Assembly: GCA_035651955.1 (NCBI GenBank)
Contig: DASRES010000086.1
Span: forward strand, 62,001-126,000
Source of the DNA: Acidimicrobiia bacterium
GTDB lineage: Bacteria; Actinomycetota; Acidimicrobiia; IMCC26256; JAMXLJ01
DNA: 64,000 bases
Reading direction: 5' to 3'
Position 1 is the first letter of the stretch, and each line of letters opens with the position of its first letter. Under the pieces are notes generated by a model, which saw only the letters and a program-made list of their open reading frames with translations, ran no database searches and had not been told where the DNA came from. The position numbers and the translations under genes are program-made. This document shows, piece by piece, positions 1 through 64,000 of the stretch.

Positions 1-756
1 GTCGCGGCCGCGCGCGCGTCACGCGTCCCGACCCTCGTGCACGAGCAGGACGCCGCGCCGGGCCTCGCCAACCGGATCGCCGTCCGTCTGGGCGCGCGCG
101 CCGCCGTCTCGCTGCCCGACACGCCGCTGCCCGGCTCGACGCGTACGGGGAACCCGGTGCGCCGCGAGATGGTCGAGCTCGTCCGATCGCCGTCGTCGCC
201 GCCGCTGCTCGCCGTGGTGGGCGGGAGCCTCGGCGCCCGTACCCTGAACGTCGCGGCCCTCGACCTGTACCGACGCTGGCGCGACCGTGACGACGTCGCC
301 GTGCACCACGTGACCGGTCCGCGCAATTACGACGAGTGCGCGCAGCGGCTGGCGTCGCTCCGGCGTGCCGGCGACGCGCTCGACTACGTGCTCGTCCCGT
401 ACGAAGAGCGTCTCGACGGCGTCTACGCGCGCGCGTCGCTCGCGTTGTGCCGCGCCGGCGCGGGAACGGTCGCCGAGCTGACCGCGGCCGGTGTCCCGTC
501 GGTCCTCGTCCCGCTCCCCGGCGCGCCCGCCGACCACCAGACCCGCAACGCCGAGACGCTCGCGCGTGCCGGCGCGGCGCTCGTGCTGCGCGACGACGAG
601 TGCGACGGCGCGCGCGTCGACGAGCTCGTCGCACCCTTGCTCCACGACCGCGCCCGCCTCGACGCCATGAGCGTCGCCGCTCGGTCGATCGCCCGTCCCG
701 ACGCCGCCGCGCGCCTGGCGGACCTGGTCGAGGAGGTCGCCGGTGTACGAGCTTGA
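1..756 (+). CDS. murG: UDP-GlcNAc transferase MurG, C-terminal part (5' truncated by window)
   Basis: MurG is the membrane-associated glycosyltransferase that adds GlcNAc to lipid I to make lipid II. The frame is open from base 1 and ends with TGA at 754-756, so about 251 C-terminal residues are visible and the start lies outside the window. Family features: LVHEQDAAPGLANR near the window start (MurG HEQN-x-x-PG motif, here with D for N), a GGSLGA glycine loop, and the donor-site stretch LCRAGAGTVAELTAAGVPSVLVPLP, which is the hallmark RaGa-t-EL-a-G-PsilvP block. It overlaps murC by 14 bp, so the two are translationally coupled within the dcw cluster. Confidence 0.93.
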   Translation, partial: VAAARASRVPTLVHEQDAAPGLANRIAVRLGARAAVSLPDTPLPGSTRTGNPVRREMVELVRSPSSPPLLAVVGGSLGARTLNVAALDLYRRWRDRDDVAVHHVTGPRNYDECAQRLASLRRAGDALDYVLVPYEERLDGVYARASLALCRAGAGTVAELTAAGVPSVLVPLPGAPADHQTRNAETLARAGAALVLRDDECDGARVDELVAPLLHDRARLDAMSVAARSIARPDAAARLADLVEEVAGVRA

Positions 757-2152
757 CCTCCGGGAGCCGCGGCGCATCCACGTCGTCGGCGTCGGCGGCT
801 CGGGGATGAGCGCACTCGCGCTGCTGCTGCAGGAGATGGGCCACACCGTGTCCGGATCGGACCTGCACGAGTCACGCGCGCTCGAGCGCTTGCGTGTCGC
901 GGGCGTGGACGTGAAGGTCGGGCACACCGAGGACAACATCGCGCCCGCGACGGACGCGGTCGTGATCTCGTCGGCGGTCCCGTGGTCGAACCTCGAGGTT
1001 CGCGTTGCGCAGGCGCGCGACGTCCCGGTGCTCCGCCGCGCCGACGCGCTGCGCGCCCTCGTCGCGACGCGGCGGACGATCGCCGTCGCCGGCAGCCACG
1101 GCAAGACGACGACGTCGTCGATGCTCGCGCTCGTCCTCCTCGCGGCCCGGCGCGAGCCGAGCTTCCTCATCGGCGGCGAGCTCCACGAGGTCGGCACGAA
1201 TGCCGCGCGTGGCGCGGGCGACCTCCTCGTCGTCGAGGCCGACGAGAGCGACGGCACGTTCCTCGAGATCGCGCCCGAGATGGCCGTCGTCACGAACGTC
1301 GAGCCCGACCATCTCGAGCACTACGGCACGTTCGACGATCTCGTCGACGCGTTCGAGCGGTTCCTCGCCGGGATCCCCGGGCTCGTCGTCGTGTGCGCGG
1401 ACGACGGGGTCGCGCGCCGGCTCGCGGCGCGACGCGCCGGTGCCGTCACGTACGGCGAGTCGGAGGATGCCGACTACCGGCTGACGGGCTACGAGAGTGG
1501 CGGCCGCGTCGGCAGCCGCTTCGACGTGACCGTGCGCGGTCGGCACCTCGGCACCGTGGAGCTCGCGGTCCCAGGCCGGCACAACGCGCTGAACGCGCTC
1601 GGTGCACTGGCGACCGCCTCCGAGCTCGGCGTGGACCTCGCCACGATCGTCGACGCGCTGCGCAACTTCGGCGGTGTCGCCCGCCGGTTCCACTTCAAGG
1701 GTGAGATCGACGGCGTGACGCTCGTCGACGACTACGCGCACCTGCCGGCCGAGCTGCAGGCGACGATCCGCACGGCGCGCGAGTGCGGCTGGCGGCGCGT
1801 GGTCGCGGTGTTCCAGCCGTACCGCTACATCCGCACGTCGCTCATGTGGCGGGACTTCGCGGACGCGTTCACGGAGGCCGATCTTCTCGTGCTGACCGAC
1901 GTGTGCGCGCCCGCGGCGGAGGTGCCGATCCCCGGCGTGTCCGGCCGGCTGATCCTGCGCGCCGTGCTCGACGCGCACCCGTCGCTGCCGGTGGCGTACT
2001 TCCCGCGTCGATCGGAGCTCGCGGCGAACGTGCTCGCCGTGACCCGCCCCGGCGACGTCGTCCTCACGATGGGTGTCGGCGACGTCGGGAACCTGGCCGA
2101 CGAGATGCTCGCGCTCGTCCGCGAGCGCGAGCTGCGGGCGAGCGCGTCGTGA
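743..2152 (+). CDS. murC: UDP-N-acetylmuramate--L-alanine ligase MurC
   Basis: Cytoplasmic ATP-dependent ligase that adds L-Ala to UDP-MurNAc, the first stem-peptide step of peptidoglycan synthesis. It has 469 residues, normal for the family. Visible motifs are the N-terminal Rossmann loop GVGGSGMSALA, the Mur ligase P-loop GSHGKTTT, the Mg-binding VVEADESDGTF, NVEPDHLEHYG and the C-terminal substrate block DDYAHLPAEL. Most MurC proteins have DDY-x-HHP-T-E in that block; here the second His is Leu and Thr is Ala. The GTG start at 743 lies inside the end of murG. The TGA stop shares one base with the murB ATG. Confidence 0.96.
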   Translation: MYELDLREPRRIHVVGVGGSGMSALALLLQEMGHTVSGSDLHESRALERLRVAGVDVKVGHTEDNIAPATDAVVISSAVPWSNLEVRVAQARDVPVLRRADALRALVATRRTIAVAGSHGKTTTSSMLALVLLAARREPSFLIGGELHEVGTNAARGAGDLLVVEADESDGTFLEIAPEMAVVTNVEPDHLEHYGTFDDLVDAFERFLAGIPGLVVVCADDGVARRLAARRAGAVTYGESEDADYRLTGYESGGRVGSRFDVTVRGRHLGTVELAVPGRHNALNALGALATASELGVDLATIVDALRNFGGVARRFHFKGEIDGVTLVDDYAHLPAELQATIRTARECGWRRVVAVFQPYRYIRTSLMWRDFADAFTEADLLVLTDVCAPAAEVPIPGVSGRLILRAVLDAHPSLPVAYFPRRSELAANVLAVTRPGDVVLTMGVGDVGNLADEMLALVRERELRASAS

Positions 2153-3099
2153 TGCTCGCCGACGCCGCCCGTGCGTTGCGCGACCGGCTCGGCGACGCGG
2201 TCACGTGCGACGCGCCGATCGCCGAGCTGACGACGTACCGGCTCGGCGGACCGGCGGCGGTGCTCGTCCGGGTCGGCGACCTCGACGCGCTCGCCGCGGT
2301 CGCCGAGGTCGTCCACGGCCGCGCGGTACCGGTGCTCGTCGTCGGGCGTGGCTCGAACCTGCTCGTCGCGGAGCACGGGTACGCGGGCGTCGTCCTCGTG
2401 CTCGACGCCGGGTTCGCGCACGTCGACGTCGAGTCGGACGATGTGGTCTCCGCCGGGGCGGCGGTGCCGTTGCCTGTGCTCGCGCGCCGGAGCGCGGCCG
2501 CGGGGCGGGCGGGACTCGAGTTCTACGTCGGCATCCCCGGCACGGTCGGCGGCGCGGTGCGGATGAACGCCGGCGGCCACGGTCGCGACACGCGCGAGGT
2601 CGTCGCAGACGCGCACGTCGTCGACCTCGCCTCAGGTGCCGCGACGATCCGGACGTGGATCCCGGACGACCTCGGGCTCGGGTACCGCACATCGGCGCTC
2701 GGCCCGTACGACGTCGTGGTCGGCGCGCGCTTCACCGTGACGCGCGGCGACGCGGCAGCGTGCGAACGACGGATCGCGGACGTCGTCGCGTGGCGACGTG
2801 AGCACCAGCCCGGTGGCGCGAACGCGGGATCCGTGTTCCGCAACCCGCCGGGCGACAGCGCGGGCCGGCTGATCGACGCGTGCGGGCTGAAGGGGCTGCG
2901 CGTCGGAGGCGCGTTCGTGTCGCCGAAGCACGCGAACTTCTTCCAGGCCGAGCCGGACGCGACCGCGGACGACGTCCACGCGCTCGTCGCGCAGGTCCGG
3001 CGCCGCGTCGAGGAGCAGACGGGCATCCGGCTCGAGCCCGAGCTGCACATGGTGGGCTTCGAACCCGAGGAGGCGACCGTGGGAGGTGGCGGCGCGTGA
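2152..3099 (+). CDS. murB: UDP-N-acetylenolpyruvoylglucosamine reductase MurB
   Basis: FAD-dependent reductase that converts UDP-GlcNAc-enolpyruvate to UDP-MurNAc. It has 315 residues. FAD-binding segments TTYRLGGPA and GRGSNLLV are near the N terminus, followed by GIPGTVGGAVRMNAG. The catalytic Ser lies in AGSVFRNP and the catalytic Glu in LEPELHMVG close to the C terminus. This is a type II-like MurB without the extra loop of the E. coli enzyme. The ATG at 2152 shares its A with the murC stop. A longer open frame extends upstream but only through antisense-like codons inside murC, so the start at 2152 was chosen. Confidence 0.96.
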   Translation: MLADAARALRDRLGDAVTCDAPIAELTTYRLGGPAAVLVRVGDLDALAAVAEVVHGRAVPVLVVGRGSNLLVAEHGYAGVVLVLDAGFAHVDVESDDVVSAGAAVPLPVLARRSAAAGRAGLEFYVGIPGTVGGAVRMNAGGHGRDTREVVADAHVVDLASGAATIRTWIPDDLGLGYRTSALGPYDVVVGARFTVTRGDAAACERRIADVVAWRREHQPGGANAGSVFRNPPGDSAGRLIDACGLKGLRVGGAFVSPKHANFFQAEPDATADDVHALVAQVRRRVEEQTGIRLEPELHMVGFEPEEATVGGGGA

Positions 3100-3866
3100 G
3101 CACGACCAGCGCGGACCAGCGCAGCATCGACCCGCGCATCCGTGCGCGTCGCGTCGAGGTGATCCGCGCACAGGGACGCCGGCGGCTGCGGGTGCTGCTC
3201 GCCGTCGTGTGCGCCGGATGCGTGGCCGGGCTCGGGTGGCTGCTCGTGCAGTCGCCGCTGCTCGACGTCGACCACGTCGACGCGACGGGCGCCGGTGCGG
3301 TCACGCCCGCCGAGATCCGCGCGGCCGCGCGCGTCGAACCGGGGTCGGCGCTGCTCACACTCGACCGCGGCCGGATCGCGCACCGCGTGGAGTCCATCCC
3401 GTTGGTGCAGCGCGCTGTCGTGACGAAGCACCTGCCGGGGACGGTCCAGATCACGGTGACGTTGCGCCAGCCCGCGGCGTGGATCGCGCGCGGTCCCGGC
3501 ACGGTCGCGCTCGTCGACGCGTCGGGGCGCGTCCTGGAGGACGTCCCGGCCCCGCCGGCCGGCCTCCCCGAGCTCGCCGGCGTCGGGGTCGTGCCCGCGC
3601 CCGGCGGCCAGGTCGACGTCCGCCTGCTGAGCGTCGCGCACCGGCTCCCCGACGAGCTGCGCCCGATGGTCGTCGGCCTCGCGCTCGATCACGGCAACGT
3701 CACGCTGCGGCTCGCGCCCGGCGCGCCGGCGGGGGAGATCCGGCTCGGCACCACCGCGCAGCTCACCGCGAAGACCGACGCCGCAGTCGCGGTGCTCCAC
3801 GCGCTCGACGGCGCGCGCGTGCACTACGTCGACGTGACGATGCCCGAGACACCGGCGACGGGATGA
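3096..3866 (+). CDS. ftsQ: Cell division protein FtsQ/DivIB
   Basis: Bitopic division protein of the FtsQ-FtsL-FtsB complex, acting outside the membrane at the septum. It has 256 residues: a basic cytoplasmic tail (residues 1-35), one membrane segment (about 37-56, VLLAVVCAGCVAGLGWLLV), a POTRA domain beginning LLDVDHVDATGAGAVTPAEI, and the FtsQ domain. The GTG start at 3096 overlaps the murB stop by 4 nt (GTGA). Its place between murB and ftsZ supports the call because sequence conservation in this family is low. No ftsA follows, as expected for Actinomycetota. Confidence 0.9.
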   Translation: MSTTSADQRSIDPRIRARRVEVIRAQGRRRLRVLLAVVCAGCVAGLGWLLVQSPLLDVDHVDATGAGAVTPAEIRAAARVEPGSALLTLDRGRIAHRVESIPLVQRAVVTKHLPGTVQITVTLRQPAAWIARGPGTVALVDASGRVLEDVPAPPAGLPELAGVGVVPAPGGQVDVRLLSVAHRLPDELRPMVVGLALDHGNVTLRLAPGAPAGEIRLGTTAQLTAKTDAAVAVLHALDGARVHYVDVTMPETPATG

Positions 3867-3909
3867 GCGCGTGTCGCTCGCGGCGCGTGCGCGCCGCCGC
3901 GCGCGCCCG

Positions 3910-3938
3910 TTGACCAGTGCGGGACGATTCGGTAGAGT
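3910..3938 (+). promoter_or_regulatory. Sigma70-type promoter for ftsZ
   Basis: A TTGACC -35 box (3910-3915) and a TAGAGT -10 box (3933-3938) are separated by exactly 17 bp in the 267-bp gap between ftsQ and ftsZ. This would place transcription start near 3945 and give a leader of about 190 nt. The hexamers and spacing are seen directly; activity is inferred. Confidence 0.6.
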
Positions 3939-3956
3939 CTCGACCGATACCGCAGG

Positions 3957-4001
3957 TTGACATAACGCTCGACCTCCAGTTGAGGTTCACGGTTCACCCT
4001 G
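3957..4001 (+). promoter_or_regulatory. Leader element with TTGACATAAC and inverted ACCTC/GAGGT arms upstream of ftsZ
   Basis: TTGACATAAC begins at 3957 and is followed by ACCTC-CAGTT-GAGGT, a 5-bp inverted repeat, then a second GGTTCAC. It could be a second promoter -35 region, an operator, or an mRNA structure in the ftsZ leader. From memory, similar TTGACATAA/TTGAGGTT sequences lie upstream of ftsZ in other actinobacteria, but I could not check this. Confidence 0.35.
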
Positions 4002-4133
4002 ACCTGCGGGAACAGTCGCGACACGCATTCGATCCGATCGGCGAGCACGCCACGACCGTGCTCGCCGATCGCCGCGGCACGACGTCGTGACGCCCGGCGC
4101 GGGTACCGTGCCCGCCGACAAGGAAGGGTCCCC

Positions 4134-5213
4134 ATGCTCGGTGCACCGCAGAACTACCTCGCCGTCATCAAGGTCGTCGGGATCGGCGGCGGTGGCTGCA
4201 ACGCGGTCAACCGGATGATCGACGCGGGGCTGAAGGGCGTCGAGTTCGTCGCGATCAACACCGACGCGCAGGCGCTCCTGATGAGCGACGCCGACGTGAA
4301 GCTCGACATCGGTCGCCAGCTCACGCGCGGTCTCGGTGCCGGGTCGGACCCTGACGTCGGCCGTCAGGCGGCCGAGGAGCACCACGACGAGATCCAGGAG
4401 GTGCTCAAGGGCGCGGACATGGTGTTCATCACCGCGGGCAAGGGTGGCGGCACCGGCACCGGCGGTGCACCGGTCGTCGCGGAGGTCGCGAAGCAGCTCG
4501 GCGCGCTGACGATCGGTGTGGTGACGCGTCCGTTCTCGTTCGAGGGCCGGCGCCGCTCGGTGCAGGCCGAGAGCGGCATCCAGCGCCTCAAGGAGAAGGT
4601 CGACACCCTCATCATCATCCCGAACGACCGTCTCCTCCAGGTCTCCGACCAGAAGACGACGATGCTCAACGCCTTCAAGATGGCCGACGAGGTCCTCCTG
4701 CAGGGCGTGCAGGGCATCACCGACCTCATCACGACGCCGGGCCTGATCAACACCGACTTCGCCGACGTCAAGATGATCATGACGAACGCCGGCTCCGCGC
4801 TCATGGGGATCGGCTACGCGTCGGGCGAGGGGCGGGCCGTCACCGCAGCGCGCGGCGCGATCTCGAGCCCGCTGCTCGAGGCGAGCATCGAGGGCGCGCG
4901 CGGGATCCTGCTGAACGTGTCCGGCCCGTCGGACCTCGGCCTGTTCGAGGTCAACGAGGCGGCCGAGATCATCTCGCAGGCCGCGCATCCCGACGCCAAC
5001 ATCATCTTCGGCGCCGTCATCGACGACGCGCTCGGCGACGAGGTGCGCATCACCGTCATTGCCGCGGGCTTCGATCGCTACGAGGGTGAGCGTCGCCCGA
5101 CCGAGGCCTCGACACCGCTCGGCCTCCGCGAGGAGGAAGCCGCGCTCGCGGGCAAGGACGAGGAGATCGACCTCTCCGACGACGACTTCGACGTCCCCGA
5201 GTTCCTCCGGTAG
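4134..5213 (+). CDS. ftsZ: Cell division GTPase FtsZ
   Basis: Tubulin-like GTPase that forms the Z ring. It has 359 residues, short for an actinobacterial FtsZ because the C-terminal linker is brief. Seen: [13 protein letters not shown] at the N terminus, the tubulin signature [17 protein letters not shown] from about residue 104, the T7/synergy region and the C-terminal tail [11 protein letters not shown], which fits the conserved peptide bound by SepF. An AAGGAAGG ribosome site precedes the ATG at 4134 by 5-6 nt. It is followed without a gap by pgeF (TAG and GTG share one base). Confidence 0.98.
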
Positions 5214-5923
5214 TGCCCCGCCTCGGGATCGCCGAGGTCACGTTCACGACGCGCACGGGCGGTGTGTCGCGCTCGCCGTACGAGTCGCTGAACCTCGCTG
5301 ACCACGTCGGCGACGATCCCGACGCCGTCACGGAGAACCGGCGACGCGTCGCGCGCGGCATCGCAGGCGTTCCCGACGATCCACGGCGATGGGTGTGGTT
5401 GCGACAGGTGCACGGCGCGCGTGTCGTGCGCGCGGACGACGCGGGCGTGAGCGGCACCGACGCCGACGCGGTCGTCACGACCGTCCCCGGCCTGCCGCTC
5501 GCGATCCTCGTCGCCGACTGCGTGCCGATCGCGCTGGCGACGCAGCACGCGGTCGGCGCGGTGCACGCGGGGTGGAAGGGTCTCGAGGCCGGCGTGGTCG
5601 CGAACGCCGTCGCGGCACTCGGCCCGGGTGACGTACGCGCGCTCGTCGGTCCGTGCGTCAACGCGTGCCACTACGCGTTCGGCGAGGACGACCTCGCTCG
5701 CCTCGCGGCGCGCTTCGGTCGCGGTGTGGTGTCGCGGACGCTCGACGGTGACCCTGCGCTCGACCTGCCTGCCGCAGTGGTCGCCGCGCTCGCCGAGGCG
5801 GGCGTCCACGACGTGGCGAGGGCGGCTCCGTGCACCGCCGACGCTCCCGACCGGTACTTCTCGCACCGGCGGGACGGCGTCACCGGCCGTCAGGCGATGA
5901 TCGTCGTGAAGAAGACGACGTGA
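5213..5923 (+). CDS. pgeF: Peptidoglycan editing factor PgeF (YfiH / laccase-domain, DUF152)
   Basis: Cytosolic Zn-dependent protein. The E. coli homologue is reported to remove misincorporated L-Ser from UDP-MurNAc, and other homologues show purine nucleoside phosphorylase or adenosine deaminase activity. It has 236 residues. The family blocks are GVSRSPYESLNLADHVGDD, the first ligand His in RQVHGARVV, Cys in LVADCVPIAL, His in AVHAGWKGL and the LVGPCVNACHY segment. The GTG start shares a base with the ftsZ stop, and position between ftsZ and yggS is the usual one. Confidence 0.9.
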   Translation: MPRLGIAEVTFTTRTGGVSRSPYESLNLADHVGDDPDAVTENRRRVARGIAGVPDDPRRWVWLRQVHGARVVRADDAGVSGTDADAVVTTVPGLPLAILVADCVPIALATQHAVGAVHAGWKGLEAGVVANAVAALGPGDVRALVGPCVNACHYAFGEDDLARLAARFGRGVVSRTLDGDPALDLPAAVVAALAEAGVHDVARAAPCTADAPDRYFSHRRDGVTGRQAMIVVKKTT

Positions 5924-6570
5924 CCGACCTCGCGACGCGCATCGACGAGGTGCGGACGCGCATCGCGGACGCCGCCGGCCGAGCCGGTCGCGACCCGAGC
6001 AGCGTCACGCTCGTCGGCGCGTCGAAGACCGTCCCGGCGGAACGGCTCGTCGAGGCGGTCGACGCGGGCCTGCGCGACCTGGGCGAGAACCGCGCCCAGG
6101 AGCTGCTGGCCAAGGCGCCCGTCCTCGACGGGGCCGGGTGTGCACCGCGCTGGCACTTCGTCGGCCGCCTCCAGCGGAACAAGGTCGCGGCACTCGCGCC
6201 ATACGTCGCGCTCTGGCACTCCGTCGACCGCCTCTCGCTCGGCGAGGCGATGGCGCGCCGCGCCCCGGGCGCGCGGGTGCTCGTGCAGGTCGACGTCGGG
6301 GACGAGCCCCAGAAGGGGGGCTGCACCCCGAGTGACACGCCCGCACTCGCCGACTCCCTCCGCGCGCTCGGCCTCGACGTCGCCGGGCTGATGACCGTCC
6401 CGCCCCGGACCGCCGATCCCCGCGCGTGCTTCGCCACGTTGCGAGAGCTCGCGTCACGGGTCGGGGCGGACGAGCTCTCGATGGGGATGAGCGAGGACTT
6501 CGAGGTCGCGGTCGAGGAGGGCGCCACGATCGTGCGCGTGGGCAGGGCGATCTTCGGTCCCCGGGCCTGA
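5920..6570 (+). CDS. PLP homeostasis protein YggS/PLPBP (YlmE)
   Basis: Single-domain fold-type III PLP-binding protein without known catalytic activity, involved in pyridoxal phosphate homeostasis. It has 216 residues. The PLP lysine is in LVGASKTVPAE (residue about 34); ENRAQEL, HFVGRLQRNK and the phosphate-binding end SMGMSEDFEVAVEEGATIVRVGRAIFG are all typical. The GTG at 5920 overlaps the pgeF stop by 4 nt. A hairpin (6588-6608) follows, suggesting that the ftsZ-pgeF-yggS unit partly ends here. Confidence 0.92.
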   Translation: MTDLATRIDEVRTRIADAAGRAGRDPSSVTLVGASKTVPAERLVEAVDAGLRDLGENRAQELLAKAPVLDGAGCAPRWHFVGRLQRNKVAALAPYVALWHSVDRLSLGEAMARRAPGARVLVQVDVGDEPQKGGCTPSDTPALADSLRALGLDVAGLMTVPPRTADPRACFATLRELASRVGADELSMGMSEDFEVAVEEGATIVRVGRAIFGPRA

Positions 6571-6587
6571 TCGAGCACCCCGCCCGT

Positions 6588-6608
6588 CCACGCTCGCGCG
6601 AGGCGTGG
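6588..6608 (+). terminator. Hairpin between yggS and sepF
   Basis: CCACGC pairs with GCGTGG across a 9-nt TCGCGCGAG segment that is itself largely self-complementary. There is no T-run, so it would be an imperfect intrinsic terminator or an mRNA-processing structure. A TAGGCT box at 6613-6618 just after it could restart transcription for sepF. Confidence 0.35.
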
Positions 6609-6639
6609 GCTGTAGGCTGACCAGCGGGAGGTCGTGCGG

Positions 6640-7149
6640 ATGGCTTCGTTGTGGCGTCGCACCCTGGTGTACCTCGGGTTGCAGGACGACGACGAGTACG
6701 CCGAATACGACGAGTACTACGAGGAGGCGCCCGAGCCGGTCGTGACGCGGGTGCAGGCTCCGGCGCGCGCAGCAGAGGTGGGCGCGACGGTCCGGCCGCT
6801 GCCCCGCAACGACGAGCCCACGGTGGTCCCGTCGCCGAAGCCGCCCGTGATCCGGCCCATGCCCGCGAACCACGCCGCCCGGGTGCACGTCGTCGAGCCG
6901 CACGGCTTCAACGACGCGCAGGAGGTCGGCGACCGGCTCAAGGCGAACCAGCCCGTCATCGTGAACCTGCAGGGGCTGGGCCGGGATCTCCAGCGGCGGC
7001 TCATCGACTTCTCGAGCGGGCTCGCGTACGCGGTCGGCGGGACGATGTCGCGCGTCGCGGACCAGGTGTTCCTCCTCACCCCGGCGGACGTCGAGGTCTC
7101 GCAGGAAGAGAAGGAGCGCCTGCAGGCCAAGGGCCTCTACCGGACCTGA
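6640..7149 (+). CDS. sepF: Cell division protein SepF
   Basis: SepF anchors FtsZ filaments to the membrane and replaces FtsA in actinobacteria. It has 169 residues from ATG 6640. The N-terminal amphipathic helix MASLWRRTLVYLGL is followed by an acidic Asp/Glu/Tyr linker and a C-terminal SepF domain (HVVEPHGFNDAQEVGDRL through FLLTPADVEV). A GTG at 6634 is also in frame, but the GGGAGG ribosome site lies 8 nt before the ATG and only 2 nt before the GTG, and family members start MA-x-W/F-W-R. Confidence 0.94.
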   Translation: MASLWRRTLVYLGLQDDDEYAEYDEYYEEAPEPVVTRVQAPARAAEVGATVRPLPRNDEPTVVPSPKPPVIRPMPANHAARVHVVEPHGFNDAQEVGDRLKANQPVIVNLQGLGRDLQRRLIDFSSGLAYAVGGTMSRVADQVFLLTPADVEVSQEEKERLQAKGLYRT

Positions 7150-7158
7150 CGCAGCACC

Positions 7159-7416
7159 TTGACCGTCGTCTGCGCCTTCATCCTCGTCTACCTCATCGTG
7201 CTCATCCTGAGGGCGGTGCTGTCGTGGTTCCCGGTCCGCTCGGGCAGCGCGATGGCGTCGATCAACTCCGTCCTGTTCCAGCTGACCGAGCCGCTGCTCG
7301 CGCCGCTCCGCCGGGTCATCCCACCCGCGGGCATGTTCGACCTGTCGTTCCTCGTGCTGTTCTTCGGGATCCTCATCGTCCAAGGGATCCTCTGCGGGAG
7401 CAGCGGCATCATCTGA
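7159..7416 (+). CDS. YggT family membrane protein (YlmG/SepG)
   Basis: Small integral membrane protein of 85 residues with two hydrophobic segments (about 3-22 and 62-80) and the family loop RAVLSWFPVRSGS...LTEPLLAPLRRVIPP. Relatives sit next to sepF across actinobacteria and are linked to division-site or nucleoid organisation. The start is TTG at 7159; the next possible start (GTG 7198) would cut the first membrane segment, so TTG is the better choice. Confidence 0.85.
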   Translation: MTVVCAFILVYLIVLILRAVLSWFPVRSGSAMASINSVLFQLTEPLLAPLRRVIPPAGMFDLSFLVLFFGILIVQGILCGSSGII

Positions 7417-7460
7417 GACCGGCGCCGCTGCGCTGCCGCGCCGTCACACCCTCGCGTCGC

Positions 7461-7473
7461 TAGCATGGCGGGC
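7461..7473 (+). promoter_or_regulatory. -10 box TAGCAT placed for leaderless divIVA mRNA
   Basis: TAGCAT at 7461-7466 is followed by exactly 7 nt and then ATG 7474, so transcription should begin at or next to the start codon. There is no Shine-Dalgarno sequence. The same arrangement recurs before several genes in the window. Confidence 0.5.
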
Positions 7474-8460
7474 ATGGACGTGACGCCGCGCGATCTGCGG
7501 GACATGGACATCCGCGAGGGTTTCCGGGGCTACAACCGGGATGACGTCGACGAGCTGCTCGAACGCGCCGCCACGACGATCGAGTCCCTCCAGGACCAGC
7601 TCGCGAAGGCCCAGGAGCGCGTCGCGTCGTTGGAGAGCGACGCCGGACGGGGTCGCGAGAACGAGGACATGCTGCAGCGCACGTTGCTGCTCGCGCAGAA
7701 GACGGCCGACGAGGCGATCGCGGACGCGCAGACGCGTTCGAAGCAGATGGTCGAGGAGGCCGAGACGCGGGCGTACGCGCTCGTCAGCGAGGCGGAGGCG
7801 ACCGCGCGCCGCATGGCGATGGCGGAGCAACGCCGGCTCGAGGCCGAGGTGCTCGGCCTCGGCGCGCGCCGCGAAGCGTTGCTGGCCGACATCGACAACC
7901 TCGAGCGGTTCGAGACGGAGTACCGGTCGCGCCTGCGTCGCGCGATCGAGGCGGACCTGCAGTCCCTCGACCAGCGACCGACGGTGAGCGCGGGGTCGCG
8001 CCCGTCGATCCACGACGTCGAGCTCCCGACGCCGCCCGAGGGCGCGCGCCAGGAGCAACCCGCGCCGCAACCGCCGCCGCAACCGCAGGCACCCGCGCCG
8101 GCTGCCGCGAGCGAGGAGCCTCCGCGCCCCGACCAGAGCACGGTGACGATCGACGCGGTCCCGCCGTTCCCCGAGCCGGCGCCCGACGCGCCCGCACCCG
8201 CGGGGAGCGCGGCCTCCGACGCGGCCGGTGCACCGGCAACGGACGAGCACGCGCGTGAAGAGCGCGCGGGCAACGGGCGCACGCAGCTGTTCGCCGAGGA
8301 GCCGCCGATGGACGCGCAGGTCCTGGACGACGACGCGTTCTTCGCCAGCCTGCGCGAAGCCGTGCGCGACGAGCGCCCGCTCGGTCCCGTCGAGCACCAC
8401 GACTACGACGACGACGAGGAGAGCGGTCGCTTCGGCAACGTCTTCAAGCGTCGCCGGTAG
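7474..8460 (+). CDS. divIVA: DivIVA/Wag31-type polar coiled-coil protein
   Basis: Cytoskeletal protein that binds curved membrane at poles and septa and directs polar growth. It has 328 residues from ATG 7474 (ATG 7465 is a 3-residue longer alternative overlapping the -10 box). The N-terminal DivIVA domain reads MDVTPRDLRDMDIREGFRGY; a heptad-rich coiled coil spans roughly residues 30-165, followed by a Pro/Ala/Gln-rich low-complexity region and an acidic tail ending in a basic FKRRR. Long linkers of this sort are common in actinobacterial DivIVA. Confidence 0.92.
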   Translation: MDVTPRDLRDMDIREGFRGYNRDDVDELLERAATTIESLQDQLAKAQERVASLESDAGRGRENEDMLQRTLLLAQKTADEAIADAQTRSKQMVEEAETRAYALVSEAEATARRMAMAEQRRLEAEVLGLGARREALLADIDNLERFETEYRSRLRRAIEADLQSLDQRPTVSAGSRPSIHDVELPTPPEGARQEQPAPQPPPQPQAPAPAAASEEPPRPDQSTVTIDAVPPFPEPAPDAPAPAGSAASDAAGAPATDEHAREERAGNGRTQLFAEEPPMDAQVLDDDAFFASLREAVRDERPLGPVEHHDYDDDEESGRFGNVFKRRR

Positions 8461-8469
8461 CGCGTCGGA

Positions 8470-11400
8470 TCAGTCGGCCTTCTCGAACGCGAGCCGGATC
8501 ACCGCGCCGTCGAGGTCGAGGGCGTCGCGGTCGTCACGCGCGACCGCGCCCGCTTCCACGGTGATCGTGCGCGCGAGCACCTCGGCCGCGATCACGTCGC
8601 GGGCCGCGTCGAGCGGTGCGTGGAGCTCCGCCGGGACGGTCAGCGTGAGCGTGATGCGATCGGCGATCTCGAGGCCGCGCTGCTTGCGGGCCTCGTTGAC
8701 GGCGCGGATGACGTCGCGGACCCGGCCTTCGTCACGCAGCTCGTCGTCGATCGTCGTGTCGAGCGCGACCGCGGCGCCCTCGTCCTGCGCGAGCACGAGC
8801 TCCTCGTGTGACTCGGCCCGAACGTCGACGTCGTCGGGCCCGAGGTCGACGACGGTGCCGTCGCCCAGGTCGAGACGAAACACGCCGTCGGCGTCGAGCG
8901 CGGCGCGCACGGCTGCACCGTCGACCTCGCCGAGCGCGGCCTTGACGCGCGGGACGTCCTTGCCGACGCGGGGACCCAGCACGCGGAAGTTCGGTACGAC
9001 GCGGTACTCGAGAATGCCGACGAGGTCGTCGACGGGCACGAGCGCCTTCACGTTCAGCTCGTCCGCGACCTCGCGCACGACCTCGTCACCGAGTCGCGCA
9101 CCTTCGGGGAGCAGCACGAGCGCGCGCCGCAACGGCTGCCGCACCTTCAGCCGCGCGTCGTTGCGCGCCGCGAGCCCGAGCGACGCGACGAGACGGGCGA
9201 GCGACATCTCCGCTTCGAGCGCGTCGTCGATCGCGTCGACGTCCGCGGTGGGCCAGTCCTGGAGGTGCACGGACTCCTTCGTGCGCCGGAGGTTCTGCCA
9301 CATCGCGTCCGCGACGAACGGGCAGTACGGCGCGAGCAGGAGCGAGAGGACCGAGAGACACTCGTGCAGCGTCGCGTGCGCGCCCGCGTCCGCCGACTTC
9401 CAGAAGCGCGGGCGGGAGCGGCGTACGTACCAGTTCGACAGGTCGTCGACGAACCCGTCGAGGGCCTGCGCACCCCGCAGCGCGTCGAACGAGTCGAGCG
9501 CGTCGGTCACCTCGCGGACCGTGCCGTGCACCCGTGAGCGGATCCACCGGTCGAGCACGTGCGACGACACGTGCGCGCTCGCGGCCGCGTCGTCCGCGCG
9601 CCACCCGTCGAGGTTGGCGTACGTGACGAAGAACGCGTAGGTGTTCCACAGCGTGAGCAGGAACCGGCGCGTCGCCTCGTCGATGCCCTCCTCGTACACA
9701 CGCCGGCTGACCCACGGCGAGCCCGCGGAGAAGAAGTACCAGCGCAGCGCGTCGGCGCCGCGGCTCTCGAGGATCGTCCACGGGTCGATCACGTTGCCGC
9801 GCGACTTCGACATCTTCTGCCCGTCCTTGTCGACGACGAGCGCGAGGCACACCACGTTGCGGTACGGCGTGCGCTTGAAGACGAGCGTGTTCACCGCGAG
9901 CAACGAGTAGAACCAGCCGCGCGTCTGGTCGATCGCCTCGCAGATGAAGTCGGCGGGGAACCGGCGGGCGAAGACCTCCTCGTTCTCGAACGGGAAGTGG
10001 AACTGCGCCGACGGCATCGAACCGGAGTCGAACCACGCGTCGAGCACGGGCTCCACCCGGAACGCGCGCCGGCCACACTCGGGGCAGTCGATCACGACGT
10101 CGTCGACGTACGGACGGTGCAGGTCGAGCCCGGACAGGTCACGGCCCGCCAGCTCCGCGAGGCGCGCGACCGAGCCGACGCACGTGTCGTGGCCCGAGTC
10201 GCACCGCCACACCGGGATGGGCGTGCCCCAGAACCGGTCACGCGACAGCGCCCAGTCGACGTTGTTCTCGAGCCAGTCACCGAAGCGGCCGTGCTTGATG
10301 CTCTCCGGGTGCCAGCCGATCGTCTCGTTCTGGGCCAGCAGCTCGCCCTTGTGCGCGGACGTGCGCGCGAACCACGTCGGCTTGGCCCAGTAGATCAGCG
10401 GCGTGCCGCACCTCCAGCAGTGGGGGTACGAGTGCGTGTAGTCGACGACGCGCTCCAGCCGGCCCGACGCCGCGAGCGCGTCGATGATCGACGGGTCGGC
10501 GTCCTTGACGAACTGGCCCTCCCACGGCGGCACGGACGCGTCGAAGCGCGCCGCCGCGTTCACGGGGTTCAACACGGGGAGCCCTTCGCGCTCGCCGACC
10601 TCGCGGTCGACCTCGCCGAACGCGGGTGCAAGGTGCACGATCCCGCTGCCGTCCTCGATCGTGACGAACTCGTCGGCGACCACGCGCCACCCGTCGCCGT
10701 CAGCGGGCAGGAAGTCGAACGGCTGCTCGTAGCGGAGGCCGATCAGCTCGTCGACGGGAACGCGCGCGACGGGCTCGTACCCCTCGCCCAGCACGTCGTC
10801 GACGCGCGCGGCCGCGAGCACGAGGTCACGACGCGCACCGTCACGGGCGCGCACGCGCACGTACTCGACGTCGGGACCGACCGCGGCGCCGGTGTTCGAG
10901 ACGAGCGTCCACGGTGTCGTCGTCCACACGAGCAGGTCGAAGTCGCGGTCGACGACGGGGAACCGCACGTACACGGACGGCTCGGTGAGGTCACGGTACG
11001 CGCCGGGCTGGCCGAGCTCGTGGCTCGACAGCGCGGTGCCGCACCGCCCGCAGTAGGGGACGACCTTGAAGCCCTCGTAGATGTTCCCGGCGTCCCACAT
11101 CTGCGAGAACAGCCACCAGACGCTCTCGATGTAGTCGTTGGTGAGCGTCCAGTACGCGTCCTTGGTGTCGAGCCACATGCCGATGCGGCCGGTCAACGCC
11201 TGGAAGTCCTCGACGTACCGGTGCACCGACTCACGGCACCGACGGTTGAACGCCTCGATGCCGTACTCCTCGATCTGGGGCTTGCCCGAGAAGCCGAGCT
11301 CCTTCTCGACCTCCACCTCGACCGGCAGCCCGTGGCAGTCCCAGCCGCCCTTCCGCGCGACGTGCCGGCCGCGCATCGTGTGGAAGCGCGGGAACAGGTC

Positions 11401-11595
11401 CTTGAAGAGGCGGGCCCAGACGTGGTGGATGCCGGGCCGTCCGTTCGCGGTCGGCGGGCCCTCGTAGAACACCCACTCGGGCGCGTCGCGCCGTTGCTCG
11501 AGGCTTCGCGCGAACACGTCCTCGTCGCGCCATTGGGCGAGGACCGCGTGCTCGAGCGCGACGAGGTCGAGGCGCGGGTCGACGGGGTCGAACAT
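8470..11595 (-). CDS. ileS: Isoleucyl-tRNA synthetase
   Basis: Class I aminoacyl-tRNA synthetase of 1041 residues that charges tRNA-Ile. The HIGH motif appears as GIHHVWAR, the KMSKS loop as GQKMSKSRGNV, and WDCHGLPVE and ARKGGWDCHG lie in the catalytic domain. The CP1 editing domain and an anticodon-binding region are present. Length and C-terminal make-up resemble the eukaryote-like IleS type 2 found in many actinobacteria, a form often associated with mupirocin tolerance. It is convergent with divIVA, only 9 bp apart, with no clear terminator between them. A TAGGGT box lies 8 nt before its ATG. Confidence 0.97.
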   Translation of the reverse strand: MFDPVDPRLDLVALEHAVLAQWRDEDVFARSLEQRRDAPEWVFYEGPPTANGRPGIHHVWARLFKDLFPRFHTMRGRHVARKGGWDCHGLPVEVEVEKELGFSGKPQIEEYGIEAFNRRCRESVHRYVEDFQALTGRIGMWLDTKDAYWTLTNDYIESVWWLFSQMWDAGNIYEGFKVVPYCGRCGTALSSHELGQPGAYRDLTEPSVYVRFPVVDRDFDLLVWTTTPWTLVSNTGAAVGPDVEYVRVRARDGARRDLVLAAARVDDVLGEGYEPVARVPVDELIGLRYEQPFDFLPADGDGWRVVADEFVTIEDGSGIVHLAPAFGEVDREVGEREGLPVLNPVNAAARFDASVPPWEGQFVKDADPSIIDALAASGRLERVVDYTHSYPHCWRCGTPLIYWAKPTWFARTSAHKGELLAQNETIGWHPESIKHGRFGDWLENNVDWALSRDRFWGTPIPVWRCDSGHDTCVGSVARLAELAGRDLSGLDLHRPYVDDVVIDCPECGRRAFRVEPVLDAWFDSGSMPSAQFHFPFENEEVFARRFPADFICEAIDQTRGWFYSLLAVNTLVFKRTPYRNVVCLALVVDKDGQKMSKSRGNVIDPWTILESRGADALRWYFFSAGSPWVSRRVYEEGIDEATRRFLLTLWNTYAFFVTYANLDGWRADDAAASAHVSSHVLDRWIRSRVHGTVREVTDALDSFDALRGAQALDGFVDDLSNWYVRRSRPRFWKSADAGAHATLHECLSVLSLLLAPYCPFVADAMWQNLRRTKESVHLQDWPTADVDAIDDALEAEMSLARLVASLGLAARNDARLKVRQPLRRALVLLPEGARLGDEVVREVADELNVKALVPVDDLVGILEYRVVPNFRVLGPRVGKDVPRVKAALGEVDGAAVRAALDADGVFRLDLGDGTVVDLGPDDVDVRAESHEELVLAQDEGAAVALDTTIDDELRDEGRVRDVIRAVNEARKQRGLEIADRITLTLTVPAELHAPLDAARDVIAAEVLARTITVEAGAVARDDRDALDLDGAVIRLAFEKAD

Positions 11596-11609
11596 CGCAG
11601 GTCACCCTA
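11596..11609 (-). promoter_or_regulatory. -10 box TAGGGT for (near-)leaderless ileS
   Basis: On the minus strand TAGGGT (11604-11609 complement) is followed by 8 nt and then the ileS ATG. No ribosome-binding site lies between. No T-box leader is possible in so short a space. Confidence 0.45.
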
Positions 11610-11675
11610 CCGGCCGGACCTGCACCCACCGGCGATGTATCGCACGGGCGACGACTACGGTTCGCGCCCGGGGAG

Positions 11676-11984
11676 ATGGCGACCGTCGTCTGCGCAGTCG
11701 TCGACACCGAGGACGCGACGCTCGACCTCGCCTGCGCGGGTCATCTCCCGCCGCTGCTGGTGGACGGGCGAGGAGGCGCGCAGCCCGTCGAACCCGACGG
11801 CGACTCGTTCACGATGCGCGCGCGTGTCGACGACGCCGGCGTCGAGCTGTGCGTCCACGACGCGGGCCGCTGGCGCCCGCGTCGTGACACGAACCGCGGG
11901 CACGGTCTGGTGTTGATGCGCGCGCTCGCGGACGAGGTCGATCTCACCACCGCGAGCCACGGCACCGAGGTCGCGATGCGGTAG
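11676..11984 (+). pseudogene. Chimeric remnant: SpoIIE/PP2C phosphatase fragment joined to an anti-sigma HATPase C-terminal half
   Basis: The 102-codon frame begins like the middle of a SpoIIE-type PP2C phosphatase (MATVVCAVVDTEDATLDLACAGHLPPLLVDG). It then passes, near residue 37, into the end of an RsbW-like histidine-kinase ATPase (GRWRPRRDTNRGHGLVLMRALADEVDL). The rest of the phosphatase domain and the N-terminal half of the kinase fold, including its N box, are missing. Coding similarity continues upstream of the ATG without an obvious start (RLRFAPGE). I read it as an internal-deletion remnant of a PP2C-HATPase regulator of the stress sigma-factor type. It could still be expressed as a small protein. 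Confidence 0.6.
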
Positions 11985-12339
11985 CACCGGGGGCGCGCCC
12001 CGACGTGACGGCCGACGAGCGGCTCACGTGCTCGGTCGTCGACGGCCACGCTCGACGACGCCGTCGCGATCGCGCGCGGCGACCCGGGCGACGCGCCTGG
12101 TGAGCTCCTCGCCTGACCCGGCCGACGGTTGATCCGGCCGTGCGTCGCGCCTATGATCCGGCCCCTTTGACGGGCCTGTGCCCCGCCCCGGGCGGATCTC
12201 CTCGCCCGGAGCACGGCGTGCCCGGCATCCCGGTCCCGACCCCCGGCGGCGCGTTCCTGCACGTCGCGCCGCGGTGTCCGGCCGTGCCGGAGCCGGCCGC
12301 CACGGGCCGGGCCGACGCCCTGCGAGCGGAAGGACCCGG
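11985..12339. other. 355-bp gap: possible coding remnant and dksA-family promoter region
   Basis: The gap holds a short open stretch (about 12041-12116) that reads TLDDAVAIARGDPGDAPGELLA before a stop, reminiscent of the end of SpoIIE-type phosphatases, and then a strong promoter (12129-12157). The rest (12158-12339) looks like a GC-rich untranslated leader with a GGAAGGA ribosome site before ATG 12340. An upstream in-frame extension of the next gene is open but has no family-like content. Confidence 0.4.
12129..12157 (+). promoter_or_regulatory. Sigma70-type promoter for the TraR/DksA-family gene
   Basis: TTGATC (12129-12134) and TATGAT (12152-12157) are 17 bp apart, the best -35/-10 pair seen in the window. 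Transcription would start near 12164, giving a leader of about 175 nt before ATG 12340. Confidence 0.65.
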
Positions 12340-13350
12340 ATGCCGAGGGCATCAGCCTCGAAGCCGGCCGCACCGGCCAAGAACGCCCAGGCGAAGAAGT
12401 CCGTCGGGGGCAGGACCGCGAAGAAGGCGGAGCCGGCGGCGAAGCGCGCGTCGGGCCGGACCACCCCCGCGAAGGCGGCCAAGGCGGCGAAGAGCTCGAA
12501 GGCGGCGCCCGCGAAGGCGGCGCAGACCGCGAACGCGCCTGCGAAGGCGGCCAAGAAGAAGGGGGCGGGCACGAAGGCGGCGAAGGCGCCGGCGAAGCAG
12601 GTCGCGGCGAAGAAGCCGGCGACCAAGGCGACCGCGCCCAGGTCCGCCGCGAAGACTCCCGCGAAGCAGGCGACCGCGAAGCGGCCGACGAAGGTGGCGC
12701 CCGCCAAGGCGTCGTCGAAGGCGACGGCGAAGGTGCCGGCGGCGTCCAAGTCGGCCGGGAAGAAGGCGGCGATCGCGCGCCCGCCCAAGACGCCCGCTTC
12801 CGCTCCCGGCACCGCCGGCGCGCCGCGCAACGGTGAAGCGCGCCGCGCGGGCGACGAGCGTGCGCTGGCCACCGCGGGTGCGGCGAAGACCTCCGCGGCC
12901 GGGTCGGGGAGCGGCGCGGCGAGCGCGGCGCCGGCGCGGCCCGCGCCGCCGGCGCGCAAGAAGCCGTCCGGCCCGCCCATCGCGCCGAAGACGCTCGAAC
13001 GGCTGCGGTCCCAGCTCGAGGAGGAGCGGTCGCGGCTCGTCCACCAGGCCGACGAGCTCCAGGCCGAGGCCGACGCGCTCGCGACCGAGCGTGAGCAGGG
13101 CGACACGCAGTTCGACGAGGAGTCGGGTGAGGGCGACACGCTGAGTGTCGAGCGCGAGCGCGACCTCGCGCTGTCCGAGAAGGCACGCCAAGGCGTCGCC
13201 GACATCGACCGCGCGCTCGCCCGCATGGACGCCGGTACGTACGGGATCTGCGACATGTGCGGCGACCGGATCCCCGTCGCGCGGCTCGAGGCGCTGCCGT
13301 ACGCGGAGCTCTGCGTGAAGTGCAAGTCCCGGGGCGAGCGCCGGCGCTGA
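12340..13350 (+). CDS. TraR/DksA-family zinc-finger protein with long histone H1-like Lys/Ala-rich tail
   Basis: Protein of 336 residues. Residues 1 to about 205 are low-complexity Ala/Lys/Pro with repeated AKKA, PAKA and KAA units, like histone H1 or the HupB tail. Residues about 220-290 form a helical hairpin ([23 protein letters not shown]...). The C terminus is a four-Cys zinc finger of the TraR/DksA C4 type: [25 protein letters not shown]. Relatives bind RNA polymerase or are annotated as DnaK suppressor-like. The basic tail suggests DNA binding. The start at 12340 has a GGAAGGA ribosome site. From memory, the order ileS-this gene-lspA is conserved in Streptomyces. Confidence 0.85.
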
Positions 13351-13372
13351 ACGCGTCGTCGGAGGTCGCGCC

Positions 13373-13876
13373 GTGACGTCGCGCCCGACGGCACGCGGAC
13401 GCTACGCAGCCGTCTCGGTCGCGATCGTCGTCGCGATCGTCGCGATCGACCAGGCGACCAAGGCATGGGCCGCCTCGGCGCTCGAGCACCACACGATCCA
13501 CGTGATCGGTGGCACCGTGCTGCTGCAGCTCGGTCGCAACAGCGGCGCCGCGTTCAGCTCGTTCCAGGGCTTCACGCCCTTGCTCGCGGTGCTGGCCATC
13601 GTCGTCGCGGCCGTCCTCGCCCGGATCGTCCGCCGCTCCGACGACCCCTGGACGGTGTGCGCGCTGTCGCTCGTGCTCGGCGGCGCGCTCGGGAACCTGT
13701 GCGACCGCGTCTTCCGGGCGCCCGGGTTCCTGCGTGGCGAGGTCGTCGACTTCGTCCGGCTCGGGTGGTTCCCGACGTTCAACGCGGCGGACTCCGCGAT
13801 CACGATCGGTGCGATCCTGCTCGTGCTGTTCGGCTGGCGTGCGCCGCGCGAGCGCGTTCACGGCGACGCGCGGTGA
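13373..13876 (+). CDS. lspA: Lipoprotein signal peptidase (signal peptidase II)
   Basis: Membrane aspartyl protease that cleaves signal peptides of diacylglyceryl-modified prolipoproteins. It has 167 residues and four membrane segments. Family motifs are [27 protein letters not shown] (first catalytic Asp) and [11 protein letters not shown] (second catalytic Asp). GTG start with GGAGG 6-8 nt upstream. It serves several lipoproteins encoded in this window (27102-28448, 35078-36079, 50991-52226). It overlaps rluD by 4 nt. Confidence 0.96.
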
Positions 13877-14790
13877 GCGAGCGGTTCACCGTCCCCGGCG
13901 CGCTCGCCGGTGAGCGCGTCGACCGCGCGGTCGCGCTCGTCACGGGGATGTCGCGCGCCGACGTGCAGGAGCTCGTTGCCACGGGCGCGGTGCTGGTCTG
14001 CGGGGCGAGCGTCGCGAAGAGCCGCCGGCTCGAGGAGGGCGAGGTCGTCGACGTGCTCGGCGCACCACCCGAGGCCCAGCCGCCCACGGCCCAACCCGTC
14101 CCGGTCGACGTGCGCTACGAGGACGCCGAGGTCCTCGTCGTCGCGAAGCCGGCCGGGGTCGTCGTCCATCCGGGCGCCGGGCACGAGGACGGCACGCTCG
14201 TGAACGGGTTGCTGGCGCGGTACCCGGAGATCGCCGCCGTCGGGGACCCGATGCGGCCCGGGATCGTGCACCGCCTCGACCGCGACACGAGCGGCCTGCT
14301 CGTCGTCGCGCGGTCGACGCGCGCGTACGAGGGCCTCGTCGCGGCCCTCGCGCGACACGACGTCGAGCGCGCGTACACCGCGCTCGTGTGGGGCCGGCTC
14401 GACCCGCCGCGCGGTGCCGTCGACGCGCCGATCGGCCGGTCGACCGCGCGGCGGACGCGCATGGCGGTGCGCGAGTCCGGCAAGGAGGCGCGAACGGCGT
14501 ACGAGGTCCGGGCGACGTTCGACGATCCCGTGACGTCCCTGCTGGAGTGCCGGCTCGAGACCGGGCGGACCCACCAGATCCGCGTGCACCTCGCCGCGAT
14601 CCACCATCCCGTCGTCGGCGACGCGCCCTACGGCGGCCGCCGTCAGAGCCTGGAGCTCGACCGGCCGTTCCTCCACGCGGCCCGTCTGGCCTTCGCCCAT
14701 CCCGTGACCGGCGACCGGATCGAGGTCACCGAGCCATTGCCGCCCGAGCTCGCGCGCGTGCTCGACGCGCTCACACCACCGGTTCGGTGA
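13873..14790 (+). CDS. rluD: RluA/RluD-family 23S rRNA pseudouridine synthase
   Basis: Converts uridines of 23S rRNA to pseudouridine. It has 305 residues: an N-terminal S4 RNA-binding domain ([25 protein letters not shown]) and the catalytic domain with [14 protein letters not shown], which contains the catalytic Asp, and [14 protein letters not shown]. Which uridines are targets cannot be told from sequence. The GTG start overlaps the lspA stop. Its 3' end overlaps the convergent Rrf2 gene by 20 bp. Confidence 0.93.
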
Positions 14791-15196
14791 GCCGGTGCCC
14801 GACGCGCGTGCGCTCGACGAGATCCGCGAGCGTGTAGCGCCCCAGTGACGCGTTCATCTCCTCGGACACGCCGACCCAGATCTCCTGCAGGACGCAATGG
14901 CCCTCGCAGTGGTCGTGCTCGTCGACGAACGTCGTCAACGGACCGTCGACCGCGGAGATGATCTGCGCGAGCGTGATCTCCTCGGGCGTGCGCGCCAGCA
15001 CGTAGCCGCCGCCGACGCCGCGCTTCGACCGCACCAGCCCCGCGCCCTTCACGGCGAGCAGGATCTGCTCGAGGTACGGCTGCGGGAGGTTCGTCCGCTC
15101 GGCGATCTCCTTGACGGACGTCGGCCGGTCGGAGCCGTGCAGCGCGAGCGACAGCAACGCGCGCGCCGCGTAGTCGCCCCGGGTCGAGACCTTCAC
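14771..15196 (-). CDS. Rrf2-family transcriptional regulator
   Basis: Winged-helix regulator of 141 residues. The DNA-binding part reads KVSTRGDYAARALLSLALHG...SVKEIAERTNLPQPYLEQIL and GLVRSKRGVGGGYVLAR, as in IscR, NsrR and RsrR. The cluster-binding region has only two cysteines (DHCEGHCVLQEIW) instead of the usual three, so an Fe-S cluster would need another ligand such as the adjacent His. GTG start at 15196 was chosen because VKVSTRGDYA matches the family N terminus. The target genes are not shown by sequence. Confidence 0.88.
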   Translation of the reverse strand: MKVSTRGDYAARALLSLALHGSDRPTSVKEIAERTNLPQPYLEQILLAVKGAGLVRSKRGVGGGYVLARTPEEITLAQIISAVDGPLTTFVDEHDHCEGHCVLQEIWVGVSEEMNASLGRYTLADLVERTRVGHRLTEPVV

Positions 15197-15213
15197 CGCA
15201 CCATCGTCGCGCG

Positions 15214-15273
15214 GCGCGGACGAAGCCGGGCCGTGCGCGGCGCGCGGGACGGCCCGGCTCCAGGGAGCCGTGG
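15214..15273 (+). repeat. Dispersed palindromic repeat, family A, diverged copy
   Basis: Sixty bases matching the two copies at 52224-52349 with few changes. Core: GCCGGGCCGT (15225-15234), a 14-nt GC loop, then ACGGCCCGGC (15249-15258), a perfect 10-bp inverted repeat. It lies between the divergent Rrf2 and phosphodiesterase genes. Confidence 0.75.
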
Positions 15274-15298
15274 GCGCGATCGCGCCCACGCGGCGCCG

Positions 15299-15310
15299 TA
15301 GCCTGGCCCG
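15299..15310 (+). promoter_or_regulatory. -10 box TAGCCT for leaderless phosphodiesterase mRNA
   Basis: TAGCCT (15299-15304) is 6 nt before ATG 15311 with no Shine-Dalgarno sequence between, so the message is likely leaderless. Confidence 0.4.
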
Positions 15311-16408
15311 ATGGAGCCGGTCGAGCCCGACTACCGGGGTCCGAACCTGTCGGCGCTCGCGGGAGCGCTCGTCACGGGCCGGCGCCCGGCGTGGTTCCCC
15401 GAACCGGCGCGCGACCCCGGACCGACCGTGCTGCTCCTGCTCGACGGCCTGGGCTGGAACACGATCGAGGCGCACCGGAGCCTGCTGCCGTGCCTCGCTG
15501 CGCTCGACGGCGGGCCGATCACGACGGTGGTGCCGTCGACGACGTCGGCGGCGCTGACCTCGCTCACCACGGGGCTCGCACCCGCCGACCACGGGATCGT
15601 CGGGTTCCGCATGCGCGTCGACGGTTCGGTGCTCAACGTGTTGCGCTGGCACAGCGCGAACGGATCCGACCCCGACCCGTTCACCGTGCAGCGCCACGAC
15701 GCGTTCCTCGGCCGCGAGGTCCCCGTCGTGACGAAGAGCGAGTTCCGCTCCACCCGCTTCACCGAGGCGCATCTGCGCGGCACGCGCTTCGTCGGCTGGA
15801 GCGCGACCTCGACGCTCGTGCAGCACTGCCGCCGTCTCGTCGACGACGGCGCGCCGCTCGTGTACGCGTACTACCCGGGCGTCGACACGGTCGCGCACGA
15901 GTTCGGGCTGCACGACGAGTACTTCCGCGCCGAGCTCGTCGCGGCCGACCGACTCGTCGGCGACCTCGTCGACGCGCTGCCTTCGCGCGTGACGCTGGTC
16001 GTCACCGCGGACCACGGTCAGGTCCACATGGGCGCCGACGGGTGGGTGGAGCTCGACGCGCTCGAGCCGATGGTCGACGCGTACGCGGGCGACGCGCGCT
16101 TCCGTTACCTGTACGCGCGGCGCGGCGCGCACGACGATCTACTCGCGGCCGCGAACGACGAGGTGGGTCACGAGGCGTGGGTCATGTCGCGCGACGAGCT
16201 GCTCGACGGCGGTTGGCTCGGGCCCGGTCCGGCGCGGCCCGCGGTGCGCCGGCGCGTCGGTGACGTCGTCCTCGCCGCCCGGGAGCCCGTCGGCTTCGTC
16301 GATCCGACGTTCCGGCGCGAGACCGCGCTGATCGCCGGCCACGGGTCCCTGACCCCGGACGAGATGTGGGTTCCGCTGCTCGCCGCCCGCGGCGCCGCGC
16401 ACTCCTGA
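15311..16408 (+). CDS. Alkaline phosphatase-superfamily nucleotide pyrophosphatase/phosphodiesterase
   Basis: Metal-dependent hydrolase of 365 residues in the type I phosphodiesterase / nucleotide pyrophosphatase family. The two-metal site can be traced: LLLLDGLGW (Asp), VVPSTTSAALTSL (Thr nucleophile), YPGVDTVAHEFG (Asp and His), VTADHGQVHM (Asp-His) and AGHGSLTPDEMWVPL (His). There is no signal peptide, so it acts in the cytoplasm or at an intracellular face; the substrate is unknown. It stands alone upstream of dnaE, with its own leaderless-type promoter. Confidence 0.85.
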   Translation: MEPVEPDYRGPNLSALAGALVTGRRPAWFPEPARDPGPTVLLLLDGLGWNTIEAHRSLLPCLAALDGGPITTVVPSTTSAALTSLTTGLAPADHGIVGFRMRVDGSVLNVLRWHSANGSDPDPFTVQRHDAFLGREVPVVTKSEFRSTRFTEAHLRGTRFVGWSATSTLVQHCRRLVDDGAPLVYAYYPGVDTVAHEFGLHDEYFRAELVAADRLVGDLVDALPSRVTLVVTADHGQVHMGADGWVELDALEPMVDAYAGDARFRYLYARRGAHDDLLAAANDEVGHEAWVMSRDELLDGGWLGPGPARPAVRRRVGDVVLAAREPVGFVDPTFRRETALIAGHGSLTPDEMWVPLLAARGAAHS

Positions 16409-16470
16409 CCCGGGCCGCGCGCTCGCGCTATCTTCGGCGAGTTACACCGGTGTGATTCATCCACAGGTCC

Positions 16471-16489
16471 GTCCACAGCCCTTGTGGAC
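16471..16489 (+). promoter_or_regulatory. Hairpin and DnaA-box-like sequence in the dnaE leader
   Basis: GTCCACA-GCCCT-TGTGGAC is a perfect 7-bp stem just before dnaE. TCATCCACA (16458-16466), one mismatch from the DnaA box TTATCCACA, lies next to it. Both could be chance in such GC-rich DNA; a role in dnaE control is only suggested. Confidence 0.3.
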
Positions 16490-16504
16490 GAAGCGAGGCC
16501 GTTC

Positions 16505-19500
16505 GTGAGCTCGTCGTTCACCCACCTGCACCTGCACACCGAGTACTCGATGCTCGACGGCGCGGCCCGGATCAAGGACGTCGTCGCCGCGGCGGCCGCC
16601 GACGGGCAGCCGGCGATCGGCATCACCGACCACGGCAACATGTACGGCGTCCTCGACTTCTACAAGGCCGCGAAGGACGCCGGCCTGACGCCCGTCATCG
16701 GCACCGAGGGCTACTTCGTCACGACGCCGCGCACGGACCGTCCGAAGCGCGCCGACGACGACATCTACCACCTGACCCTGCTCGCGGAGACGACCGCGGG
16801 CTACCGCAACCTCATCAAGGTGTCGTCGCACGCGTACCTCGAGGGCTTCTACCGCAAGCCGCGGATCGACTTCGACCTGCTCGAGCGTCACCACGACGGG
16901 CTGATCGCGACGACGGGATGCCTCGGCGGGGTCGTGTGCCAGACGCTGCTGAAGGGCGACTACGACGGCGCGCGCGACGCCGTCGCCCGCTTCCAGGACA
17001 TCTTCGGGCGCGACTCCTTCTTCGTGGAGCTGCAGGACCACGGCCTTCCCGAGCAGAGCGAGACGAACCCGTTGCTCGTGAAGATCGCGGCGGACCTCAA
17101 CGCGCCGCTGCTCGCGACGAACGACAGTCACTACACGCGCCAGTCGGACGCCGAGGCGCACGACGCGCTGCTGTGCGTGCAGACGGGCGCCATGCAGGAC
17201 GACCCGAAGCGCCTCAAGTTCGACACCGAGGAGTTCTACCTGAAGACCGCCGCGCAGATGCGCGAGCTGTTCGCCGACCATCCCGAGGCGTGCGACAACA
17301 CGTTGTGGATCGCGGAGCGCGCGAACGTCGAGATCGAGTTCGGCAACACGGTGCTGCCCGCGTTCCCGACGCCCGAGGGCGTCGACGAGGACACCTACCT
17401 GCGCGAGCTGACGATGCAGGGCGCGCGCGAGCGCTACGGGACGACGCCGGCGTCGAACGTCGTCGAGCGCATCGAGTACGAGCTCGGCGTCATCAAGGAC
17501 ATGGGCTTCTCCGCCTACTTCCTGATCGTCTGGGACCTCGTCCGGTACGCGAAGTCCCGCGGGATCCGGGTCGGTCCGGGCCGGGGGAGCGCGGCAGGCT
17601 CGTGCGTCGCGTACTGCCTGCGCATCGTCGACATCGACCCGATCCGCTACGACCTGCTGTTCGAGCGCTTCCTCAACCCGGGTCGCAAGCAGATGCCCGA
17701 CATCGACATGGACTTCGACTCCCGGGCCCGTGGCGAGATGATCCGGTACGCCGCGCAGCGCTACGGGTGGGACCACGTCGCCCAGATCATCACCTTCTCG
17801 ACGATCAAGGCCCGGGCCGCGGTGCGCGACGCCGCGCGCGTCCTCGGCTACCCGTACTCCGTCGGCGACAAGATCGCGAAGCTCATGCCCCCGCTCATCA
17901 TGGGCCGCGACACGCCGCTCGCCGCGTGTCTCGACCAGCAGCAGGGTCACGAGGACGGCTACAAGATGGCCGCGGAGCTGCGCGAGCTGTACGCCGCCGA
18001 TCCTGACACGCGCCGCGTCGTCGACGTCGCGCGCGGGCTCGAGGGGCTGCGCCGGCAGGACGGCATCCACGCGGCGGCCGTCGTCATCACGCGTGACGCG
18101 CTCAGCGAGTACCTCCCGATCCAGCGCAAGCCCGAGCCGGGCACGCCGATCGAGGAGGCGCCGATCGTCACCCAGTACGAGATGCACGGCGTCGAGGAGC
18201 TCGGCCTCCTCAAGATGGACTTCCTCGGCCTGCGCAACCTCGACGTCATCGAGATCGCGCTGGAGCTGATCGAGCGGTCGACCGGTGAGCGGCTCGACAT
18301 CGACGCCGTCCCGCTCGACGACGACGCGACCTTCGAGCTGCTCCGCCGGGGCGACACCATCGGCGTGTTCCAGTTGGAGGGCGGGCCGATGCGCGCGTTG
18401 ATGCGCTCGCTCGCGCCGACGACGTTCGAGGACGTCGCCGCCCTCATCGCGCTGTACCGGCCGGGCCCGATGGCCCAGAACTGGCACAACGAGTACGCGG
18501 ACCGCAAGAACGGTCGGAAGCCCGTCACGTTCGACCACCCGGACCTCGAGGAGATCCTCGGCCCGACGTACGGGCTGATGATCTACCAGGAGCAGCTGAT
18601 GCGCGTGTCGCAGAAGCTGGCCGGGTACACGCTCGAGGAGGCCGACAACCTCCGCAAGGCGACCGGCAAGAAGATCCGCGCGCTCATCGCGAAGGAGCGG
18701 TCCAAGTTCGTCGAGGGTTGCATCGCGAACGGCCACAGCGCCGAGTTCGCGGAGAAGTACTTCGACAAGGTCGAGCCGTTCGCCGACTACTCGTTCAACA
18801 AGTCGCACTCGGTCGGCTACGGGTTCGTCACGTACCAGACCGCGTACCTCAAGGCGCACTACCCGCGCGAGTACCTCGCCGCGCTGCTCACGTCGGTCAA
18901 GACGAACAAGGACCAGACGGCCGTCTTCCTCAACGAGTGCCGGCAGATGGGGATCCCGGTCCTCGTGCCCGACGTCAACGAGTCCGACAGCGACTTCGTC
19001 GTGCGCGACGGCTCGATCCGCTTCGGGCTGTCGGCGGTGCGCAACGTGGGCGAGGGCGTCGTCGCGCAGATCGTCGCGGCGCGCGAGGACGGCGGCCCGT
19101 TCACCGACTTCTTCGACTTCTGCGACCGCGTCGACACGAACGCGCTGAACAAGCGGACCGTCGAGTCGCTCATCAAGGCGGGCGCGTTCGACTCGCTTGC
19201 CCATCCGCGCCAGGGCCTGCTCCAGGTGTTCGAGGGCATCGTCGAGCGTGCCGTCGCGCGTCGGCGCGAGCGCGAGGCCGGGATCATGAGCCTGTTCGGC
19301 GACGGCGGCGGTGCCGACGGCGACGACGGGGGTGTGTCGATCGACCGTGTGTCGATCCCCGACACCGAGTTCGGCAAGTCGCAGCGTCTCGCGTTCGAGA
19401 AGGAGATGCTCGGTCTCTACGTGAGCGAGCACCCGATGATGAGCGCCGAGCGCGCGTTGCGCCGCCACGTGGAGTGCACGCTGTCCGATCTGCGCGACCT

Positions 19501-19996
19501 GCGTGAGGGGGAGCTGCGGGTCGTGGGCGGTGTCGTCACCGCGCTGGCGCGCAAGTACACGAAGCGCGGCGACCTCATGGCGACGTTCGTGTTGGAGGAC
19601 CTCGCCGCGGCGGTCGAGGTGATGGTGTTCCCGAAGACGATGGCCCAGTTCGGCCACGTGCTCGAGGAGGACGCCATCGTCTGTGTGAAGGGCCGGCTCG
19701 ACACGCGCGACGACACGCCCAAGATCATCGCGATGGAGATCACCCGGCCCGAGATCGTGCTCGACGGCGGCCCGCCCGTCCGGCTGCGCGTGAAGGTCGG
19801 GTCGCTGTCGGAGCAGAAGGCGGAGCGGCTGGAGACGCTGTTGCGCGAGCACCCCGGCGACAGCCCCGTGTACCTGCATCTCGAGAGCCCCGAGAAGACG
19901 ACCGTGCTCCGGCTCGGCGACGACCACCTCGTGGACGCCCGCAACGGCCTCTTCGCCGAGCTGCGCGTCCTCCTCGGCGCCGACTGCGTCACGTGA
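16505..19996 (+). CDS. dnaE: DNA polymerase III alpha subunit DnaE1
   Basis: Replicative polymerase catalytic subunit of 1163 residues. An N-terminal PHP domain (FTHLHLHTEYSMLDGAARI, GITDHGNMYG) is followed by the C-family polymerase domain with GPGRGSAAGSCVAY, the catalytic aspartates in MPDIDMDFDSR (about 396-406) and SFNKSHSVGYG. A helix-hairpin-helix region, an OB domain (GGVVTALARKYTKRGDLMATFVLED) and a C-terminal tail complete it. GTG 16505 was chosen because it has a GCGAGG site at the right distance; the alternative GTG 16484 lies inside a hairpin. Confidence 0.97.
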   Translation: MSSSFTHLHLHTEYSMLDGAARIKDVVAAAAADGQPAIGITDHGNMYGVLDFYKAAKDAGLTPVIGTEGYFVTTPRTDRPKRADDDIYHLTLLAETTAGYRNLIKVSSHAYLEGFYRKPRIDFDLLERHHDGLIATTGCLGGVVCQTLLKGDYDGARDAVARFQDIFGRDSFFVELQDHGLPEQSETNPLLVKIAADLNAPLLATNDSHYTRQSDAEAHDALLCVQTGAMQDDPKRLKFDTEEFYLKTAAQMRELFADHPEACDNTLWIAERANVEIEFGNTVLPAFPTPEGVDEDTYLRELTMQGARERYGTTPASNVVERIEYELGVIKDMGFSAYFLIVWDLVRYAKSRGIRVGPGRGSAAGSCVAYCLRIVDIDPIRYDLLFERFLNPGRKQMPDIDMDFDSRARGEMIRYAAQRYGWDHVAQIITFSTIKARAAVRDAARVLGYPYSVGDKIAKLMPPLIMGRDTPLAACLDQQQGHEDGYKMAAELRELYAADPDTRRVVDVARGLEGLRRQDGIHAAAVVITRDALSEYLPIQRKPEPGTPIEEAPIVTQYEMHGVEELGLLKMDFLGLRNLDVIEIALELIERSTGERLDIDAVPLDDDATFELLRRGDTIGVFQLEGGPMRALMRSLAPTTFEDVAALIALYRPGPMAQNWHNEYADRKNGRKPVTFDHPDLEEILGPTYGLMIYQEQLMRVSQKLAGYTLEEADNLRKATGKKIRALIAKERSKFVEGCIANGHSAEFAEKYFDKVEPFADYSFNKSHSVGYGFVTYQTAYLKAHYPREYLAALLTSVKTNKDQTAVFLNECRQMGIPVLVPDVNESDSDFVVRDGSIRFGLSAVRNVGEGVVAQIVAAREDGGPFTDFFDFCDRVDTNALNKRTVESLIKAGAFDSLAHPRQGLLQVFEGIVERAVARRREREAGIMSLFGDGGGADGDDGGVSIDRVSIPDTEFGKSQRLAFEKEMLGLYVSEHPMMSAERALRRHVECTLSDLRDLREGELRVVGGVVTALARKYTKRGDLMATFVLEDLAAAVEVMVFPKTMAQFGHVLEEDAIVCVKGRLDTRDDTPKIIAMEITRPEIVLDGGPPVRLRVKVGSLSEQKAERLETLLREHPGDSPVYLHLESPEKTTVLRLGDDHLVDARNGLFAELRVLLGADCVT

Positions 19997-20009
19997 CCCG
20001 ACCGCCGCG

Positions 20010-20051
20010 TTGGTACACAAGTCGCGCTTCTGACCGCGACTTGTGTACCAA
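20010..20051. terminator. Bidirectional terminator hairpin between dnaE and a methyltransferase gene
   Basis: A perfect 17-bp stem (20010-20026 with 20035-20051; arms begin TTGGTACACAAG and end CTTGTGTACCAA) closed by an 8-nt loop, lying between two convergent genes. The arms are notably AT-richer than the surroundings. There is no long T-run beyond the TT/AA ends. Confidence 0.75.
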
Positions 20052-20057
20052 CCGGGC

Positions 20058-20831
20058 CTAGCCGCTGACGATCAGCCGGTAGCCGAGGTCAGCCTCGTCG
20101 AGCGCGCGTAGGTGGCCGTGGCGCTCGTCCCACGCGCCTGAGTCGAGGTCGCGCGCGAGCGCGGTGATCGCCCGCTCGCACACCGACGGGCCGAGCAGGT
20201 GGAACGTCGAGATCGCGGCGCGCACGGCCGGGTCGAGGTACGCCTCGGGCCGGTTCCAGTACGCGCACAGGAACCCGTCGGTGCAGTCGCGCGCGACGGG
20301 CACGACCTCGACGCGCGACCGGCCGAGCTCGCGAGCGACCTCGGCCACCGACGGTGCGGCGAGTGACAGCGCTTCCGGCAGGTAGTCGCCCAGGAGCCAG
20401 AAGTCGCGCTGCGCGTCGAGGTCGAAGTGGAACACGACGATGCGGCCGCGCGTCACCCGTCGCACCTCGTGCAGGCCGGCGCGCCAGTCGGGCCAGTGGT
20501 GGATCGTCAGCGAGCACAGCGCGGCGTCGAACGACCTGTCGTCGAACGGCAGCGAGCCCGCGACCGCCTGCACGACGGGCGCGGCGCCGGACACGCGCTG
20601 CGCGATCATCGTCGCCGCCGGCTCGACCGCCACCACCGTGAGGTCACGAGGCTCGTACGCGCCCGTTCCCGCGCCGACGTTCACGACCGTGCGCGCGTCG
20701 CCCAGCGCTCGCGTGATCTGCGTCGAGATCCGCGCATCGGGCACACGTCGGTGCGTGTAGCCGACACCCAACGTGTCGTAGCGCGCGGTCATGTCGTCGC
20801 GGAGCCAAGCGGCGTCCGCTGCCGCCGGCAT
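20058..20831 (-). CDS. Class I SAM-dependent methyltransferase
   Basis: Methyltransferase_11-like protein of 257 residues from ATG 20831, or 244 from ATG 20792. Motif I is VVNVGAGTGAYEP, motif II is LTVVAVEPAATMIAQR, and SFDAALCSLTIHHWPDWRAGLHEVRRV marks the substrate-side loop. The shorter form starting MTARYDTLGVGYTHRR looks more like relatives and leaves 53 bp to the divergent npdG, instead of 14 bp. The substrate is unknown. Confidence 0.82.
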   Translation of the reverse strand: MPAAADAAWLRDDMTARYDTLGVGYTHRRVPDARISTQITRALGDARTVVNVGAGTGAYEPRDLTVVAVEPAATMIAQRVSGAAPVVQAVAGSLPFDDRSFDAALCSLTIHHWPDWRAGLHEVRRVTRGRIVVFHFDLDAQRDFWLLGDYLPEALSLAAPSVAEVARELGRSRVEVVPVARDCTDGFLCAYWNRPEAYLDPAVRAAISTFHLLGPSVCERAITALARDLDSGAWDERHGHLRALDEADLGYRLIVSG

Positions 20832-20845
20832 GACAAGCTGGCTCG

Positions 20846-21496
20846 GTGAAGATCGGAGTCCTCGGAGCGACCGGCCCCGCGGGCCGTGGCCTCGCCGCCC
20901 GGCTCGCCGACGGCGGTCACGACGTCCTCGCCGGTTCCCGGGACCGCGCCAAGGCCGCGACCGTCGTCGGCGAGCTGCGCGAGCGTTGGGGCGAGCGCGT
21001 CGCGGGCATCACACCGGTCGACAACAAGGTCGCGTGCGACGCCGAGCTCGTCGTCGTGGCGGTCAACGCCGAGGCCGCGCTCCCGACGGTCGAGCAGCTG
21101 ACGGAGCCGCTCGCGGGTCGTACCGTCGTCTCGATCACGAACCACCTCGTCCGCAAGGGGAGCGAGTTCAACGTCGTGCTGCCGCCGCAGGGGTCCGTCG
21201 CGAAGGAGATGCAGGCGATGCTGCCCACCTCGCGCGTCGTCACCGCGTTCCACCTCGTCCCCGCGGCCGAGTTCGGCCGGCTCGACGAGCCGATGGTGAG
21301 CGACGTCGTCGCGTGCGGTGACGACGACGACGCCCGTGCCACGCTCATGGACGTCATCCGCGGCATCCCCGACCTTCGCGCGTTCGACGGCGGCTCGCTC
21401 GAGAACGCCGTCGGCATGGAGGCGTTCGCCGCGATCGTGCTCACCGTGAACGTGAAGCACAAGGCGCGCGTCGGGCTGCGCTTCACCGGTGTCTGA
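20846..21496 (+). CDS. npdG: F420-dependent NADP reductase (NpdG-like)
   Basis: Protein of 216 residues that fits the F420H2:NADP+ oxidoreductase family, which moves hydride between coenzyme F420 and NADP. The N-terminal dinucleotide fold has GVLGATGPAGRGLAARLADGGHDVLAGSRD, with SRD/R binding the NADP 2'-phosphate. Family features further on include VVVAVNAEAA, TNHLVRKG, VVTAFHLVPAAEF and the C-terminal GGSLENAVGMEAFAAIVL. It implies an F420 pool, consistent with the F420/FMN-type oxidoreductase at 39584. It overlaps mshC by 8 bp. Confidence 0.85.
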   Translation: MKIGVLGATGPAGRGLAARLADGGHDVLAGSRDRAKAATVVGELRERWGERVAGITPVDNKVACDAELVVVAVNAEAALPTVEQLTEPLAGRTVVSITNHLVRKGSEFNVVLPPQGSVAKEMQAMLPTSRVVTAFHLVPAAEFGRLDEPMVSDVVACGDDDDARATLMDVIRGIPDLRAFDGGSLENAVGMEAFAAIVLTVNVKHKARVGLRFTGV

Positions 21497-22688
21497 CGTG
21501 GCCATCCGCCTCTACGACACCCGGAGCCGCAAGGTCGTGCCGTTCGAGCCGCCGAAGCTCGTCCGCATGTACGTGTGCGGCATCACGCCCTACGACGCGA
21601 CCCACCTCGGTCACGCGGCGACGTACCTCGCGTACGACCTGTTGATCCGGCGGCTCCAGGAGCTCGGCCACGAGGTCCGCATGATCCGCAACATCACCGA
21701 CGTCGACGACTCGATCCTCCCGCGCGCCCGGGAGCTCGGCGTGCCGTTCCTCGAGCTCGCCGAGCAGGAGGTCGCGCGCTTCCACGGCGACATGGACGCG
21801 CTCAACATCCTTCCGCCCGCGGCCGAGCCGCGCGCGACGGAGACGATCGACGAGATCATCGCCATCGTCGAGGGCCTCCTCGACAAGGGCCACGCCTACA
21901 TGACGCACGGCACCGTCTACTTCGACGTGTCGACGTTCCCCCGCTTCGGCGAGCTGTCGCACTACCCGCACGAGCGGATGGTGCGTCTCGCGCGTGCGCG
22001 TGGGGGCAACCCCGACGACCCCCATCGTCGCGACCCGCTCGACTTCGTGCTGTGGCAGCCGTCGCTCGCCGACGAGCCCGCGTGGCGCGCACCGTTCGGC
22101 GTAGGCCGGCCGGGTTGGCACGTCGAGTGCTCGGCGATGGCGATGCAGGAGCACGGACCGACGCTCGACCTGCACGGCGGCGGCACGGACCTCATCTTCC
22201 CGCACCACGAGTGCGAGACCGCGCAGAGTGAGGCGCTCACCGGGAAGCCGTACGTCCGTCACTGGATGCACTCGGCGATGGTCGCCTACGAGGGCGAGAA
22301 GATGAGCAAGTCGCTCGGCAACCTCGTGTTCGTGAGCGACCTCCTGAAGGTGAACGACCCGCGCGCGATCCGGCTCACGCTCATGGGCCACCACTACCGC
22401 ACCGGGTTCGAGTACCACGACACGGACGTCGAGGAGGGCACCGCGCTGCTGCACCGACTGCTCGCCGCGGTCGAGCGGCCCGACGGTGCCGATCCGCGCC
22501 CGTACGCGGCCCGCGTCCGCGAGGCGCTCGACGACGACCTCGACGCGCCGCGCGCGGTCGAGGCACTCGACGACCTCGCGAGCGCGATCCTCTCGGGGGG
22601 CGACGACACGACCGCGCCCGACGTGCTGTGCGACCTCGCCGAGCTGCTCGGCCTCGACCTCCGCGCACCGTTCGAGGCTGGGAAGTGA
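21489..22688 (+). CDS. mshC: Mycothiol ligase MshC (L-cysteine:GlcN-Ins ligase)
   Basis: ATP-dependent ligase that joins cysteine to GlcN-inositol in mycothiol synthesis; a paralogue of cysteinyl-tRNA synthetase. Length (399 residues) matches MshC rather than CysRS, which has about 460. The N-terminal block MYVCGITPYDATHLGHAATY is MshC-like, as are NITDVDDSIL and GEKMSKSLGNLVFVSDL. Zn ligands are Cys in YVCG, Cys in WHVECSAM and His in FPHHECE. This gene marks the organism as an actinobacterium using mycothiol. Confidence 0.88.
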   Translation: MSDVAIRLYDTRSRKVVPFEPPKLVRMYVCGITPYDATHLGHAATYLAYDLLIRRLQELGHEVRMIRNITDVDDSILPRARELGVPFLELAEQEVARFHGDMDALNILPPAAEPRATETIDEIIAIVEGLLDKGHAYMTHGTVYFDVSTFPRFGELSHYPHERMVRLARARGGNPDDPHRRDPLDFVLWQPSLADEPAWRAPFGVGRPGWHVECSAMAMQEHGPTLDLHGGGTDLIFPHHECETAQSEALTGKPYVRHWMHSAMVAYEGEKMSKSLGNLVFVSDLLKVNDPRAIRLTLMGHHYRTGFEYHDTDVEEGTALLHRLLAAVERPDGADPRPYAARVREALDDDLDAPRAVEALDDLASAILSGGDDTTAPDVLCDLAELLGLDLRAPFEAGK

Positions 22689-22737
22689 AGGAATGAGGAA
22701 CGGCGCCGCGAGACCGCGCTGGTAACGTCGCTCGGCG

Positions 22738-24726
22738 ATGGCCGAGCGGATCACGGTGACGTTCCCCGACGGTTCGACGCGCGAGTTCGACCGCGGTGTC
22801 ACCGCGGCCGATGTCGCGGCGTCGATCGGGAAGCGGCTCGCCAAGGACGCGCTCGCCGCCAAGGTCGACGGCGAGTGGGTCGATCTCGACCGGCCGATCG
22901 AGCGCGACGCGCACGTCGAGCTCGTCACGCCGGCGACGGACGAGGGGCGCGACGTGCTGCGCCACTCGACCGCGCACGTCATGGCCCAGGCCGTCACCGA
23001 CCTCTTCCCGGGCGCGAAGTACGCCATCGGCCCCGCGATCGCCGACGGCTTCTACTACGACTTCGAGCTGCCCGGCGGCGCGCACTTCACCGACGACGAC
23101 CTCGCGCGCGTCGAGTCGCGCATGCGCGAGATCGTCAAGGGGAACCAGCCGTTCGTGCGCGACGAGCTCCCGTACGACGACGCGCTGCGCGTGTTCGCGG
23201 AGCAGCCGTACAAGCGCGAGATCATCGAGCGGGTGCGCGAGGGCGCGACGACCGCCGTCGAGGCGTCCGAGGTCGCCGCCGGCGACACGGTGTCGGTCTA
23301 CGAGAACCCGCGCGACGGCGAGACGCCGTTCGTCGACCTGTGCCGCGGCCCGCACGTCCCGTCGACGGCACGTCTCGGCGCGTTCAAGCTGACGAAGGTC
23401 GCGGGCGCGTACTGGCGGGGCGACGAGCACCGCCCGATGCTGCAGCGGATCTACGGCACCGCGTGGGAGTCGAAGCAGGCGCTCGAGGAGTACCTGCACC
23501 GCGTCGAGGAGGCCGAGCGGCGCGACCACCGGCGGCTCGGCACGGAGCTCGACCTGTTCTCGTTCCCGGACGAGATCGGCTCCGGGTTACCCGTCTTCCA
23601 CCCGAAGGGCGGGATCGTCCGCCGCTTGATGGAGGACTACTCGCGCCAGCGTCACGAGCAGGCGGGCTACGAGTTCGTGTACTCGCCCCACATCACGAAG
23701 GCCGAGCTGTTCGAGACGTCGGGCCATCTCGACTGGTTCGCCGACGGGATGTTCCCGCCGATGGAGCTCGACGGCGGCACCGAGTACTACCTCAAGCCGA
23801 TGAACTGCCCGTTCCACATCCTCATCTACCGCAGCCGTACGCGGTCGTACCGCGAGCTGCCGCTGCGGTTCTTCGAGTTCGGGACGGTGTACCGGTACGA
23901 GAAGTCCGGCGTCGTGCACGGCCTCACACGCGCGCGCGGCTTCGCGCAGGACGACGCGCACATCTTCTGCGCGCGGGAGCAGATGGCCGACGAGCTGCGC
24001 TCGCTCGTCACGTTCGTGCTCGACCTGCTGCGGGACTACGGCCTCACCGACTTCTACCTCGAGCTGTCGACGAAGCCCGAGGGCAAGGCCGTCGGCAGCG
24101 ACGAGGAGTGGGAGGAAGCCACCGAGGTGCTGCGCACCGTCGGCTCCGGCATGGACCTCGAGCTCGTCCTCGACGAGGGCGGCGGCGCGTTCTACGGGCC
24201 GAAGATCTCGGTGCAGGCGCGCGACGCGATCGGCCGGACGTGGCAGATCTCCACGATCCAGCTCGACTTCCAGGAGCCGCAGCGCTTCGACCTGCACTAC
24301 GTCGGCGCGGACAACGAGCGCCACCGTCCGGTGATGATCCACCGCGCGCTGTTCGGGTCGGTGGAGCGCTTCTTCGGTCTGCTCGTCGAGCACTACGCGG
24401 GCGCGTTCCCGGCGTGGCTGGCACCCGTGCAGGCCGTCGTGCTGCCGGTCGCGGACCGCAACGATGCGTACGCGTTCCGCGTGGCCGACCGTCTGCGCGC
24501 CGAGGGGTTCCGCACCGAGATGGTCGACGCGCACACGGACACGCTCGGCAAGCGCGTCCGGCAGGCGAAGCTGGAGAAGGTGCCGTACGTGCTCGTCGTC
24601 GGGGACAGCGACGCCGAGCAGGGAACGGTGGGAGTGAACGCGCGGGGGAGCGACCGACCCGAGCGTGACGTCCCGGTCGACGCGTTCGTCGAGCGCCTTG
24701 CCGCGGACGTCGCCGAGAAGCGGTGA
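22738..24726 (+). CDS. thrS: Threonyl-tRNA synthetase
   Basis: Class II synthetase of 662 residues. It begins with a TGS domain ([23 protein letters not shown]), then the editing domain with [10 protein letters not shown], the catalytic core with the Zn Cys in [10 protein letters not shown] and motif 2/3 features, and an anticodon domain ([21 protein letters not shown]...). A TAACGT box lies 10 nt before the ATG at 22738. Its stop overlaps the start of the HIT gene, and that stop begins a TGAGCGAGCGAG sequence also seen at other gene ends. Confidence 0.97.
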
Positions 24727-25241
24727 GCGAGCGAGCCGTGAGCACGCTCGACCATCTGTGGGCGGGCTGGCGATCCGCGTACATCGAAGGCGTCGCGTCG
24801 CAGTCGGCGAACGACGGCGAGTGTCTCTTCTGCCGGTTGCAGCGACTCGACGACGACGAGGGACTCGTGCTCGAGCGCACCGCGCGGACGTTCACGGTGA
24901 TGAACGCGTACCCGTATACGTCTGGACACCTGATGGTCGCGCCGTTGCGCCACGTGCCCGACCTGGAGTCGCTCGATCCCGACGAAGCCGCCGCGGTCAT
25001 GCACGCGGTGCAGCGCGCGTGCGTCGCGCTGCGCGCCGCATTCCGTCCCGACGGGCTGAACGTCGGTGTGAACGTCGGCCGCGTCGCGGGTGCGGGGATC
25101 CCCGGTCACGTGCACGTCCACGGGCTGCCCCGCTGGTCCGGTGACACGAACTTCATGACGAGCGTCGCCGACACGCGTGTCCTGCCCGAGACGCTCCGCG
25201 CGAGCTGGGCGAAGCTCCGTGCGGCCTGGCCCGAGACGTGA
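24723..25241 (+). CDS. HIT-domain protein (Ap4A phosphorylase-like)
   Basis: Nucleotide hydrolase/phosphorylase of the histidine-triad family, 172 residues. The catalytic triad is [10 protein letters not shown] near the C terminus, and ECLFCRLQ and [14 protein letters not shown] are family blocks. The mycobacterial counterpart at the same place after thrS is reported as an Ap4A phosphorylase. GTG 24723 overlaps the thrS stop (GTGA); GTG 24738, giving [12 protein letters not shown], is an equally good start. Confidence 0.9.
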
Positions 25242-25260
25242 CGCTACGGTCGGCGTCGCG

Positions 25261-25824
25261 ATGAGCGACGGACCCGAGCACGACCGTGAGCGCGACGGGG
25301 AGCGCGACGGGGAGCACGAGATCGAGCCGCAGGTCGACGTCCTCCCCGAGGACCTCGACGTCACCGCGTACGTCGGTCCGTACGTCTTCCCGAACACGAA
25401 CCGCCGTCGGGTGACGGGCGCGCTCTACGGCGTGGTCGCGCTCGCGTGCTTCGCGGGGTACGTGGGAACGTCCAACGGCGGCGTGCTCGCCGCCGCGATC
25501 CTGCTCGCCGCGATCGCGGCGTACCACGTGCTCGCCGGGTGGAACCTCGACGTCGACCAGACCGAGGCCCTCGTCGTCGCGACCCGCACGGTCGGCTTCC
25601 CCGTCGGCCATGCGTCCGCACAGCTCGCGTGGCGGGGCCTGCGGAGCCGTCCCGCCTGGCGGATCCTGCTCTACAGCGCCGACGAACCGCCCAGCATGCG
25701 CGGTCTGGTCGAGCTCGACGGCGTCGACGGCCACGTCATGGGCGAGTACACCGAGCTGAATCCTGAGGACTGGTCCCAGTACGGGGTACGGAACTCGGGT
25801 GGTGCGGGAGACGACCTGGGATAG
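25261..25824 (+). CDS. Membrane protein of unknown function
   Basis: Protein of 187 residues. The N terminus is highly charged, from a 12-bp tandem repeat encoding ERDG units. Two hydrophobic segments follow (about 62-80 and 82-98: YGVVALACFAGYVG and LAAAILLAAIAAYHVLAG), then a soluble domain (FPVGHASAQLAWRGLRSRPAWRILLYSADEPP). I do not recognise a family. It overlaps the start of the next gene by 26 bp, suggesting coupled expression. A TACGGT box lies 11 nt before ATG 25261. Confidence 0.6.
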   Translation: MSDGPEHDRERDGERDGEHEIEPQVDVLPEDLDVTAYVGPYVFPNTNRRRVTGALYGVVALACFAGYVGTSNGGVLAAAILLAAIAAYHVLAGWNLDVDQTEALVVATRTVGFPVGHASAQLAWRGLRSRPAWRILLYSADEPPSMRGLVELDGVDGHVMGEYTELNPEDWSQYGVRNSGGAGDDLG

Positions 25825-27190
25825 CCGACGGATCGACACGCGGCGGCGGGACCGGTTCTGGCCCGTCGTCGCCGGGATCGCGGTGGTCGCGATCGCGCTC
25901 CGCTGGGTGATCGTCGTGCGCTACGTCCGGCACGTCCCGCTCGGCGACGACGCGCTCCTCTACTACTTCGAGTCGGCGCTGCTCGCGCACGGGCACTGGT
26001 TCATCGAGCCGATCGGGGCCCTGACCCGCTCGGGTGGAGCGTCGGCGCCGACCGCGCTGCACCCGCCGGTGTTCGTCCTCCTCCTCGCCGCCGCGCGGCA
26101 CCTCGGCGTCGACACGCCCGAGCGCGTGGAGCTCCTGTGCGCGGTCATCGGAGGGGTGGCCGTCGTGCCGATCGCGATGGTCGGGCGCGAGGTCGGCGGA
26201 GGCCGCGTCGGGATCGTGACGGCCGCGCTCGCCGCGGTGTACGTCCCGCGCGTCTTCGCCGACGGCACCGGGTTCGCCGAGGTCGTCTACATCCCGTTGA
26301 TCGCGTTCATGCTGCTGTTCGCGTGCCGGTCGCTGCGGCGACCGTCGATCGGGAACGCGGTCGCGTTCGGTGTGTTCGGCGGCCTGGCCACCATGACGCG
26401 CGGCGAGGGCGCGCTCGTCCTCGTGTGCGTCGGGTTGCTCGTCGTGCTCGGGTCGCGATCGGCTCGCATGCAGAGCCTGCGCGTCGTCGGCGTGTCGCTG
26501 GTGACAGCGGCCGTCATCGCGGCCCCGTGGACGGTCTACAACCTCACGCGCTTCGAGCATCCCGTCCTGCTCGCGACGAACGACGGGGCGACGATCGCCG
26601 GCGCGAATTGCGATCCGGCGTATCACGGGCGCCTGCTCGGCCTCTGGGTGTTCGGTTGCGTCGCGGTCAGGGCCGCGGGCGGCACGCCGCACGGCCACGC
26701 CGTCGACGAGTCGCAGCAGGATCGGCAGCTGCGCGCCGCGGGCGTGAAGTACGCGCGCAAGCACGCCGGACGGGTGCCGGTCGTGGTCGCCGCACGCGTC
26801 GGCCGCACGTTCAACCTCTACCGGCCGGTCCAGACGATCGAGCTCGACGTCGACGTCGGCAAGGGCTGGCGAGCCCGGGTCGACCTCGCGGCGTACGAGC
26901 TGTTCATGCTGGGAGCCGTGGCGGGGGGCTGGGTGCAGTGGCGCCGCGATCGAAAGCTCTTGCTGCCGTTCGTCGGCGCGACGATCGCGGTCCTCCTCGT
27001 CGTCGCGGTGTTCTACGGCAACTTCCGCTTCCGCGGCCCGGTCGACATCTCGTTCGTCGTCCTGAGTGCAGTGGCGCTCGACGCGTTGTGGAACTTGCTC
27101 GTCAGCTCCCGACGACGACCTGGACGGGTGGGATCGCGTGCTGATGGATCACGGAGTTCTGGTCGAGCTCGAGCACCTGCACCCGGTTGA
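25799..27190 (+). CDS. GT-C type membrane glycosyltransferase (GT39/ArnT-like)
   Basis: Polytopic protein of 463 residues with about ten membrane segments. The first large loop carries acidic residues after the first helix (PLGDDALLYYFESALLAHGHWFIEP), typical of GT-C enzymes that use lipid-phosphate sugars. The middle has ATMTRGEGALVLV and APWTVYNLTRFEHPVLLATNDGA, as in the dolichyl-phosphate-mannose-protein mannosyltransferase superfamily. Donor and acceptor are unknown. The last 89 bp overlap the convergent lipoprotein gene. It lies in a segment inserted between the HIT gene and pgsA relative to Mycobacterium. Confidence 0.75.
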   Translation: MVRETTWDSRRIDTRRRDRFWPVVAGIAVVAIALRWVIVVRYVRHVPLGDDALLYYFESALLAHGHWFIEPIGALTRSGGASAPTALHPPVFVLLLAAARHLGVDTPERVELLCAVIGGVAVVPIAMVGREVGGGRVGIVTAALAAVYVPRVFADGTGFAEVVYIPLIAFMLLFACRSLRRPSIGNAVAFGVFGGLATMTRGEGALVLVCVGLLVVLGSRSARMQSLRVVGVSLVTAAVIAAPWTVYNLTRFEHPVLLATNDGATIAGANCDPAYHGRLLGLWVFGCVAVRAAGGTPHGHAVDESQQDRQLRAAGVKYARKHAGRVPVVVAARVGRTFNLYRPVQTIELDVDVGKGWRARVDLAAYELFMLGAVAGGWVQWRRDRKLLLPFVGATIAVLLVVAVFYGNFRFRGPVDISFVVLSAVALDALWNLLVSSRRRPGRVGSRADGSRSSGRARAPAPG

Positions 27191-28448
27191 CGGTGAGACC
27201 GGGCGTCACCCCCGTCGTCGCCGGCACCGCGACCAGTCGCAGGCCGGTGATCGCGCGGTCGTGCCAGTCGAGCGGGAGCTTGACGGCGGTGCGCGAGTGG
27301 CCGCCCGTGTAGACCTTGAACACGGTGCCGCCGTCGTTGCGGTACCACGTCGGGTCGCCCGAGAGCTGGATCTCGACGACGACCTCCGACGCGTTCGTCG
27401 GCGTCGTGTCGATGTCGACGATCGCGTACTGGCGCGCGTCGCCCGCCGCGATGTTCGTGGGGTCGGTCGAGAAGCCCGACTGCTCGCGGCGCATCTCGTC
27501 GGCCATCACGCGCCAGTCGACGGGGTACGGGTCCATCGCCTGCTCGCGGACCTCACCCGGTCCGGGCGGCGGTGACAGCGTGGGCTGGAACCGGAACGGC
27601 GTGGTCCCGACCTCGCTGAACACGTTGTTCCCGGTCGAGACGCGCAGGATCGGGTGCGTGCCCGCGAAGTACTGACCAGTGAACGGCTCGTACGAGTGGT
27701 CGAGCCCCGTCTGGTTCTCCGGGAAGTTCGGGGGGCAGGCCGCGCACGTCTGGTAGATCGCGTTCGTGACGGTCCCGTCGGCCGCGAGCGTGAGCTCGAT
27801 GCTCGTCTCGATGTCGGTCGTGCGGCCGTACTCCGACCACAGCAGGAACGGCAGGACGCCGGTGCCGGCGTCCTCGTTGCTCCAGAACTGGGTGTACGAC
27901 AGCTTCGTCGCCCCGCCGCCCAGCGCCGTCTGCTGCGCGTAGGCCAGCAGCGGCGTGTCGCTGTGCGCGTTCACGCTGCGGCCGTACACGACGGGCGCGT
28001 GCGCGAGCGCGAGGTAGCCGGGCTCGTTCGGCGTGACGACGTCGAGCGACGCGCGCTGGAGCAGCGCGACCGCGTCCGCGCGCGGGGGAGCGGACAGGTC
28101 GCCGCGGACGGTGAGCGTCAGCCGGTGCGCGCCGGCCGCGATCGCGCCGGTGAAGCCGGAGTACGTGTACGGCTCCGCACCCGCGTACAGGACGAAGCTC
28201 TGGGCCGGGAGGCCGTCGAGCTGCGCGTCGACGACGACCGATGTCGCGCTCGACGAGACCCAGTCCGTCCCGGGGCCCGACATCGTCAGCTGCACGACGC
28301 CCTCGCCCGCCTTCGCCACGACGACCGGCAGCACGAGCGGCGAGCCCGCGCGCAGCTCCTTCCCCTGGTCCGCGAACCACCACGTCGAGCAGCCCGTCAG
28401 CCCGATCGCGACGAGCGCGACCGTGACCAACACCGCGAGCTTGCGCAT
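27102..28448 (-). CDS. Secreted lipoprotein of unknown function
   Basis: Protein of 448 residues with a lipoprotein signal peptide: MRKLAVLVTVALVAIGLTGC, with the lipobox Cys at residue 20. The mature part is beta-rich, with blocks NAHSDTPLLAYAQQT, SYTQFWSNEDAGTG, WSEYGRTTDIE, CAACPPNFPENQTG and EVVVEIQLSGDPTWYRNDGGT. I cannot place it in a family. It begins 23 bp after the EF-G2-type gene on the same strand and is probably cotranscribed with it, with GGGGGCAGGG as ribosome site. Its 3' end overlaps the glycosyltransferase gene by 89 bp in antisense. Confidence 0.7.
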   Translation of the reverse strand: MRKLAVLVTVALVAIGLTGCSTWWFADQGKELRAGSPLVLPVVVAKAGEGVVQLTMSGPGTDWVSSSATSVVVDAQLDGLPAQSFVLYAGAEPYTYSGFTGAIAAGAHRLTLTVRGDLSAPPRADAVALLQRASLDVVTPNEPGYLALAHAPVVYGRSVNAHSDTPLLAYAQQTALGGGATKLSYTQFWSNEDAGTGVLPFLLWSEYGRTTDIETSIELTLAADGTVTNAIYQTCAACPPNFPENQTGLDHSYEPFTGQYFAGTHPILRVSTGNNVFSEVGTTPFRFQPTLSPPPGPGEVREQAMDPYPVDWRVMADEMRREQSGFSTDPTNIAAGDARQYAIVDIDTTPTNASEVVVEIQLSGDPTWYRNDGGTVFKVYTGGHSRTAVKLPLDWHDRAITGLRLVAVPATTGVTPGLTVNRVQVLELDQNSVIHQHAIPPVQVVVGS

Positions 28449-28471
28449 CCCTGCCCCCCGGGTACGCGCGG

Positions 28472-30496
28472 CTACTTGCCGCCGTCCTCCTCCGCCTGCT
28501 TGCGGATCTTGTCGGCCAGGTGCGCGGGCACCGGGTCGTAGTGCGAGTCGTTGCGGGTGAACCGGCCCCGGCCCCCCGTCAGCGAGCGGAGGTCGATGGC
28601 GTACCGCAGCACCTCGGACGTCGGCACGAGCGCGGTGATCTCGACCTCCCCGTTGCCGACCGACGCGGAGCCCTGGATGCGGCCGCGCTTCGAGTTGAGG
28701 TCGCCCATGATGTCGCCCTGGTTCGCCTCCGGCGCGGTGACGACGAGCTCGCTGATCGGCTCGAGCAGGATCGGCCCGGCCTTCGCCATCGCGTCCTTGA
28801 AGCCGATCGAGCCGGCCATCTTGAAGCTCATCTCGGACGAGTCGACGGGATGGAACTTGCCGTCGAAGCACGTCACCTTGACGTCGACGACCGGGTAGCC
28901 GAAGACGCCGCCCTGGTCCATCGTCTCGCGCACGCCCTTCTCGACGGCCGGGATGAACTGGCGGGGGATCGCGCCACCGACGATCTGGTCGACGAACTCG
29001 AACCCACCACCGCGCTCGAGCGGCTCGACGCGCAGGAACGCGACCCCGAACTGGCCGTGACCGCCGGTCTGCTTCTTGTACTTGCCCTCCGCCTCGGCGG
29101 TGCTCGTGATCGTCTCCCGATACGGGACCTTCACGTCCTCCGTGTCGACCTCGACGCCGAACTTGCGCTGCAACCGCTCGAGCGTGATCGACAGGTGCGT
29201 CTCGCCCATCCCCTGCAGCAACGTCTGGTGCGTCTCCGGGTTGCGCTCGATGCGCAACGCGGGGTCCTCGTCCTGCAGCCGGTGGAGCGCGTTGGCGAGC
29301 TTGTCCTCGTCACCCTTGGACTTCGGCTTGATGGCGAACGCGAGGACCGGCTCGGGCACCGCGAACGGCTCGACGTCGACCTTCGCGCCGCGCGCGCCGA
29401 GGATGTCGCCGGTCGACGTGTCGGCGAGCTTCGCGACGGCGGCGAGGTCGCCGGCGGGGACCTCCTCGACCGGCTCCTGCTCCTTGCCGCGCATGGTCGT
29501 GAGCTGGTGCAGCCGCTCGTCCGCGACCGTGCGCCCGTTGACGAGCGTGTCGTCGTGCTTCACCGTCCCCTGCAGCACGCGGAAGAGGTTGACCCGGCCG
29601 ACGTACGGGTCGACGACGGTCTTGAAGACGACAGCCGCGGTGTCGCCCTCGCCGACGCGCGGCTCGGGTCCCTCCTCGACGACGAAGCGCGCGAGACGGT
29701 CGACACCGATGAGCTTCGCCGCGCTACCGCACAGGACCGGGAACACGCTCGCGTCCGCGATGCCCTTCGCGAGCGCGCCCGCGAGCTCCTTCTTGTCGAT
29801 CGTCTCGTCGCCGAGATAGCGCTCCATGAGGTCGTCGTCGGCGACGACGATGCCCTCGACCAGCGCGTCGTGGACCGAGTGCTCCTCGACCGCCATGTCG
29901 TCGGGGATCGCGCCCTCGCTCGAACGACCGGTGGCGTCGTCGTACGTGATCGCGACGTCGTCGAGGAGGTCGATAACGCCGCGGAACTCCGACTCCTCGC
30001 CGATGGGGAGCTCGAGCGGTGCGACACCGGCGCCGAAGCGTTCCTTCAGCTGGTCGAGCGTGCGGTCGAACGACGCGCGCTCACGGTCGAGCTTGTTGAC
30101 GAAGATCGCGCGCGGCAAACCGAGGTCCTCCGCCATGCGCCACGCGATCTCGGTCTGCACCTCGACGCCCTCGACGGCCGAGACGACGAACACCGCGAGG
30201 TCGACGGCGCGCAGCGCGGCCGCGACGTCGCCGACGAAGTCCGCGTACCCGGGCGTGTCGACGAGGTTGACCTTGTAGCCGTCGATCTCGAACGGCGCGA
30301 GCGCCATCGACAGCGAGATGTGCCGGCGCTGCTCCTCGGGGTCGAAGTCCGAGACGGTGTTGCCGTCCTCGACCCGCCCCATCCGGTTGATCGCTCCCGA
30401 GCAGAAGAGCAGCGCCTCGGTCAGCGTCGTCTTCCCCGCACCGCCGTGGCCGACGAGCGCCACGTTGCGGATCTTGGACGTCGGGAACGTCTTCAC
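28472..30496 (-). CDS. Elongation factor G-like GTPase (EF-G2 type)
   Basis: Translational GTPase of 674 residues. G1 is GHGGAGKTTLTEAL, G3 DTPGYADF and G4 NKLD, followed by EF-G domains II to V (for example SGDILG-like TSTGDILGARG, GGHGQFGVAFLRVEPL, RGRIQGSASVGNGEVEITALVPTSE). The departures from canonical EF-G (GHGGAGKTT for GHIDAGKTT) match the actinobacterial EF-G2 paralogue group, whose precise role is unclear. GTG 30496 with an AGGGGGT site was chosen; the open frame upstream is not EF-G-like. Confidence 0.9.
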   Translation of the reverse strand: MKTFPTSKIRNVALVGHGGAGKTTLTEALLFCSGAINRMGRVEDGNTVSDFDPEEQRRHISLSMALAPFEIDGYKVNLVDTPGYADFVGDVAAALRAVDLAVFVVSAVEGVEVQTEIAWRMAEDLGLPRAIFVNKLDRERASFDRTLDQLKERFGAGVAPLELPIGEESEFRGVIDLLDDVAITYDDATGRSSEGAIPDDMAVEEHSVHDALVEGIVVADDDLMERYLGDETIDKKELAGALAKGIADASVFPVLCGSAAKLIGVDRLARFVVEEGPEPRVGEGDTAAVVFKTVVDPYVGRVNLFRVLQGTVKHDDTLVNGRTVADERLHQLTTMRGKEQEPVEEVPAGDLAAVAKLADTSTGDILGARGAKVDVEPFAVPEPVLAFAIKPKSKGDEDKLANALHRLQDEDPALRIERNPETHQTLLQGMGETHLSITLERLQRKFGVEVDTEDVKVPYRETITSTAEAEGKYKKQTGGHGQFGVAFLRVEPLERGGGFEFVDQIVGGAIPRQFIPAVEKGVRETMDQGGVFGYPVVDVKVTCFDGKFHPVDSSEMSFKMAGSIGFKDAMAKAGPILLEPISELVVTAPEANQGDIMGDLNSKRGRIQGSASVGNGEVEITALVPTSEVLRYAIDLRSLTGGRGRFTRNDSHYDPVPAHLADKIRKQAEEDGGK

Positions 30497-30507
30497 GGGC
30501 GACCCCC

Positions 30508-30580
30508 TGAGCGAGCGAGGCGAAGGCGAGCGGAAGCGTGGCCCAGCGGCCCGGCGCCGAAGGCGCCGAGAGCGGAGACA
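30508..30580 (+). repeat. Dispersed repeat, family B, copy 1
   Basis: Begins TGAGCGAGCGAGGC, continues GAGCGGAAGCGTGGCCC and includes a GGCGCCGAAGGCGCC hairpin before GAGAGCGGAGACA. It aligns closely with 44853-44925. It lies directly upstream of the minus-strand EF-G2 gene, in the 235-bp gap before pgsA. Bases 30581-30731 of that gap hold no gene and only an AGGAGC site for pgsA. Confidence 0.65.
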
Positions 30581-30731
30581 CGGATGTCGGCGCGGGAGGG
30601 CGAGTGTACGCAGGCGTCCATGGGCGGCGCCCGGGACGCGCGGCCTTGCGACGGCACGGTGGTACCTTGGGATGCGTACTTCCGCGAGCGCGCCACGGCG
30701 CGCGCTCGCGCCCGAGCCCAGGAGCACCGCA

Positions 30732-31514
30732 ATGCTCGACGTCCGCTGGCGCGCCAAGGTCGAACGGGCGCTCGAGCCCGTCGGTCGCTCCTTGGTGCGC
30801 GCGGGCGTCACGGCCGACTGGCTCACCGTCGTCGGCCTCGCGTGCGCGGTGGGTGCCGCAGTCCTGATCGGGAACGGCTACCTCATCTGGGGGCTCGTCG
30901 GCCTCTTCGCGACCGGCATCCCCGACATCCTCGACGGCACCGTCGCCCGCCACAGCGGACGGGCCGGACCGCGCGGCGCCTTCTTCGACTCCGTGAGCGA
31001 CCGCGTCTCCGACGCCGTGCTCCTGGGCGGCGTCGCGTGGTACCTGTCGCACCGGAGCGCGCAGCTGCCGATCCTCGCGTTGGCCGCGGCCGCGCTGTCG
31101 ATGCTCATCTCCTACGAGCGTGCGAAGGCCGAGAGCCTCGGCTTCACCGCTCGGGGTGGGTTGATGGAGCGGGCCGAGCGGCTCGTGCTGCTCGGCGTCG
31201 GGCTCGCGTTCGACGTCCTCACGCCGGTCCTGTGGGTCATGGTCGTGCTGGGCGGGTTCACCGCGATCCAGCGGTTCGTGATGGTGTGGCGCCAGGCGTC
31301 CGCACCGCCGGGTCAGGAGCCCACCGTCGGTGCGCCGCTGCACCGGGGGCTGCGCGTGACCCGTCACCGGCGCCGTGCCGGTGACGAGGACCTCGACCTG
31401 GTCGAGTCGCCGCCCCGCCGGTTCGCGCAGTGGTGGGAGGCCCGGCGCCCACCCGGTGAGCGGTGGCGGTGGCGCCAGCAGGCCGGCCCGTCTCGTCGCC
31501 GGCCGCGCCCCTGA
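30732..31514 (+). CDS. pgsA: CDP-alcohol phosphatidyltransferase, probable phosphatidylinositol phosphate synthase PgsA
   Basis: Membrane enzyme that transfers a phosphatidyl group from CDP-diacylglycerol, here probably to inositol phosphate. It has 260 residues and about six membrane segments. The CDP-OH-P signature is complete: DGTVARHSGRAGPRGAFFDSVSD. The C-terminal 60 residues are an Arg-rich cytoplasmic extension not needed for the fold. ATG 30732 has AGGAGC upstream. Context (patA and pimA follow) argues for PI rather than PG or cardiolipin synthesis. Confidence 0.88.
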   Translation: MLDVRWRAKVERALEPVGRSLVRAGVTADWLTVVGLACAVGAAVLIGNGYLIWGLVGLFATGIPDILDGTVARHSGRAGPRGAFFDSVSDRVSDAVLLGGVAWYLSHRSAQLPILALAAAALSMLISYERAKAESLGFTARGGLMERAERLVLLGVGLAFDVLTPVLWVMVVLGGFTAIQRFVMVWRQASAPPGQEPTVGAPLHRGLRVTRHRRRAGDEDLDLVESPPRRFAQWWEARRPPGERWRWRQQAGPSRRRPRP

Positions 31515-31523
31515 CCCAGTCGC

Positions 31524-32450
31524 ATGGCCGAACCGGGCGGGGCGGGGGAGGGCTCTCGCGTCACGTACCTCGCGTATCGCGGCGCGGCAGCGATCGCGCA
31601 GGCGCTGCCCGACTCCGTCGGCCGCGGGATCGCGCGCGGCGCGGCGCGCGTGAAGGCGGTGTTCGCGGTCGACGAGCGCGAGCGCGTCTTGCGCAACCAG
31701 GCGCGCGTGCGCGGACCGCTGCACGGCTGGGACGCGTGGCGGGCCGTGTTCGCGACGTATGACTCGTACGGCCGCTACTGGCAGGAGCTGTTCCGGCTGC
31801 CGCTCGACGCGCGGCACTCGCTGGAGGAGCGCTTCGAGGCCGACGGTTTCGAGCACATCGCCGACCCGATCGCGGCCGGGACCGGGGTCATCCTCGTCCT
31901 CCCGCACGTCGGCGGGTGGGAGTTCGCGGGCGCGTGGCTCGCGGCCCGCGGCTACCCGCCGACGGTGGTCGTCGAGCGGGTCGAGCCGGCCGAGCTGTTC
32001 GACTGGTTCGTCGAGGTGCGCGCCGCCATGGGGATGAACGTCGTCGCGCTCGGCCCCGACGCCGCGGCCACGGTCGCCCGCGCGTTGCGCGACAACCGCG
32101 TCGTGTGCCTCCTCGCCGATCGCGACCTCAGCGGCGACGGCGTCGAGGTGTCGTTCTTCGGCGAGAAGACCACGCTGCCCGCCGGGCCCGCGACGCTCGC
32201 CCTGCGGACGGGTGCGCCCCTCGTGCCGGTCGCGGTCTACTTTCGGCCCCGTGGCCACCATCTCGCGCGGATCGGCCCCCCGCTGCCCTGCGGGCGGACT
32301 GGGCGCCTGCGTGACGACGTCGGCCGCATCACCCAGGACCTCGCGCACCGGTTCGAGGAGCTCATCCGCGCCGCGCCCGAGCAGTGGCACCTGATGCAGC
32401 CCAACTGGCCCAGCGACCGTGAGACCGACACGGCGCGGAGCGCGCCGTGA
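31524..32450 (+). CDS. patA: Phosphatidylinositol mannoside acyltransferase PatA-like
   Basis: Membrane-associated acyltransferase of the LpxL/HtrB family, 308 residues, that acylates the mannose of PIM1/PIM2. The catalytic H-x4-E motif is LPHVGGWEFAGAW; LADRDLSGDGVEVSFFGE and PAGPATLALRTGAPLVPVAV are typical of the family. It overlaps pimA by 4 nt and lies 9 bp after pgsA, forming a PI/PIM synthesis operon. Confidence 0.88.
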   Translation: MAEPGGAGEGSRVTYLAYRGAAAIAQALPDSVGRGIARGAARVKAVFAVDERERVLRNQARVRGPLHGWDAWRAVFATYDSYGRYWQELFRLPLDARHSLEERFEADGFEHIADPIAAGTGVILVLPHVGGWEFAGAWLAARGYPPTVVVERVEPAELFDWFVEVRAAMGMNVVALGPDAAATVARALRDNRVVCLLADRDLSGDGVEVSFFGEKTTLPAGPATLALRTGAPLVPVAVYFRPRGHHLARIGPPLPCGRTGRLRDDVGRITQDLAHRFEELIRAAPEQWHLMQPNWPSDRETDTARSAP

Positions 32451-33526
32451 GGGTCTCGATGATCTGCCCGTACTCGCTCTCGACACCGGGCGGGGTCCAG
32501 GTCCAGGCGCTCGGCCTGGCCCGGGCGCTGCGCGAGCTCGGCCACGACGCGCGCGTCATCGCGCCCTGCGACGGCCCGCCGCCCGAACCGGGCGTCGTGA
32601 CCGTCGGGCCGAGCGCGGCGATCCCGAGCAACGGCTCCATCTCACCGGTCGCCGCGGGACGCGACGTGACGCGGCGGACGCTCGACGCGATCCACGCGTT
32701 CGGACCCGACGTCCTGCACCTCCACGAGCCGATGGTCCCGGGACCGACGATCGCGGCGCTGCTCGGCTCGGACGTCCCGTCGGTCGGGACGTTCCACGCC
32801 TCACGGTCCGACGGCATCCGCCTGTACCGCTGGTTCCGGCCCGCGATCCGCAGCGCGAGCAAGCAGCTGTCCGTGCGCACCGCGGTGTCCGAGGCCGCGC
32901 GCGTCTCGGCCGCGCAGGCCATCGGCGGTCACTTCTGGGTGCTGCCGAACGGCGTCGAGGTGGAGCGCTACGCGAAGGCCGACCCGTGGCCGACGGACGT
33001 CCCCGCGATCCTGTTCATCGGCCGTCACGAGCCGCGCAAGGGACTCGGCGTGCTGCTCGACGCGTTCGCGGAGCTCGACCGCGACGCCGCGCTCTGGGTC
33101 GCGGGTGACGGGCCCGAGACCGACGAGCTGCGCGCGCGGGGCATCCCGGGCGTCGAGTGGCTCGGCACGATCCCGGAGGCGGAGAAGGCGGCACGCCTGC
33201 GCGCGTCGACCGCGTTCTGCGCGCCGTCGTTGCGTCAGGAGTCGTTCGGGATCGTCCTGCTCGAGGCGATGGCCGCCGGCGCGACCGTCGTCGCGTCGGA
33301 CATCGACGGCTACCGCAACGTCGCGCGTGCCGACGAGGCCGTGCTCGTGCCGCCGGACGACCCGGACGCGTTGCGCGACGCGTTGCGCGCGGTGCTCGAC
33401 GACCCGGGCCGGCGCGCGGAGCTCGTCGCCGCAGGTGAGCGGCGTGCCGCGCAGTTCTCGATGCACCGGCTCGCCGAGCGCTATCTGCCCGTGTACGACG
33501 CCGCGATCGCGCGAGGCCGGCCGTGA
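32447..33526 (+). CDS. pimA: Phosphatidylinositol alpha-mannosyltransferase PimA
   Basis: GT4 family, GT-B fold enzyme of 359 residues that transfers Man from GDP-Man to phosphatidylinositol on the inner face of the membrane. N-terminal CPYSLSTPGGVQVQALGLA is characteristic of PimA. The C-terminal donor site reads FIGRHEPRKGLGVLL and APSLRQESFGIVLLEAMAAGATVVASDIDG, with the EX7E motif. GTG start inside the patA stop. Confidence 0.92.
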   Translation: MRVSMICPYSLSTPGGVQVQALGLARALRELGHDARVIAPCDGPPPEPGVVTVGPSAAIPSNGSISPVAAGRDVTRRTLDAIHAFGPDVLHLHEPMVPGPTIAALLGSDVPSVGTFHASRSDGIRLYRWFRPAIRSASKQLSVRTAVSEAARVSAAQAIGGHFWVLPNGVEVERYAKADPWPTDVPAILFIGRHEPRKGLGVLLDAFAELDRDAALWVAGDGPETDELRARGIPGVEWLGTIPEAEKAARLRASTAFCAPSLRQESFGIVLLEAMAAGATVVASDIDGYRNVARADEAVLVPPDDPDALRDALRAVLDDPGRRAELVAAGERRAAQFSMHRLAERYLPVYDAAIARGRP

Positions 33527-33534
33527 CCCGTCCG

Positions 33535-33540
33535 TACAAT
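33535..33540 (+). promoter_or_regulatory. -10 box TACAAT upstream of lemA
   Basis: TACAAT follows the pimA stop by 8 nt and would start a transcript near 33547, ahead of a GGAGG ribosome site (33562-33566) for lemA. No convincing -35 box is at 17 bp. Confidence 0.45.
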
Positions 33541-33572
33541 GGACGCACACCCCTCGTGTCTGGAGGCACCAG

Positions 33573-34133
33573 GTGATAGCCGGAATCGTCATCGGCGTGA
33601 TCGTCGTGCTGCTGCTCCTCATCTTCGCGGTCAGCTACAACGGTCTCGTCCGGGCGCGCAACCGCATCGACAACGCGTACTCGCAGATCGACGTGCAGCT
33701 GAAGCGCCGTCACGACCTCATCCCGAACCTCGTCGAGACCGTCAAGGGCTACGCGGCGCACGAGCGCGGCACGCTCGACCAGGTCACCCAGGCGCGCGCC
33801 AACGCGATCAGCGCCGGTCAGGGCGGCTCACCGCAGCAGCAGGCCCAAGCGGAGAACGCCCTGAGCGGCGCGCTGCGGTCACTGTTCGCGGTGGCCGAGG
33901 CGTATCCCGACCTCAAGGCCAACCAGAACTTCCTGAACCTCCAGGAGGAGCTGACGTCGACCGAGGACCGGATCGCGTACGCGCGGCAGTTCTACAACGA
34001 CAGCGTGCTGAGCTACAACAACGGCATCGCGACGTTCCCGCGCAACATGATCGCCGGGATGTTCAACTTCACGAAGCGCGAGTACTTCGACGCCGCGCCC
34101 GAGGACGAGGCCCCGGTCCAGGTCCAGTTCTGA
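33573..34133 (+). CDS. LemA family protein
   Basis: Membrane-anchored protein of 186 residues: one N-terminal membrane segment (VIAGIVIGVIVVLLLLIFAV) followed by an extended helical domain with the family signature YNGLVRARNRIDNAYSQIDVQLKRRHDLIPNLVETVKGY and AYPDLKANQNFLNLQEEL. GTG 33573 with GGAGG 6-7 nt upstream. LemA often neighbours M48 proteases, as here. Its biochemical role is unknown. Confidence 0.93.
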   Translation: MIAGIVIGVIVVLLLLIFAVSYNGLVRARNRIDNAYSQIDVQLKRRHDLIPNLVETVKGYAAHERGTLDQVTQARANAISAGQGGSPQQQAQAENALSGALRSLFAVAEAYPDLKANQNFLNLQEELTSTEDRIAYARQFYNDSVLSYNNGIATFPRNMIAGMFNFTKREYFDAAPEDEAPVQVQF

Positions 34134-34168
34134 CCTGATCCTCGGCTCGAGACCCGCGAGGTACCGCC

Positions 34169-35077
34169 CTGTACGAGCAGATCGCGCGCAACAAGCGCCG
34201 CACCTTCTACCTGCTTGCGATCTTCGCGCTGCTGATCGCGGCCGTCGCCGTCGCGTTCAACTACTTGCTCGGCTTCGGCTGGATCGGGCTCGCGGTCGCG
34301 ATCGTCATCGCGGTCGCGATGGCGTGGGGCTCGTACTACTACTCGGACCGGATCGCGCTCGCCGCCAGCCGCGCGCGCCCGGCCGACGGACCCGAGTACA
34401 CGCGCTACCACAACCTCGTGGAGGGCCTGTGCATCGCGGCGGGGCTGCCGGTGCCGCGTCTCTACGTGGTCGACGATCCCGCGCCCAACGCGTTCTCGAC
34501 GGGCCGCGACCCGAAGCATGCCGCGCTCGCGGTCACGACAGGTCTCCTCGGGATGATGAACCGCGTCGAGCTGGAGGGCGTCCTCGCCCACGAGCTCAGC
34601 CACGTGAAGAACTACGACATCCTCGTCTCGACGATCGCGGTGACAGCCGTCGGCGCCGTCGCGCTCCTCGCCGACATCGGCTTGCGGTTCATGTTCTGGG
34701 GCGGCATGCGCGAAGGGCGTCGCGACAACAACGACGCCGGCGCGCTCGGCGCCGTGCTCGCGATCGGCGCGCTCGCGTTGCTCGCGCTCGCGCCGATCAT
34801 CGCTCAGCTCATGCAGTTCGCCATGAGCCGGCGTCGCGAGTACCTCGCCGACGCGAGCGGCGTGCAGCTCACGCGCTACCCGCCCGGGTTGGTCTCCGCG
34901 CTGGAGAAGCTGCGCGACGACCAGGCCGTCGTCCACCACGCGACGCGAGCGACCGCGCAGCTCTGGATCGAGTCGCCGCTCGACCGGGGCGAGGGGAAGA
35001 AGGGGTCCTGGCTAAACCGCGCGTTCGACACGCACCCGCCGCTCGAGGACCGCATCAAGGTTCTCAAGGAGATGTAG
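34169..35077 (+). CDS. M48 family zinc metalloprotease (HtpX-like), apparent CTG start
   Basis: Membrane protease of 302 residues with the zinc motif VLAHELSHVKNYD and a downstream Glu ligand in RREYLADASG. It has two N-terminal and two central membrane segments. The frame has a stop at 34136-34138 and no ATG, GTG or TTG until TTG 34265, which would remove the conserved N terminus YEQIARNKRRTFYLLAIFAL. CTG 34169, 8 nt after GCGAGG, restores it and is the best start. Probable role: membrane protein quality control, together with LemA. Confidence 0.88.
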   Translation: MYEQIARNKRRTFYLLAIFALLIAAVAVAFNYLLGFGWIGLAVAIVIAVAMAWGSYYYSDRIALAASRARPADGPEYTRYHNLVEGLCIAAGLPVPRLYVVDDPAPNAFSTGRDPKHAALAVTTGLLGMMNRVELEGVLAHELSHVKNYDILVSTIAVTAVGAVALLADIGLRFMFWGGMREGRRDNNDAGALGAVLAIGALALLALAPIIAQLMQFAMSRRREYLADASGVQLTRYPPGLVSALEKLRDDQAVVHHATRATAQLWIESPLDRGEGKKGSWLNRAFDTHPPLEDRIKVLKEM

Positions 35078-36079
35078 GTGCGGAGGACGGGTGTCGTCGT
35101 GGCGGCCGTGCTCGCCGTCGTCGGCGCGGCCGCGTGCGGTGGGAACGGGAAGCACGCGTCGAGACGTTCGTCGGCGGTCACGCCGACGACGGTCGCGGCG
35201 CCGCCCGTCGCACCGCTCACCGGACTCCCGGACCCGACGGGTGCGAGCGCGCACCGTGCCGCGCTCGACGTGAAGGTCGAGAACACGCCGCAGGCCCGTC
35301 CGCAGGCCGGCCTCGACCGGGCCGACGTCGTGTACGACGAGGTGGTCGATGGCGGGATCACGCGGTTCCTCGCGATCTTCCAATCGACCGACACCGATCC
35401 CGTCGGACCGATCCGCTCGGTGCGCCCGATCGACCCGAGCCTGGTGTGGCCGGTCGGCGGGATCTTCGCCTACTCGGGCGGCGTGGCGTCGGAGGTCGCC
35501 GCGATCAGGGCCGCGCCCGTGCTCGCGCTCGACGAGGACGGCGCCGGACCGGCGATGTTCCGCGTGTCGTCGCGTCCCGCGCCGCACAACCTGTACGGGC
35601 ACCCCGACAAGTTCTGGGCGCGCGGCGGCACGCCGATCCCGCCGCCTGCGTTGTTCCAGTACCTCGCGCCGGGTGCCGCGTTCGCCGGTCAACCGGTCGC
35701 GTCGTTCACGGTCGACGAGTCGCCCGATCGTTCGTACGACCCGACGTACACGTGGGACGTGGCGTCGGGGTCGTGGAAGCGCGCGTACGGGTCCAAGCCG
35801 TTCGTCATGGCGGACGGCGTGCAGGTCGCGCCGGCGAACGTCGTCGTGCAGCAGATCGCGTACACGCCCGCGGCGGGCGCGTCAGGCGCCACGGGGCAGA
35901 CGGTGGGGCAGGGGCCCGTCTGGGTGTTCAGCGGCGGGAAGGTCGCGCAGGGTCAGTGGGTCCGGTCGTCACTCGCGCAGCCCGCGCACTTCGTCGACGC
36001 GAGCGGGAACCCGATCCTGCTCGCGCCCGGCCGTACCTGGGTCGAGCTCGCGGCTGGCGGCGTCACCCTTGGCGGGTAG
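35078..36079 (+). CDS. DUF3048-domain lipoprotein (YerB-like)
   Basis: Extracytoplasmic lipoprotein of 333 residues. Lipobox GAAAC gives Cys at about residue 20. The mature part carries the DUF3048 signature KVENTPQARPQAGLDRADVVYDE, VDGGITRFLAIFQS, VGPIRSVRPID and RPAPHNLYGHPDKFW. Function of the family is unknown. GTG 35078 follows the protease stop directly. Downstream lies a highly structured intergenic segment (36119-36184). Confidence 0.88.
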   Translation: MRRTGVVVAAVLAVVGAAACGGNGKHASRRSSAVTPTTVAAPPVAPLTGLPDPTGASAHRAALDVKVENTPQARPQAGLDRADVVYDEVVDGGITRFLAIFQSTDTDPVGPIRSVRPIDPSLVWPVGGIFAYSGGVASEVAAIRAAPVLALDEDGAGPAMFRVSSRPAPHNLYGHPDKFWARGGTPIPPPALFQYLAPGAAFAGQPVASFTVDESPDRSYDPTYTWDVASGSWKRAYGSKPFVMADGVQVAPANVVVQQIAYTPAAGASGATGQTVGQGPVWVFSGGKVAQGQWVRSSLAQPAHFVDASGNPILLAPGRTWVELAAGGVTLGG

Positions 36080-36118
36080 CGCGCGGCGCGCGTTCCCGCG
36101 GGACCGCTCGCCGATGTC

Positions 36119-36184
36119 ACTCACGCTTCACTGAAGCAACAGTCGGTCATGGACCGACTCACGCTTCATCGAAGCGCGAGTCGG
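36119..36184 (+). promoter_or_regulatory. Tandem and mutually exclusive hairpins before the GNAT gene
   Basis: ACTCACGCTTCA occurs twice (36119-36130 and 36157-36168), each followed by a GAAGC that closes a small GCTTC hairpin. Between them AGTCGGTC-ATG-GACCGACT forms an 8-bp stem (36141-36159). An alternative stem uses CCGACTC (36154-36160) with GAGTCGG (36178-36184), enclosing the second GCTTC/GAAGC hairpin. The two larger stems share bases and cannot coexist. The pairing is seen directly; a regulatory function is inferred. Confidence 0.45.
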
Positions 36185-36248
36185 GTGCGCGACTGGTCGC
36201 GATCGAAAATCGTCGGCCTCGCGTCCCGCCGCGGTGCGACCATTCGTC

Positions 36249-36779
36249 ATGGCCGTCGAACGCGTGACCATCCGGCCGGCGACGCGTGACGACGCGGACG
36301 GCATCGGCGAGTCGCACGCGTCGGCGTGGGAGCAGGCGTTCGCCCACCTCTTCGATCCGGAGTTCCTGGCCCGCTCGGGCGCATCACGCCGGACAGGCTG
36401 GCGACACTCGATCGAGCGGAACCTCCGGCCACCGAACGTGTTGCTCGTCGCGGAGGTCGGCGGTGTCGTGCGGGCGTTCGGTCAGGGCGCGCCGACGGAC
36501 GAGCCGACGACCGCGGAGGTGCGCGGCTTCTACGCGCATCCCGACGTGTGGGGCACCGGAGCCGCCGTCGCATTGATGGCCGCGTTGCTCGACGCGCTCG
36601 CGACGGACGCGATCTCCGTCGTGCTGTGGACACCACGCGGCGCGGGGCGGGCGCGCCGCTTCTACGAGAAGGCCGGCTTCTCGCTCACCGGCGAGACGCG
36701 CACCGACACCGTCACGGACTGGCGGACCGGCGAAGGTGCCCCTGTCGACGAAGTGCAGTACGGCCGCCGCACCCGCTGA
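36249..36779 (+). CDS. GNAT family N-acetyltransferase
   Basis: Acetyl-CoA-dependent acyltransferase of 176 residues. The GNAT core is visible: TIRPATRDDADGIGESHASAWEQAF, VRGFYAHPDVWGTGAAVALMAALLDAL (the acetyl-CoA pyrophosphate loop, with a slightly altered VWGTGAA) and LWTPRGAGRARRFYEKAGFSLTGE. The substrate is unknown. No clear ribosome site precedes ATG 36249; the start was chosen because AVERVTIRPA matches the usual family beginning. Confidence 0.85.
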   Translation: MAVERVTIRPATRDDADGIGESHASAWEQAFAHLFDPEFLARSGASRRTGWRHSIERNLRPPNVLLVAEVGGVVRAFGQGAPTDEPTTAEVRGFYAHPDVWGTGAAVALMAALLDALATDAISVVLWTPRGAGRARRFYEKAGFSLTGETRTDTVTDWRTGEGAPVDEVQYGRRTR

Positions 36780-36787
36780 CTCGCGAT

Positions 36788-36840
36788 CTTGTGCGGATCT
36801 TCCCGCCATAGCCCGGCGAATCCACACAAGGTGAACGCCT
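36788..36840. terminator. Imperfect inverted repeat between the GNAT gene and pdxS
   Basis: CTTGTGCGGAT (36788-36798) and ATCCACACAAG (36830-36840) pair over 11 bp with one mismatch across a 31-nt loop. It may end GNAT transcription; no T-run is present. Confidence 0.25.
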
Positions 36841-36863
36841 CCGGCCGCGCCGGACCCGGCCGG

Positions 36864-36876
36864 TAGCATGGACAGC
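36864..36876 (+). promoter_or_regulatory. -10 box TAGCAT for leaderless pdxS mRNA
   Basis: TAGCAT (36864-36869) is exactly 7 nt before ATG 36877. An earlier in-frame ATG (36868) overlaps the box itself and is therefore probably not the start. Confidence 0.5.
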
Positions 36877-37764
36877 ATGTCGGAGCAGCGCGCCACGGGT
36901 ACCGCCCGCGTCAAGCGGGGTCTCGCCGAGATGCTGCGGGGCGGCGTCATCATGGACGTCGTCACCCCGGAGCAGGCGAAGATCGCCGAGGACGCCGGTG
37001 CCGCCGCGGTCATGGCGCTCGAGCGGGTCCCCGCCGACATCCGCCGCGACGGTGGCGTCGCCCGCATGAGCGACCCGGGGATGATCGAGGGCATCCAGGC
37101 CGCGGTCACGATCCCGGTCATGGCCAAGTGCCGCATCGGCCACTTCGCCGAGGCGCAGGTGCTCGAGTCGCTCGGCGTGGACTACGTCGACGAGTCGGAG
37201 GTCCTCACGCCCGCCGACGAGGCGCACCACGTCGACAAGTGGGCGTTCACCGTGCCGTTCGTGTGCGGCGCGACGAACCTGGGCGAGGCCCTGCGCCGCA
37301 TCTCCGAGGGCGCGGCGATGATCCGCAGCAAGGGCGAGGCGGGGACCGGCAACATCGTCGAGGCCGTCCGCCACCTCCGTTCCATCCTGGGTGACATCAA
37401 GAAGCTGACGGTCGCGACACCCGAAGAGCTCTTCACGTGGGCGAAGGAGCTGCGCGCGCCGGTCGAGCTCGTGCAGGAGGTGGCCGAGCGCGGCGAGCTG
37501 CCGGTCCCGCTGTTCTGCGCGGGCGGGATCGCGACGCCCGCCGACGCGTCGCTCGTGATGCAGCTCGGTGCGCAGGCCGTCTTCGTCGGGAGCGGCATCT
37601 TCAAGAGCGCCGACCCCGCGCCGCGCGCGAAGGCGATCGTCGAGGCGACGACGCACTACGCCGATCCTGCGATCATCGCCAAGGTCTCGCGCGGCCTCGG
37701 CGACGCGATGCGCGGCGACGAGATCGGCACGCTCGACGTCAAGCTCGCCGAGCGTGGTTGGTGA
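36877..37764 (+). CDS. pdxS: Pyridoxal 5'-phosphate synthase subunit PdxS
   Basis: Lyase/synthase subunit that makes PLP from ribose 5-phosphate, glyceraldehyde 3-phosphate and ammonia supplied by PdxT. It has 295 residues from ATG 36877. Highly conserved blocks: [20 protein letters not shown], the catalytic Lys in VMAKCRIGH, the second Lys in [12 protein letters not shown] and [10 protein letters not shown]. The missing thiamine-type genes nearby are not needed. pdxT follows after 33 bp. Confidence 0.98.
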
Positions 37765-37797
37765 CCGCAACCGCCGTGATGACCCAGGTGCCCCCAG

Positions 37798-38373
37798 GTG
37801 AAGCTCGCTGTTCTCGCGTTGCAGGGTGCGTTCCGTGAGCACCGCGAGGTGCTCGACGCGCTCGGCGCGGACGTCGTCGAGGTCCGGCAGCCGCACCAGC
37901 TGAGCGGCGTCGACGCGCTGCTGCTCCCCGGTGGCGAGTCGACCACGATGGCGAAGCTGCTCGACTCGTCCGGGTTGTTCGAGCCCGTACGCGGGCTCGT
38001 GCGCGACGGCGTCCCGACGTTCGGTACGTGTGCGGGGATGATCCTGCTCGCGCGCGAGGTCGTCGACGGTCGCGCCGACCAGCACGGCTTCGACGTCCTC
38101 GACCTGCGCGTCCGGCGCAACGGCTACGGCCGGCAGGTCGCGAGCTTCGAGGCGGACCTCGACGTGGACGGCCTGCGCGGCGGCCCGTTCCGCGGCGTGT
38201 TCATCCGGGCGCCGTACGTCGAGCGCACCGGCGACGACGTGGAGGTCCTCGCCCGCCACGACGGCGTGCCCGTCCTGGTGCGGCACGGCTCGATCTGGGC
38301 GTCGAGCTTCCATCCGGAGCTCTCCGGCGACCTGCGCCTCCACGAGCTCTTCTTGCAGGAGGTCAAGACGTGA
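37798..38373 (+). CDS. pdxT: Pyridoxal 5'-phosphate synthase glutaminase subunit PdxT
   Basis: Class I glutamine amidotransferase, 191 residues, that feeds ammonia to PdxS. The nucleophile is Cys in FGTCAGMIL; His and Glu of the triad are in SSFHPELSG. LALQGAFREH and LLPGGESTTM are family blocks. GTG 37798 start; the stop overlaps the yebC start by 4 nt. Confidence 0.97.
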   Translation: MKLAVLALQGAFREHREVLDALGADVVEVRQPHQLSGVDALLLPGGESTTMAKLLDSSGLFEPVRGLVRDGVPTFGTCAGMILLAREVVDGRADQHGFDVLDLRVRRNGYGRQVASFEADLDVDGLRGGPFRGVFIRAPYVERTGDDVEVLARHDGVPVLVRHGSIWASSFHPELSGDLRLHELFLQEVKT

Positions 38374-39122
38374 GCGGTCATTCCAAGTGGCACTCGATCA
38401 AGCACAAGAAGGGCGCGGCCGACCAGGCGCGCGGGAAGCTCTTCGCGCGCCTGATCCGCCAGATCGAGGTGGCGGCGCGCGAGGGCGGCGGCGACCCGGA
38501 GGCGAACGCGACGCTGCGGACGATGGTGCAGAAGGCGCGCGACAACTCCGTGCCCGTCGACACCATCGAGCGCGCGATCAAGCGCGGCACGGGCGAGCTC
38601 GACGGCGTGCGCTACGAAGCCGTCACGTACGAGGGCTACGCGCCGAACGGCGTCGCGCTGTACGTCGAGGCGCTCACCGACAACCGCAACCGCACCGGGG
38701 CGGAGATCAAGAACGTCTTCAACCGCAACGGCGGCAACTTCGCCGAGCCCGGTGCCGTCGCGTGGCAGTTCGAGCGCAAGGGCGTGATCATCGTCGAGAA
38801 GTCGGCCGCATCCGAGGACGACCTGATGCTCGCCGCGCTCGAGGCCGGCGCCGAGGACATCGCCGACCAGGGCGACACGTGGCAGGTGACCACGCCGCCG
38901 AGCGACCTGCACGCGGTGCGGACGGCGCTCGAGGGCGCGGGCATCGCCATCACGTCCGCGGAGCTCACGATGCTGCCGACGCAGACCGTCCCGCTGGGCG
39001 ACGAGCAGGCCGCGAAGCAGGTGCTGCGTGTCGTCGACGCGCTCGAGGACCACGACGACGTCCAGGCGGTGTACGCGAACTTCGACATCCCCGACAACGT
39101 CCTGCAGGCGGTGATGGCATGA
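38370..39122 (+). CDS. yebC: YebC/PmpR family protein
   Basis: Protein of 250 residues in the TACO1/YebC family, reported as transcriptional regulator or ribosome-associated factor that helps translate proline-rich stretches. The start SGHSKWHSIKHKKGAADQARGK is the strongly conserved N terminus; DTIERAIKRGTGE, YEGYAPNGVALYVE and NRNRTGAEI follow. GTG 38370 overlaps pdxT, and the stop overlaps the ATG of the selenoprotein gene by 3 nt (ATGA). Confidence 0.97.
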   Translation: MSGHSKWHSIKHKKGAADQARGKLFARLIRQIEVAAREGGGDPEANATLRTMVQKARDNSVPVDTIERAIKRGTGELDGVRYEAVTYEGYAPNGVALYVEALTDNRNRTGAEIKNVFNRNGGNFAEPGAVAWQFERKGVIIVEKSAASEDDLMLAALEAGAEDIADQGDTWQVTTPPSDLHAVRTALEGAGIAITSAELTMLPTQTVPLGDEQAAKQVLRVVDALEDHDDVQAVYANFDIPDNVLQAVMA

Positions 39123-39580
39123 GCGTGTCGGTAGGTGAGCCCGCGCCGGACTTCACGCTGCCGGGCGTCGAGAGCGGCAACCGCCGCGACTTCACGCTCT
39201 CCGAGTACCGCGGCCGCAAGGTCGTGCTCGCGTTCTACCCGGGCGACTTCACCCCCGGCTGAACGCGGCAATTGCGCTCGTACCGCGACGACATCGCGGT
39301 CTTCGAGCACGCGGGTGCGGTCGTGCTCGCCATCTCGCCGCAGGACGTCGACAGCCACGAACGCTTCGCCGAGCAGGAGCACTTCACGTTCCCGCTCCTC
39401 GCCGACGTCGACGGCAGCGTCGCGGAGAGCTACGGCGTCAAGGGAGGGAGCCGCGTGCAGGTGAAGCGCTCGGTCTTCGTGATCGACGCGCAGGGTGTCG
39501 TTCGCTGGAAGCTCGTCGCCGCGGTCCGCGCCATCTTCAAGAAGCCGCGCGACCTCGAGCGCGTGCTGGACGGGGTGTGA
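39119..39580 (+). CDS. Selenocysteine-containing peroxiredoxin (Bcp/AhpC-TSA type), UGA read as Sec48
   Basis: A thioredoxin-fold peroxidase interrupted only by TGA at 39260-39262. Residues 1-47 give a standard peroxiredoxin N terminus (GEPAPDFTLPGVESG, KVVLAFYPGDFTPG). The same frame continues TRQLRSYRDDIAVFEHAG, AISPQDVDSHERFAEQE, FPLLADVDGSVAESYGV, KRSVFVIDAQGVVRWK to a TGA at 39578-39580. The UGA falls exactly where the Bcp motif TPG-C-T has its peroxidatic Cys. With Sec the protein has 153 residues and no Cys at all, so without Sec it would have no redox residue. A stem-loop suitable as SECIS follows. ATG 39119 overlaps the yebC stop. Alternatives are a nonsense mutation or sequencing error. 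Confidence 0.88.
39276..39308 (+). promoter_or_regulatory. Candidate bacterial SECIS element
   Basis: Stem-loop inside the coding sequence just after the UGA: GCTCG (39276-39280), a one-nt bulge, ACCGCGA (39282-39288), loop CGACA (39289-39293), TCGCGGT (39294-39300), a 3-nt bulge, CGAGC (39304-39308). That is 12 base pairs. The loop starts 27 nt after the UGA and has G at its second position, which agrees with the published bacterial SECIS pattern (loop about 16-37 nt downstream, a G among the first two loop bases). Confidence 0.72.
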
Positions 39581-39583
39581 CGC

Positions 39584-39994
39584 GTGGATGTTGCCGAGGC
39601 ACTCGCCTTCGTCCGCGAGCATCACCACGCCGTGCTCGCGACGATGCGCGCTGACGGCCGCCCGCAGCTCTCGCCCGTCGCGTGCGGCGTCGACCGCGAC
39701 GGCATGGTCGTCGTCAGCACGCGCGAGACGGCGATGAAGACGAAGAACCTTCGTCGCGAGCCGTGGTGCTCGTTGTGCGTGTTCACGGACCGGTTCTTCG
39801 GTCCCTTCGTGCAGATCGAGGGGCCGGTCGAGATCGTCGAGCTGCCCGACGCGATGGGCCACCTCGTGGAGTACTACCGGTCCGTCGCCGGCGAGCACCC
39901 CGACTGGGACGACTACCGCGCCGCGATGGAGCGCGAACGTCGCGTCATGCTACGCGTGCGACCGGAGCGTGTGGGCCCCAGCCGCAGTGGCTGA
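39584..39994 (+). CDS. PPOX-class FMN/F420-dependent oxidoreductase
   Basis: Split-barrel flavin/deazaflavin protein of 136 residues: AFVREHHHAVLATMRADGRPQLSPVACGVD, VVVSTRETAMKTKNLRREPWCSLCVF and FFGPFVQIEGPVEIVEL match the pyridoxamine phosphate oxidase-like actinobacterial family that uses F420. The physiological substrate is unknown. It begins 3 nt after the selenoprotein stop, so both probably share a message. Confidence 0.82.
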   Translation: MDVAEALAFVREHHHAVLATMRADGRPQLSPVACGVDRDGMVVVSTRETAMKTKNLRREPWCSLCVFTDRFFGPFVQIEGPVEIVELPDAMGHLVEYYRSVAGEHPDWDDYRAAMERERRVMLRVRPERVGPSRSG

Positions 39995-39996
39995 CG

Positions 39997-40009
39997 TAGT
40001 GTCCCGGAG
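39997..40009 (+). promoter_or_regulatory. -10 box TAGTGT for leaderless coxS-like mRNA
   Basis: TAGTGT (39997-40002) is 7 nt before ATG 40010 with no Shine-Dalgarno sequence, repeating the leaderless pattern. Confidence 0.45.
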
Positions 40010-40495
40010 ATGCAGACCTCCATCACGGTGAACGGCGTCGCGCAGCAGCACGACGTCGAGCCGCGGACGTTGCTCGTCCAGTTCCTGCGCGACGCCTGCG
40101 GTCTGACCGGCACGAAGATCGGCTGCGACACGTCCTCGTGCGGCGCGTGCACGGTCCTCGTCGACGGTGAGTCGGTGAAGTCGTGCACGATGCTCGCCGC
40201 CCAGGCCGACGGGCGCAGCGTCACCACGATCGAGGGTCTCGCCGCCGACGGTGAGCTGCACCCGGTGCAGCGCGCGTTCCAGGAGCACCACGGGCTGCAG
40301 TGCGGTTTCTGCACCGCCGGCATGGTGATGGCCGCGGTGTCCTTGATCGAGGAGATCCCGAACCCCACCGAGCGGGACGTGCGCGACGGGCTCGAGGGCA
40401 ACCTGTGTCGTTGCACCGGCTACCACAACATCGTCGAGGCCGTGCTCGCGGCTGCGGGGAGCGCCGAGAGCGCGGCTGCCGGGAGCGCGCGGTGA
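40010..40495 (+). CDS. [2Fe-2S] small subunit of a xanthine/CO-dehydrogenase-type hydroxylase
   Basis: Iron-sulfur subunit of 161 residues. The plant-type [2Fe-2S] site is [17 protein letters not shown] with Cys further on in SCTML. The second, helical cluster site is [10 protein letters not shown]...[10 protein letters not shown]. It normally partners an FAD subunit, encoded next, and a molybdopterin large subunit, which is not in this window. The electron donor cannot be deduced: CO, xanthine and other aldehydes or N-heterocycles are possible. Confidence 0.93.
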
Positions 40496-41313
40496 TCCCC
40501 GCCGCGTTCGAGTACGTCCGTGCAGAGTCGGCCGACGACGCGCTCGCGGCGCTGCGCGAGCACGGCGACGACGCGAAGCTCCTCGCCGGCGGCATGTCGC
40601 TCATCCCGCTGATGAAGCTGCGTCTCGCCACACCGGCGGTGCTCGTCGACGTCGGACGCGTGGGCGACCTCTCGTACGTGCGCGACGCGGGAGACCACGT
40701 CGCGATCGGCGCGCTCACGCGTCACCGTGATCTCGAGACGTCCGACCTGCTGCGCGACCAGTGCGGGGTCCTGCGTGCCGTCGCCGCGCAGGTTGGGGAC
40801 AACCAGGTCCGCCATCGCGGCACGCTGGGCGGCTCCGTCGCGCACGGCGACCCCGCGTCGGACCTGCCGGCCGCGCTGCTCGCGCTCGACGCGACGTTCC
40901 TCGTGCGCGGTGGCGCCGGTGAACGGACGGTCGCGGCGACCGACTTCTTCCGTGGGTTCCTCGAGACCGCGCTCGAGCCGGACGAGCTCCTCACCGAGAT
41001 CCGCGTCCCGAAGACCGGCGCGACGGGCTTCTCGTACCAGAAGTTCCAGCGCCGCAAGCAGGACTGGGCGATCGTCGGCGCGGTCGCGGTGCGGAACGGG
41101 TCGACGCGCGTCGCGCTCGTCAACATGGGGTCGACACCGGTGCGTGCGCGCGCGGTCGAGGAGGCGCTGACGGCCGGCGCGTCGGTGGCCGACGCCGCGC
41201 AGCACGCGGCCGAGGGCACCGAGCCGCCCGCGGACCTGAACGCGAGCGTCGAGTACCGCGAGCACCTCGCGCGCGTGCTCACCCGCCGCGCGCTCGAGGA
41301 AGCCGCGGGCTGA
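40492..41313 (+). CDS. FAD-binding medium subunit of a xanthine/CO-dehydrogenase-type hydroxylase
   Basis: FAD subunit of 273 residues (CoxM-like). FAD contacts: [19 protein letters not shown] near the N terminus and [24 protein letters not shown] in the middle; the C-terminal CO-dehydrogenase flavoprotein domain includes [22 protein letters not shown] 40492 overlaps the small-subunit stop by 4 nt. Confidence 0.92.
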
Positions 41314-41319
41314 GCGCTC

Positions 41320-41928
41320 GTGACCGTCGCGGCCGCGATCCTCGCCGCGGGGCGCGGGAGCCGCGCCGGCGACGACGTCGTCAAGCCGTTGCTCGAGCTC
41401 CAGGGACGCTCCCTCGTCGAGTGGGCGCTCGACGCCGCGGTCGCGAGCGGCGCGACGCCCGTCGTGCTCGTCGTCGGGAACCACGGCGACGACGTCGCGC
41501 CGCACGCGCGGGGCGACGTCGAGGTCGTCGTCAGCACGGAGTGGGCGCGCGGCATCGCGCACAGCCTGCGCGCCGCGCTGGCTGCGCTCTCGGGGCGTCC
41601 GTCGATCCGCGCGGTGTGCATCGGCCTCGCGGACCAGCCGCTCGTCGGTCCGGACGCCTACCGCCGTCTCGCGGCCGCGTACCATGACGGCGCCGATCTC
41701 GCCGTGGCGACCTACGGCGGCGTGCGGGGCAACCCGGTGCTGCTCGGCCGATCCCGGTGGGGTGAGGCCATGCGGCTGGAGGGCGACGTCGGTGCGCGTG
41801 CCCTCCTGCGCCGTCACGGCGCGGTGGAGGTGCCGTGTGACGGCACCGGCGACCCGTCCGACGTCGACACGCTCGACGACCTGCGAGCCATGGAGCAGCG
41901 ATGCGCATCGAGGACCAGTTCCGGGTGA
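41320..41928 (+). CDS. MocA/MobA-like molybdenum cofactor nucleotidyltransferase
   Basis: NTP transferase of 202 residues that probably attaches CMP or GMP to molybdopterin for the hydroxylase encoded upstream. N-terminal AAAILAAGRGSRAGDD is the NTP loop, followed by VKPLLELQGRSLVEWAL and the metal Asp in CIGLADQPLVGPDAY. CO-dehydrogenase-type enzymes use the cytosine dinucleotide form, so MocA-like is more likely than MobA. GTG 41320; overlaps coxG by 28 bp. Confidence 0.82.
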   Translation: MTVAAAILAAGRGSRAGDDVVKPLLELQGRSLVEWALDAAVASGATPVVLVVGNHGDDVAPHARGDVEVVVSTEWARGIAHSLRAALAALSGRPSIRAVCIGLADQPLVGPDAYRRLAAAYHDGADLAVATYGGVRGNPVLLGRSRWGEAMRLEGDVGARALLRRHGAVEVPCDGTGDPSDVDTLDDLRAMEQRCASRTSSG

Positions 41929-42644
41929 ACGTCCCCGTCGAGGAGGCGTGGCGGCTCCTCCTCGACATCGAGCGCATCGCGCCGTGCATGCCCGGCGCCG
42001 CGCTGCAGGAGGTCGAGGGCGACGAGTATCGAGGTGTGGTGAAGGTCAAGGTCGGGCCGATCACCGCGCAGTACAAGGGCGCCGCCCGCTTCGCCGAGGT
42101 GGACGAGGACGCGCACCGCGCCGTCATCTCCGCGAGCGGCCGCGACACGCGCGGGCAGGGCAACGCGTCGGCGACCGTCACCGCGATGCTCGAACCCGTC
42201 GACGGGGGGACGCAGGTCCACATCGACACCGACCTGTCGATCACCGGCAAGGTCGCGCAGTTCGGGCGGGGCGTGATCGGCGACGTGTCGTCGAAGCTGC
42301 TCGCGCAGTTCGTCGAGAACCTCGAGCGTGACGTGCTGGGTGGCCGCGACACCGACGAGGACGAGGAGGTCATCGACCTCGAGGCGCAGGAGCGCGACGC
42401 AGCCGCGGCGAGCGAGATCCCGGGGCCCGGTCTCGCGGCGCCGTCGTCGAGCGCGCCGCAGGACGTCGACGCGAGCACGAACGGCGCCCGCCGGATCGAG
42501 TCCGTCGAGCCCGAGCCGGTCGACCTGCTCGCGGTGAGCGGGACGCCGTTGCTCAAGCGGCTCGCGCCCGTCCTCGCCGCGGTGCTCGCCCTGCTGCTCG
42601 TCGGGCGCGCCCGTCGTCGCCGCCGTCGTCGCAGCGAGGGCTGA
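41901..42644 (+). CDS. CoxG-like SRPBCC protein with C-terminal membrane anchor
   Basis: Protein of 247 residues. Residues 1 to about 150 are a CoxG/SRPBCC domain (FRVNVPVEEAWRLLLDIERIAPCMPGAALQ, VKVKVGPITAQYKGAARF). A Ser/Ala/Asp-rich linker and a C-terminal membrane helix with an Arg-rich end ([24 protein letters not shown]) follow. In carboxydotrophs CoxG recruits CO dehydrogenase to the membrane. Its presence suggests the missing large subunit is encoded elsewhere. Confidence 0.88.
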   Translation: MRIEDQFRVNVPVEEAWRLLLDIERIAPCMPGAALQEVEGDEYRGVVKVKVGPITAQYKGAARFAEVDEDAHRAVISASGRDTRGQGNASATVTAMLEPVDGGTQVHIDTDLSITGKVAQFGRGVIGDVSSKLLAQFVENLERDVLGGRDTDEDEEVIDLEAQERDAAAASEIPGPGLAAPSSSAPQDVDASTNGARRIESVEPEPVDLLAVSGTPLLKRLAPVLAAVLALLLVGRARRRRRRRSEG

Positions 42645-42673
42645 CGGTCCGCGCCCCGAACGAGCGAGCCCCG

Positions 42674-42686
42674 TAGGATCGAACTC
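42674..42686 (+). promoter_or_regulatory. -10 box TAGGAT for leaderless ruvC mRNA
   Basis: TAGGAT (42674-42679) is 7 nt before GTG 42687; no ribosome site lies between. Confidence 0.5.
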
Positions 42687-43241
42687 GTGTTCGACGGGGC
42701 GGTGCTCGGGATCGATCCCGGGCTGTCGCGCTGCGGCTACGGCGCGGTGCAGGGCGGTACCCGCGCGACCGCGCTCGCGTACGGCGTGATCCGCACGCCG
42801 GCCGCCGACGCGCTCGCGACCCGTCTCGCGCAGCTCGAGCGCGAGCTCGACGACCTCGTGCGCGAGCTCCGACCGGCGGCGGTGGCGGTCGAGCGCGTGC
42901 TGTTCCAGGCGAACGTGCGGACCGCGATGTCGGTCGGACAGGCGAGCGGGATCGCGCTCGTCGTCGCGGCGCGCGCCGGCGTGCCGGTCGTGCACTACAG
43001 CCCGAACGAGGTGAAGCTCGCGGTCACCGGGTACGGCGGGGCCGACAAGGTCCAGGTGCAGGCGATGGTGACGCGGCTCCTCGCGCTCGGTGCGCCACCG
43101 AAGCCGCCGGACGCGGCCGACGCGCTCGCCCTCGCGCTGTGCCATCTCTGGCGCGCGCGCATCCCGTCCGCGGACGGCACGGCGGACGGCTTCACGCGCG
43201 CGGTCGAGGCCGCGCTGGCGAAACAGGAGGCGAGATCATGA
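42687..43241 (+). CDS. ruvC: Holliday junction resolvase RuvC
   Basis: Homodimeric endonuclease of 184 residues that cuts four-way junctions. The acidic residues are in LGIDPGLSRCGYG (Asp), AVERVLFQANVRTAMSVGQASG (Glu) and PPDAADALALALCH (Asp pair). GTG 42687; the stop overlaps the ruvA ATG by 4 nt. Confidence 0.96.
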   Translation: MFDGAVLGIDPGLSRCGYGAVQGGTRATALAYGVIRTPAADALATRLAQLERELDDLVRELRPAAVAVERVLFQANVRTAMSVGQASGIALVVAARAGVPVVHYSPNEVKLAVTGYGGADKVQVQAMVTRLLALGAPPKPPDAADALALALCHLWRARIPSADGTADGFTRAVEAALAKQEARS

Positions 43242-43831
43242 TCGGCTCGGTTCGCGGCACGGTGCTCGAGCGCGCGACGACGGGCGAGGTGCTCGTCGAG
43301 GTCGGCGGAGTCGGCTACCGCGTGCTCGTCACGTTGCGCGCCGTCCCCGAGCTCGATCCCGGTGCCCCCGCGTTCCTCTTCACCCATCTCCACGTGCGTG
43401 ACGACGCGATGGTGCTCTACGGGTTCCCCACCCGAGACGAGCGCGACACGTTCGAGACGCTGATCGGTGCGACGGGCGTCGGCCCGAAGCTCGCGCTCGC
43501 GATCCTCTCCGTGCACCCGCCCGCGGCGCTGCGGCGCGCCCTGGTCGACGACGATCTGGACGCGCTCACGCTCGTGCCCGGCGTCGGGAAGCGCACCGCG
43601 CAGCGCCTCCTCGTCGAGCTCAAGGCGCGGCTCGACGTTCCCGACCTCGACCTCGCCGACGGATCCCCGAGTTCGACGTCGAGCGCGCGCGCCGAGGTGC
43701 GCGAGGCCTTGGCGGGTCTCGGCTATGGCGGCGACGAGATCCGCGACGTCCTCGGTCAGCTGGCCGACGACGCGGGGGTCGAGGACCTGTTGCGCGACGC
43801 GCTCAAGCTCCTGGCGGTGGCGCGTGCGTGA
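43238..43831 (+). CDS. ruvA: Holliday junction branch migration protein RuvA
   Basis: Tetrameric junction-binding protein of 197 residues. N-terminal OB domain ([29 protein letters not shown]), helix-hairpin-helix pairs ([33 protein letters not shown]) and the C-terminal RuvB-binding domain ([16 protein letters not shown]). ATG 43238 with AGGAGG 6 nt upstream. Confidence 0.96.
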
Positions 43832-44855
43832 CGAGCTGATGCAGCCCGTCGCCGACCCGGTCGAGGCCGCGGAGGAGACGACGCTGCGGCCGCGGCGTCT
43901 CGCGGAGTTCGTCGGGCAGGGCCCGATCAAGGAGCACCTCGACATCCTCCTCGGCGCGGCGCGCAAGCGGCACCAGGCCGCTGACCACGTCCTGCTCGCG
44001 GGGCCGCCGGGTCTCGGCAAGACGAGCCTCGCGGGCATCATCGCCAACGAGCTCGACGCGCACCTACGGGTCACGAGCGGTCCGGCGCTCGAGCGGGCCG
44101 GCGACCTCGCCGCGATCCTCACCAACCTCGACGACGGCGACGTCCTGTTCATCGACGAGGTGCACCGCCTGCCGCGCACGGTCGAGGAGTACCTCTATCC
44201 CGCGATGGAGGACTTCCAGCTCGACATCGTGATCGGCAAGGGCCCGTCGGCGCGCTCGATCCGTCTCGACCTGCCGCGCTTCACCCTCGTCGGCGCGACG
44301 ACCCGCACCGGGCTCATCACCGGCCCGTTGCGCGACCGCTTCGGGCTCGTCGCGCGGCTCGACTACTACGAGCCCGAGGACCTCGTCGCCATCCTCGAAC
44401 GCTCCGCGCACATCCTCGGTGTGCCGCTCCTCGCCGACGGCGCGACCGAGATCGCGTCCCGTGCGCGCGGCACCCCCCGCATCGCGAACCGCCTGCTGAA
44501 GCGCGTGCGTGACTACGCCGAGGTCCGGGGGGACGGCACCGTCGACGGTGACACCGCGCGCGCGGCGCTCGCGCTGTTCGAGGTCGACGAGCGGGGCCTC
44601 GACAAGGTCGACCGGGCCATCCTCGTCGCGCTGTGCCGGACGCACGCGGGCCAGCCCGTCGGTCTCGGCACGCTCGCGGTCACGGTCGGGGAGGAGGCCG
44701 ACACCGTCGAGGACGTCTACGAGCCGTTCCTGCTCAAGCAGGGTCTGCTGCAGCGGACGCCGCGCGGCCGGCGCGCCACCGCGGCCGCGTTCGCGCACCT
44801 CGGCATGACACCACCGCCCGGCGAGCCGGGCGCGTCGTCACTGTTCGACGCCTGA
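43824..44855 (+). CDS. ruvB: Holliday junction branch migration ATPase RuvB
   Basis: AAA+ hexameric motor of 343 residues. Walker A is [13 protein letters not shown], Walker [11 protein letters not shown], sensor 1 [11 protein letters not shown], Arg finger and sensor 2 in GPLRDRFG and [12 protein letters not shown] winged-helix domain ends the protein. GTG 43824 overlaps ruvA by 8 bp; ATG 43839 is an alternative start. The stop codon begins a family B repeat. Confidence 0.97.
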
Positions 44856-44925
44856 GCGAGCGAGGCAGAGCCGAGCGGAAGCGTGGCCCCCCGACCCGGC
44901 CGCGAAGCGGCCACGAGCGAGACAT
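44853..44925 (+). repeat. Dispersed repeat, family B, copy 2
   Basis: Starts at the ruvB stop codon: TGAGCGAGCGAGGC, then GAGCGGAAGCGTGGCCC, a GGCCGCGAAGCGGCC hairpin and ACGAGCGAGACA. Same layout as 30508-30580, with a different but equally palindromic hairpin. Bases 44926-44991 hold a TACCAT box (44956-44961) that may serve yajC. Confidence 0.65.
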
Positions 44926-44991
44926 CGCTGCGCGGGCCGCTCACCAGGGGCGCGCTACCATCGCCCGCGTTCCCCAGTCCTCGCGGAATCG

Positions 44992-45264
44992 GTGATGGCT
45001 GCCCTCATCTACCTCGTCATCCTGGTCGCGGCGTTCTTCGTGCTCATCGTCCTTCCCCAGCGACGGCAGGCCAGCGCCCACCGAGCGCTCGTCGCCAGCC
45101 TCGAGGTCGGCAACGAGGTCATGACGACCTCGGGGATCTTCGGCACGATCCTCGCGTTGACCGACACGACCGCCGAGCTGCAGATCGCGCCGAACGTGAT
45201 CGTGAAGATCGCTCGGGGCGCGATCTCCCAGCGCGTGAGCCAGCCCGCGGAACCCGCCGCCTGA
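44992..45264 (+). CDS. yajC: Sec translocon accessory subunit YajC
   Basis: Membrane protein of 90 residues with one N-terminal helix (ALIYLVILVAAFFVLIVLPQRRQ) and the cytoplasmic YajC domain (LEVGNEVMTTSGIFGTILALTDTTAELQIAPNVIVKIARGAI). It associates with SecD and SecF, encoded next. The start could be GTG 44992 or ATG 44995; they differ by one residue. Confidence 0.93.
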   Translation: MMAALIYLVILVAAFFVLIVLPQRRQASAHRALVASLEVGNEVMTTSGIFGTILALTDTTAELQIAPNVIVKIARGAISQRVSQPAEPAA

Positions 45265-45268
45265 CCGC

Positions 45269-46837
45269 ATGCGTCGATCGGTCTGGTTCCTCGTCGGGAC
45301 CCTGGTGGTCGTCATCGGCACGTTCCTCGCGACGTTGCTCAGCGGCAACACGCCCGTCCTCGGCCTCGACCTGCAGGGCGGGATCTCGGTCGTGCTCGCG
45401 CCCGTCGGCAAGACCACGAACGACACGCTCAACACGGCGGTGAACATCATCCGCAACCGTGTCGACTCGCTCGGTGTCGCCGAGCCGCAGATCACGCGGA
45501 CGGGCAAGACGATCGTCGTCGACCTCCCGGGCGTGAAGGACCGCGCCCAGGCGCAGCGGCTCGTCGGTCGCACCGCCGAGCTGCGGTTCCGTCCCGTGCT
45601 GAACGAGACGGCCGCCCCGACGAAGTCGAGCTCGAAGCCGAAGTCGACGACGTCGACGACGAAGCCCGGCACGACGTCGACGACGAAGCCGGCCACCACG
45701 TCGACGACGAAGAAGCAGTCGATGGGCGCGACGCTGCCGCCCATCCGGCTCACCGCTGCGACGCCGACGACCACACCGTCGACGGCCGCGACGACGACCA
45801 CCACCGCCCCCGCGCAGAGCGCGCTGCCCCCGATCACCCCGCTCGACCAGGACAAGGCCAACGCGACCGTCGTGCTGCCGGGCCGCCACATCAAGGGCCA
45901 GCCCGACATCATCTACGAGCTCGGTCCCGCCGCCCTGACCGGGAAGGGCGTCAGCAGCGCGCAGGCGTCGTACCAGCAGGGCGGCGACGGCTGGGGCGTC
46001 GACGTGAAGCTGAACAGCAAGGGGCTCGACGCGTTCAACGGGATGGCGGCGAAGCAGTACGGCCAGCCCGCACCCACGAACCAGGTCGCGATCACGCTCG
46101 ACGGCGTCGTGCAGTCCGCGCCCGCGTTCCAGACGTCGCACTTCGACAACAACGGGGTGCGCATCTCGGGCAGCTTCACGCAGAGCGAGGCCGAGGACCT
46201 CGCCCGGCTGCTGCGCTTCGGCGCGCTGCCCGTGCAGCTCAAGCAGCTCACGTCGGAGAACGTCTCGCCGACGCTCGGCTCCGACCAGTTGCGCGCCGGC
46301 CTCATCGCCGGCGTGATCGGCCTCGCGCTCGTCGCGGGCTACATGCTCTTCTACTACCGGCTGCTCGGGCTCGTGGTCTGGGCGGGCATCGCGCTGTCGG
46401 GGATGGCGCTGTACACGCTCGTCACGTATCTCGGGAACTCGGTCAACCTGACGCTGTCGCTCGCCGGTGTGACGGGCATCATCGTGTCGGTCGGTGTCAC
46501 GGTCGACTCGTACGTCGTCTACTTCGAGCGCCTGAAGGACGAGGTACGCAGCGGCAAGACGATCCGGTCGTCGCTCGACCACGGCTTCACGCGCGCGTTC
46601 AAGACGATCGTCGCCGCAGACCTCGTCTCGCTCCTGAGCGCCGGCGCGCTGTACGTCCTGGCGGTCGGCTCGGTGCGCGGCTTCGCGTTCTTCCTCGGCC
46701 TCTCGACGCTGCTCGACCTCGTCATCGCCTACTTCTTCATGCACCCCGTCGTCGTGCTGCTCGCGCGTCGCCGGAACCTCGTGACCGGTCCGCTCGGCAT
46801 CGCGGCCGGCCTCGACGTCCGCGAGGCGACCGTATGA
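45269..46837 (+). CDS. secD: Protein translocase subunit SecD
   Basis: Membrane protein of 522 residues that uses the proton gradient to help release translocated proteins. One N-terminal helix, the D1 motif LGLDLQGGISVVL, the periplasmic P1 head, then five C-terminal helices starting LRAGLIAGVIGLALVAGY and including VTVDSYVVYFERLKDEVR. An unusual Thr/Ser/Lys/Pro-rich insertion (about residues 115-190) lies in the first periplasmic region and contains three 24-bp repeats. secF overlaps by 4 nt. Confidence 0.96.
   Translation: MRRSVWFLVGTLVVVIGTFLATLLSGNTPVLGLDLQGGISVVLAPVGKTTNDTLNTAVNIIRNRVDSLGVAEPQITRTGKTIVVDLPGVKDRAQAQRLVGRTAELRFRPVLNETAAPTKSSSKPKSTTSTTKPGTTSTTKPATTSTTKKQSMGATLPPIRLTAATPTTTPSTAATTTTTAPAQSALPPITPLDQDKANATVVLPGRHIKGQPDIIYELGPAALTGKGVSSAQASYQQGGDGWGVDVKLNSKGLDAFNGMAAKQYGQPAPTNQVAITLDGVVQSAPAFQTSHFDNNGVRISGSFTQSEAEDLARLLRFGALPVQLKQLTSENVSPTLGSDQLRAGLIAGVIGLALVAGYMLFYYRLLGLVVWAGIALSGMALYTLVTYLGNSVNLTLSLAGVTGIIVSVGVTVDSYVVYFERLKDEVRSGKTIRSSLDHGFTRAFKTIVAADLVSLLSAGALYVLAVGSVRGFAFFLGLSTLLDLVIAYFFMHPVVVLLARRRNLVTGPLGIAAGLDVREATV
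45647..45718 (+). repeat. Three tandem 24-bp repeats inside secD
   Basis: Units begin at 45647, 45671 and 45695 and encode TTSTTKPG, TTSTTKPA and TTSTTKKQ. They sit in the low-complexity insertion of SecD and keep the reading frame, so copy number can vary without harm to the frame. Confidence 0.85.
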
Positions 46838-48051
46838 CGACCGCGACGCAGACTGCGCCCGACACGACGGAGAAGCGTGGCCGGCACACGATCTCCGACA
46901 TCTTCCACGAGCGGACGCACTTCGACATCGTCGGCCGGTCGTGGCGGTGGGCGCTCCTGTCCGGCACGATCATCCTGATCGGCCTGATCTCACTCGGTGT
47001 CCGCGGCCTCAACCTCGGCATCGACTTCAAGGGCGGCACGCAGTGGGAGTTCCAGGCCAAGAGCGCCCACGTGTCGTCGGGCTCGGTGCGCAGCTCCGTG
47101 CAGTCCATCGTCCCGGACGCGACGATCCTGATCGTCAACAACAACAAGGTCCGGGTCCAGTCGAAGAACGTCGACGCGACGACCGAGAACAAGGTGACGG
47201 ACGCGCTCGCCAAGTACGCGCACATCGCGCCGAGCGCCGTCACGATCAACAGTGTCGGGCCGACGTGGGGCCACGAGGTCAGCAGCAAGGCGCTGCGCGC
47301 GCTCATCGTCTTCTTCGTGCTGATCGCGCTGTACCTCAGCTTCAGATTCGAGTTCAAGATGGCCGTCGCCGCGATCCTCGCGGTGCTCCACGACATCGTC
47401 GTCACCGTCGGCGTGTACGCGCTGACGCAGTTCGAGGTCACGCCGGCGACGGTCGTCGCGTTCCTGACGATCCTCGGCTTCTCCCTGTACGACACGGTCG
47501 TCGTGTTCGACAAGATCAAGGAGAACGTGCCGACGCTCGGGACGATCAAGGGCGACACGTACTCGGCGATGGCGAACCGTTCGATGAACCAGGTGCTGAT
47601 GCGCTCGCTCAACACCTCGTTCGTCGCGCTGCTGCCGGTGTTCTCGCTGCTGGTCGTCGGCAGCTACATCCTCGGTGCGATCGCGCTCGAGGACTTCGCG
47701 CTCGCCCTGTTCGTCGGTCTGCTGACCGGTGCGTACTCGTCCATCTTCGTCGCGACGCCGATCCTCGCGTGGTGGAAGGAGCGTGAGCCGCGCTACCGCA
47801 CGATGCGCGAGCGGGCCGAGACGCTGCGGGCGCGCTCCGCAGCCGTCGAGACGCCGGCGCCCGCGGCACCGGCCGTCCGCGACGTCGAGCCCGACGTCGA
47901 GCCCGACGGCGAAGCCGCGCTCGAGCCGCCGGGGGAGCCCGTCGCGGAACCCGCGCGCGCGGCCGCCGCGGCGCGTCCCGCGCCGGCCCCGCGCCAGCCC
48001 GGCGGGGTCACGCCCCGCCCGCGCCAGCAACGCCGCCGCAAGCGTCGCTGA
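46834..48051 (+). CDS. secF: Protein translocase subunit SecF
   Basis: Partner of SecD, 405 residues and six membrane segments. LNLGIDFKGGTQWEFQ is the D1-like motif; RFEFKMAVAAILAVLHDIVVTVGVYAL and TILGFSLYDTVVVFDKIKEN are the conserved transmembrane signatures. The C-terminal 95 residues are a Pro/Ala/Glu-rich cytoplasmic extension ending in a basic RQQRRRKRR. Confidence 0.96.
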   Translation: MTTATQTAPDTTEKRGRHTISDIFHERTHFDIVGRSWRWALLSGTIILIGLISLGVRGLNLGIDFKGGTQWEFQAKSAHVSSGSVRSSVQSIVPDATILIVNNNKVRVQSKNVDATTENKVTDALAKYAHIAPSAVTINSVGPTWGHEVSSKALRALIVFFVLIALYLSFRFEFKMAVAAILAVLHDIVVTVGVYALTQFEVTPATVVAFLTILGFSLYDTVVVFDKIKENVPTLGTIKGDTYSAMANRSMNQVLMRSLNTSFVALLPVFSLLVVGSYILGAIALEDFALALFVGLLTGAYSSIFVATPILAWWKEREPRYRTMRERAETLRARSAAVETPAPAAPAVRDVEPDVEPDGEAALEPPGEPVAEPARAAAAARPAPAPRQPGGVTPRPRQQRRRKRR

Positions 48052-48076
48052 CCGCCCCCCGCCCGTTTTGGGAAGC

Positions 48077-48108
48077 GTGAACCACACGATGTGTGGATGA
48101 GCCTTCAC
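48077..48108 (+). terminator. Nested hairpin between secF and apt
   Basis: CCACAC-GAT-GTGTGG (48082-48096) is a perfect 6-bp stem, framed by GTGAA (48077-48081) and TTCAC (48104-48108). It follows a GTTTTGGG stretch. It may terminate the secDF message or control apt-relA. A TAGACT box (48130-48135) lies right before the apt start. Confidence 0.4.
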
Positions 48109-48138
48109 AGAAGCGAGGGGCGGGGCCCGTAGACTGGC

Positions 48139-48672
48139 GTGATCGAGCGCGTGCCGTACCTCAAGGAACTGATCCGGGACATCCCCGACTGGCCGAGCCC
48201 GGGGGTCGTCTTCAAGGACATCACGCCGCTGCTCGCCGACGCGCGGGCCTTCGCGTTCGTGGTCGACAACCTGGCCGAGCCCTTCGACGGCGAGGGCGTC
48301 GCCAAGGTGATCGGCGTCGAGGCCCGGGGCTTCGTGCTCGCCGCGCCTCTCGCGCGCCGCTTCGACGCCGGGTTCGTGCCCGTGCGCAAGCCCGGGAAGC
48401 TGCCGTGGGAGATCGAGCGCGAGGAGTACGAGCTCGAGTACGGCAGCAACCTGCTCGAGATCCACCGCGACGCGGTCGCGCCGGGTGAGCGAGTCGTCGT
48501 GTGCGACGACGTCCTCGCGACCGGTGGCACCGCCGAGGCGACGGTCAGGCTCGTCGAGCGGCTCGGCGGCGAGGTCGTCGGCCTGACGTTCCTGCTCGAG
48601 CTGGGCTTCCTGGGCGGCCGGTCGAAGCTGGAAGGGTACGAGCTCCACACGATGTTGACGTACGAGGCATGA
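48139..48672 (+). CDS. apt: Adenine phosphoribosyltransferase
   Basis: Purine salvage enzyme of 177 residues that makes AMP from adenine and PRPP. It begins VPYLKELIRDIPDWPSPGVVFKDITPLL, carries GVEARGFVLAAPLA and the PRPP loop VVVCDDVLATGGTAEATVRLV. GTG 48139 is used here; GTG 48151 is possible. Neighbouring relA follows after 19 bp, an order conserved in actinobacteria. Confidence 0.95.
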   Translation: MIERVPYLKELIRDIPDWPSPGVVFKDITPLLADARAFAFVVDNLAEPFDGEGVAKVIGVEARGFVLAAPLARRFDAGFVPVRKPGKLPWEIEREEYELEYGSNLLEIHRDAVAPGERVVVCDDVLATGGTAEATVRLVERLGGEVVGLTFLLELGFLGGRSKLEGYELHTMLTYEA

Positions 48673-48691
48673 CGCACGCATCGGAAGCCCC

Positions 48692-50932
48692 GTGAGCATC
48701 TCGACCACCGACCAGCGGATCGACCGGCGCTCCGTGCTGCCGTGGCGGCGGCACCACGTCGACGTCGCCGTCGCGCCGCTCGTCGCCGCCTTCCACGAGC
48801 ACCATCGCAAGAGCGACACCGACCTCATCGAGCGGGCGTTCGACGTGGCGCGCGACGCCCACGCGGACCAGGTCCGCCGCTCGGGCGAGCCCTACATCGC
48901 GCACCCGCTCGGGGTGGCGATGATCCTCGCCGACCTCGGCCTCGACGACGTGACGCTCGCGGGCGCGCTGCTGCACGACGCGGTCGAGGACACCGTGGTC
49001 ACCCGCGACGACATCGAGGCCGCGTTCGGCGCGGACGTCGCGGCGATCGTCGACGGCGTGACCAAGTTGGACCGGCTGCAGTTCGACTCCAAGGAGGAGC
49101 AGCAGGCGGCCACGCTGCGCAAGATGCTCGTGGCGATGGCGAAGGACATCCGGGTCCTGCTCATCAAGCTCGCCGATCGCCTCCACAACATGCGGACGAT
49201 CGCGTCGCTGCCCGAGGCCAAGCAGCTGCGCATCGCGCAGGAGACGCTCGACATCTACGCGCCGCTCGCGCACCGGCTCGGCATCGCGGACGTCAAGTGG
49301 CAGCTGGAGGACCTCGCGTTCGCGGTGCTGCACCCGAAGCGCTATGCCGAGATCGAGCAGATGGTCGCGACGCGCTCACCGGAGCGCGAGGACCATCTCG
49401 AGCTCGTCCTCGACGCGCTGCGCTCGCGTCTCGCCGAGCTGCACATCACCGCCGAGGTCACGGGCCGTCCGAAGCACTACTGGTCCATCTACGAGAAGAT
49501 GGTCGTGCGCGGCAAGGAGTTCGACGACGTGCAGGACCTCGTCGGCGTGCGCGTCATCGTCGACTCCGTGAAGGACTGCTACGGCGCGCTCGGGTCGATC
49601 CACGCGCTGTGGAAGCCGGTGCAGGGCCGGTTCAAGGACTACATCGCGATGCCCAAGTTCAACCTCTACCAGTCGTTGCACACGACGGTGGTGGGGCCGC
49701 AGGGCAAGCCGGTCGAGGTCCAGATCCGGACGCACGAGATGCACCGGCGCGCGGAGTACGGCATCGCCGCGCACTGGGGCTACAAGGAGCAGGCGTCGCC
49801 GGCCGAGGACCTCGCGTGGCTGCAACGGATGGTCGACTGGCAGCAGGAGACGTCCGATCCGGCCGAGTTCATGGAGTCGCTGAAGATCGACCTCGAGCAG
49901 GACGAGGTCTTCGTCTTCACGCCCAAGGGCAAGGTCATCACGCTCCCGGCCGGCGCGACGGCCGTCGACTTCGCGTACACGATCCACACCGAGGTCGGGC
50001 ACCGCTGCATCGGCGCGCGCGTCAACAACCGGCTCGTCCCGCTCGACTCGCAGCTCGTGTCGGGCGACACCGTCGAGATCTTCACGAGCAAGGTCGAGGG
50101 CGCGGGGCCGAGCCGCGACTGGCTGCAGTTCGTCCAGACGCCCCGCGCTCGCAGCAAGATCCGCCAGTGGTTCTCCCGTGAGCGCCGCACCGACGCGATC
50201 GACACCGGTCGCGACGAGCTCACCAAGGCGATGCGCAAGGAGGGCCTCCCGGTCCAGAAGCTCGCGCGGAGCAGCGTCGTCACCGACGTCGCGAGCGCGA
50301 TGCACTACGCGGATCTCGACGCGCTCTACGCCGCGATCGGCGAGGGGCACGTCTCCGCGCGGGCCGTCGTGCAGCGCATCCAGCGCGAGCTGCGCGGCGG
50401 GGAGGAGCAGCTGCCGGTCACCGCGCGACGGCCACCGCGCGCGTCGCGGGGGCGTGAGCACCGCACGGTCGGTGTCCACGTCGAGGGCCTCGACGACCTC
50501 ATGGTGCGGTTGTCGCGGTGCTGCACCCCGGTCCCCGGTGACGAGATCATCGGGTTCGTGACACGCGGCCGAGGCGTCTCGGTGCACCGGGCCGACTGCG
50601 CGAACGCGTCGCAGCTCGAGGCCAGCCAGGGCGACCGTCTCATCGAGGTCGAGTGGGACCACGACCAGCCGGCGACCTACGTCGTGTCCGTCGAGGTCGA
50701 GGCGCTCGACCGGTCGAAGCTCCTGCGCGACGTCTCACAGGTGCTGTCCGACCATCACGTCAACATCCTGAGCTGCAACTCGCAGACCAGCGCGGATCGC
50801 GTCGCGAAGCTCCGGTTCGACTTCGAGCTGGCCGACCCCGGCCACCTCGACTCGATGATCGGTGCGATCAAGCGCGTCGACTCCGTCTACGACGCCTACC
50901 GCGTCCTGCCGGGGGCCAAAGCCGCGGTGTAG
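48692..50932 (+). CDS. relA: Bifunctional (p)ppGpp synthetase/hydrolase Rel
   Basis: Stringent-response enzyme of 746 residues. The N-terminal HD hydrolase domain has YIAHPLGVAMILADLG and ALLHDAVEDT (about residues 93-102). The synthetase domain has GRPKHYWSIYEKM and GRFKDYIAMPKFNLYQSLHTTV. A TGS domain (VFVFTPKGKVITLPAGATAVDFAYTIHTEVGHRC), a Cys-containing region (LSRCCTPVPGDEIIGF) and a C-terminal ACT domain follow. Both HD and synthetase residues are intact, so it should be bifunctional. Confidence 0.97.
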   Translation: MSISTTDQRIDRRSVLPWRRHHVDVAVAPLVAAFHEHHRKSDTDLIERAFDVARDAHADQVRRSGEPYIAHPLGVAMILADLGLDDVTLAGALLHDAVEDTVVTRDDIEAAFGADVAAIVDGVTKLDRLQFDSKEEQQAATLRKMLVAMAKDIRVLLIKLADRLHNMRTIASLPEAKQLRIAQETLDIYAPLAHRLGIADVKWQLEDLAFAVLHPKRYAEIEQMVATRSPEREDHLELVLDALRSRLAELHITAEVTGRPKHYWSIYEKMVVRGKEFDDVQDLVGVRVIVDSVKDCYGALGSIHALWKPVQGRFKDYIAMPKFNLYQSLHTTVVGPQGKPVEVQIRTHEMHRRAEYGIAAHWGYKEQASPAEDLAWLQRMVDWQQETSDPAEFMESLKIDLEQDEVFVFTPKGKVITLPAGATAVDFAYTIHTEVGHRCIGARVNNRLVPLDSQLVSGDTVEIFTSKVEGAGPSRDWLQFVQTPRARSKIRQWFSRERRTDAIDTGRDELTKAMRKEGLPVQKLARSSVVTDVASAMHYADLDALYAAIGEGHVSARAVVQRIQRELRGGEEQLPVTARRPPRASRGREHRTVGVHVEGLDDLMVRLSRCCTPVPGDEIIGFVTRGRGVSVHRADCANASQLEASQGDRLIEVEWDHDQPATYVVSVEVEALDRSKLLRDVSQVLSDHHVNILSCNSQTSADRVAKLRFDFELADPGHLDSMIGAIKRVDSVYDAYRVLPGAKAAV

Positions 50933-50990
50933 ACGTCTCACCCGCGGGCGCGTCGAGCAGGGTCGGACATCGCGCCGAGCAGGGTGGGAC

Positions 50991-52226
50991 ATGACGGCAG
51001 GACGGCAACGTCGAACGACGGGCGCGCTCGTGCTCGCGCTCGTCGTGCTCCCGGCCCTCGTCGCAGGGTGCGGGAGCGGGTCGTCGCGCTCGTCCCGCGC
51101 GCCCACGACGACCACGGTCCCCGCGCTGCTGCGCAACGTGCCGGAGCCGATCGCCGACATCGCGTACCTGCTGCAGGACGAGCTCACGCGCCTCGGCTAC
51201 CACGTCGGCCATCTCGACAGCGGCTTCACCGCGCGCGCGACACGCGCGATCGAGGAGTTCCAGCGATCGAAGGGCCTGCCCGCGAACGGCGCGTTCGACC
51301 AGGCGACCGCGGTCGCGCTCCGCACCGCGACCGGTCGCCAGCAGCCGACGATCGTGCGCGGCCTGCAGACCGTCCTCACCGAGCTCGGCTACTACCACGG
51401 CACGATCGACGGGAACTACGGGCCCGCGACCACCGCCGCGGTGCGCGCGTTGCAGCGCGACCGTCACGTCGACACGCCGAACACGGGTGACGTCGCCGCG
51501 ACGCTCGTCGCGATGGTCGACGCGTGGCGGTCGAAGCACCTGCTCGCGCCGACGGTCGCGGCGCCGCCCGACGAGTCCGGTCTGCTGCAGGCCGGCGACA
51601 CCGGGCCCGCGGTGACGCAGGTCCAGCAACGGCTCACGACGCTCGGCTACCGACCCGGCCCGGCCGACGGCGTGTTCGGCGCGCAGACGACCGGCGCGGG
51701 CACGGCGTTCGAGAAGCACGAGGGCCTGCCCCGTGACGGCGTGGTCGGCTCCGCGGTACGCGCGCGCCTCCGATCGCCGACCGGCGCGGGGCCGCGCAGC
51801 ACGTCGCCGCAGCCGCACATCGAGGTCGACCTCGATCGGCAGATCGCGTTCGTCGTCGTGCCGGGCCAGCCGGTCACGATCCTCGACGTCTCGACGGGCA
51901 GCGGCCGCTCCTACACGGAGCCGGGCTCGTCGGCCCAGCAGGTCGCGTACACCCCGACCGGCCCCTACACCGTGTACCGGGCCGTCGCCGCGCCGGTCGT
52001 GGCGCCGCTCGGCACGCTGTACAAGCCGCTGTACTTCCTGCAGGGCTGGGCGATGCACGGCGAGGCGATCGTCCCGCCGTATCCCGGGAGCCACGGCTGC
52101 GTCCGCACCCACGACTGGGACCAGGACTGGCTGTTCCCGCAGGTCCCGGTGGGCACGCCGATCACGATCTACGGCACCAACCCGGGCGGCGCCACGCGGC
52201 CTGCCAACGCCGGCGCGGGGTACTGA
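50991..52226 (+). CDS. L,D-transpeptidase lipoprotein with peptidoglycan-binding repeats
   Basis: Extracytoplasmic enzyme of 411 residues. Lipobox LVAGC near residue 27 follows a hydrophobic signal. Three PG_binding_1 repeats (LQDELTRLGYHVGHLDSGF, LQTVLTELGYYHGTIDGNYG, VQQRLTTLGYRPGPADGVFG) precede a YkuD catalytic domain with HGEAIVPPYPGSHGCVRTHDWD (about 356-377), containing the catalytic His and Cys. It would form 3-3 cross-links or attach proteins. A 22-bp duplication directly precedes the start. Confidence 0.9.
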   Translation: MTAGRQRRTTGALVLALVVLPALVAGCGSGSSRSSRAPTTTTVPALLRNVPEPIADIAYLLQDELTRLGYHVGHLDSGFTARATRAIEEFQRSKGLPANGAFDQATAVALRTATGRQQPTIVRGLQTVLTELGYYHGTIDGNYGPATTAAVRALQRDRHVDTPNTGDVAATLVAMVDAWRSKHLLAPTVAAPPDESGLLQAGDTGPAVTQVQQRLTTLGYRPGPADGVFGAQTTGAGTAFEKHEGLPRDGVVGSAVRARLRSPTGAGPRSTSPQPHIEVDLDRQIAFVVVPGQPVTILDVSTGSGRSYTEPGSSAQQVAYTPTGPYTVYRAVAAPVVAPLGTLYKPLYFLQGWAMHGEAIVPPYPGSHGCVRTHDWDQDWLFPQVPVGTPITIYGTNPGGATRPANAGAGY

Positions 52227-52349
52227 GTGCGGACGAGGCCGGGCCGTGCGCGGAGCGCGGGACGGCCCGGCCCGAGGGAGCCGAGGTGAGTGCGGACGAA
52301 GCCGGGCCGTGCGCGGAGCGCGGGACGGCCCGGCCCGAGGGAGCCGAGG
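52224..52349 (+). repeat. Dispersed palindromic repeat, family A, two tandem 63-bp copies
   Basis: Copies at 52224-52286 and 52287-52349 differ at one position. Each contains GCCGGGCCGT, a 14-nt loop and ACGGCCCGGC, a perfect 10-bp stem. The first copy begins at the stop codon of the L,D-transpeptidase gene. The last base of the second copy begins the GTG of the SGNH gene. A diverged copy is at 15214-15273. Confidence 0.9.
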
Positions 52350-53218
52350 TGATCGCCGAGTTCGCGTTCAGGGTGGCGCATGCGCGTGCCGATCGCTCGC
52401 GGGTGCGTCGCACACTCATCCCGGTAGTGATCGCCACGACGATCGTGGGCGCGGTGATCGCGGCCGCGTCCGTCGCGAACGCGGCGCTGCCCGCGGTGCA
52501 GGCCGCGGAGGTGGCCCCGGTGCACGCCGCGCCGGGTGCGCCCGACGTGGTCGTGTACGGCGACTCGCTCGCCTGGGAGGCGAGCGACGCGGTCGTCGCG
52601 GCCGCGGCGCGAGCGGGCCTGCGCGCGCAGGTGACCTCGTTCGGCGGGCTCGCACTGTGCGACGAGCTGGGCGCGTTGCGCCACGACCTCGCGACGCGTC
52701 GCCCGCGGGTCGTCGTGCTCGAGTTCGCCGGGAACTCGTTCACGCCGTGCATGCGTGACGGGCGCAGCCGTCAGCTCGTGCCCGGCTCGTCCGCCTATGG
52801 CGCGCGCTGGAAGGCCGACATCCGTGCCGCAGTCGAGGCCGCGGCGCGTGTGCACGTGCCCCTCGTGTGGGCGATCGCGCCGCTCCCTCGTGCGCGGGCC
52901 GGCGCAGATGCGGTCCGGCAGCTCACGGCCGCGGCCCGCTCGGTCGCGAGGTCGCGGTCGGGGATGGTCGTCGCGGACGTCGGCGCGAGCGTCCTCGAAC
53001 ACGGGCGCTTCACCGACACGCTGCCGTGCGGGCCCGGCGACAGCCCCGGCCTCGGCTGCGTCGACGGGCGGATCGTCGTCCGCTCGGCCGACGGCATCCA
53101 CCTGTGCCCGGGCGACGCGCACGCCGACCGGGGCGTCGTCGGCGCCTGCCCGGTCTACTCGTCGGGTGCCCGGCGCTTCGCGGGTGCCCTGGTGGACGCC
53201 GCCCGTCGCGCGCCCTGA
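52349..53218 (+). CDS. SGNH/GDSL-family hydrolase, membrane-anchored
   Basis: Protein of 289 residues with one N-terminal membrane segment (LIPVVIATTIVGAVIAAASV) and an extracytoplasmic SGNH domain. Blocks: VVVYGDSLAWEASD (Ser), FGGLALCDELG (Gly), FAGNSFTPC (Asn) and SADGIHLCPGDAH (Asp-x-x-His). Such enzymes often remove or transfer acyl groups on glycans, which fits the neighbouring surface-polysaccharide genes. GTG 52349 is preferred because upstream in-frame codons lie within the repeats. Confidence 0.82.
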   Translation: MIAEFAFRVAHARADRSRVRRTLIPVVIATTIVGAVIAAASVANAALPAVQAAEVAPVHAAPGAPDVVVYGDSLAWEASDAVVAAAARAGLRAQVTSFGGLALCDELGALRHDLATRRPRVVVLEFAGNSFTPCMRDGRSRQLVPGSSAYGARWKADIRAAVEAAARVHVPLVWAIAPLPRARAGADAVRQLTAAARSVARSRSGMVVADVGASVLEHGRFTDTLPCGPGDSPGLGCVDGRIVVRSADGIHLCPGDAHADRGVVGACPVYSSGARRFAGALVDAARRAP

Positions 53219-53409
53219 TCCCACACGGAGCGCGCGAAAAATCTGCCGCGACCGCTACAGAACGCGGCCGCATCGCGCCGATGCAACGTGCGGATCCCAG
53301 TGTCGGCATCGCGAGGCCGGCACGCGGGCCGGCGTGACCGTCGCGCGGTGGTCGCGTCGGCGGCGCGCGCCCCTCGCCGGCCGGCTCCCGCACCGCAAGA
53401 GGGGAAGCG

Positions 53410-54741
53410 ATGCAGCAGCCGTCGAGCACGATGCCCGCGCCCGAACCGGTCTCGACCCTGCCCACACCGACACCACCCCGCACGACCGGACCGATCGAAC
53501 GCGGCCTGCTCTACTTCGTGCTCGCCGCGGTGATCGTCGCGATCTGCGCGTACAAGTCGATGTCGGTCCGCGACATCACACGCGCGCCGGCATGGGTGAT
53601 CTACAGCCTCGTCGTGCTCGTCTACATCCTGTCCCGGTTCGTCCTCGGCGCGATGTACCACCCAAAGCTGCCACGGGGGATGGGCGACGCCGACCTGCCC
53701 GTGATGGCGATCGTCGTCCCGGCGTACAACGAAGAGCGCGACATCCAGGCGACGCTGCATGCCTGCGTGTCGGTGGACTACCCGGCCGACAAGCTGCGTG
53801 TCGTCGTCGTCGACGACTGCTCGACCGACGGGACGCTGCGCGCGATCCGCGAGTTCGAGCGTGGGCACCCGGAGCTCGTCGTCCTCCCGCAGGCCGTCAA
53901 CCAAGGCAAGCGTGCGGCCATGGCCGTCGGCGTGCGGTGGGCGCGCGACGCGGACGTGTTCGTGTTCATCGACTCCGACTCGCAGATCGAGCCGTCCGCG
54001 CTGCGCAAGCTGGCTCGCTACTTCGCCGATCCGCGCGTCGGCGCCGTGGCCGGCCACACGGACGTCGCGAACCGCGACGTGAACTTCCTGACCCGGATGC
54101 AGGCCGTCCGCTACTACGTCGCGTTCCGCGTCTACAAGTCCGCCGAGGCGCTGTTCTCGTCGGTGACGTGCTGCTCGGGCTGCTTCTCGGGGTACCGGCG
54201 CGAGGCCGTCGACCGCGTCCTCGACAAGTGGCTGAACCAGACGTTCCTGGGCGAGCCCAGCACCTACGGCGACGACCGCAGCCTGACCAACTTCCTGCTC
54301 CGCGACTGGCGCGTCCTCTACGCGCCGGACGCGCACGCGTACACGGTCGTCCCCGAGACGATGAAGAAGTTCCTGCGCCAGCAGATGCGGTGGAAGAAGA
54401 GCTGGATCCGCGAGTCGATCCGGGCGTGCACGTTCATGTGGCGCAAGCACCCGATCGTGTCGTCGTCGTTCTACCTCGGGATCTTCCTCCCGCTGATCGC
54501 GCCGCAGATCGTGTTGAAGTCGCTCGTGTTCGACCCGTACGTGCAGGGGACGCTGCCGTACTGGTACGTCGGCGGCATCCTCGCGATGGCCCTGCTCTAC
54601 GGGCTCTACTACCGCGTCTACCGGCGTGAACGGCTCTGGTACCACGGCGTGCTGTTCGCGTTGTTCTACACCGCCGTGCTCGTGTGGCAGTTCCCGCTCG
54701 CGCTCGCCACGATGCGCGACTCGAAGTGGGGGACGAGGTGA
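53410..54741 (+). CDS. Family 2 processive glycosyltransferase (hyaluronan/poly-GlcNAc synthase-like)
   Basis: Membrane glycosyltransferase of 443 residues: two N-terminal helices, a cytoplasmic GT2 domain (MAIVVPAYNEERDIQATL, VVVVDDCSTDGTLRAI, DVFVFIDSDSQ with DxD about 187-189, GDDRSLTNFLL and the QxxRW motif QQMRWKKSW about 324-328) and three or four C-terminal helices. This is the pattern of synthases that polymerise and export a beta-linked glycan. ATG 53410 with AGAGGGGAAG upstream. The deacetylase that follows suggests a poly-N-acetylglucosamine-like product. The 191-bp gap before it (53219-53409) shows no gene. Confidence 0.88.
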   Translation: MQQPSSTMPAPEPVSTLPTPTPPRTTGPIERGLLYFVLAAVIVAICAYKSMSVRDITRAPAWVIYSLVVLVYILSRFVLGAMYHPKLPRGMGDADLPVMAIVVPAYNEERDIQATLHACVSVDYPADKLRVVVVDDCSTDGTLRAIREFERGHPELVVLPQAVNQGKRAAMAVGVRWARDADVFVFIDSDSQIEPSALRKLARYFADPRVGAVAGHTDVANRDVNFLTRMQAVRYYVAFRVYKSAEALFSSVTCCSGCFSGYRREAVDRVLDKWLNQTFLGEPSTYGDDRSLTNFLLRDWRVLYAPDAHAYTVVPETMKKFLRQQMRWKKSWIRESIRACTFMWRKHPIVSSSFYLGIFLPLIAPQIVLKSLVFDPYVQGTLPYWYVGGILAMALLYGLYYRVYRRERLWYHGVLFALFYTAVLVWQFPLALATMRDSKWGTR

Positions 54742-54871
54742 GCGAGCGAGCCGGGAGTCGAGCGGGAGCGGGACCGTGCCAACGGTCGCGCTCGCTGCGG
54801 GCCGGGATACCCGGCGGGCGGACACTCGCCGCTCCGACGCGGCCCGGCCCGCAGGGCCAAGAGCGGGAAGC
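54739..54871 (+). repeat. Family B-like repeat, long copy, with two hairpins
   Basis: Begins TGAGCGAGCGAGCC at the stop codon of the GT2 gene and ends GAGCGGGAAGC before the next ATG. It contains GACCGT-GCCA-ACGGTC and GCCGGG-ATA-CCCGGC hairpins. It resembles the copies at 30508 and 44853 mainly at its ends. It fills the 130-bp gap between two genes that look cotranscribed. Confidence 0.5.
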
Positions 54872-56479
54872 ATGAGCACGCGGGCCGTCGGCGGGATCAG
54901 CGGTGCGGTTCCCGTCCGCACGGAACGCCGGCGCGCCGCCGTGCGGGCGCGCGGCAAGCGCTTCAAGACGTGGCACAAGGTCGCGCTCGCGCTGTTCGCC
55001 GCGGGGTACGTGATCGTGCCGACGATCGTGCAGGCCGCGCACACGCACGCACCACGCTCGGCCGACCAACAGGTCGCCGCGCAGTATTCCGTTCCGATCC
55101 CGCACGTGCGGGACGACCTCGTCGCGCGGTTGAAGGCGCTTCCCGTCGACACGACGGGGACGGGGCCGCCGATCATCATGACGTACCACAACGTCACCGA
55201 CGATCCGTCCAGCCCGTACTCCGTGAAGCCGGAGCAGTTCGCGGCGCAGATGGCGCTCCTCGACGCCGCGGGGTACACGACGATCACCGCGAGCGACCTC
55301 GATCGCTGGCTCGCGGGCGGCAAGCTGCCGCCGCACTCGGTGCTGCTCACGTTCGACGACGGCATCCTCGGCGTGTGGCAGTACGCCGACAAGATCCTCG
55401 CGCAGCACCACCAACACGCGATCGCGTTCGTCATCACCGGGAACGTCGGGACGAAGGCGTCGTACTACATGACGTGGCCGGAGCTCGAGCGCTTGCAACG
55501 TTCCGGTCGGTGGGACCTCGAGTCGCACACCTCGAAGGGTCACCACTACATCACCGTCGACGCGCAACGGCACCAGGGTCCGTTCATGAACAACCTGCAG
55601 TACCTCGCCGCGGAGCGCCGGGTGGAGACGTTGCCCGAGTACACGAACCGGATCACCGCGGACCTCATGCGCTCGCAACGCGACCTGCGCGCGCACGGCG
55701 CGGACCCCGTGTTCTTCGCGTACCCGTTCTCGGCGAACTCGTCGTCACCGGCGGTCTCCGCCGCGCTCGCCAAGACGGTCTCGCAGCTCTTCCGCGGCGC
55801 GATGCTCGACGAGGACGGCTCGGCGATCACGACGCCGGCCGACACCGCGGCGGGCAACCTCCGTCGCGTCGACGTCCTGTGGCGCACCTCGCTCGACGAC
55901 TACGTCGCGCACATCGAGAGCTCGACGCTGCTCCCGCCCGCGTCGGTACCGCAGCCGTTCACCCGCCCCGACCTCTGGACGACGGCGTCGGGCAAGCCGT
56001 ACACGCCCGCGCTCGTCGGCGACGAGCTCGCGGTCGACCCCGCGCAGATCGCCTCCGGAAGCAACTGGGTCGGGCTGCAGTTCGCCGCCGACCGGACCGC
56101 GTTCTGGCGTGAGTTCACGATCGCGGCGACGCTCGGCGGATTCCAGGGCAAGGGTGACGGCACGACGACCGGCCTGCGCGTGTTCTCGGGGTCGTCCGCA
56201 CCGGTGCAGGTCTCGCTCGGGTGGGGGTCGCTCCAGGTCCGCCAGGGCACGTACCCGCACGACACGGTGCTCGCGGACGACCGACTGCCACCCGCCGCGG
56301 CGTACGACGTCGTCGTGAGCGTCCACGCCAACGTGCTCGAGGTCGACGTCGACGGCCACCCGATGGCGCGCCTGCCGATGGATCCCCGTGTCGCGGTGGG
56401 CGGGTTCGAGCTGACCGGCCAGCGCGCGCACGCGACGAGCCCTGTCCCGGTCGTGTCGAAGCTGGCGGTGCGGCCGTGA
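54872..56479 (+). CDS. Polysaccharide deacetylase-family protein (PgaB-like)
   Basis: Secreted or membrane-anchored CE4 protein of 535 residues. One N-terminal helix (KVALALFAAGYVIVPTIVQAA), then a NodB-type domain: IIMTYHNVTDDPSSPYSV, LLTFDDGILGVWQYADKIL (metal Asp), LESHTSKGHHYITV (His-x4-His region) and FFAYPFSANS. The last 170 residues form a beta-rich domain. Deacetylation of the glycan made by the upstream GT2 is the likely role. ATG 54872 chosen after GCGGGAAG. Confidence 0.85.
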   Translation: MSTRAVGGISGAVPVRTERRRAAVRARGKRFKTWHKVALALFAAGYVIVPTIVQAAHTHAPRSADQQVAAQYSVPIPHVRDDLVARLKALPVDTTGTGPPIIMTYHNVTDDPSSPYSVKPEQFAAQMALLDAAGYTTITASDLDRWLAGGKLPPHSVLLTFDDGILGVWQYADKILAQHHQHAIAFVITGNVGTKASYYMTWPELERLQRSGRWDLESHTSKGHHYITVDAQRHQGPFMNNLQYLAAERRVETLPEYTNRITADLMRSQRDLRAHGADPVFFAYPFSANSSSPAVSAALAKTVSQLFRGAMLDEDGSAITTPADTAAGNLRRVDVLWRTSLDDYVAHIESSTLLPPASVPQPFTRPDLWTTASGKPYTPALVGDELAVDPAQIASGSNWVGLQFAADRTAFWREFTIAATLGGFQGKGDGTTTGLRVFSGSSAPVQVSLGWGSLQVRQGTYPHDTVLADDRLPPAAAYDVVVSVHANVLEVDVDGHPMARLPMDPRVAVGGFELTGQRAHATSPVPVVSKLAVRP

Positions 56480-57912
56480 GCCGCGACCGCGATCTCCTCC
56501 CCACGCGTGTCCGCGCGGGGGAGCGGGTGGGCGTGACGACGCGGGGCACGGTCGCGCGGCTCGTCGTCGTGTTCGTGCTGGTGCTCGCGGCGACGTCCGT
56601 CGTCGTGCTCGACGCGTTCGCGTCGTCCTCACCATCCGGTCACACGTTGTACGTGCGCGCGGCCGCGTGCTCGGACGCGAGGTCGGGCGACCAGGCGCGC
56701 TCGCCGTCGACCCCGGTGTGCACGATCACCGCGGCCGCGCGGCTCGCGAACCCGGGGGACACGATCGCGGTCGCCGCGGGGACCTACCCCGCGTTCCGCG
56801 TCGACCGGTCCGGCAGCCCCGGGCACCCGATCGCCGTCGTCGCGCAGGGGCCCGTCGTCGTGGACGCGCGCGGTGGCGCGACCGCGCTCAAGCTCATGAA
56901 CGTGCACGACGTCACCGTGACGGGCGTCGCGTTCGTCGGCGCGTCGCGGGAAGACGTGTGGCTCCAGAGTTGCGGCTCCGTCGTGCTCGAGCGCGTCGCC
57001 GTGCAAGGCAGTGCGGGCGCGGGCATCGAGCTCGACCGCTGCGACGGTGTGACCGTCGACCGCTCCTCGATCGCCGGGAACCAGTCGGCCGGGATCCAGG
57101 AGCTGCGTGACGTCACCGGCGCTCGCTACACGAGCGACACCGTCACCGACAACGGGCACGGTCCGGCCCGCTACAACGGTGACGGGATCCAGCTCGCGGG
57201 CCGCGACAGCCTCGTGTCCGGCTCGACCATCCTGCGCAACGGCAGCGACCCCGTGTTCGAGCACGGCATCTACGCGTCGTCGCTCGCGACGGGGTACACG
57301 ATCGTCGGCAACCAGATCCAGCAGAGCTCGGGTGCGGACGTGAAGGCCGCGGGTTCCGGGCGGGTGTCCGGGAACGTGCTCGGCTCGGCGACGCTCGGGA
57401 TCTACGTCGCCGACAACGGCGCGGGCCAGGTCGTCGTCGACCACAACGTCGTCACGGGCCACTTCGCGCACGGTGTGCTCCTCGCCGGCGGCGCGCACGC
57501 GACGCTCGCGAACAACACCGTCGCGAACGCGGGTGGCGCGGTGGTGCAGCCGACGGACGTCCTCGTCGCGGCCGGCAGCAGCGCGCGGGTGCTCGACAAC
57601 CTCCTCGTCGTGTCGGGTGCCGGTGAGCGCCCGCTCAGCATCTCGGGCGTCGGCGCGCAACAGGTGCGCGCGAGGCTCGTGTCCGACGGGAACTGGCTCG
57701 CGACGCCGGACCCGCGCGTCGCCGTCGGCCTCAACGGCTACTCCGTGCCGCTCGCGTGGTGGCAGGCCGCGTCGGGCATGGACCGCGCCAGCCTCGTCAC
57801 CACCCCGCCCGTGCTCGGCGCGGACGGGAGCGTGCTGTCGGCCGACGACGGACGCGGACGTGGCGTCAGCTGGGACGGCCGGCCGAGCAGCGGCATCGGC
57901 GCGCACGGGTAA
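56476..57912 (+). CDS. Right-handed parallel beta-helix protein (pectate-lyase-like)
   Basis: Secreted protein of 478 residues with one N-terminal hydrophobic segment (LVVVFVLVLAATSVVVLDAFA). Repeated turns such as GDTIAVAAGTYPAF, DVTVTGVAFVGAS, GVTVDRSSIAGNQSAGI, GNVLGSATLGIYVADN and HNVVTGHFAHGVLLAGG give the coil spacing of a beta-helix, as in polysaccharide lyases and epimerases. No catalytic site could be assigned. GTG 56476 overlaps the deacetylase stop by 4 nt. Confidence 0.8.
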   Translation: MSRDRDLLPTRVRAGERVGVTTRGTVARLVVVFVLVLAATSVVVLDAFASSSPSGHTLYVRAAACSDARSGDQARSPSTPVCTITAAARLANPGDTIAVAAGTYPAFRVDRSGSPGHPIAVVAQGPVVVDARGGATALKLMNVHDVTVTGVAFVGASREDVWLQSCGSVVLERVAVQGSAGAGIELDRCDGVTVDRSSIAGNQSAGIQELRDVTGARYTSDTVTDNGHGPARYNGDGIQLAGRDSLVSGSTILRNGSDPVFEHGIYASSLATGYTIVGNQIQQSSGADVKAAGSGRVSGNVLGSATLGIYVADNGAGQVVVDHNVVTGHFAHGVLLAGGAHATLANNTVANAGGAVVQPTDVLVAAGSSARVLDNLLVVSGAGERPLSISGVGAQQVRARLVSDGNWLATPDPRVAVGLNGYSVPLAWWQAASGMDRASLVTTPPVLGADGSVLSADDGRGRGVSWDGRPSSGIGAHG

Positions 57913-57927
57913 GCGGGTCGGGGAGTC

Positions 57928-58770
57928 GTGCGGACGTCGTTGGTCACCGGCGCGCTCGCGATCGCGGTCGCGGTCGCGGGAGTCGCGGTCCTGATCGTGT
58001 CGCCGTGGTCGTCGTCGTCCGCGCGTGACGGGCACGGCGCGCGGACGGTCGTGCACGCGGCCGCCGCGTCGCCGGCACCGGGCCAGGTGCTGTTCCGCGA
58101 CGACTTCGACCGCGCCGACGGGCTCGTCACCAACGAGTTCGCGTACTGGAACCCGAGCCGGGCCGACGCGGTGCGCTCACCCGACTGGGAGCTCACGAGC
58201 GGGTCGCTGTTCACGCGTGCCGGCGCGGGTTGGACGGGCGCTCCCGACGACGTCGCGCCGAACGCGACGTCGTCGAACGGCAACGACTCGGCCGTCTTCC
58301 GGCTCACGACCACGAACCCCGGCTTCGGGAACGTCGCCGTCGACCTCGACCTGCGGCTCGACCGGTTCGTCACGACGAAGCGGACGCCCGCCGTCGCCTG
58401 GGACGGTGTGCACGTGTTCCTGCACTACCAGAGCGAGTACTCGCTCTACTACGCGTCGATCGACCGTCGCGACGGCACGGTCGCGATCAAGAAGAAGGTC
58501 CCCGGCGGCCCCAGCAACGACGGCACGTACTACCAGCTCGCGACAGGTCGCCACGCCGTGCCGCTCGGCGCGTGGGAGCACGTGCGGGCGACGGTCGCGA
58601 CGGGCGCCGACGGCTCGGTCACGATCGAGCTGTTCGGGAACGGCACGTTGCTCGCCCGGGCCGTCGACCGCGGGACGGGCGGGCCCCCGATCACGCGCCC
58701 CGGCAAGGTCGGGCTGCGGGGTGACAACGCGGACTTCTCGTTCGACCGCTTCACCGTGACGGCGCTGTGA
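57928..58770 (+). CDS. Secreted LamG/concanavalin-like jelly-roll protein
   Basis: Protein of 280 residues: N-terminal hydrophobic segment (LVTGALAIAVAVAGVAVLIV), then a beta-sandwich beginning VLFRDDFDRADGLVTNEF and ending GKVGLRGDNADFSFDRFTVT, the usual boundaries of LamG- or DUF1080-like carbohydrate-binding/hydrolase domains. It probably binds or trims the polysaccharide made by this cassette. GTG 57928 follows the beta-helix gene after 15 bp. Confidence 0.75.
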   Translation: MRTSLVTGALAIAVAVAGVAVLIVSPWSSSSARDGHGARTVVHAAAASPAPGQVLFRDDFDRADGLVTNEFAYWNPSRADAVRSPDWELTSGSLFTRAGAGWTGAPDDVAPNATSSNGNDSAVFRLTTTNPGFGNVAVDLDLRLDRFVTTKRTPAVAWDGVHVFLHYQSEYSLYYASIDRRDGTVAIKKKVPGGPSNDGTYYQLATGRHAVPLGAWEHVRATVATGADGSVTIELFGNGTLLARAVDRGTGGPPITRPGKVGLRGDNADFSFDRFTVTAL

Positions 58771-58784
58771 GCGCCTGACCGGGC

Positions 58785-58813
58785 TCAAGCATCTGCACCG
58801 TTCGTGCCGATAC
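58785..58813 (+). promoter_or_regulatory. Candidate sigma28 (FliA/WhiG)-type promoter for the pilin-like operon
   Basis: TCAA (58785-58788), a 17-bp spacer, and GCCGATAC (58806-58813) match the FliA/SigD/WhiG pattern TCAA/TAAA...GCCGATAA, with one base change in the -10 and a spacer 1-2 bp longer than usual. It lies 38 bp before the first pilin-like gene. AGGAGG at 58831-58836 follows. Confidence 0.5.
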
Positions 58814-58850
58814 CTCCGGAGCAGGTCCTCAGGAGGGACGGCACATCCGC

Positions 58851-60215
58851 ATGGAGGGACGAGGGGATGCAGGACGCGGCGGCTCGGACCGCCGTCGGCG
58901 CGCGCCTGCATCCACGCGCGCCTGCATCCGGGGTGACCAGCAGGGTTTCACGCTGATCGAGCTCGTCGTCGCGATCTCGCTGTTCGCCATCATGAGCAGC
59001 GCGATCGTCGCGTCGATCAGCTCGGGTCTGAACCTGACCCGCAACAACCGCAACCGCGCGGTCGCCGCGAACCTCGCGTCGCAGCGGATGGACCAGCTGC
59101 GCGCGATGAGCTTCACGCAGCTCGAGGCGCAACTCGGGACGCAGGCGCCGCAGACGGTCGACGTCCCGAACCCCGGTGGCACGCCCTACACCGTGACGAC
59201 GACTGTCAACCCGGTCCCGGTCAACTCGACGAGCGACCCGTGCGACGCCAACGGAACGTCGACGAACGACCTCGTGTTCCGGGTCGACGTGTCGGTGACG
59301 TGGCCGTCGATGCACGGCGTCACGCCGGCCGACGCGCACACCGTCATCAGCCCGCCCGTGGGGCTGTACGACCAGACCGGGCTCGGGTTCCTCGGCGTGA
59401 AGGTGCTCGGCGCCGACGGCAAGGCCGTCTCCGGCGTGCCCGTCACCGTGACGCCGGCGGTCACGCCCGCGACGAACTCGACCGACACGAACGGGTGCGC
59501 GTTCTTCAGCGGCGCGGCCGCGGGTTCGTACGTCGTGTCGCTCGGCTCGGCCGGGTACGTCGACCGGCAGGGGAACCCGTCGCCGACGCAGACGGTCGGC
59601 GTCACCGCCAACACCATCACCCAGGTCGGGTTCGACTACGCGCAGGCCGCGACGCTGAACGTCACGCTGGCCGGCAACGGCGGTGCGACGGTCCCGTCGA
59701 ACGTCGCGGTGACGCTCGGCGACACGGACTTCCAGCCGAACGGGACGCACGCGTTCACGGGGTCCGGCACGACGAGGTCGATCGGCAACCTGTTCCCGAC
59801 GACGGCGGGGTACACGGCCTGGGCCGGCGACTGCGCGGATGCGGATCCCGAGGGGAGCTCGGCGAGCGGCCCGTACTGGCAGGGCGGTCAGCGAGGCGCG
59901 CCCGTCGCGGTGACACCGGGGCAGTCGGCCGCGACGACGATCACGCTCCCGTCCGTGTCGGTGAGCGTGCAGCAGGGTGGCGTCGCGCTGGCGGGCACGG
60001 ACGTCGTCGCGGTGCACGCGTCCGACACCGGGTGCCCGTCCGGTGAGAGCTACGACCTCGGCGCGACCGACTCGACCGGCACGGTGACGGCCGCGCTCCC
60101 GTACGGGACGTACGCGTTGCAGGTGACGGGGCACACCGTCTCGGGTCAGCCGACCGCGGTGCTCGACCCGACCGGCACGACGAGCACGCCGACCGTCGCG
60201 GTGTCGGTCCAGTGA
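58851..60215 (+). CDS. Type IV pilin-like protein with prepilin signal and long Ig-like/carboxypeptidase-regulatory C terminus
   Basis: Protein of 454 residues. The prepilin motif is GDQQGFTLIELVVAISLFAIM, with Gly at about residue 32, Phe at +1 and Glu at +5, so it should be cut and methylated by a PilD peptidase. The first 30 residues are a basic leader. The rest is Thr/Val/Gly-rich, with sections like GVKVLGADGKAVSGVPVTVTP and STDTNGCAFFSGAAAGSYVV that look like carboxypeptidase-regulatory-like repeats. AGGAGG is 14 nt before ATG 58851, which is long. Confidence 0.85.
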   Translation: MEGRGDAGRGGSDRRRRAPASTRACIRGDQQGFTLIELVVAISLFAIMSSAIVASISSGLNLTRNNRNRAVAANLASQRMDQLRAMSFTQLEAQLGTQAPQTVDVPNPGGTPYTVTTTVNPVPVNSTSDPCDANGTSTNDLVFRVDVSVTWPSMHGVTPADAHTVISPPVGLYDQTGLGFLGVKVLGADGKAVSGVPVTVTPAVTPATNSTDTNGCAFFSGAAAGSYVVSLGSAGYVDRQGNPSPTQTVGVTANTITQVGFDYAQAATLNVTLAGNGGATVPSNVAVTLGDTDFQPNGTHAFTGSGTTRSIGNLFPTTAGYTAWAGDCADADPEGSSASGPYWQGGQRGAPVAVTPGQSAATTITLPSVSVSVQQGGVALAGTDVVAVHASDTGCPSGESYDLGATDSTGTVTAALPYGTYALQVTGHTVSGQPTAVLDPTGTTSTPTVAVSVQ

Positions 60216-60901
60216 TCGCGCGAGCGCGTACGCGGTTCTGGGCGCGCTCCGAGCGGGGCACCGCGAGCATGTTCGAGATCGTCGCGACGCTCGCCATCAT
60301 GAGCATCGTCGTGATGGTCGTGTACCAGGGCGTCGACTCGATGACGGCCTCGGTCGCGGGCGCGGAGAACCGCCTCGTCAACCTGGACGAGGCGCGCACG
60401 CTGATGGACACGACGACGAAGGACCTCCGCACCGCGACCCGCCTGCAGGCCGGGACGTCGGCGTTCGCGATCGCAAACGACACCGAGGTCGAGTTCTACG
60501 CCAACCTCAACCTGTCGTCGTCGAACGGCTACGCGCCCGTCCGCGTGCACATCTACGTCGACAGCAACAACCAGCTCATCGAGGAGGTCAAGCAGCCCGA
60601 CGCGGCCTCGATCGCGAACGCGCCGAACTACACGTACGACTCGGACCCGACGAACAAGCCGCACGTCCGCTACGTCGGCCGGTACGTCGCGAACCCGTCC
60701 GGCTCGCCGATCTTCACCTACCTCGACCAGAACGGGAACCCCATCACGCCGACGCCGCTGACGGGCACCGCGCTGCTCGGGATCAACTCCGTCTCGATCG
60801 ACCTCATGATCCGCAAGACGCCGACGGGCGGCATCGGCTACACGACGCTGCAGAGCACCGTCCGGATGCCGAACATGGACTTCACCCAGGTGTCGTCGTG
60901 A
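60212..60901 (+). CDS. PulJ/PilW-like minor pseudopilin
   Basis: Protein of 229 residues with an N-terminal hydrophobic helix preceded by ERGTASMFEIVATLAIMSIVVMVVY. This keeps the acidic Glu in the helix but lacks the canonical G-F-T-L-I-E: the nearest Gly is 6 rather than 5 residues before the Glu. ARTLMDTTTKDLRTATRLQ is typical of PulJ-like proteins. GTG 60212 overlaps the upstream gene by 4 nt. Confidence 0.78.
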   Translation: MIARARTRFWARSERGTASMFEIVATLAIMSIVVMVVYQGVDSMTASVAGAENRLVNLDEARTLMDTTTKDLRTATRLQAGTSAFAIANDTEVEFYANLNLSSSNGYAPVRVHIYVDSNNQLIEEVKQPDAASIANAPNYTYDSDPTNKPHVRYVGRYVANPSGSPIFTYLDQNGNPITPTPLTGTALLGINSVSIDLMIRKTPTGGIGYTTLQSTVRMPNMDFTQVSS

Positions 60902-62613
60902 CGCGGGCGCGGATCACCCGTGCCGCGCACGGCGAGGACGGCTTCGCGGTCATGACCGTGCTGCTCGCGACGCTCGCGCTGATGCTCCTCGCCACGGCCG
61001 CGATCGGCTACGGCATCGGCTCGCAGGACATCTCGCGTCACGACGAGAACTGGAACGGCGCGCTCGCGGCGGCGAACGCGGGTGTCGACGACTTCGTGTT
61101 CCGGCTCAACCAGAACAGCAACTACTACACGACGGTCCCACAGGTCCCGAACGCGACCGCGTGGACGAACCTGGCCGGCGGTTCGACGGGTACGGCGTCG
61201 AACGCGCAGTTCCGCTACTCGATCCTCGACCCGAACGAGCTCGCCAAGAAGGGCACGGTCACCGTGCTGTCGTCCGGGAAGGTCGGCAACGCGGTGCGGA
61301 CGGTCCAGGCGACGCTGCGCCGCCGCAGCTTCATCGACTACCTGTACTTCACCGACTACGAGACCATGGACCCGTCGCTCTACACGGGCAACCCGTTCAC
61401 GCCGTCGCAGGCGCAGACGCAGTGCGCGCACCACTACTACGACGGGCGCAACTCGAACTGCGTCGAGATCAGCTTCGGTCCGTTCGACGTCATCAACGGC
61501 CCGCTGCACTCGAATGACGCGTACCTCGTGTGCAACGGCGCGAAGTTCCTCGGCGCGACGTCCACGAGCTGGCTCGGGCCGAACGGGAACAAGACCGGGA
61601 AGCTGTACCGCCCGAACAGCTGCGGCTCCGGCTCGCCGGTGTTCGCGCAGCCGGGTGATCCGCACTACGCGGACCCGCTGACGATGCCCCCGAGCAACAC
61701 GTCGATCAAGAACGAGACGCGCGCCTACGACGGCGTCACTGGCGGTGCGTGCCTGTACACCGGTCCGACCGCGATCACGTTCAACTCGAACGGCACGATG
61801 ACGGTCGACTCGCCGTTCTCGAAGAACACCGCGAACGGCTGTCCCGTCAACACCTGGAACGGCACCGGGTCCCGGCCGGCGCCGGTGACGGGCTCGCTCC
61901 CGGTCGACGGCGTGATCTACGTGCAGAACGTGCCCGCGTCGTTGGGCGACGCGAACTACACGAACGGGTGCCCGTACAGCGTGCGGTTCAACAACAGCGG
62001 CAGCAACCCGCTGCGGAACCACCCACTCGGCTACCCGATCGCGAACGACGTCACGACGTACGGGTGCCGCAACGGCGACGCGTTCGTGCAGGGCACGGTG
62101 AAGGGTCAGGTCACGGTCGCGGCCGAGAACAACGTCGAGGTCGTCGGCAACCTCACCTACGCCGGTGGCCTGACCGGGAGCGACATCCTCGGTCTCGCTG
62201 CGAACAACTTCGTCGAGGTGTACCACCCCGTGAACAGCTCGGGGACGAACCTGTCGTCGAGCTTCCCGTCGTGCGGGTCGCCGACGTCGGGTCCGCACTG
62301 CGCGACGATCGACGCCGCGATGATCTCCGTGAACCACTCCGTGCGGGTGCAGAACTACAGCTCCGGGTCGGGACTCGGCACGCTGACGATCAACGGCGCG
62401 TTCGCGCAACGCTTCCGCGGGATCGTCGGCACGTTCAACGGGTCGCAGCTGGTGACCGGGTACGCGAAGAACTACGTGTACGACCAACGCCTCAAGTACC
62501 TGAGCCCGCCCAAGTTCATCGACCCGGTCGCGGCCGCGTGGCAAGACGTCGTCTGGGCGGAGCAGAAGCCGGCGTGGTGCGGCGCGCCTGCGTACAACAC
62601 CGTCTGCAGCTGA
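60898..62613 (+). CDS. PilX-like pilus assembly protein
   Basis: Protein of 571 residues. GEDGFAVMTVLLATLALMLLATAAIGYG is the PilX-type N terminus (Gly-Phe-Ala, without Glu at +5). ALAAANAGVDDFVFRLNQN follows, the usual A-x-A-GvdD segment. The remainder is a large extracellular Asn/Gly/Ser-rich domain with paired Cys residues, suggesting disulfide bonds or adhesin-like function. GTG 60898 overlaps the previous gene by 4 nt. It completes a three-gene operon without assembly ATPases in the window. Confidence 0.8.
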   Translation: MTRARITRAAHGEDGFAVMTVLLATLALMLLATAAIGYGIGSQDISRHDENWNGALAAANAGVDDFVFRLNQNSNYYTTVPQVPNATAWTNLAGGSTGTASNAQFRYSILDPNELAKKGTVTVLSSGKVGNAVRTVQATLRRRSFIDYLYFTDYETMDPSLYTGNPFTPSQAQTQCAHHYYDGRNSNCVEISFGPFDVINGPLHSNDAYLVCNGAKFLGATSTSWLGPNGNKTGKLYRPNSCGSGSPVFAQPGDPHYADPLTMPPSNTSIKNETRAYDGVTGGACLYTGPTAITFNSNGTMTVDSPFSKNTANGCPVNTWNGTGSRPAPVTGSLPVDGVIYVQNVPASLGDANYTNGCPYSVRFNNSGSNPLRNHPLGYPIANDVTTYGCRNGDAFVQGTVKGQVTVAAENNVEVVGNLTYAGGLTGSDILGLAANNFVEVYHPVNSSGTNLSSSFPSCGSPTSGPHCATIDAAMISVNHSVRVQNYSSGSGLGTLTINGAFAQRFRGIVGTFNGSQLVTGYAKNYVYDQRLKYLSPPKFIDPVAAAWQDVVWAEQKPAWCGAPAYNTVCS

Positions 62614-62624
62614 CCTGCGGAAAG

Positions 62625-62639
62625 GCGACGGAACGTCGC
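62625..62639 (+). terminator. Hairpin after the pilin-like operon
   Basis: GCGACG-GAA-CGTCGC forms a 6-bp stem with a GAA loop, 11 nt after the stop at 62613, with CCTGCG/CGCAGG as an overlapping alternative. No T-run. Confidence 0.4.
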
Positions 62640-62650
62640 AGGCGCACCAC

Positions 62651-62663
62651 TAGCATCCGTCGC
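62651..62663 (+). promoter_or_regulatory. -10 box TAGCAT for leaderless hisS mRNA
   Basis: TAGCAT (62651-62656) is exactly 7 nt before GTG 62664 with no Shine-Dalgarno sequence. Confidence 0.5.
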
Positions 62664-64000
62664 GTGACCCCCGGAGACGACGCGGCGGAGGCTGACGAGG
62701 CGACGCGCGGCGGCGAGGCGTTCCGCGCGCCCGTCGGCACCCACGACGTCCTCCCGCCGGACTCCGACCGCTGGATCGCGGTCGTCGCCGCGTTCGCCGA
62801 GCGCGCCGCGCGCTTCGGGTACGGGCTCGTCATCACCCCGCTCTTCGAGCACGTCGAGGTGTTCCAGCGCGTCGGCGAGCAGACCGACGTCGTGCGCAAG
62901 GAGATGTACGACTTCGGCGACAAGGGTGGCCGGCGCATCGCGCTGCGGCCCGAGGGGACGGCGCCTGTCGTGCGCGCGTACGTGCAGCACCGGCCGACCG
63001 CGCCGTGGAAGGCGTGGTACGTCGCGCCGAACTTCCGCTACGAGCGGCCGCAGAAGGGCCGGTACCGCCAGCACTGGCAGCTCGGTGCGGAGGTGCTCGG
63101 CGTCGACGACCCCGCGGTCGACGTCGAGGTCATCGCCCTCGCGCACGGGTTCTACCGGGAGCTCGGGTTGAAGCGCGTGCAGCTCGTCGTCAACTCCATG
63201 GGCGACGAGCACAGCCGCCCGGCCTACTCGCGTGCGTTGCGGGACTACTTCCTGCGCGAGGGGCGCGCGCTCGGCGACGAGTTCGTCGAGCGCGCGGAGG
63301 CGAGCCCGCTGCGGATCCTCGACTCGAAGCGAGCCGACTGGCAGGACGTCGTCGAGCACGCACCGCAGCTCTTCGACTACTTGAGCGACGAGTCCCGAGA
63401 GCACTTCGAGGCGGTGCAGCGGGGGCTCGGCGCGCTCGGCATCGAGTACGAGATCGCGCCGCGGCTCGTGCGCGGGTTCGACTACTACACGCGCACGACG
63501 TTCGAGTTCGTGAGCGACGCGCTCGACGCCGCGCAGAACGCGGTCGGCGGCGGTGGCCGCTACGACCGTCTCGCTGAGGAGATGGGCGGTCCGCCGACGC
63601 CCGGCATCGGGTTCGGGATGGGGATCGAGCGGATCCTGATCGCGTGCGACGGCGAGGGTGTCGTGCCCGCGGGCGCGTCGTACGGCATCGAGGTGTTCGT
63701 GGTCGACGACCTGCAGGACGCGACCGCGACCGTCCTGCTCGAGGAGCTGCGCGACTTCGGCATCGGCGCGGATCGCGCGTACGGGGGCCGGTCGGTGAAG
63801 GCGCAGTTGAAGGCGGCCGGGCGCTCGGGCGCGTCGCACGCCCTGATCCTGTTCAAGAAGGAAGCCGAGCGCGGTGTCGTGATCGCGCGCGACCTCGCGT
63901 CCGGTGACCAGGTCGAGGTGCCGCGCGAGCAGGTCGTCGGCTGGGTCGCCGAGCACACGCGTGCCGCCGCGCGGGAGCGCGAGCGAGAGAGGGGAGACGA
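62664..64000 (+). CDS. hisS: Histidyl-tRNA synthetase (3' end beyond window)
   Basis: Class II synthetase; 445 codons are visible and the frame is still open at the window edge, though the protein is nearly complete. RAPVGTHDVLPPDSDRW is the family start, followed by LRPEGTAPVVRAYV (motif 2 region), NFRYERPQKGRYRQHWQLGAEVLG, LVRGFDYYTRTTFEFV (the HisA signature), GGGGRYDRLAEEMGGPPTPGIGFGMGIERI (motif 3) and an anticodon-binding domain. GTG 62664 was chosen because of the -10 spacing; the first 20 residues are a non-conserved acidic extension. Confidence 0.95.
   Translation, partial: MTPGDDAAEADEATRGGEAFRAPVGTHDVLPPDSDRWIAVVAAFAERAARFGYGLVITPLFEHVEVFQRVGEQTDVVRKEMYDFGDKGGRRIALRPEGTAPVVRAYVQHRPTAPWKAWYVAPNFRYERPQKGRYRQHWQLGAEVLGVDDPAVDVEVIALAHGFYRELGLKRVQLVVNSMGDEHSRPAYSRALRDYFLREGRALGDEFVERAEASPLRILDSKRADWQDVVEHAPQLFDYLSDESREHFEAVQRGLGALGIEYEIAPRLVRGFDYYTRTTFEFVSDALDAAQNAVGGGGRYDRLAEEMGGPPTPGIGFGMGIERILIACDGEGVVPAGASYGIEVFVVDDLQDATATVLLEELRDFGIGADRAYGGRSVKAQLKAAGRSGASHALILFKKEAERGVVIARDLASGDQVEVPREQVVGWVAEHTRAAARERERERGD

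Follow-up and report, generated by a model that had tools for sequence, protein, structure and literature searches.

A WhiG-type promoter ahead of a minor-pilin operon in an acidimicrobial genome, and its probable link to c-di-GMP

The minor-pilin operon and its promoter

The window analysed here, a 64,000-nt stretch of the genome of an Acidimicrobiia bacterium, carries three genes that overlap by 4 nt at each junction and lie behind a sigma28-type promoter motif (Table 1). The prepilin N-methylation signal of gene 1 is recognised by PF07963 (8.4e-8) and TIGR02532 (8.9e-7), and its N-terminal part is GspI/PilV-like, with scores below the cut-offs of the GspI/PilV models. Neither Pfam nor NCBIfam has a family that gene 2 or gene 3 matches at E 0.01, and neither gene hits a signal model; their likeness to pilins is one of fold: both AlphaFold models have one long helix at the N-terminus, the best fold match of gene 2 being the minor pseudopilin XcpW/GspJ (5bw0, E 9.5e-5) and that of gene 3 the Thermus pilin ComZ (6qvi, E 1e-6, TM about 0.25). 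ComZ is a pilus-tip pilin (PMC6561018, in part) and gene 3 (pLDDT 65) is like it in being large and in joining a long N-terminal helix to a body rich in beta structure, but no sequence similarity was detected between the two; a sequence-level link was dropped when the gene-3 profile gave no PDB match at E 1, and the link to ComZ is one of fold. The earlier note on this DNA had described three pilin-like genes behind the motif and this description holds, by signal profile for gene 1 and by fold for genes 2 and 3.

Table 1 Features of the minor-pilin operon and its promoter, in window coordinates
Feature	Position	Strand	Basis
-35 element TCAAG of WhiG-type promoter	58785..58789	+	Sequence; conserved upstream of gene-1 homologues
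-10 element GCCGATAC, core GCCGAT	58806..58813	+	Sequence and conservation
Predicted transcription start, 5-9 nt past the -10	58818..58822	+	Inference only
AGGAGG, likely gene-1 ribosome binding site	58831..58836	+	Sequence
Gene 1: minor pilin with class III signal (QQGFTLIELVVAIS)	58851..60215	+	Profile searches
Gene 2: minor pilin, GspJ/PilW-like by fold	60212..60901	+	AlphaFold model
Gene 3: large pilin-like protein, ComZ-like by fold, modest model confidence	60898..62613	+	AlphaFold model

The motif consists of TCAA (58785-58788), 17 nt and then GCCGATAC, whose end is 37 nt from the gene-1 ATG (38 bp in the earlier note). The expected leader of the operon is only about 30 nt long, and just 14 nt separate the motif from the stop codon of the upstream gene at 58770. 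The -10 core GCCGAT stands at a near-fixed distance from the -35, as in sigma28 promoters, whilst the published flagellar -35 consensus TAAA is not seen at the sites of this genome, which have TCAA instead. The exact pattern occurs once in the window; with up to three mismatches there are 38 matches against 34.6 expected, so near-matches carry no meaning. The motif reported earlier is real, and position and conservation are the telling tests of it.

The motif across the genome and in relatives

In the whole genome (G000), the core TCAAG-N15/16-NCCGAT has 21 matches, 19 of them outside predicted genes and 17 lying 6-183 nt ahead of a co-oriented predicted start. Letter-permuted motifs fall outside genes in 12% of cases, giving a binomial P of 7e-16 for 19/21; the permutation set included loci fetched for having the motif, and only the intergenic share of the permuted motifs was used. 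Some permutations in which one real element survived gave four or five intergenic matches, which are probably register shifts of the same sites. A wider pattern, TMAA-N14-18-GCCGATAM, has seven matches genome-wide against none for its reversal, an unfair control for composition. Gene calls for motif placement, sigma-factor neighbourhoods and target comparison came from our own codon-score script, not a published caller; the flagellar-promoter scan used these calls plus a longest-ORF version of the script.

Besides the minor-pilin operon, sites precede pilA and DUF4388-pilB-pilT-pilC, and pilD (after a small ORF) is preceded by a TCAAC form. The motif is found before further pilus genes, the check that the earlier note had proposed. 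No gene for a diguanylate cyclase or phosphodiesterase (GGDEF/EAL) was found behind a WhiG-type promoter among the own-genome targets scanned; one GGDEF gene (L028:4185-4817) lies on the opposite strand to the site.

Of 51 regions upstream of gene-1 homologues, including weak homologues, 26 carry T[CAT]AAG-N14-17-[GAT]CCGAT (0.06 expected) and 19 the strict form (0.02 expected); diverged genomes with differing spacers keep the site in the same position. Among the 12 loci whose gene-1 homologues are the closest, those of G020 and G040 have imperfect sites only, and the G009 locus has just 63 nt of upstream sequence. G014, which encodes WhiG and RsiG, also has a site before its strong gene-1 orthologue (49%), and 14 of its 16 motif matches lie outside genes (P 1.5e-11). 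The figure for G016 is 7/20 (P 0.007), 13 matches being inside genes; its intergenic sites include those before pilA and a gene-1 homologue. In G027 and G033 it is TAAAG that precedes the pilA riboswitch. Raw motif counts were dropped as support, since they do not discriminate: the two genomes in which no WhiG match was found (G019, 12; G029, 17) are not separated from the rest. When target proteins were compared, the only matches between G000 and G014 were pilA, gene 1, a PIN-domain protein and a weakly matching CAP protein, and neither had a match to the targets of G016 at E 1e-4. For most single targets, this three-genome comparison does not show conservation.

WhiG, RsiG and c-di-GMP elements

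The earlier reading presupposed a sigma28/WhiG homologue, and the genome encodes two factors above the FliA_WhiG cut-off of 189.6: a WhiG (281.5 bits; G000:C9:37375, by eye near rpsB-tsf-pyrH-frr) and a FliA (197.8 bits), which lies on C55 inside a flagellar cluster. The former matches S. venezuelae WhiG (6pfj_A) at E 2.3e-94, and FliA structures at E 1.3e-49 or weaker. An RsiG gene (C55:52912-53445) was identified by its match to S. venezuelae RsiG (E 1.7e-15; AmfC protein in the PDB) and, over two stretches, to PF22802 (3e-28). The motif E(X)3S(X)2R(X)3[Q/H](X)3D is present in two intact copies, E-S-R-Q-D and E-S-R-H-D. RsiG is found in 36 of 41 genomes, with WhiG alongside in every one of the 36.

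The pilA leader contains a c-di-GMP-I riboswitch (RF01051; covariance score 52.4 bits, threshold 35). At 17 of the 24 loci with such a riboswitch (0.10 expected), a WhiG-type -10 ends 14-32 nt ahead of it; these are mostly pilA and CAP-domain loci. Since the aptamer begins so close to the -10, initiation too may depend on c-di-GMP, via RsiG. No U-run terminator is evident by eye in the riboswitch leaders, and the leader of the window operon gave no c-di-GMP-I match at the gathering score (L022). In Clostridioides difficile, a c-di-GMP riboswitch is found upstream of pilin genes. The two cases are alike in having a riboswitch in a pilin leader, but here a WhiG-type -10 stands ahead of the aptamer; the C. 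difficile riboswitches are described in PMC6200980 (in part). A curated NCBIfam c-di-GMP model matches PilB (56.3, cut-off 38) and falls just under its cut-off with PilT (37.9). By eye, the second MshEN motif of PilB departs from the published one (PMC5013675, in part) in having neither its conserved R nor its conserved G.

Which factor reads the promoter?

Reading by the flagellar FliA of C55, which would couple pili to flagella, is suggested by the presence of FliA and flagellin in this genome and by the -10 core CCGAT that flagellar promoters share, but we consider it very unlikely. Four relatives (G014 and G024, with strong gene-1 orthologues, and G016 and G032, with weak homologues, E about 3e-5) keep the promoter without a FliA-like match above 130 bits; none has a flagellin over the cut-off, G024 having a 21-bit match. 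Because sites are kept where neither a FliA-like factor nor flagellin is found, WhiG is the likely reader. Moreover, the flgN operons of five genomes (G000, G001, G020, G037 and G040) have CTTCA-N15-17-GCCGAT and the flagellin gene of G000 has CTTCA-N15-TCCGATGA, not TCAAG. The region 4.2 helix also differs between the factors, reading Q[IV]HTKA in 30/30 WhiG rows and QLRAEA in 9/11 FliA rows (QMRAEA or QMKAEA in the other two). FliA was rejected as main reader on the four relatives with no FliA-like match or flagellin at these thresholds and on the CTTCA flagellar promoters, but the separation is not absolute, since one flagellin gene in G008 has TCAAG-N14-TCCGATGA.

It is more improbable still that the motif arose by chance and that the operon depends on the housekeeping sigma factor or on read-through from the upstream genes. 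Read-through is possible given the nearness of the upstream stop, and the three-mismatch version of the motif is no commoner than chance, but this explanation was rejected on the conservation (26/51 regions) across diverged genomes with differing spacers and on the permutation test of the intergenic placement. A third possibility, that WhiG reads the promoter without RsiG or c-di-GMP control in this lineage, would fit the absence of GGDEF/EAL genes from the own-genome targets scanned, unlike in Rubrobacter. This too seems unlikely, if less so: both RsiG signature motifs are intact, all 36 genomes with RsiG also have WhiG, and the riboswitch and the predicted c-di-GMP domain of PilB fall within the same regulon.

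A proposed WhiG pilus regulon

Taken together, the motif, its conservation and placement, and the presence of WhiG and RsiG, all established by sequence, make it very likely that 58785-58813 is a promoter for WhiG-RNA polymerase that drives the minor-pilin operon (58851-62613; pilus tip/priming) within a WhiG pilus regulon. We infer the reading of the site by WhiG, the RsiG-c-di-GMP gating and the direction of that gate. The regulon would include pilA, the small ORF with pilD and DUF4388-pilB-pilT-pilC, together with some sensor and secreted-protein genes. WhiG activity would most likely be set by the twin-motif RsiG, characterised relatives of which hold WhiG when c-di-GMP is bound, making this probably one pilus programme gated by c-di-GMP.

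A broader reading for the Acidimicrobiia can be put forward tentatively, at slightly under even chances. On this reading c-di-GMP would gate the pilus at three steps: at initiation, by holding WhiG through RsiG; then at the riboswitch of the pilA and CAP-domain secreted-protein leaders, which would read c-di-GMP again 14-32 nt past the -10; and finally at PilB, whose MshEN domain may read c-di-GMP and whose operon would itself be a WhiG target. Pilus control would be what the twin-motif RsiG originally served, the RsiG duplication being older than the recruitment of the switch to sporulation, and a cell's two sigma28 factors would be separated by -35 sequence, with TCAAG serving WhiG and CTTCA serving FliA.

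Comparison with known systems

WhiG control of type IV pili has been published for Rubrobacter and is mentioned for Actinoplanes (PMC8325347, in part, as for all comparisons in this section). The earlier note's 'distinct regulon' is therefore well supported for this genome, but the principle is not new. The closest parallel is the (RsiG)2-(c-di-GMP)2-WhiG switch of Rubrobacter radiotolerans, also a unicellular actinobacterium encoding RsiG, with the same -10 GCCGAT and WhiG-type promoters before several pil operons (here pilA, pilD, pilB-pilT-pilC and the minor pilins). The systems differ in that Rubrobacter RsiG carries a single motif and works as a dimer, whereas the protein here holds both motifs in one chain; TAAA was the -35 used in the Rubrobacter search, against TCAAG in this genome; 5/12 Rubrobacter promoters precede diguanylate cyclase or phosphodiesterase genes, against none among the own targets scanned; and the available part of the Rubrobacter account mentions no riboswitch, which is found here in the pilA leader. 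Streptomyces shares WhiG and a twin-motif RsiG with this genome (PDB 6pfj/6pfv, by sequence), but its output is sporulation genes, where here it is likely to be pili and secreted proteins. Actinoplanes zoospores have type IV pili (and flagella) under FliA-family sigma factors but, unlike here, no RsiG. Twin-motif RsiG has been reported in 3/4 Acidimicrobiales, its function there not being given in the part available.

Implications

What is apparently new is a lineage in which a twin-motif RsiG would control type IV pili, with a different -35 element and a recurrent promoter-riboswitch tandem. The tandem poses the question of whether the same ligand acts twice on one transcript and, if so, with equal or opposite signs. 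That a pilus regulon is conserved here points to pili, rather than spores, as the older output of the WhiG-RsiG switch.

The promoter motif and its conservation

The TCAA-N17-GCCGATAC element that an earlier note had placed before three pseudopilin-like genes is indeed there, 37 nt from the ATG, and the full motif occurs only once within the window, where near-matches are no more frequent than chance. Two tests, placement and conservation, carry the weight of the case that the motif is more than chance. In the genome itself (G000; 4.1 Mb in 92 contigs, the window being C86:62001-126000), TCAAG-N15/16-NCCGAT gives 21 matches, 19 outside predicted genes and 2 inside; 17 of the 21 are followed on their own strand, at a distance of 6-183 nt, by a predicted start, and the remaining two intergenic matches are close to contig ends. 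Permuting the letters of the motif (250 sampled permutations) gives an intergenic share of 12%, hence P = 7e-16 for the observed placement. Conservation was scored in 51 regions upstream of homologues of gene 1 of the operon, 26 from our set of 41 genomes (G000 and relatives) and 25 named, with some species in both and weak homologues included: the strict motif is found in 19 (0.02 expected) and a relaxed form in 26 (0.06 expected), leaving 13 and 18 sites respectively once identical ones are removed. The spacer varies between genomes and both promoter elements are kept.

The named genomes nearest to G000 by gene 1 are MAGs whose labels read Acidimicrobiia or the wider Actinomycetes or Actinomycetota; the site is identical between Acidimicrobiia bacterium Bin.002_Pasture (L097) and G001, a genome listed in the genus of G000. 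G000 is on these grounds a probable member of the Acidimicrobiia. Intergenic matches number 14 of 16 in the relative G014 and 7 of 20 in G016; in both genomes a pilA-like gene and a gene-1 homologue are among the genes that these sites precede. Separately, two near-identical TCAAG-N16-CCCGATAC sites lie near the ends of contigs C21 and C27 (L161:158-186 and L164:179-207), possibly copies of a repeat at which the assembly broke off.

Features located in the window, in G000 and in extracted loci (L numbers)
Feature	Position	Strand	Basis and remarks
-35 TCAA	58785-58788	+	Sequence; 17 nt spacer to -10
-10 GCCGATAC	58806-58813	+	Sequence; 37 nt before ATG 58851
Flagellar flgN/fliC promoters, CTTCA-N15-17-NCCGAT	L020:8894-8921; L020:6888-6915; also L302, L303, L304, L305	+; -	Sequence
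RsiG	C55:52912-53445		Both signature motifs kept; E 1.7e-15 to S. venezuelae RsiG; PF22802 match
WhiG-type promoter directly followed by c-di-GMP-I riboswitch, pilA leader	L025:7109-7253 = G000:C39:25108-25252		

The operon and the other genes behind the motif

The promoter is followed by three mutually overlapping genes, the last ending at 62613, with hisS next downstream (~62664). Family-model searches found a prepilin signal in gene 1, with GspI/PilV likeness under those models' cut-offs, and matched no family to genes 2 and 3. Structure models of the latter two, based on 17 and 13 aligned sequences (mean pLDDT 78 and 65), each have a long N-terminal helix followed by a beta-rich body; the closest solved structures are XcpW/GspJ for gene 2 (E 9.5e-5) and Thermus ComZ for gene 3 (E 1e-6, TM about 0.25). 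Across 25 named loci, several of which end at contig edges and which include distant Microbacteriaceae and Egibacteraceae, the number with a tblastn match at E 1e-4 is 17 for gene 2, 24 for gene 3 and 12 for hisS. We infer that the operon encodes a set of pilus minor subunits, probably tip and priming pilins. Gene 3 (60898-62613) resembles ComZ in predicted fold only, which offers a possible lead to DNA binding at the pilus tip. Directly upstream on the same strand (54626-58770) are genes for a PgaB-like polysaccharide deacetylase, a beta-helix protein and another protein with an N-terminal hydrophobic stretch, perhaps an exopolysaccharide or surface locus.

Other pilus genes in G000 also carry the motif, namely pilA and DUF4388-pilB-pilT-pilC, with a TCAAC form before a 36-residue ORF and pilD. 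Further targets encode three CAP-domain secreted proteins, one protein each of the HDOD, PIN-domain, beta-helix, DUF4234 and GAF kinds, a GAF histidine kinase with a response regulator behind it, an amidase, and proteins without a Pfam match.

Which sigma factor

The sigma28/WhiG homologue implied by the earlier note is encoded, G000 having two factors above the FliA_WhiG cut-off. One, which has genes resembling xerC, rpsB, tsf, pyrH and frr nearby (named by eye), gives E 2.3e-94 against S. venezuelae WhiG; the other lies among flagellar genes (also by eye), where a separate search confirmed a flagellin. A sigma match above 250 bits is present in at least 38 of the 41 genomes and a second, of 134-206 bits, in at least 13; flagellin exceeds its cut-off in at least 11, all among those 13. 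G007 has a partial 193-bit sigma match at a contig edge. The pilus promoter is present in G014 and G024 (strong gene-1 orthologue) and in G016 and G032 (weak homologue, E about 3e-5). All four encode WhiG and RsiG, with no second sigma match above 130 bits among the matches listed and no flagellin over cut-off (G024 has a 21-bit match).

The flgN operons of G000, G001, G020, G037 and G040 carry CTTCA-N15-17-GCCGAT instead of the TCAAG motif, and G000 fliC has CTTCA-N15-TCCGATGA; the pattern does not fit flgN of G018 and G027. These flagellar promoters share the -10 core of the pilus motif but differ at -35, and the region 4.2 helix of the WhiG group differs from that of the FliA group. A flagellin gene of G008 runs counter to this split, since it carries a TCAAG-like element.

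The flagellar sigma gene (G000:C55:25155) is ~27 kb from rsiG, and both are likewise found on a single contig in G009, G020, G027, G037 and G040. Elsewhere, L023:5229-8199 holds two divergent sigma-70-family factors, each beside a small anti-sigma-kinase-like protein (by eye).

Possible links to c-di-GMP

RsiG is found in 36 of the 41 genomes, every one of which has WhiG; that of G006 is interrupted by a stop. The G000 pilA leader contains the only c-di-GMP-I riboswitch found in that genome (52.4 bits). We compared 24 riboswitch loci from 13 of the 41 genomes, one of the loci scoring below the gathering threshold. At 17 of the 24 (0.10 expected) the 80 nt upstream contain a WhiG-type element, which stops 14-32 nt short of the aptamer. 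Downstream of these tandems are pilA-like genes in 11 cases and CAP-domain genes in 5, with neither assigned at one G006 locus; of the seven loci lacking the element, two precede GGDEF genes, one each precedes pilA of G018, a CAP gene and a WxL-like gene, and the last two precede other genes. The tandems before secreted CAP-domain proteins are L074, L086, L087, L090 and L093 (G015, G025, G031), and the G000 CAP genes at L162, L168 and L170 are motif targets without a riboswitch. PilB has an MshEN domain scoring above the curated c-di-GMP cut-off.

Pilus control by a sigma28-family factor, which the earlier note proposed as a distinct regulon, is well supported for G000, but the principle is not new. 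In characterised relatives, according to Schumacher et al. (2021; PMC8325347), RsiG acts as an anti-sigma factor that holds WhiG when c-di-GMP is bound, and the type IV pilus cluster of Rubrobacter has WhiG-type promoters with mapped starts; Actinoplanes is also mentioned in this connection, and twin-motif RsiG (two signature motifs per chain) is counted in three of four Acidimicrobiales. Titles and abstract openings, mostly from outside subscription journals, yielded no account of an Acidimicrobiia WhiG pilus regulon. The G000 regulon is a variant of the published switch, differing in its lineage, one with twin-motif RsiG, in its -35 and in the promoter-riboswitch tandem, of which the same search found no earlier description. 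With RsiG, the pilA-leader riboswitch and the MshEN domain of PilB taken together, c-di-GMP may act on a single machine at three levels: transcription initiation, the leader and the motor.
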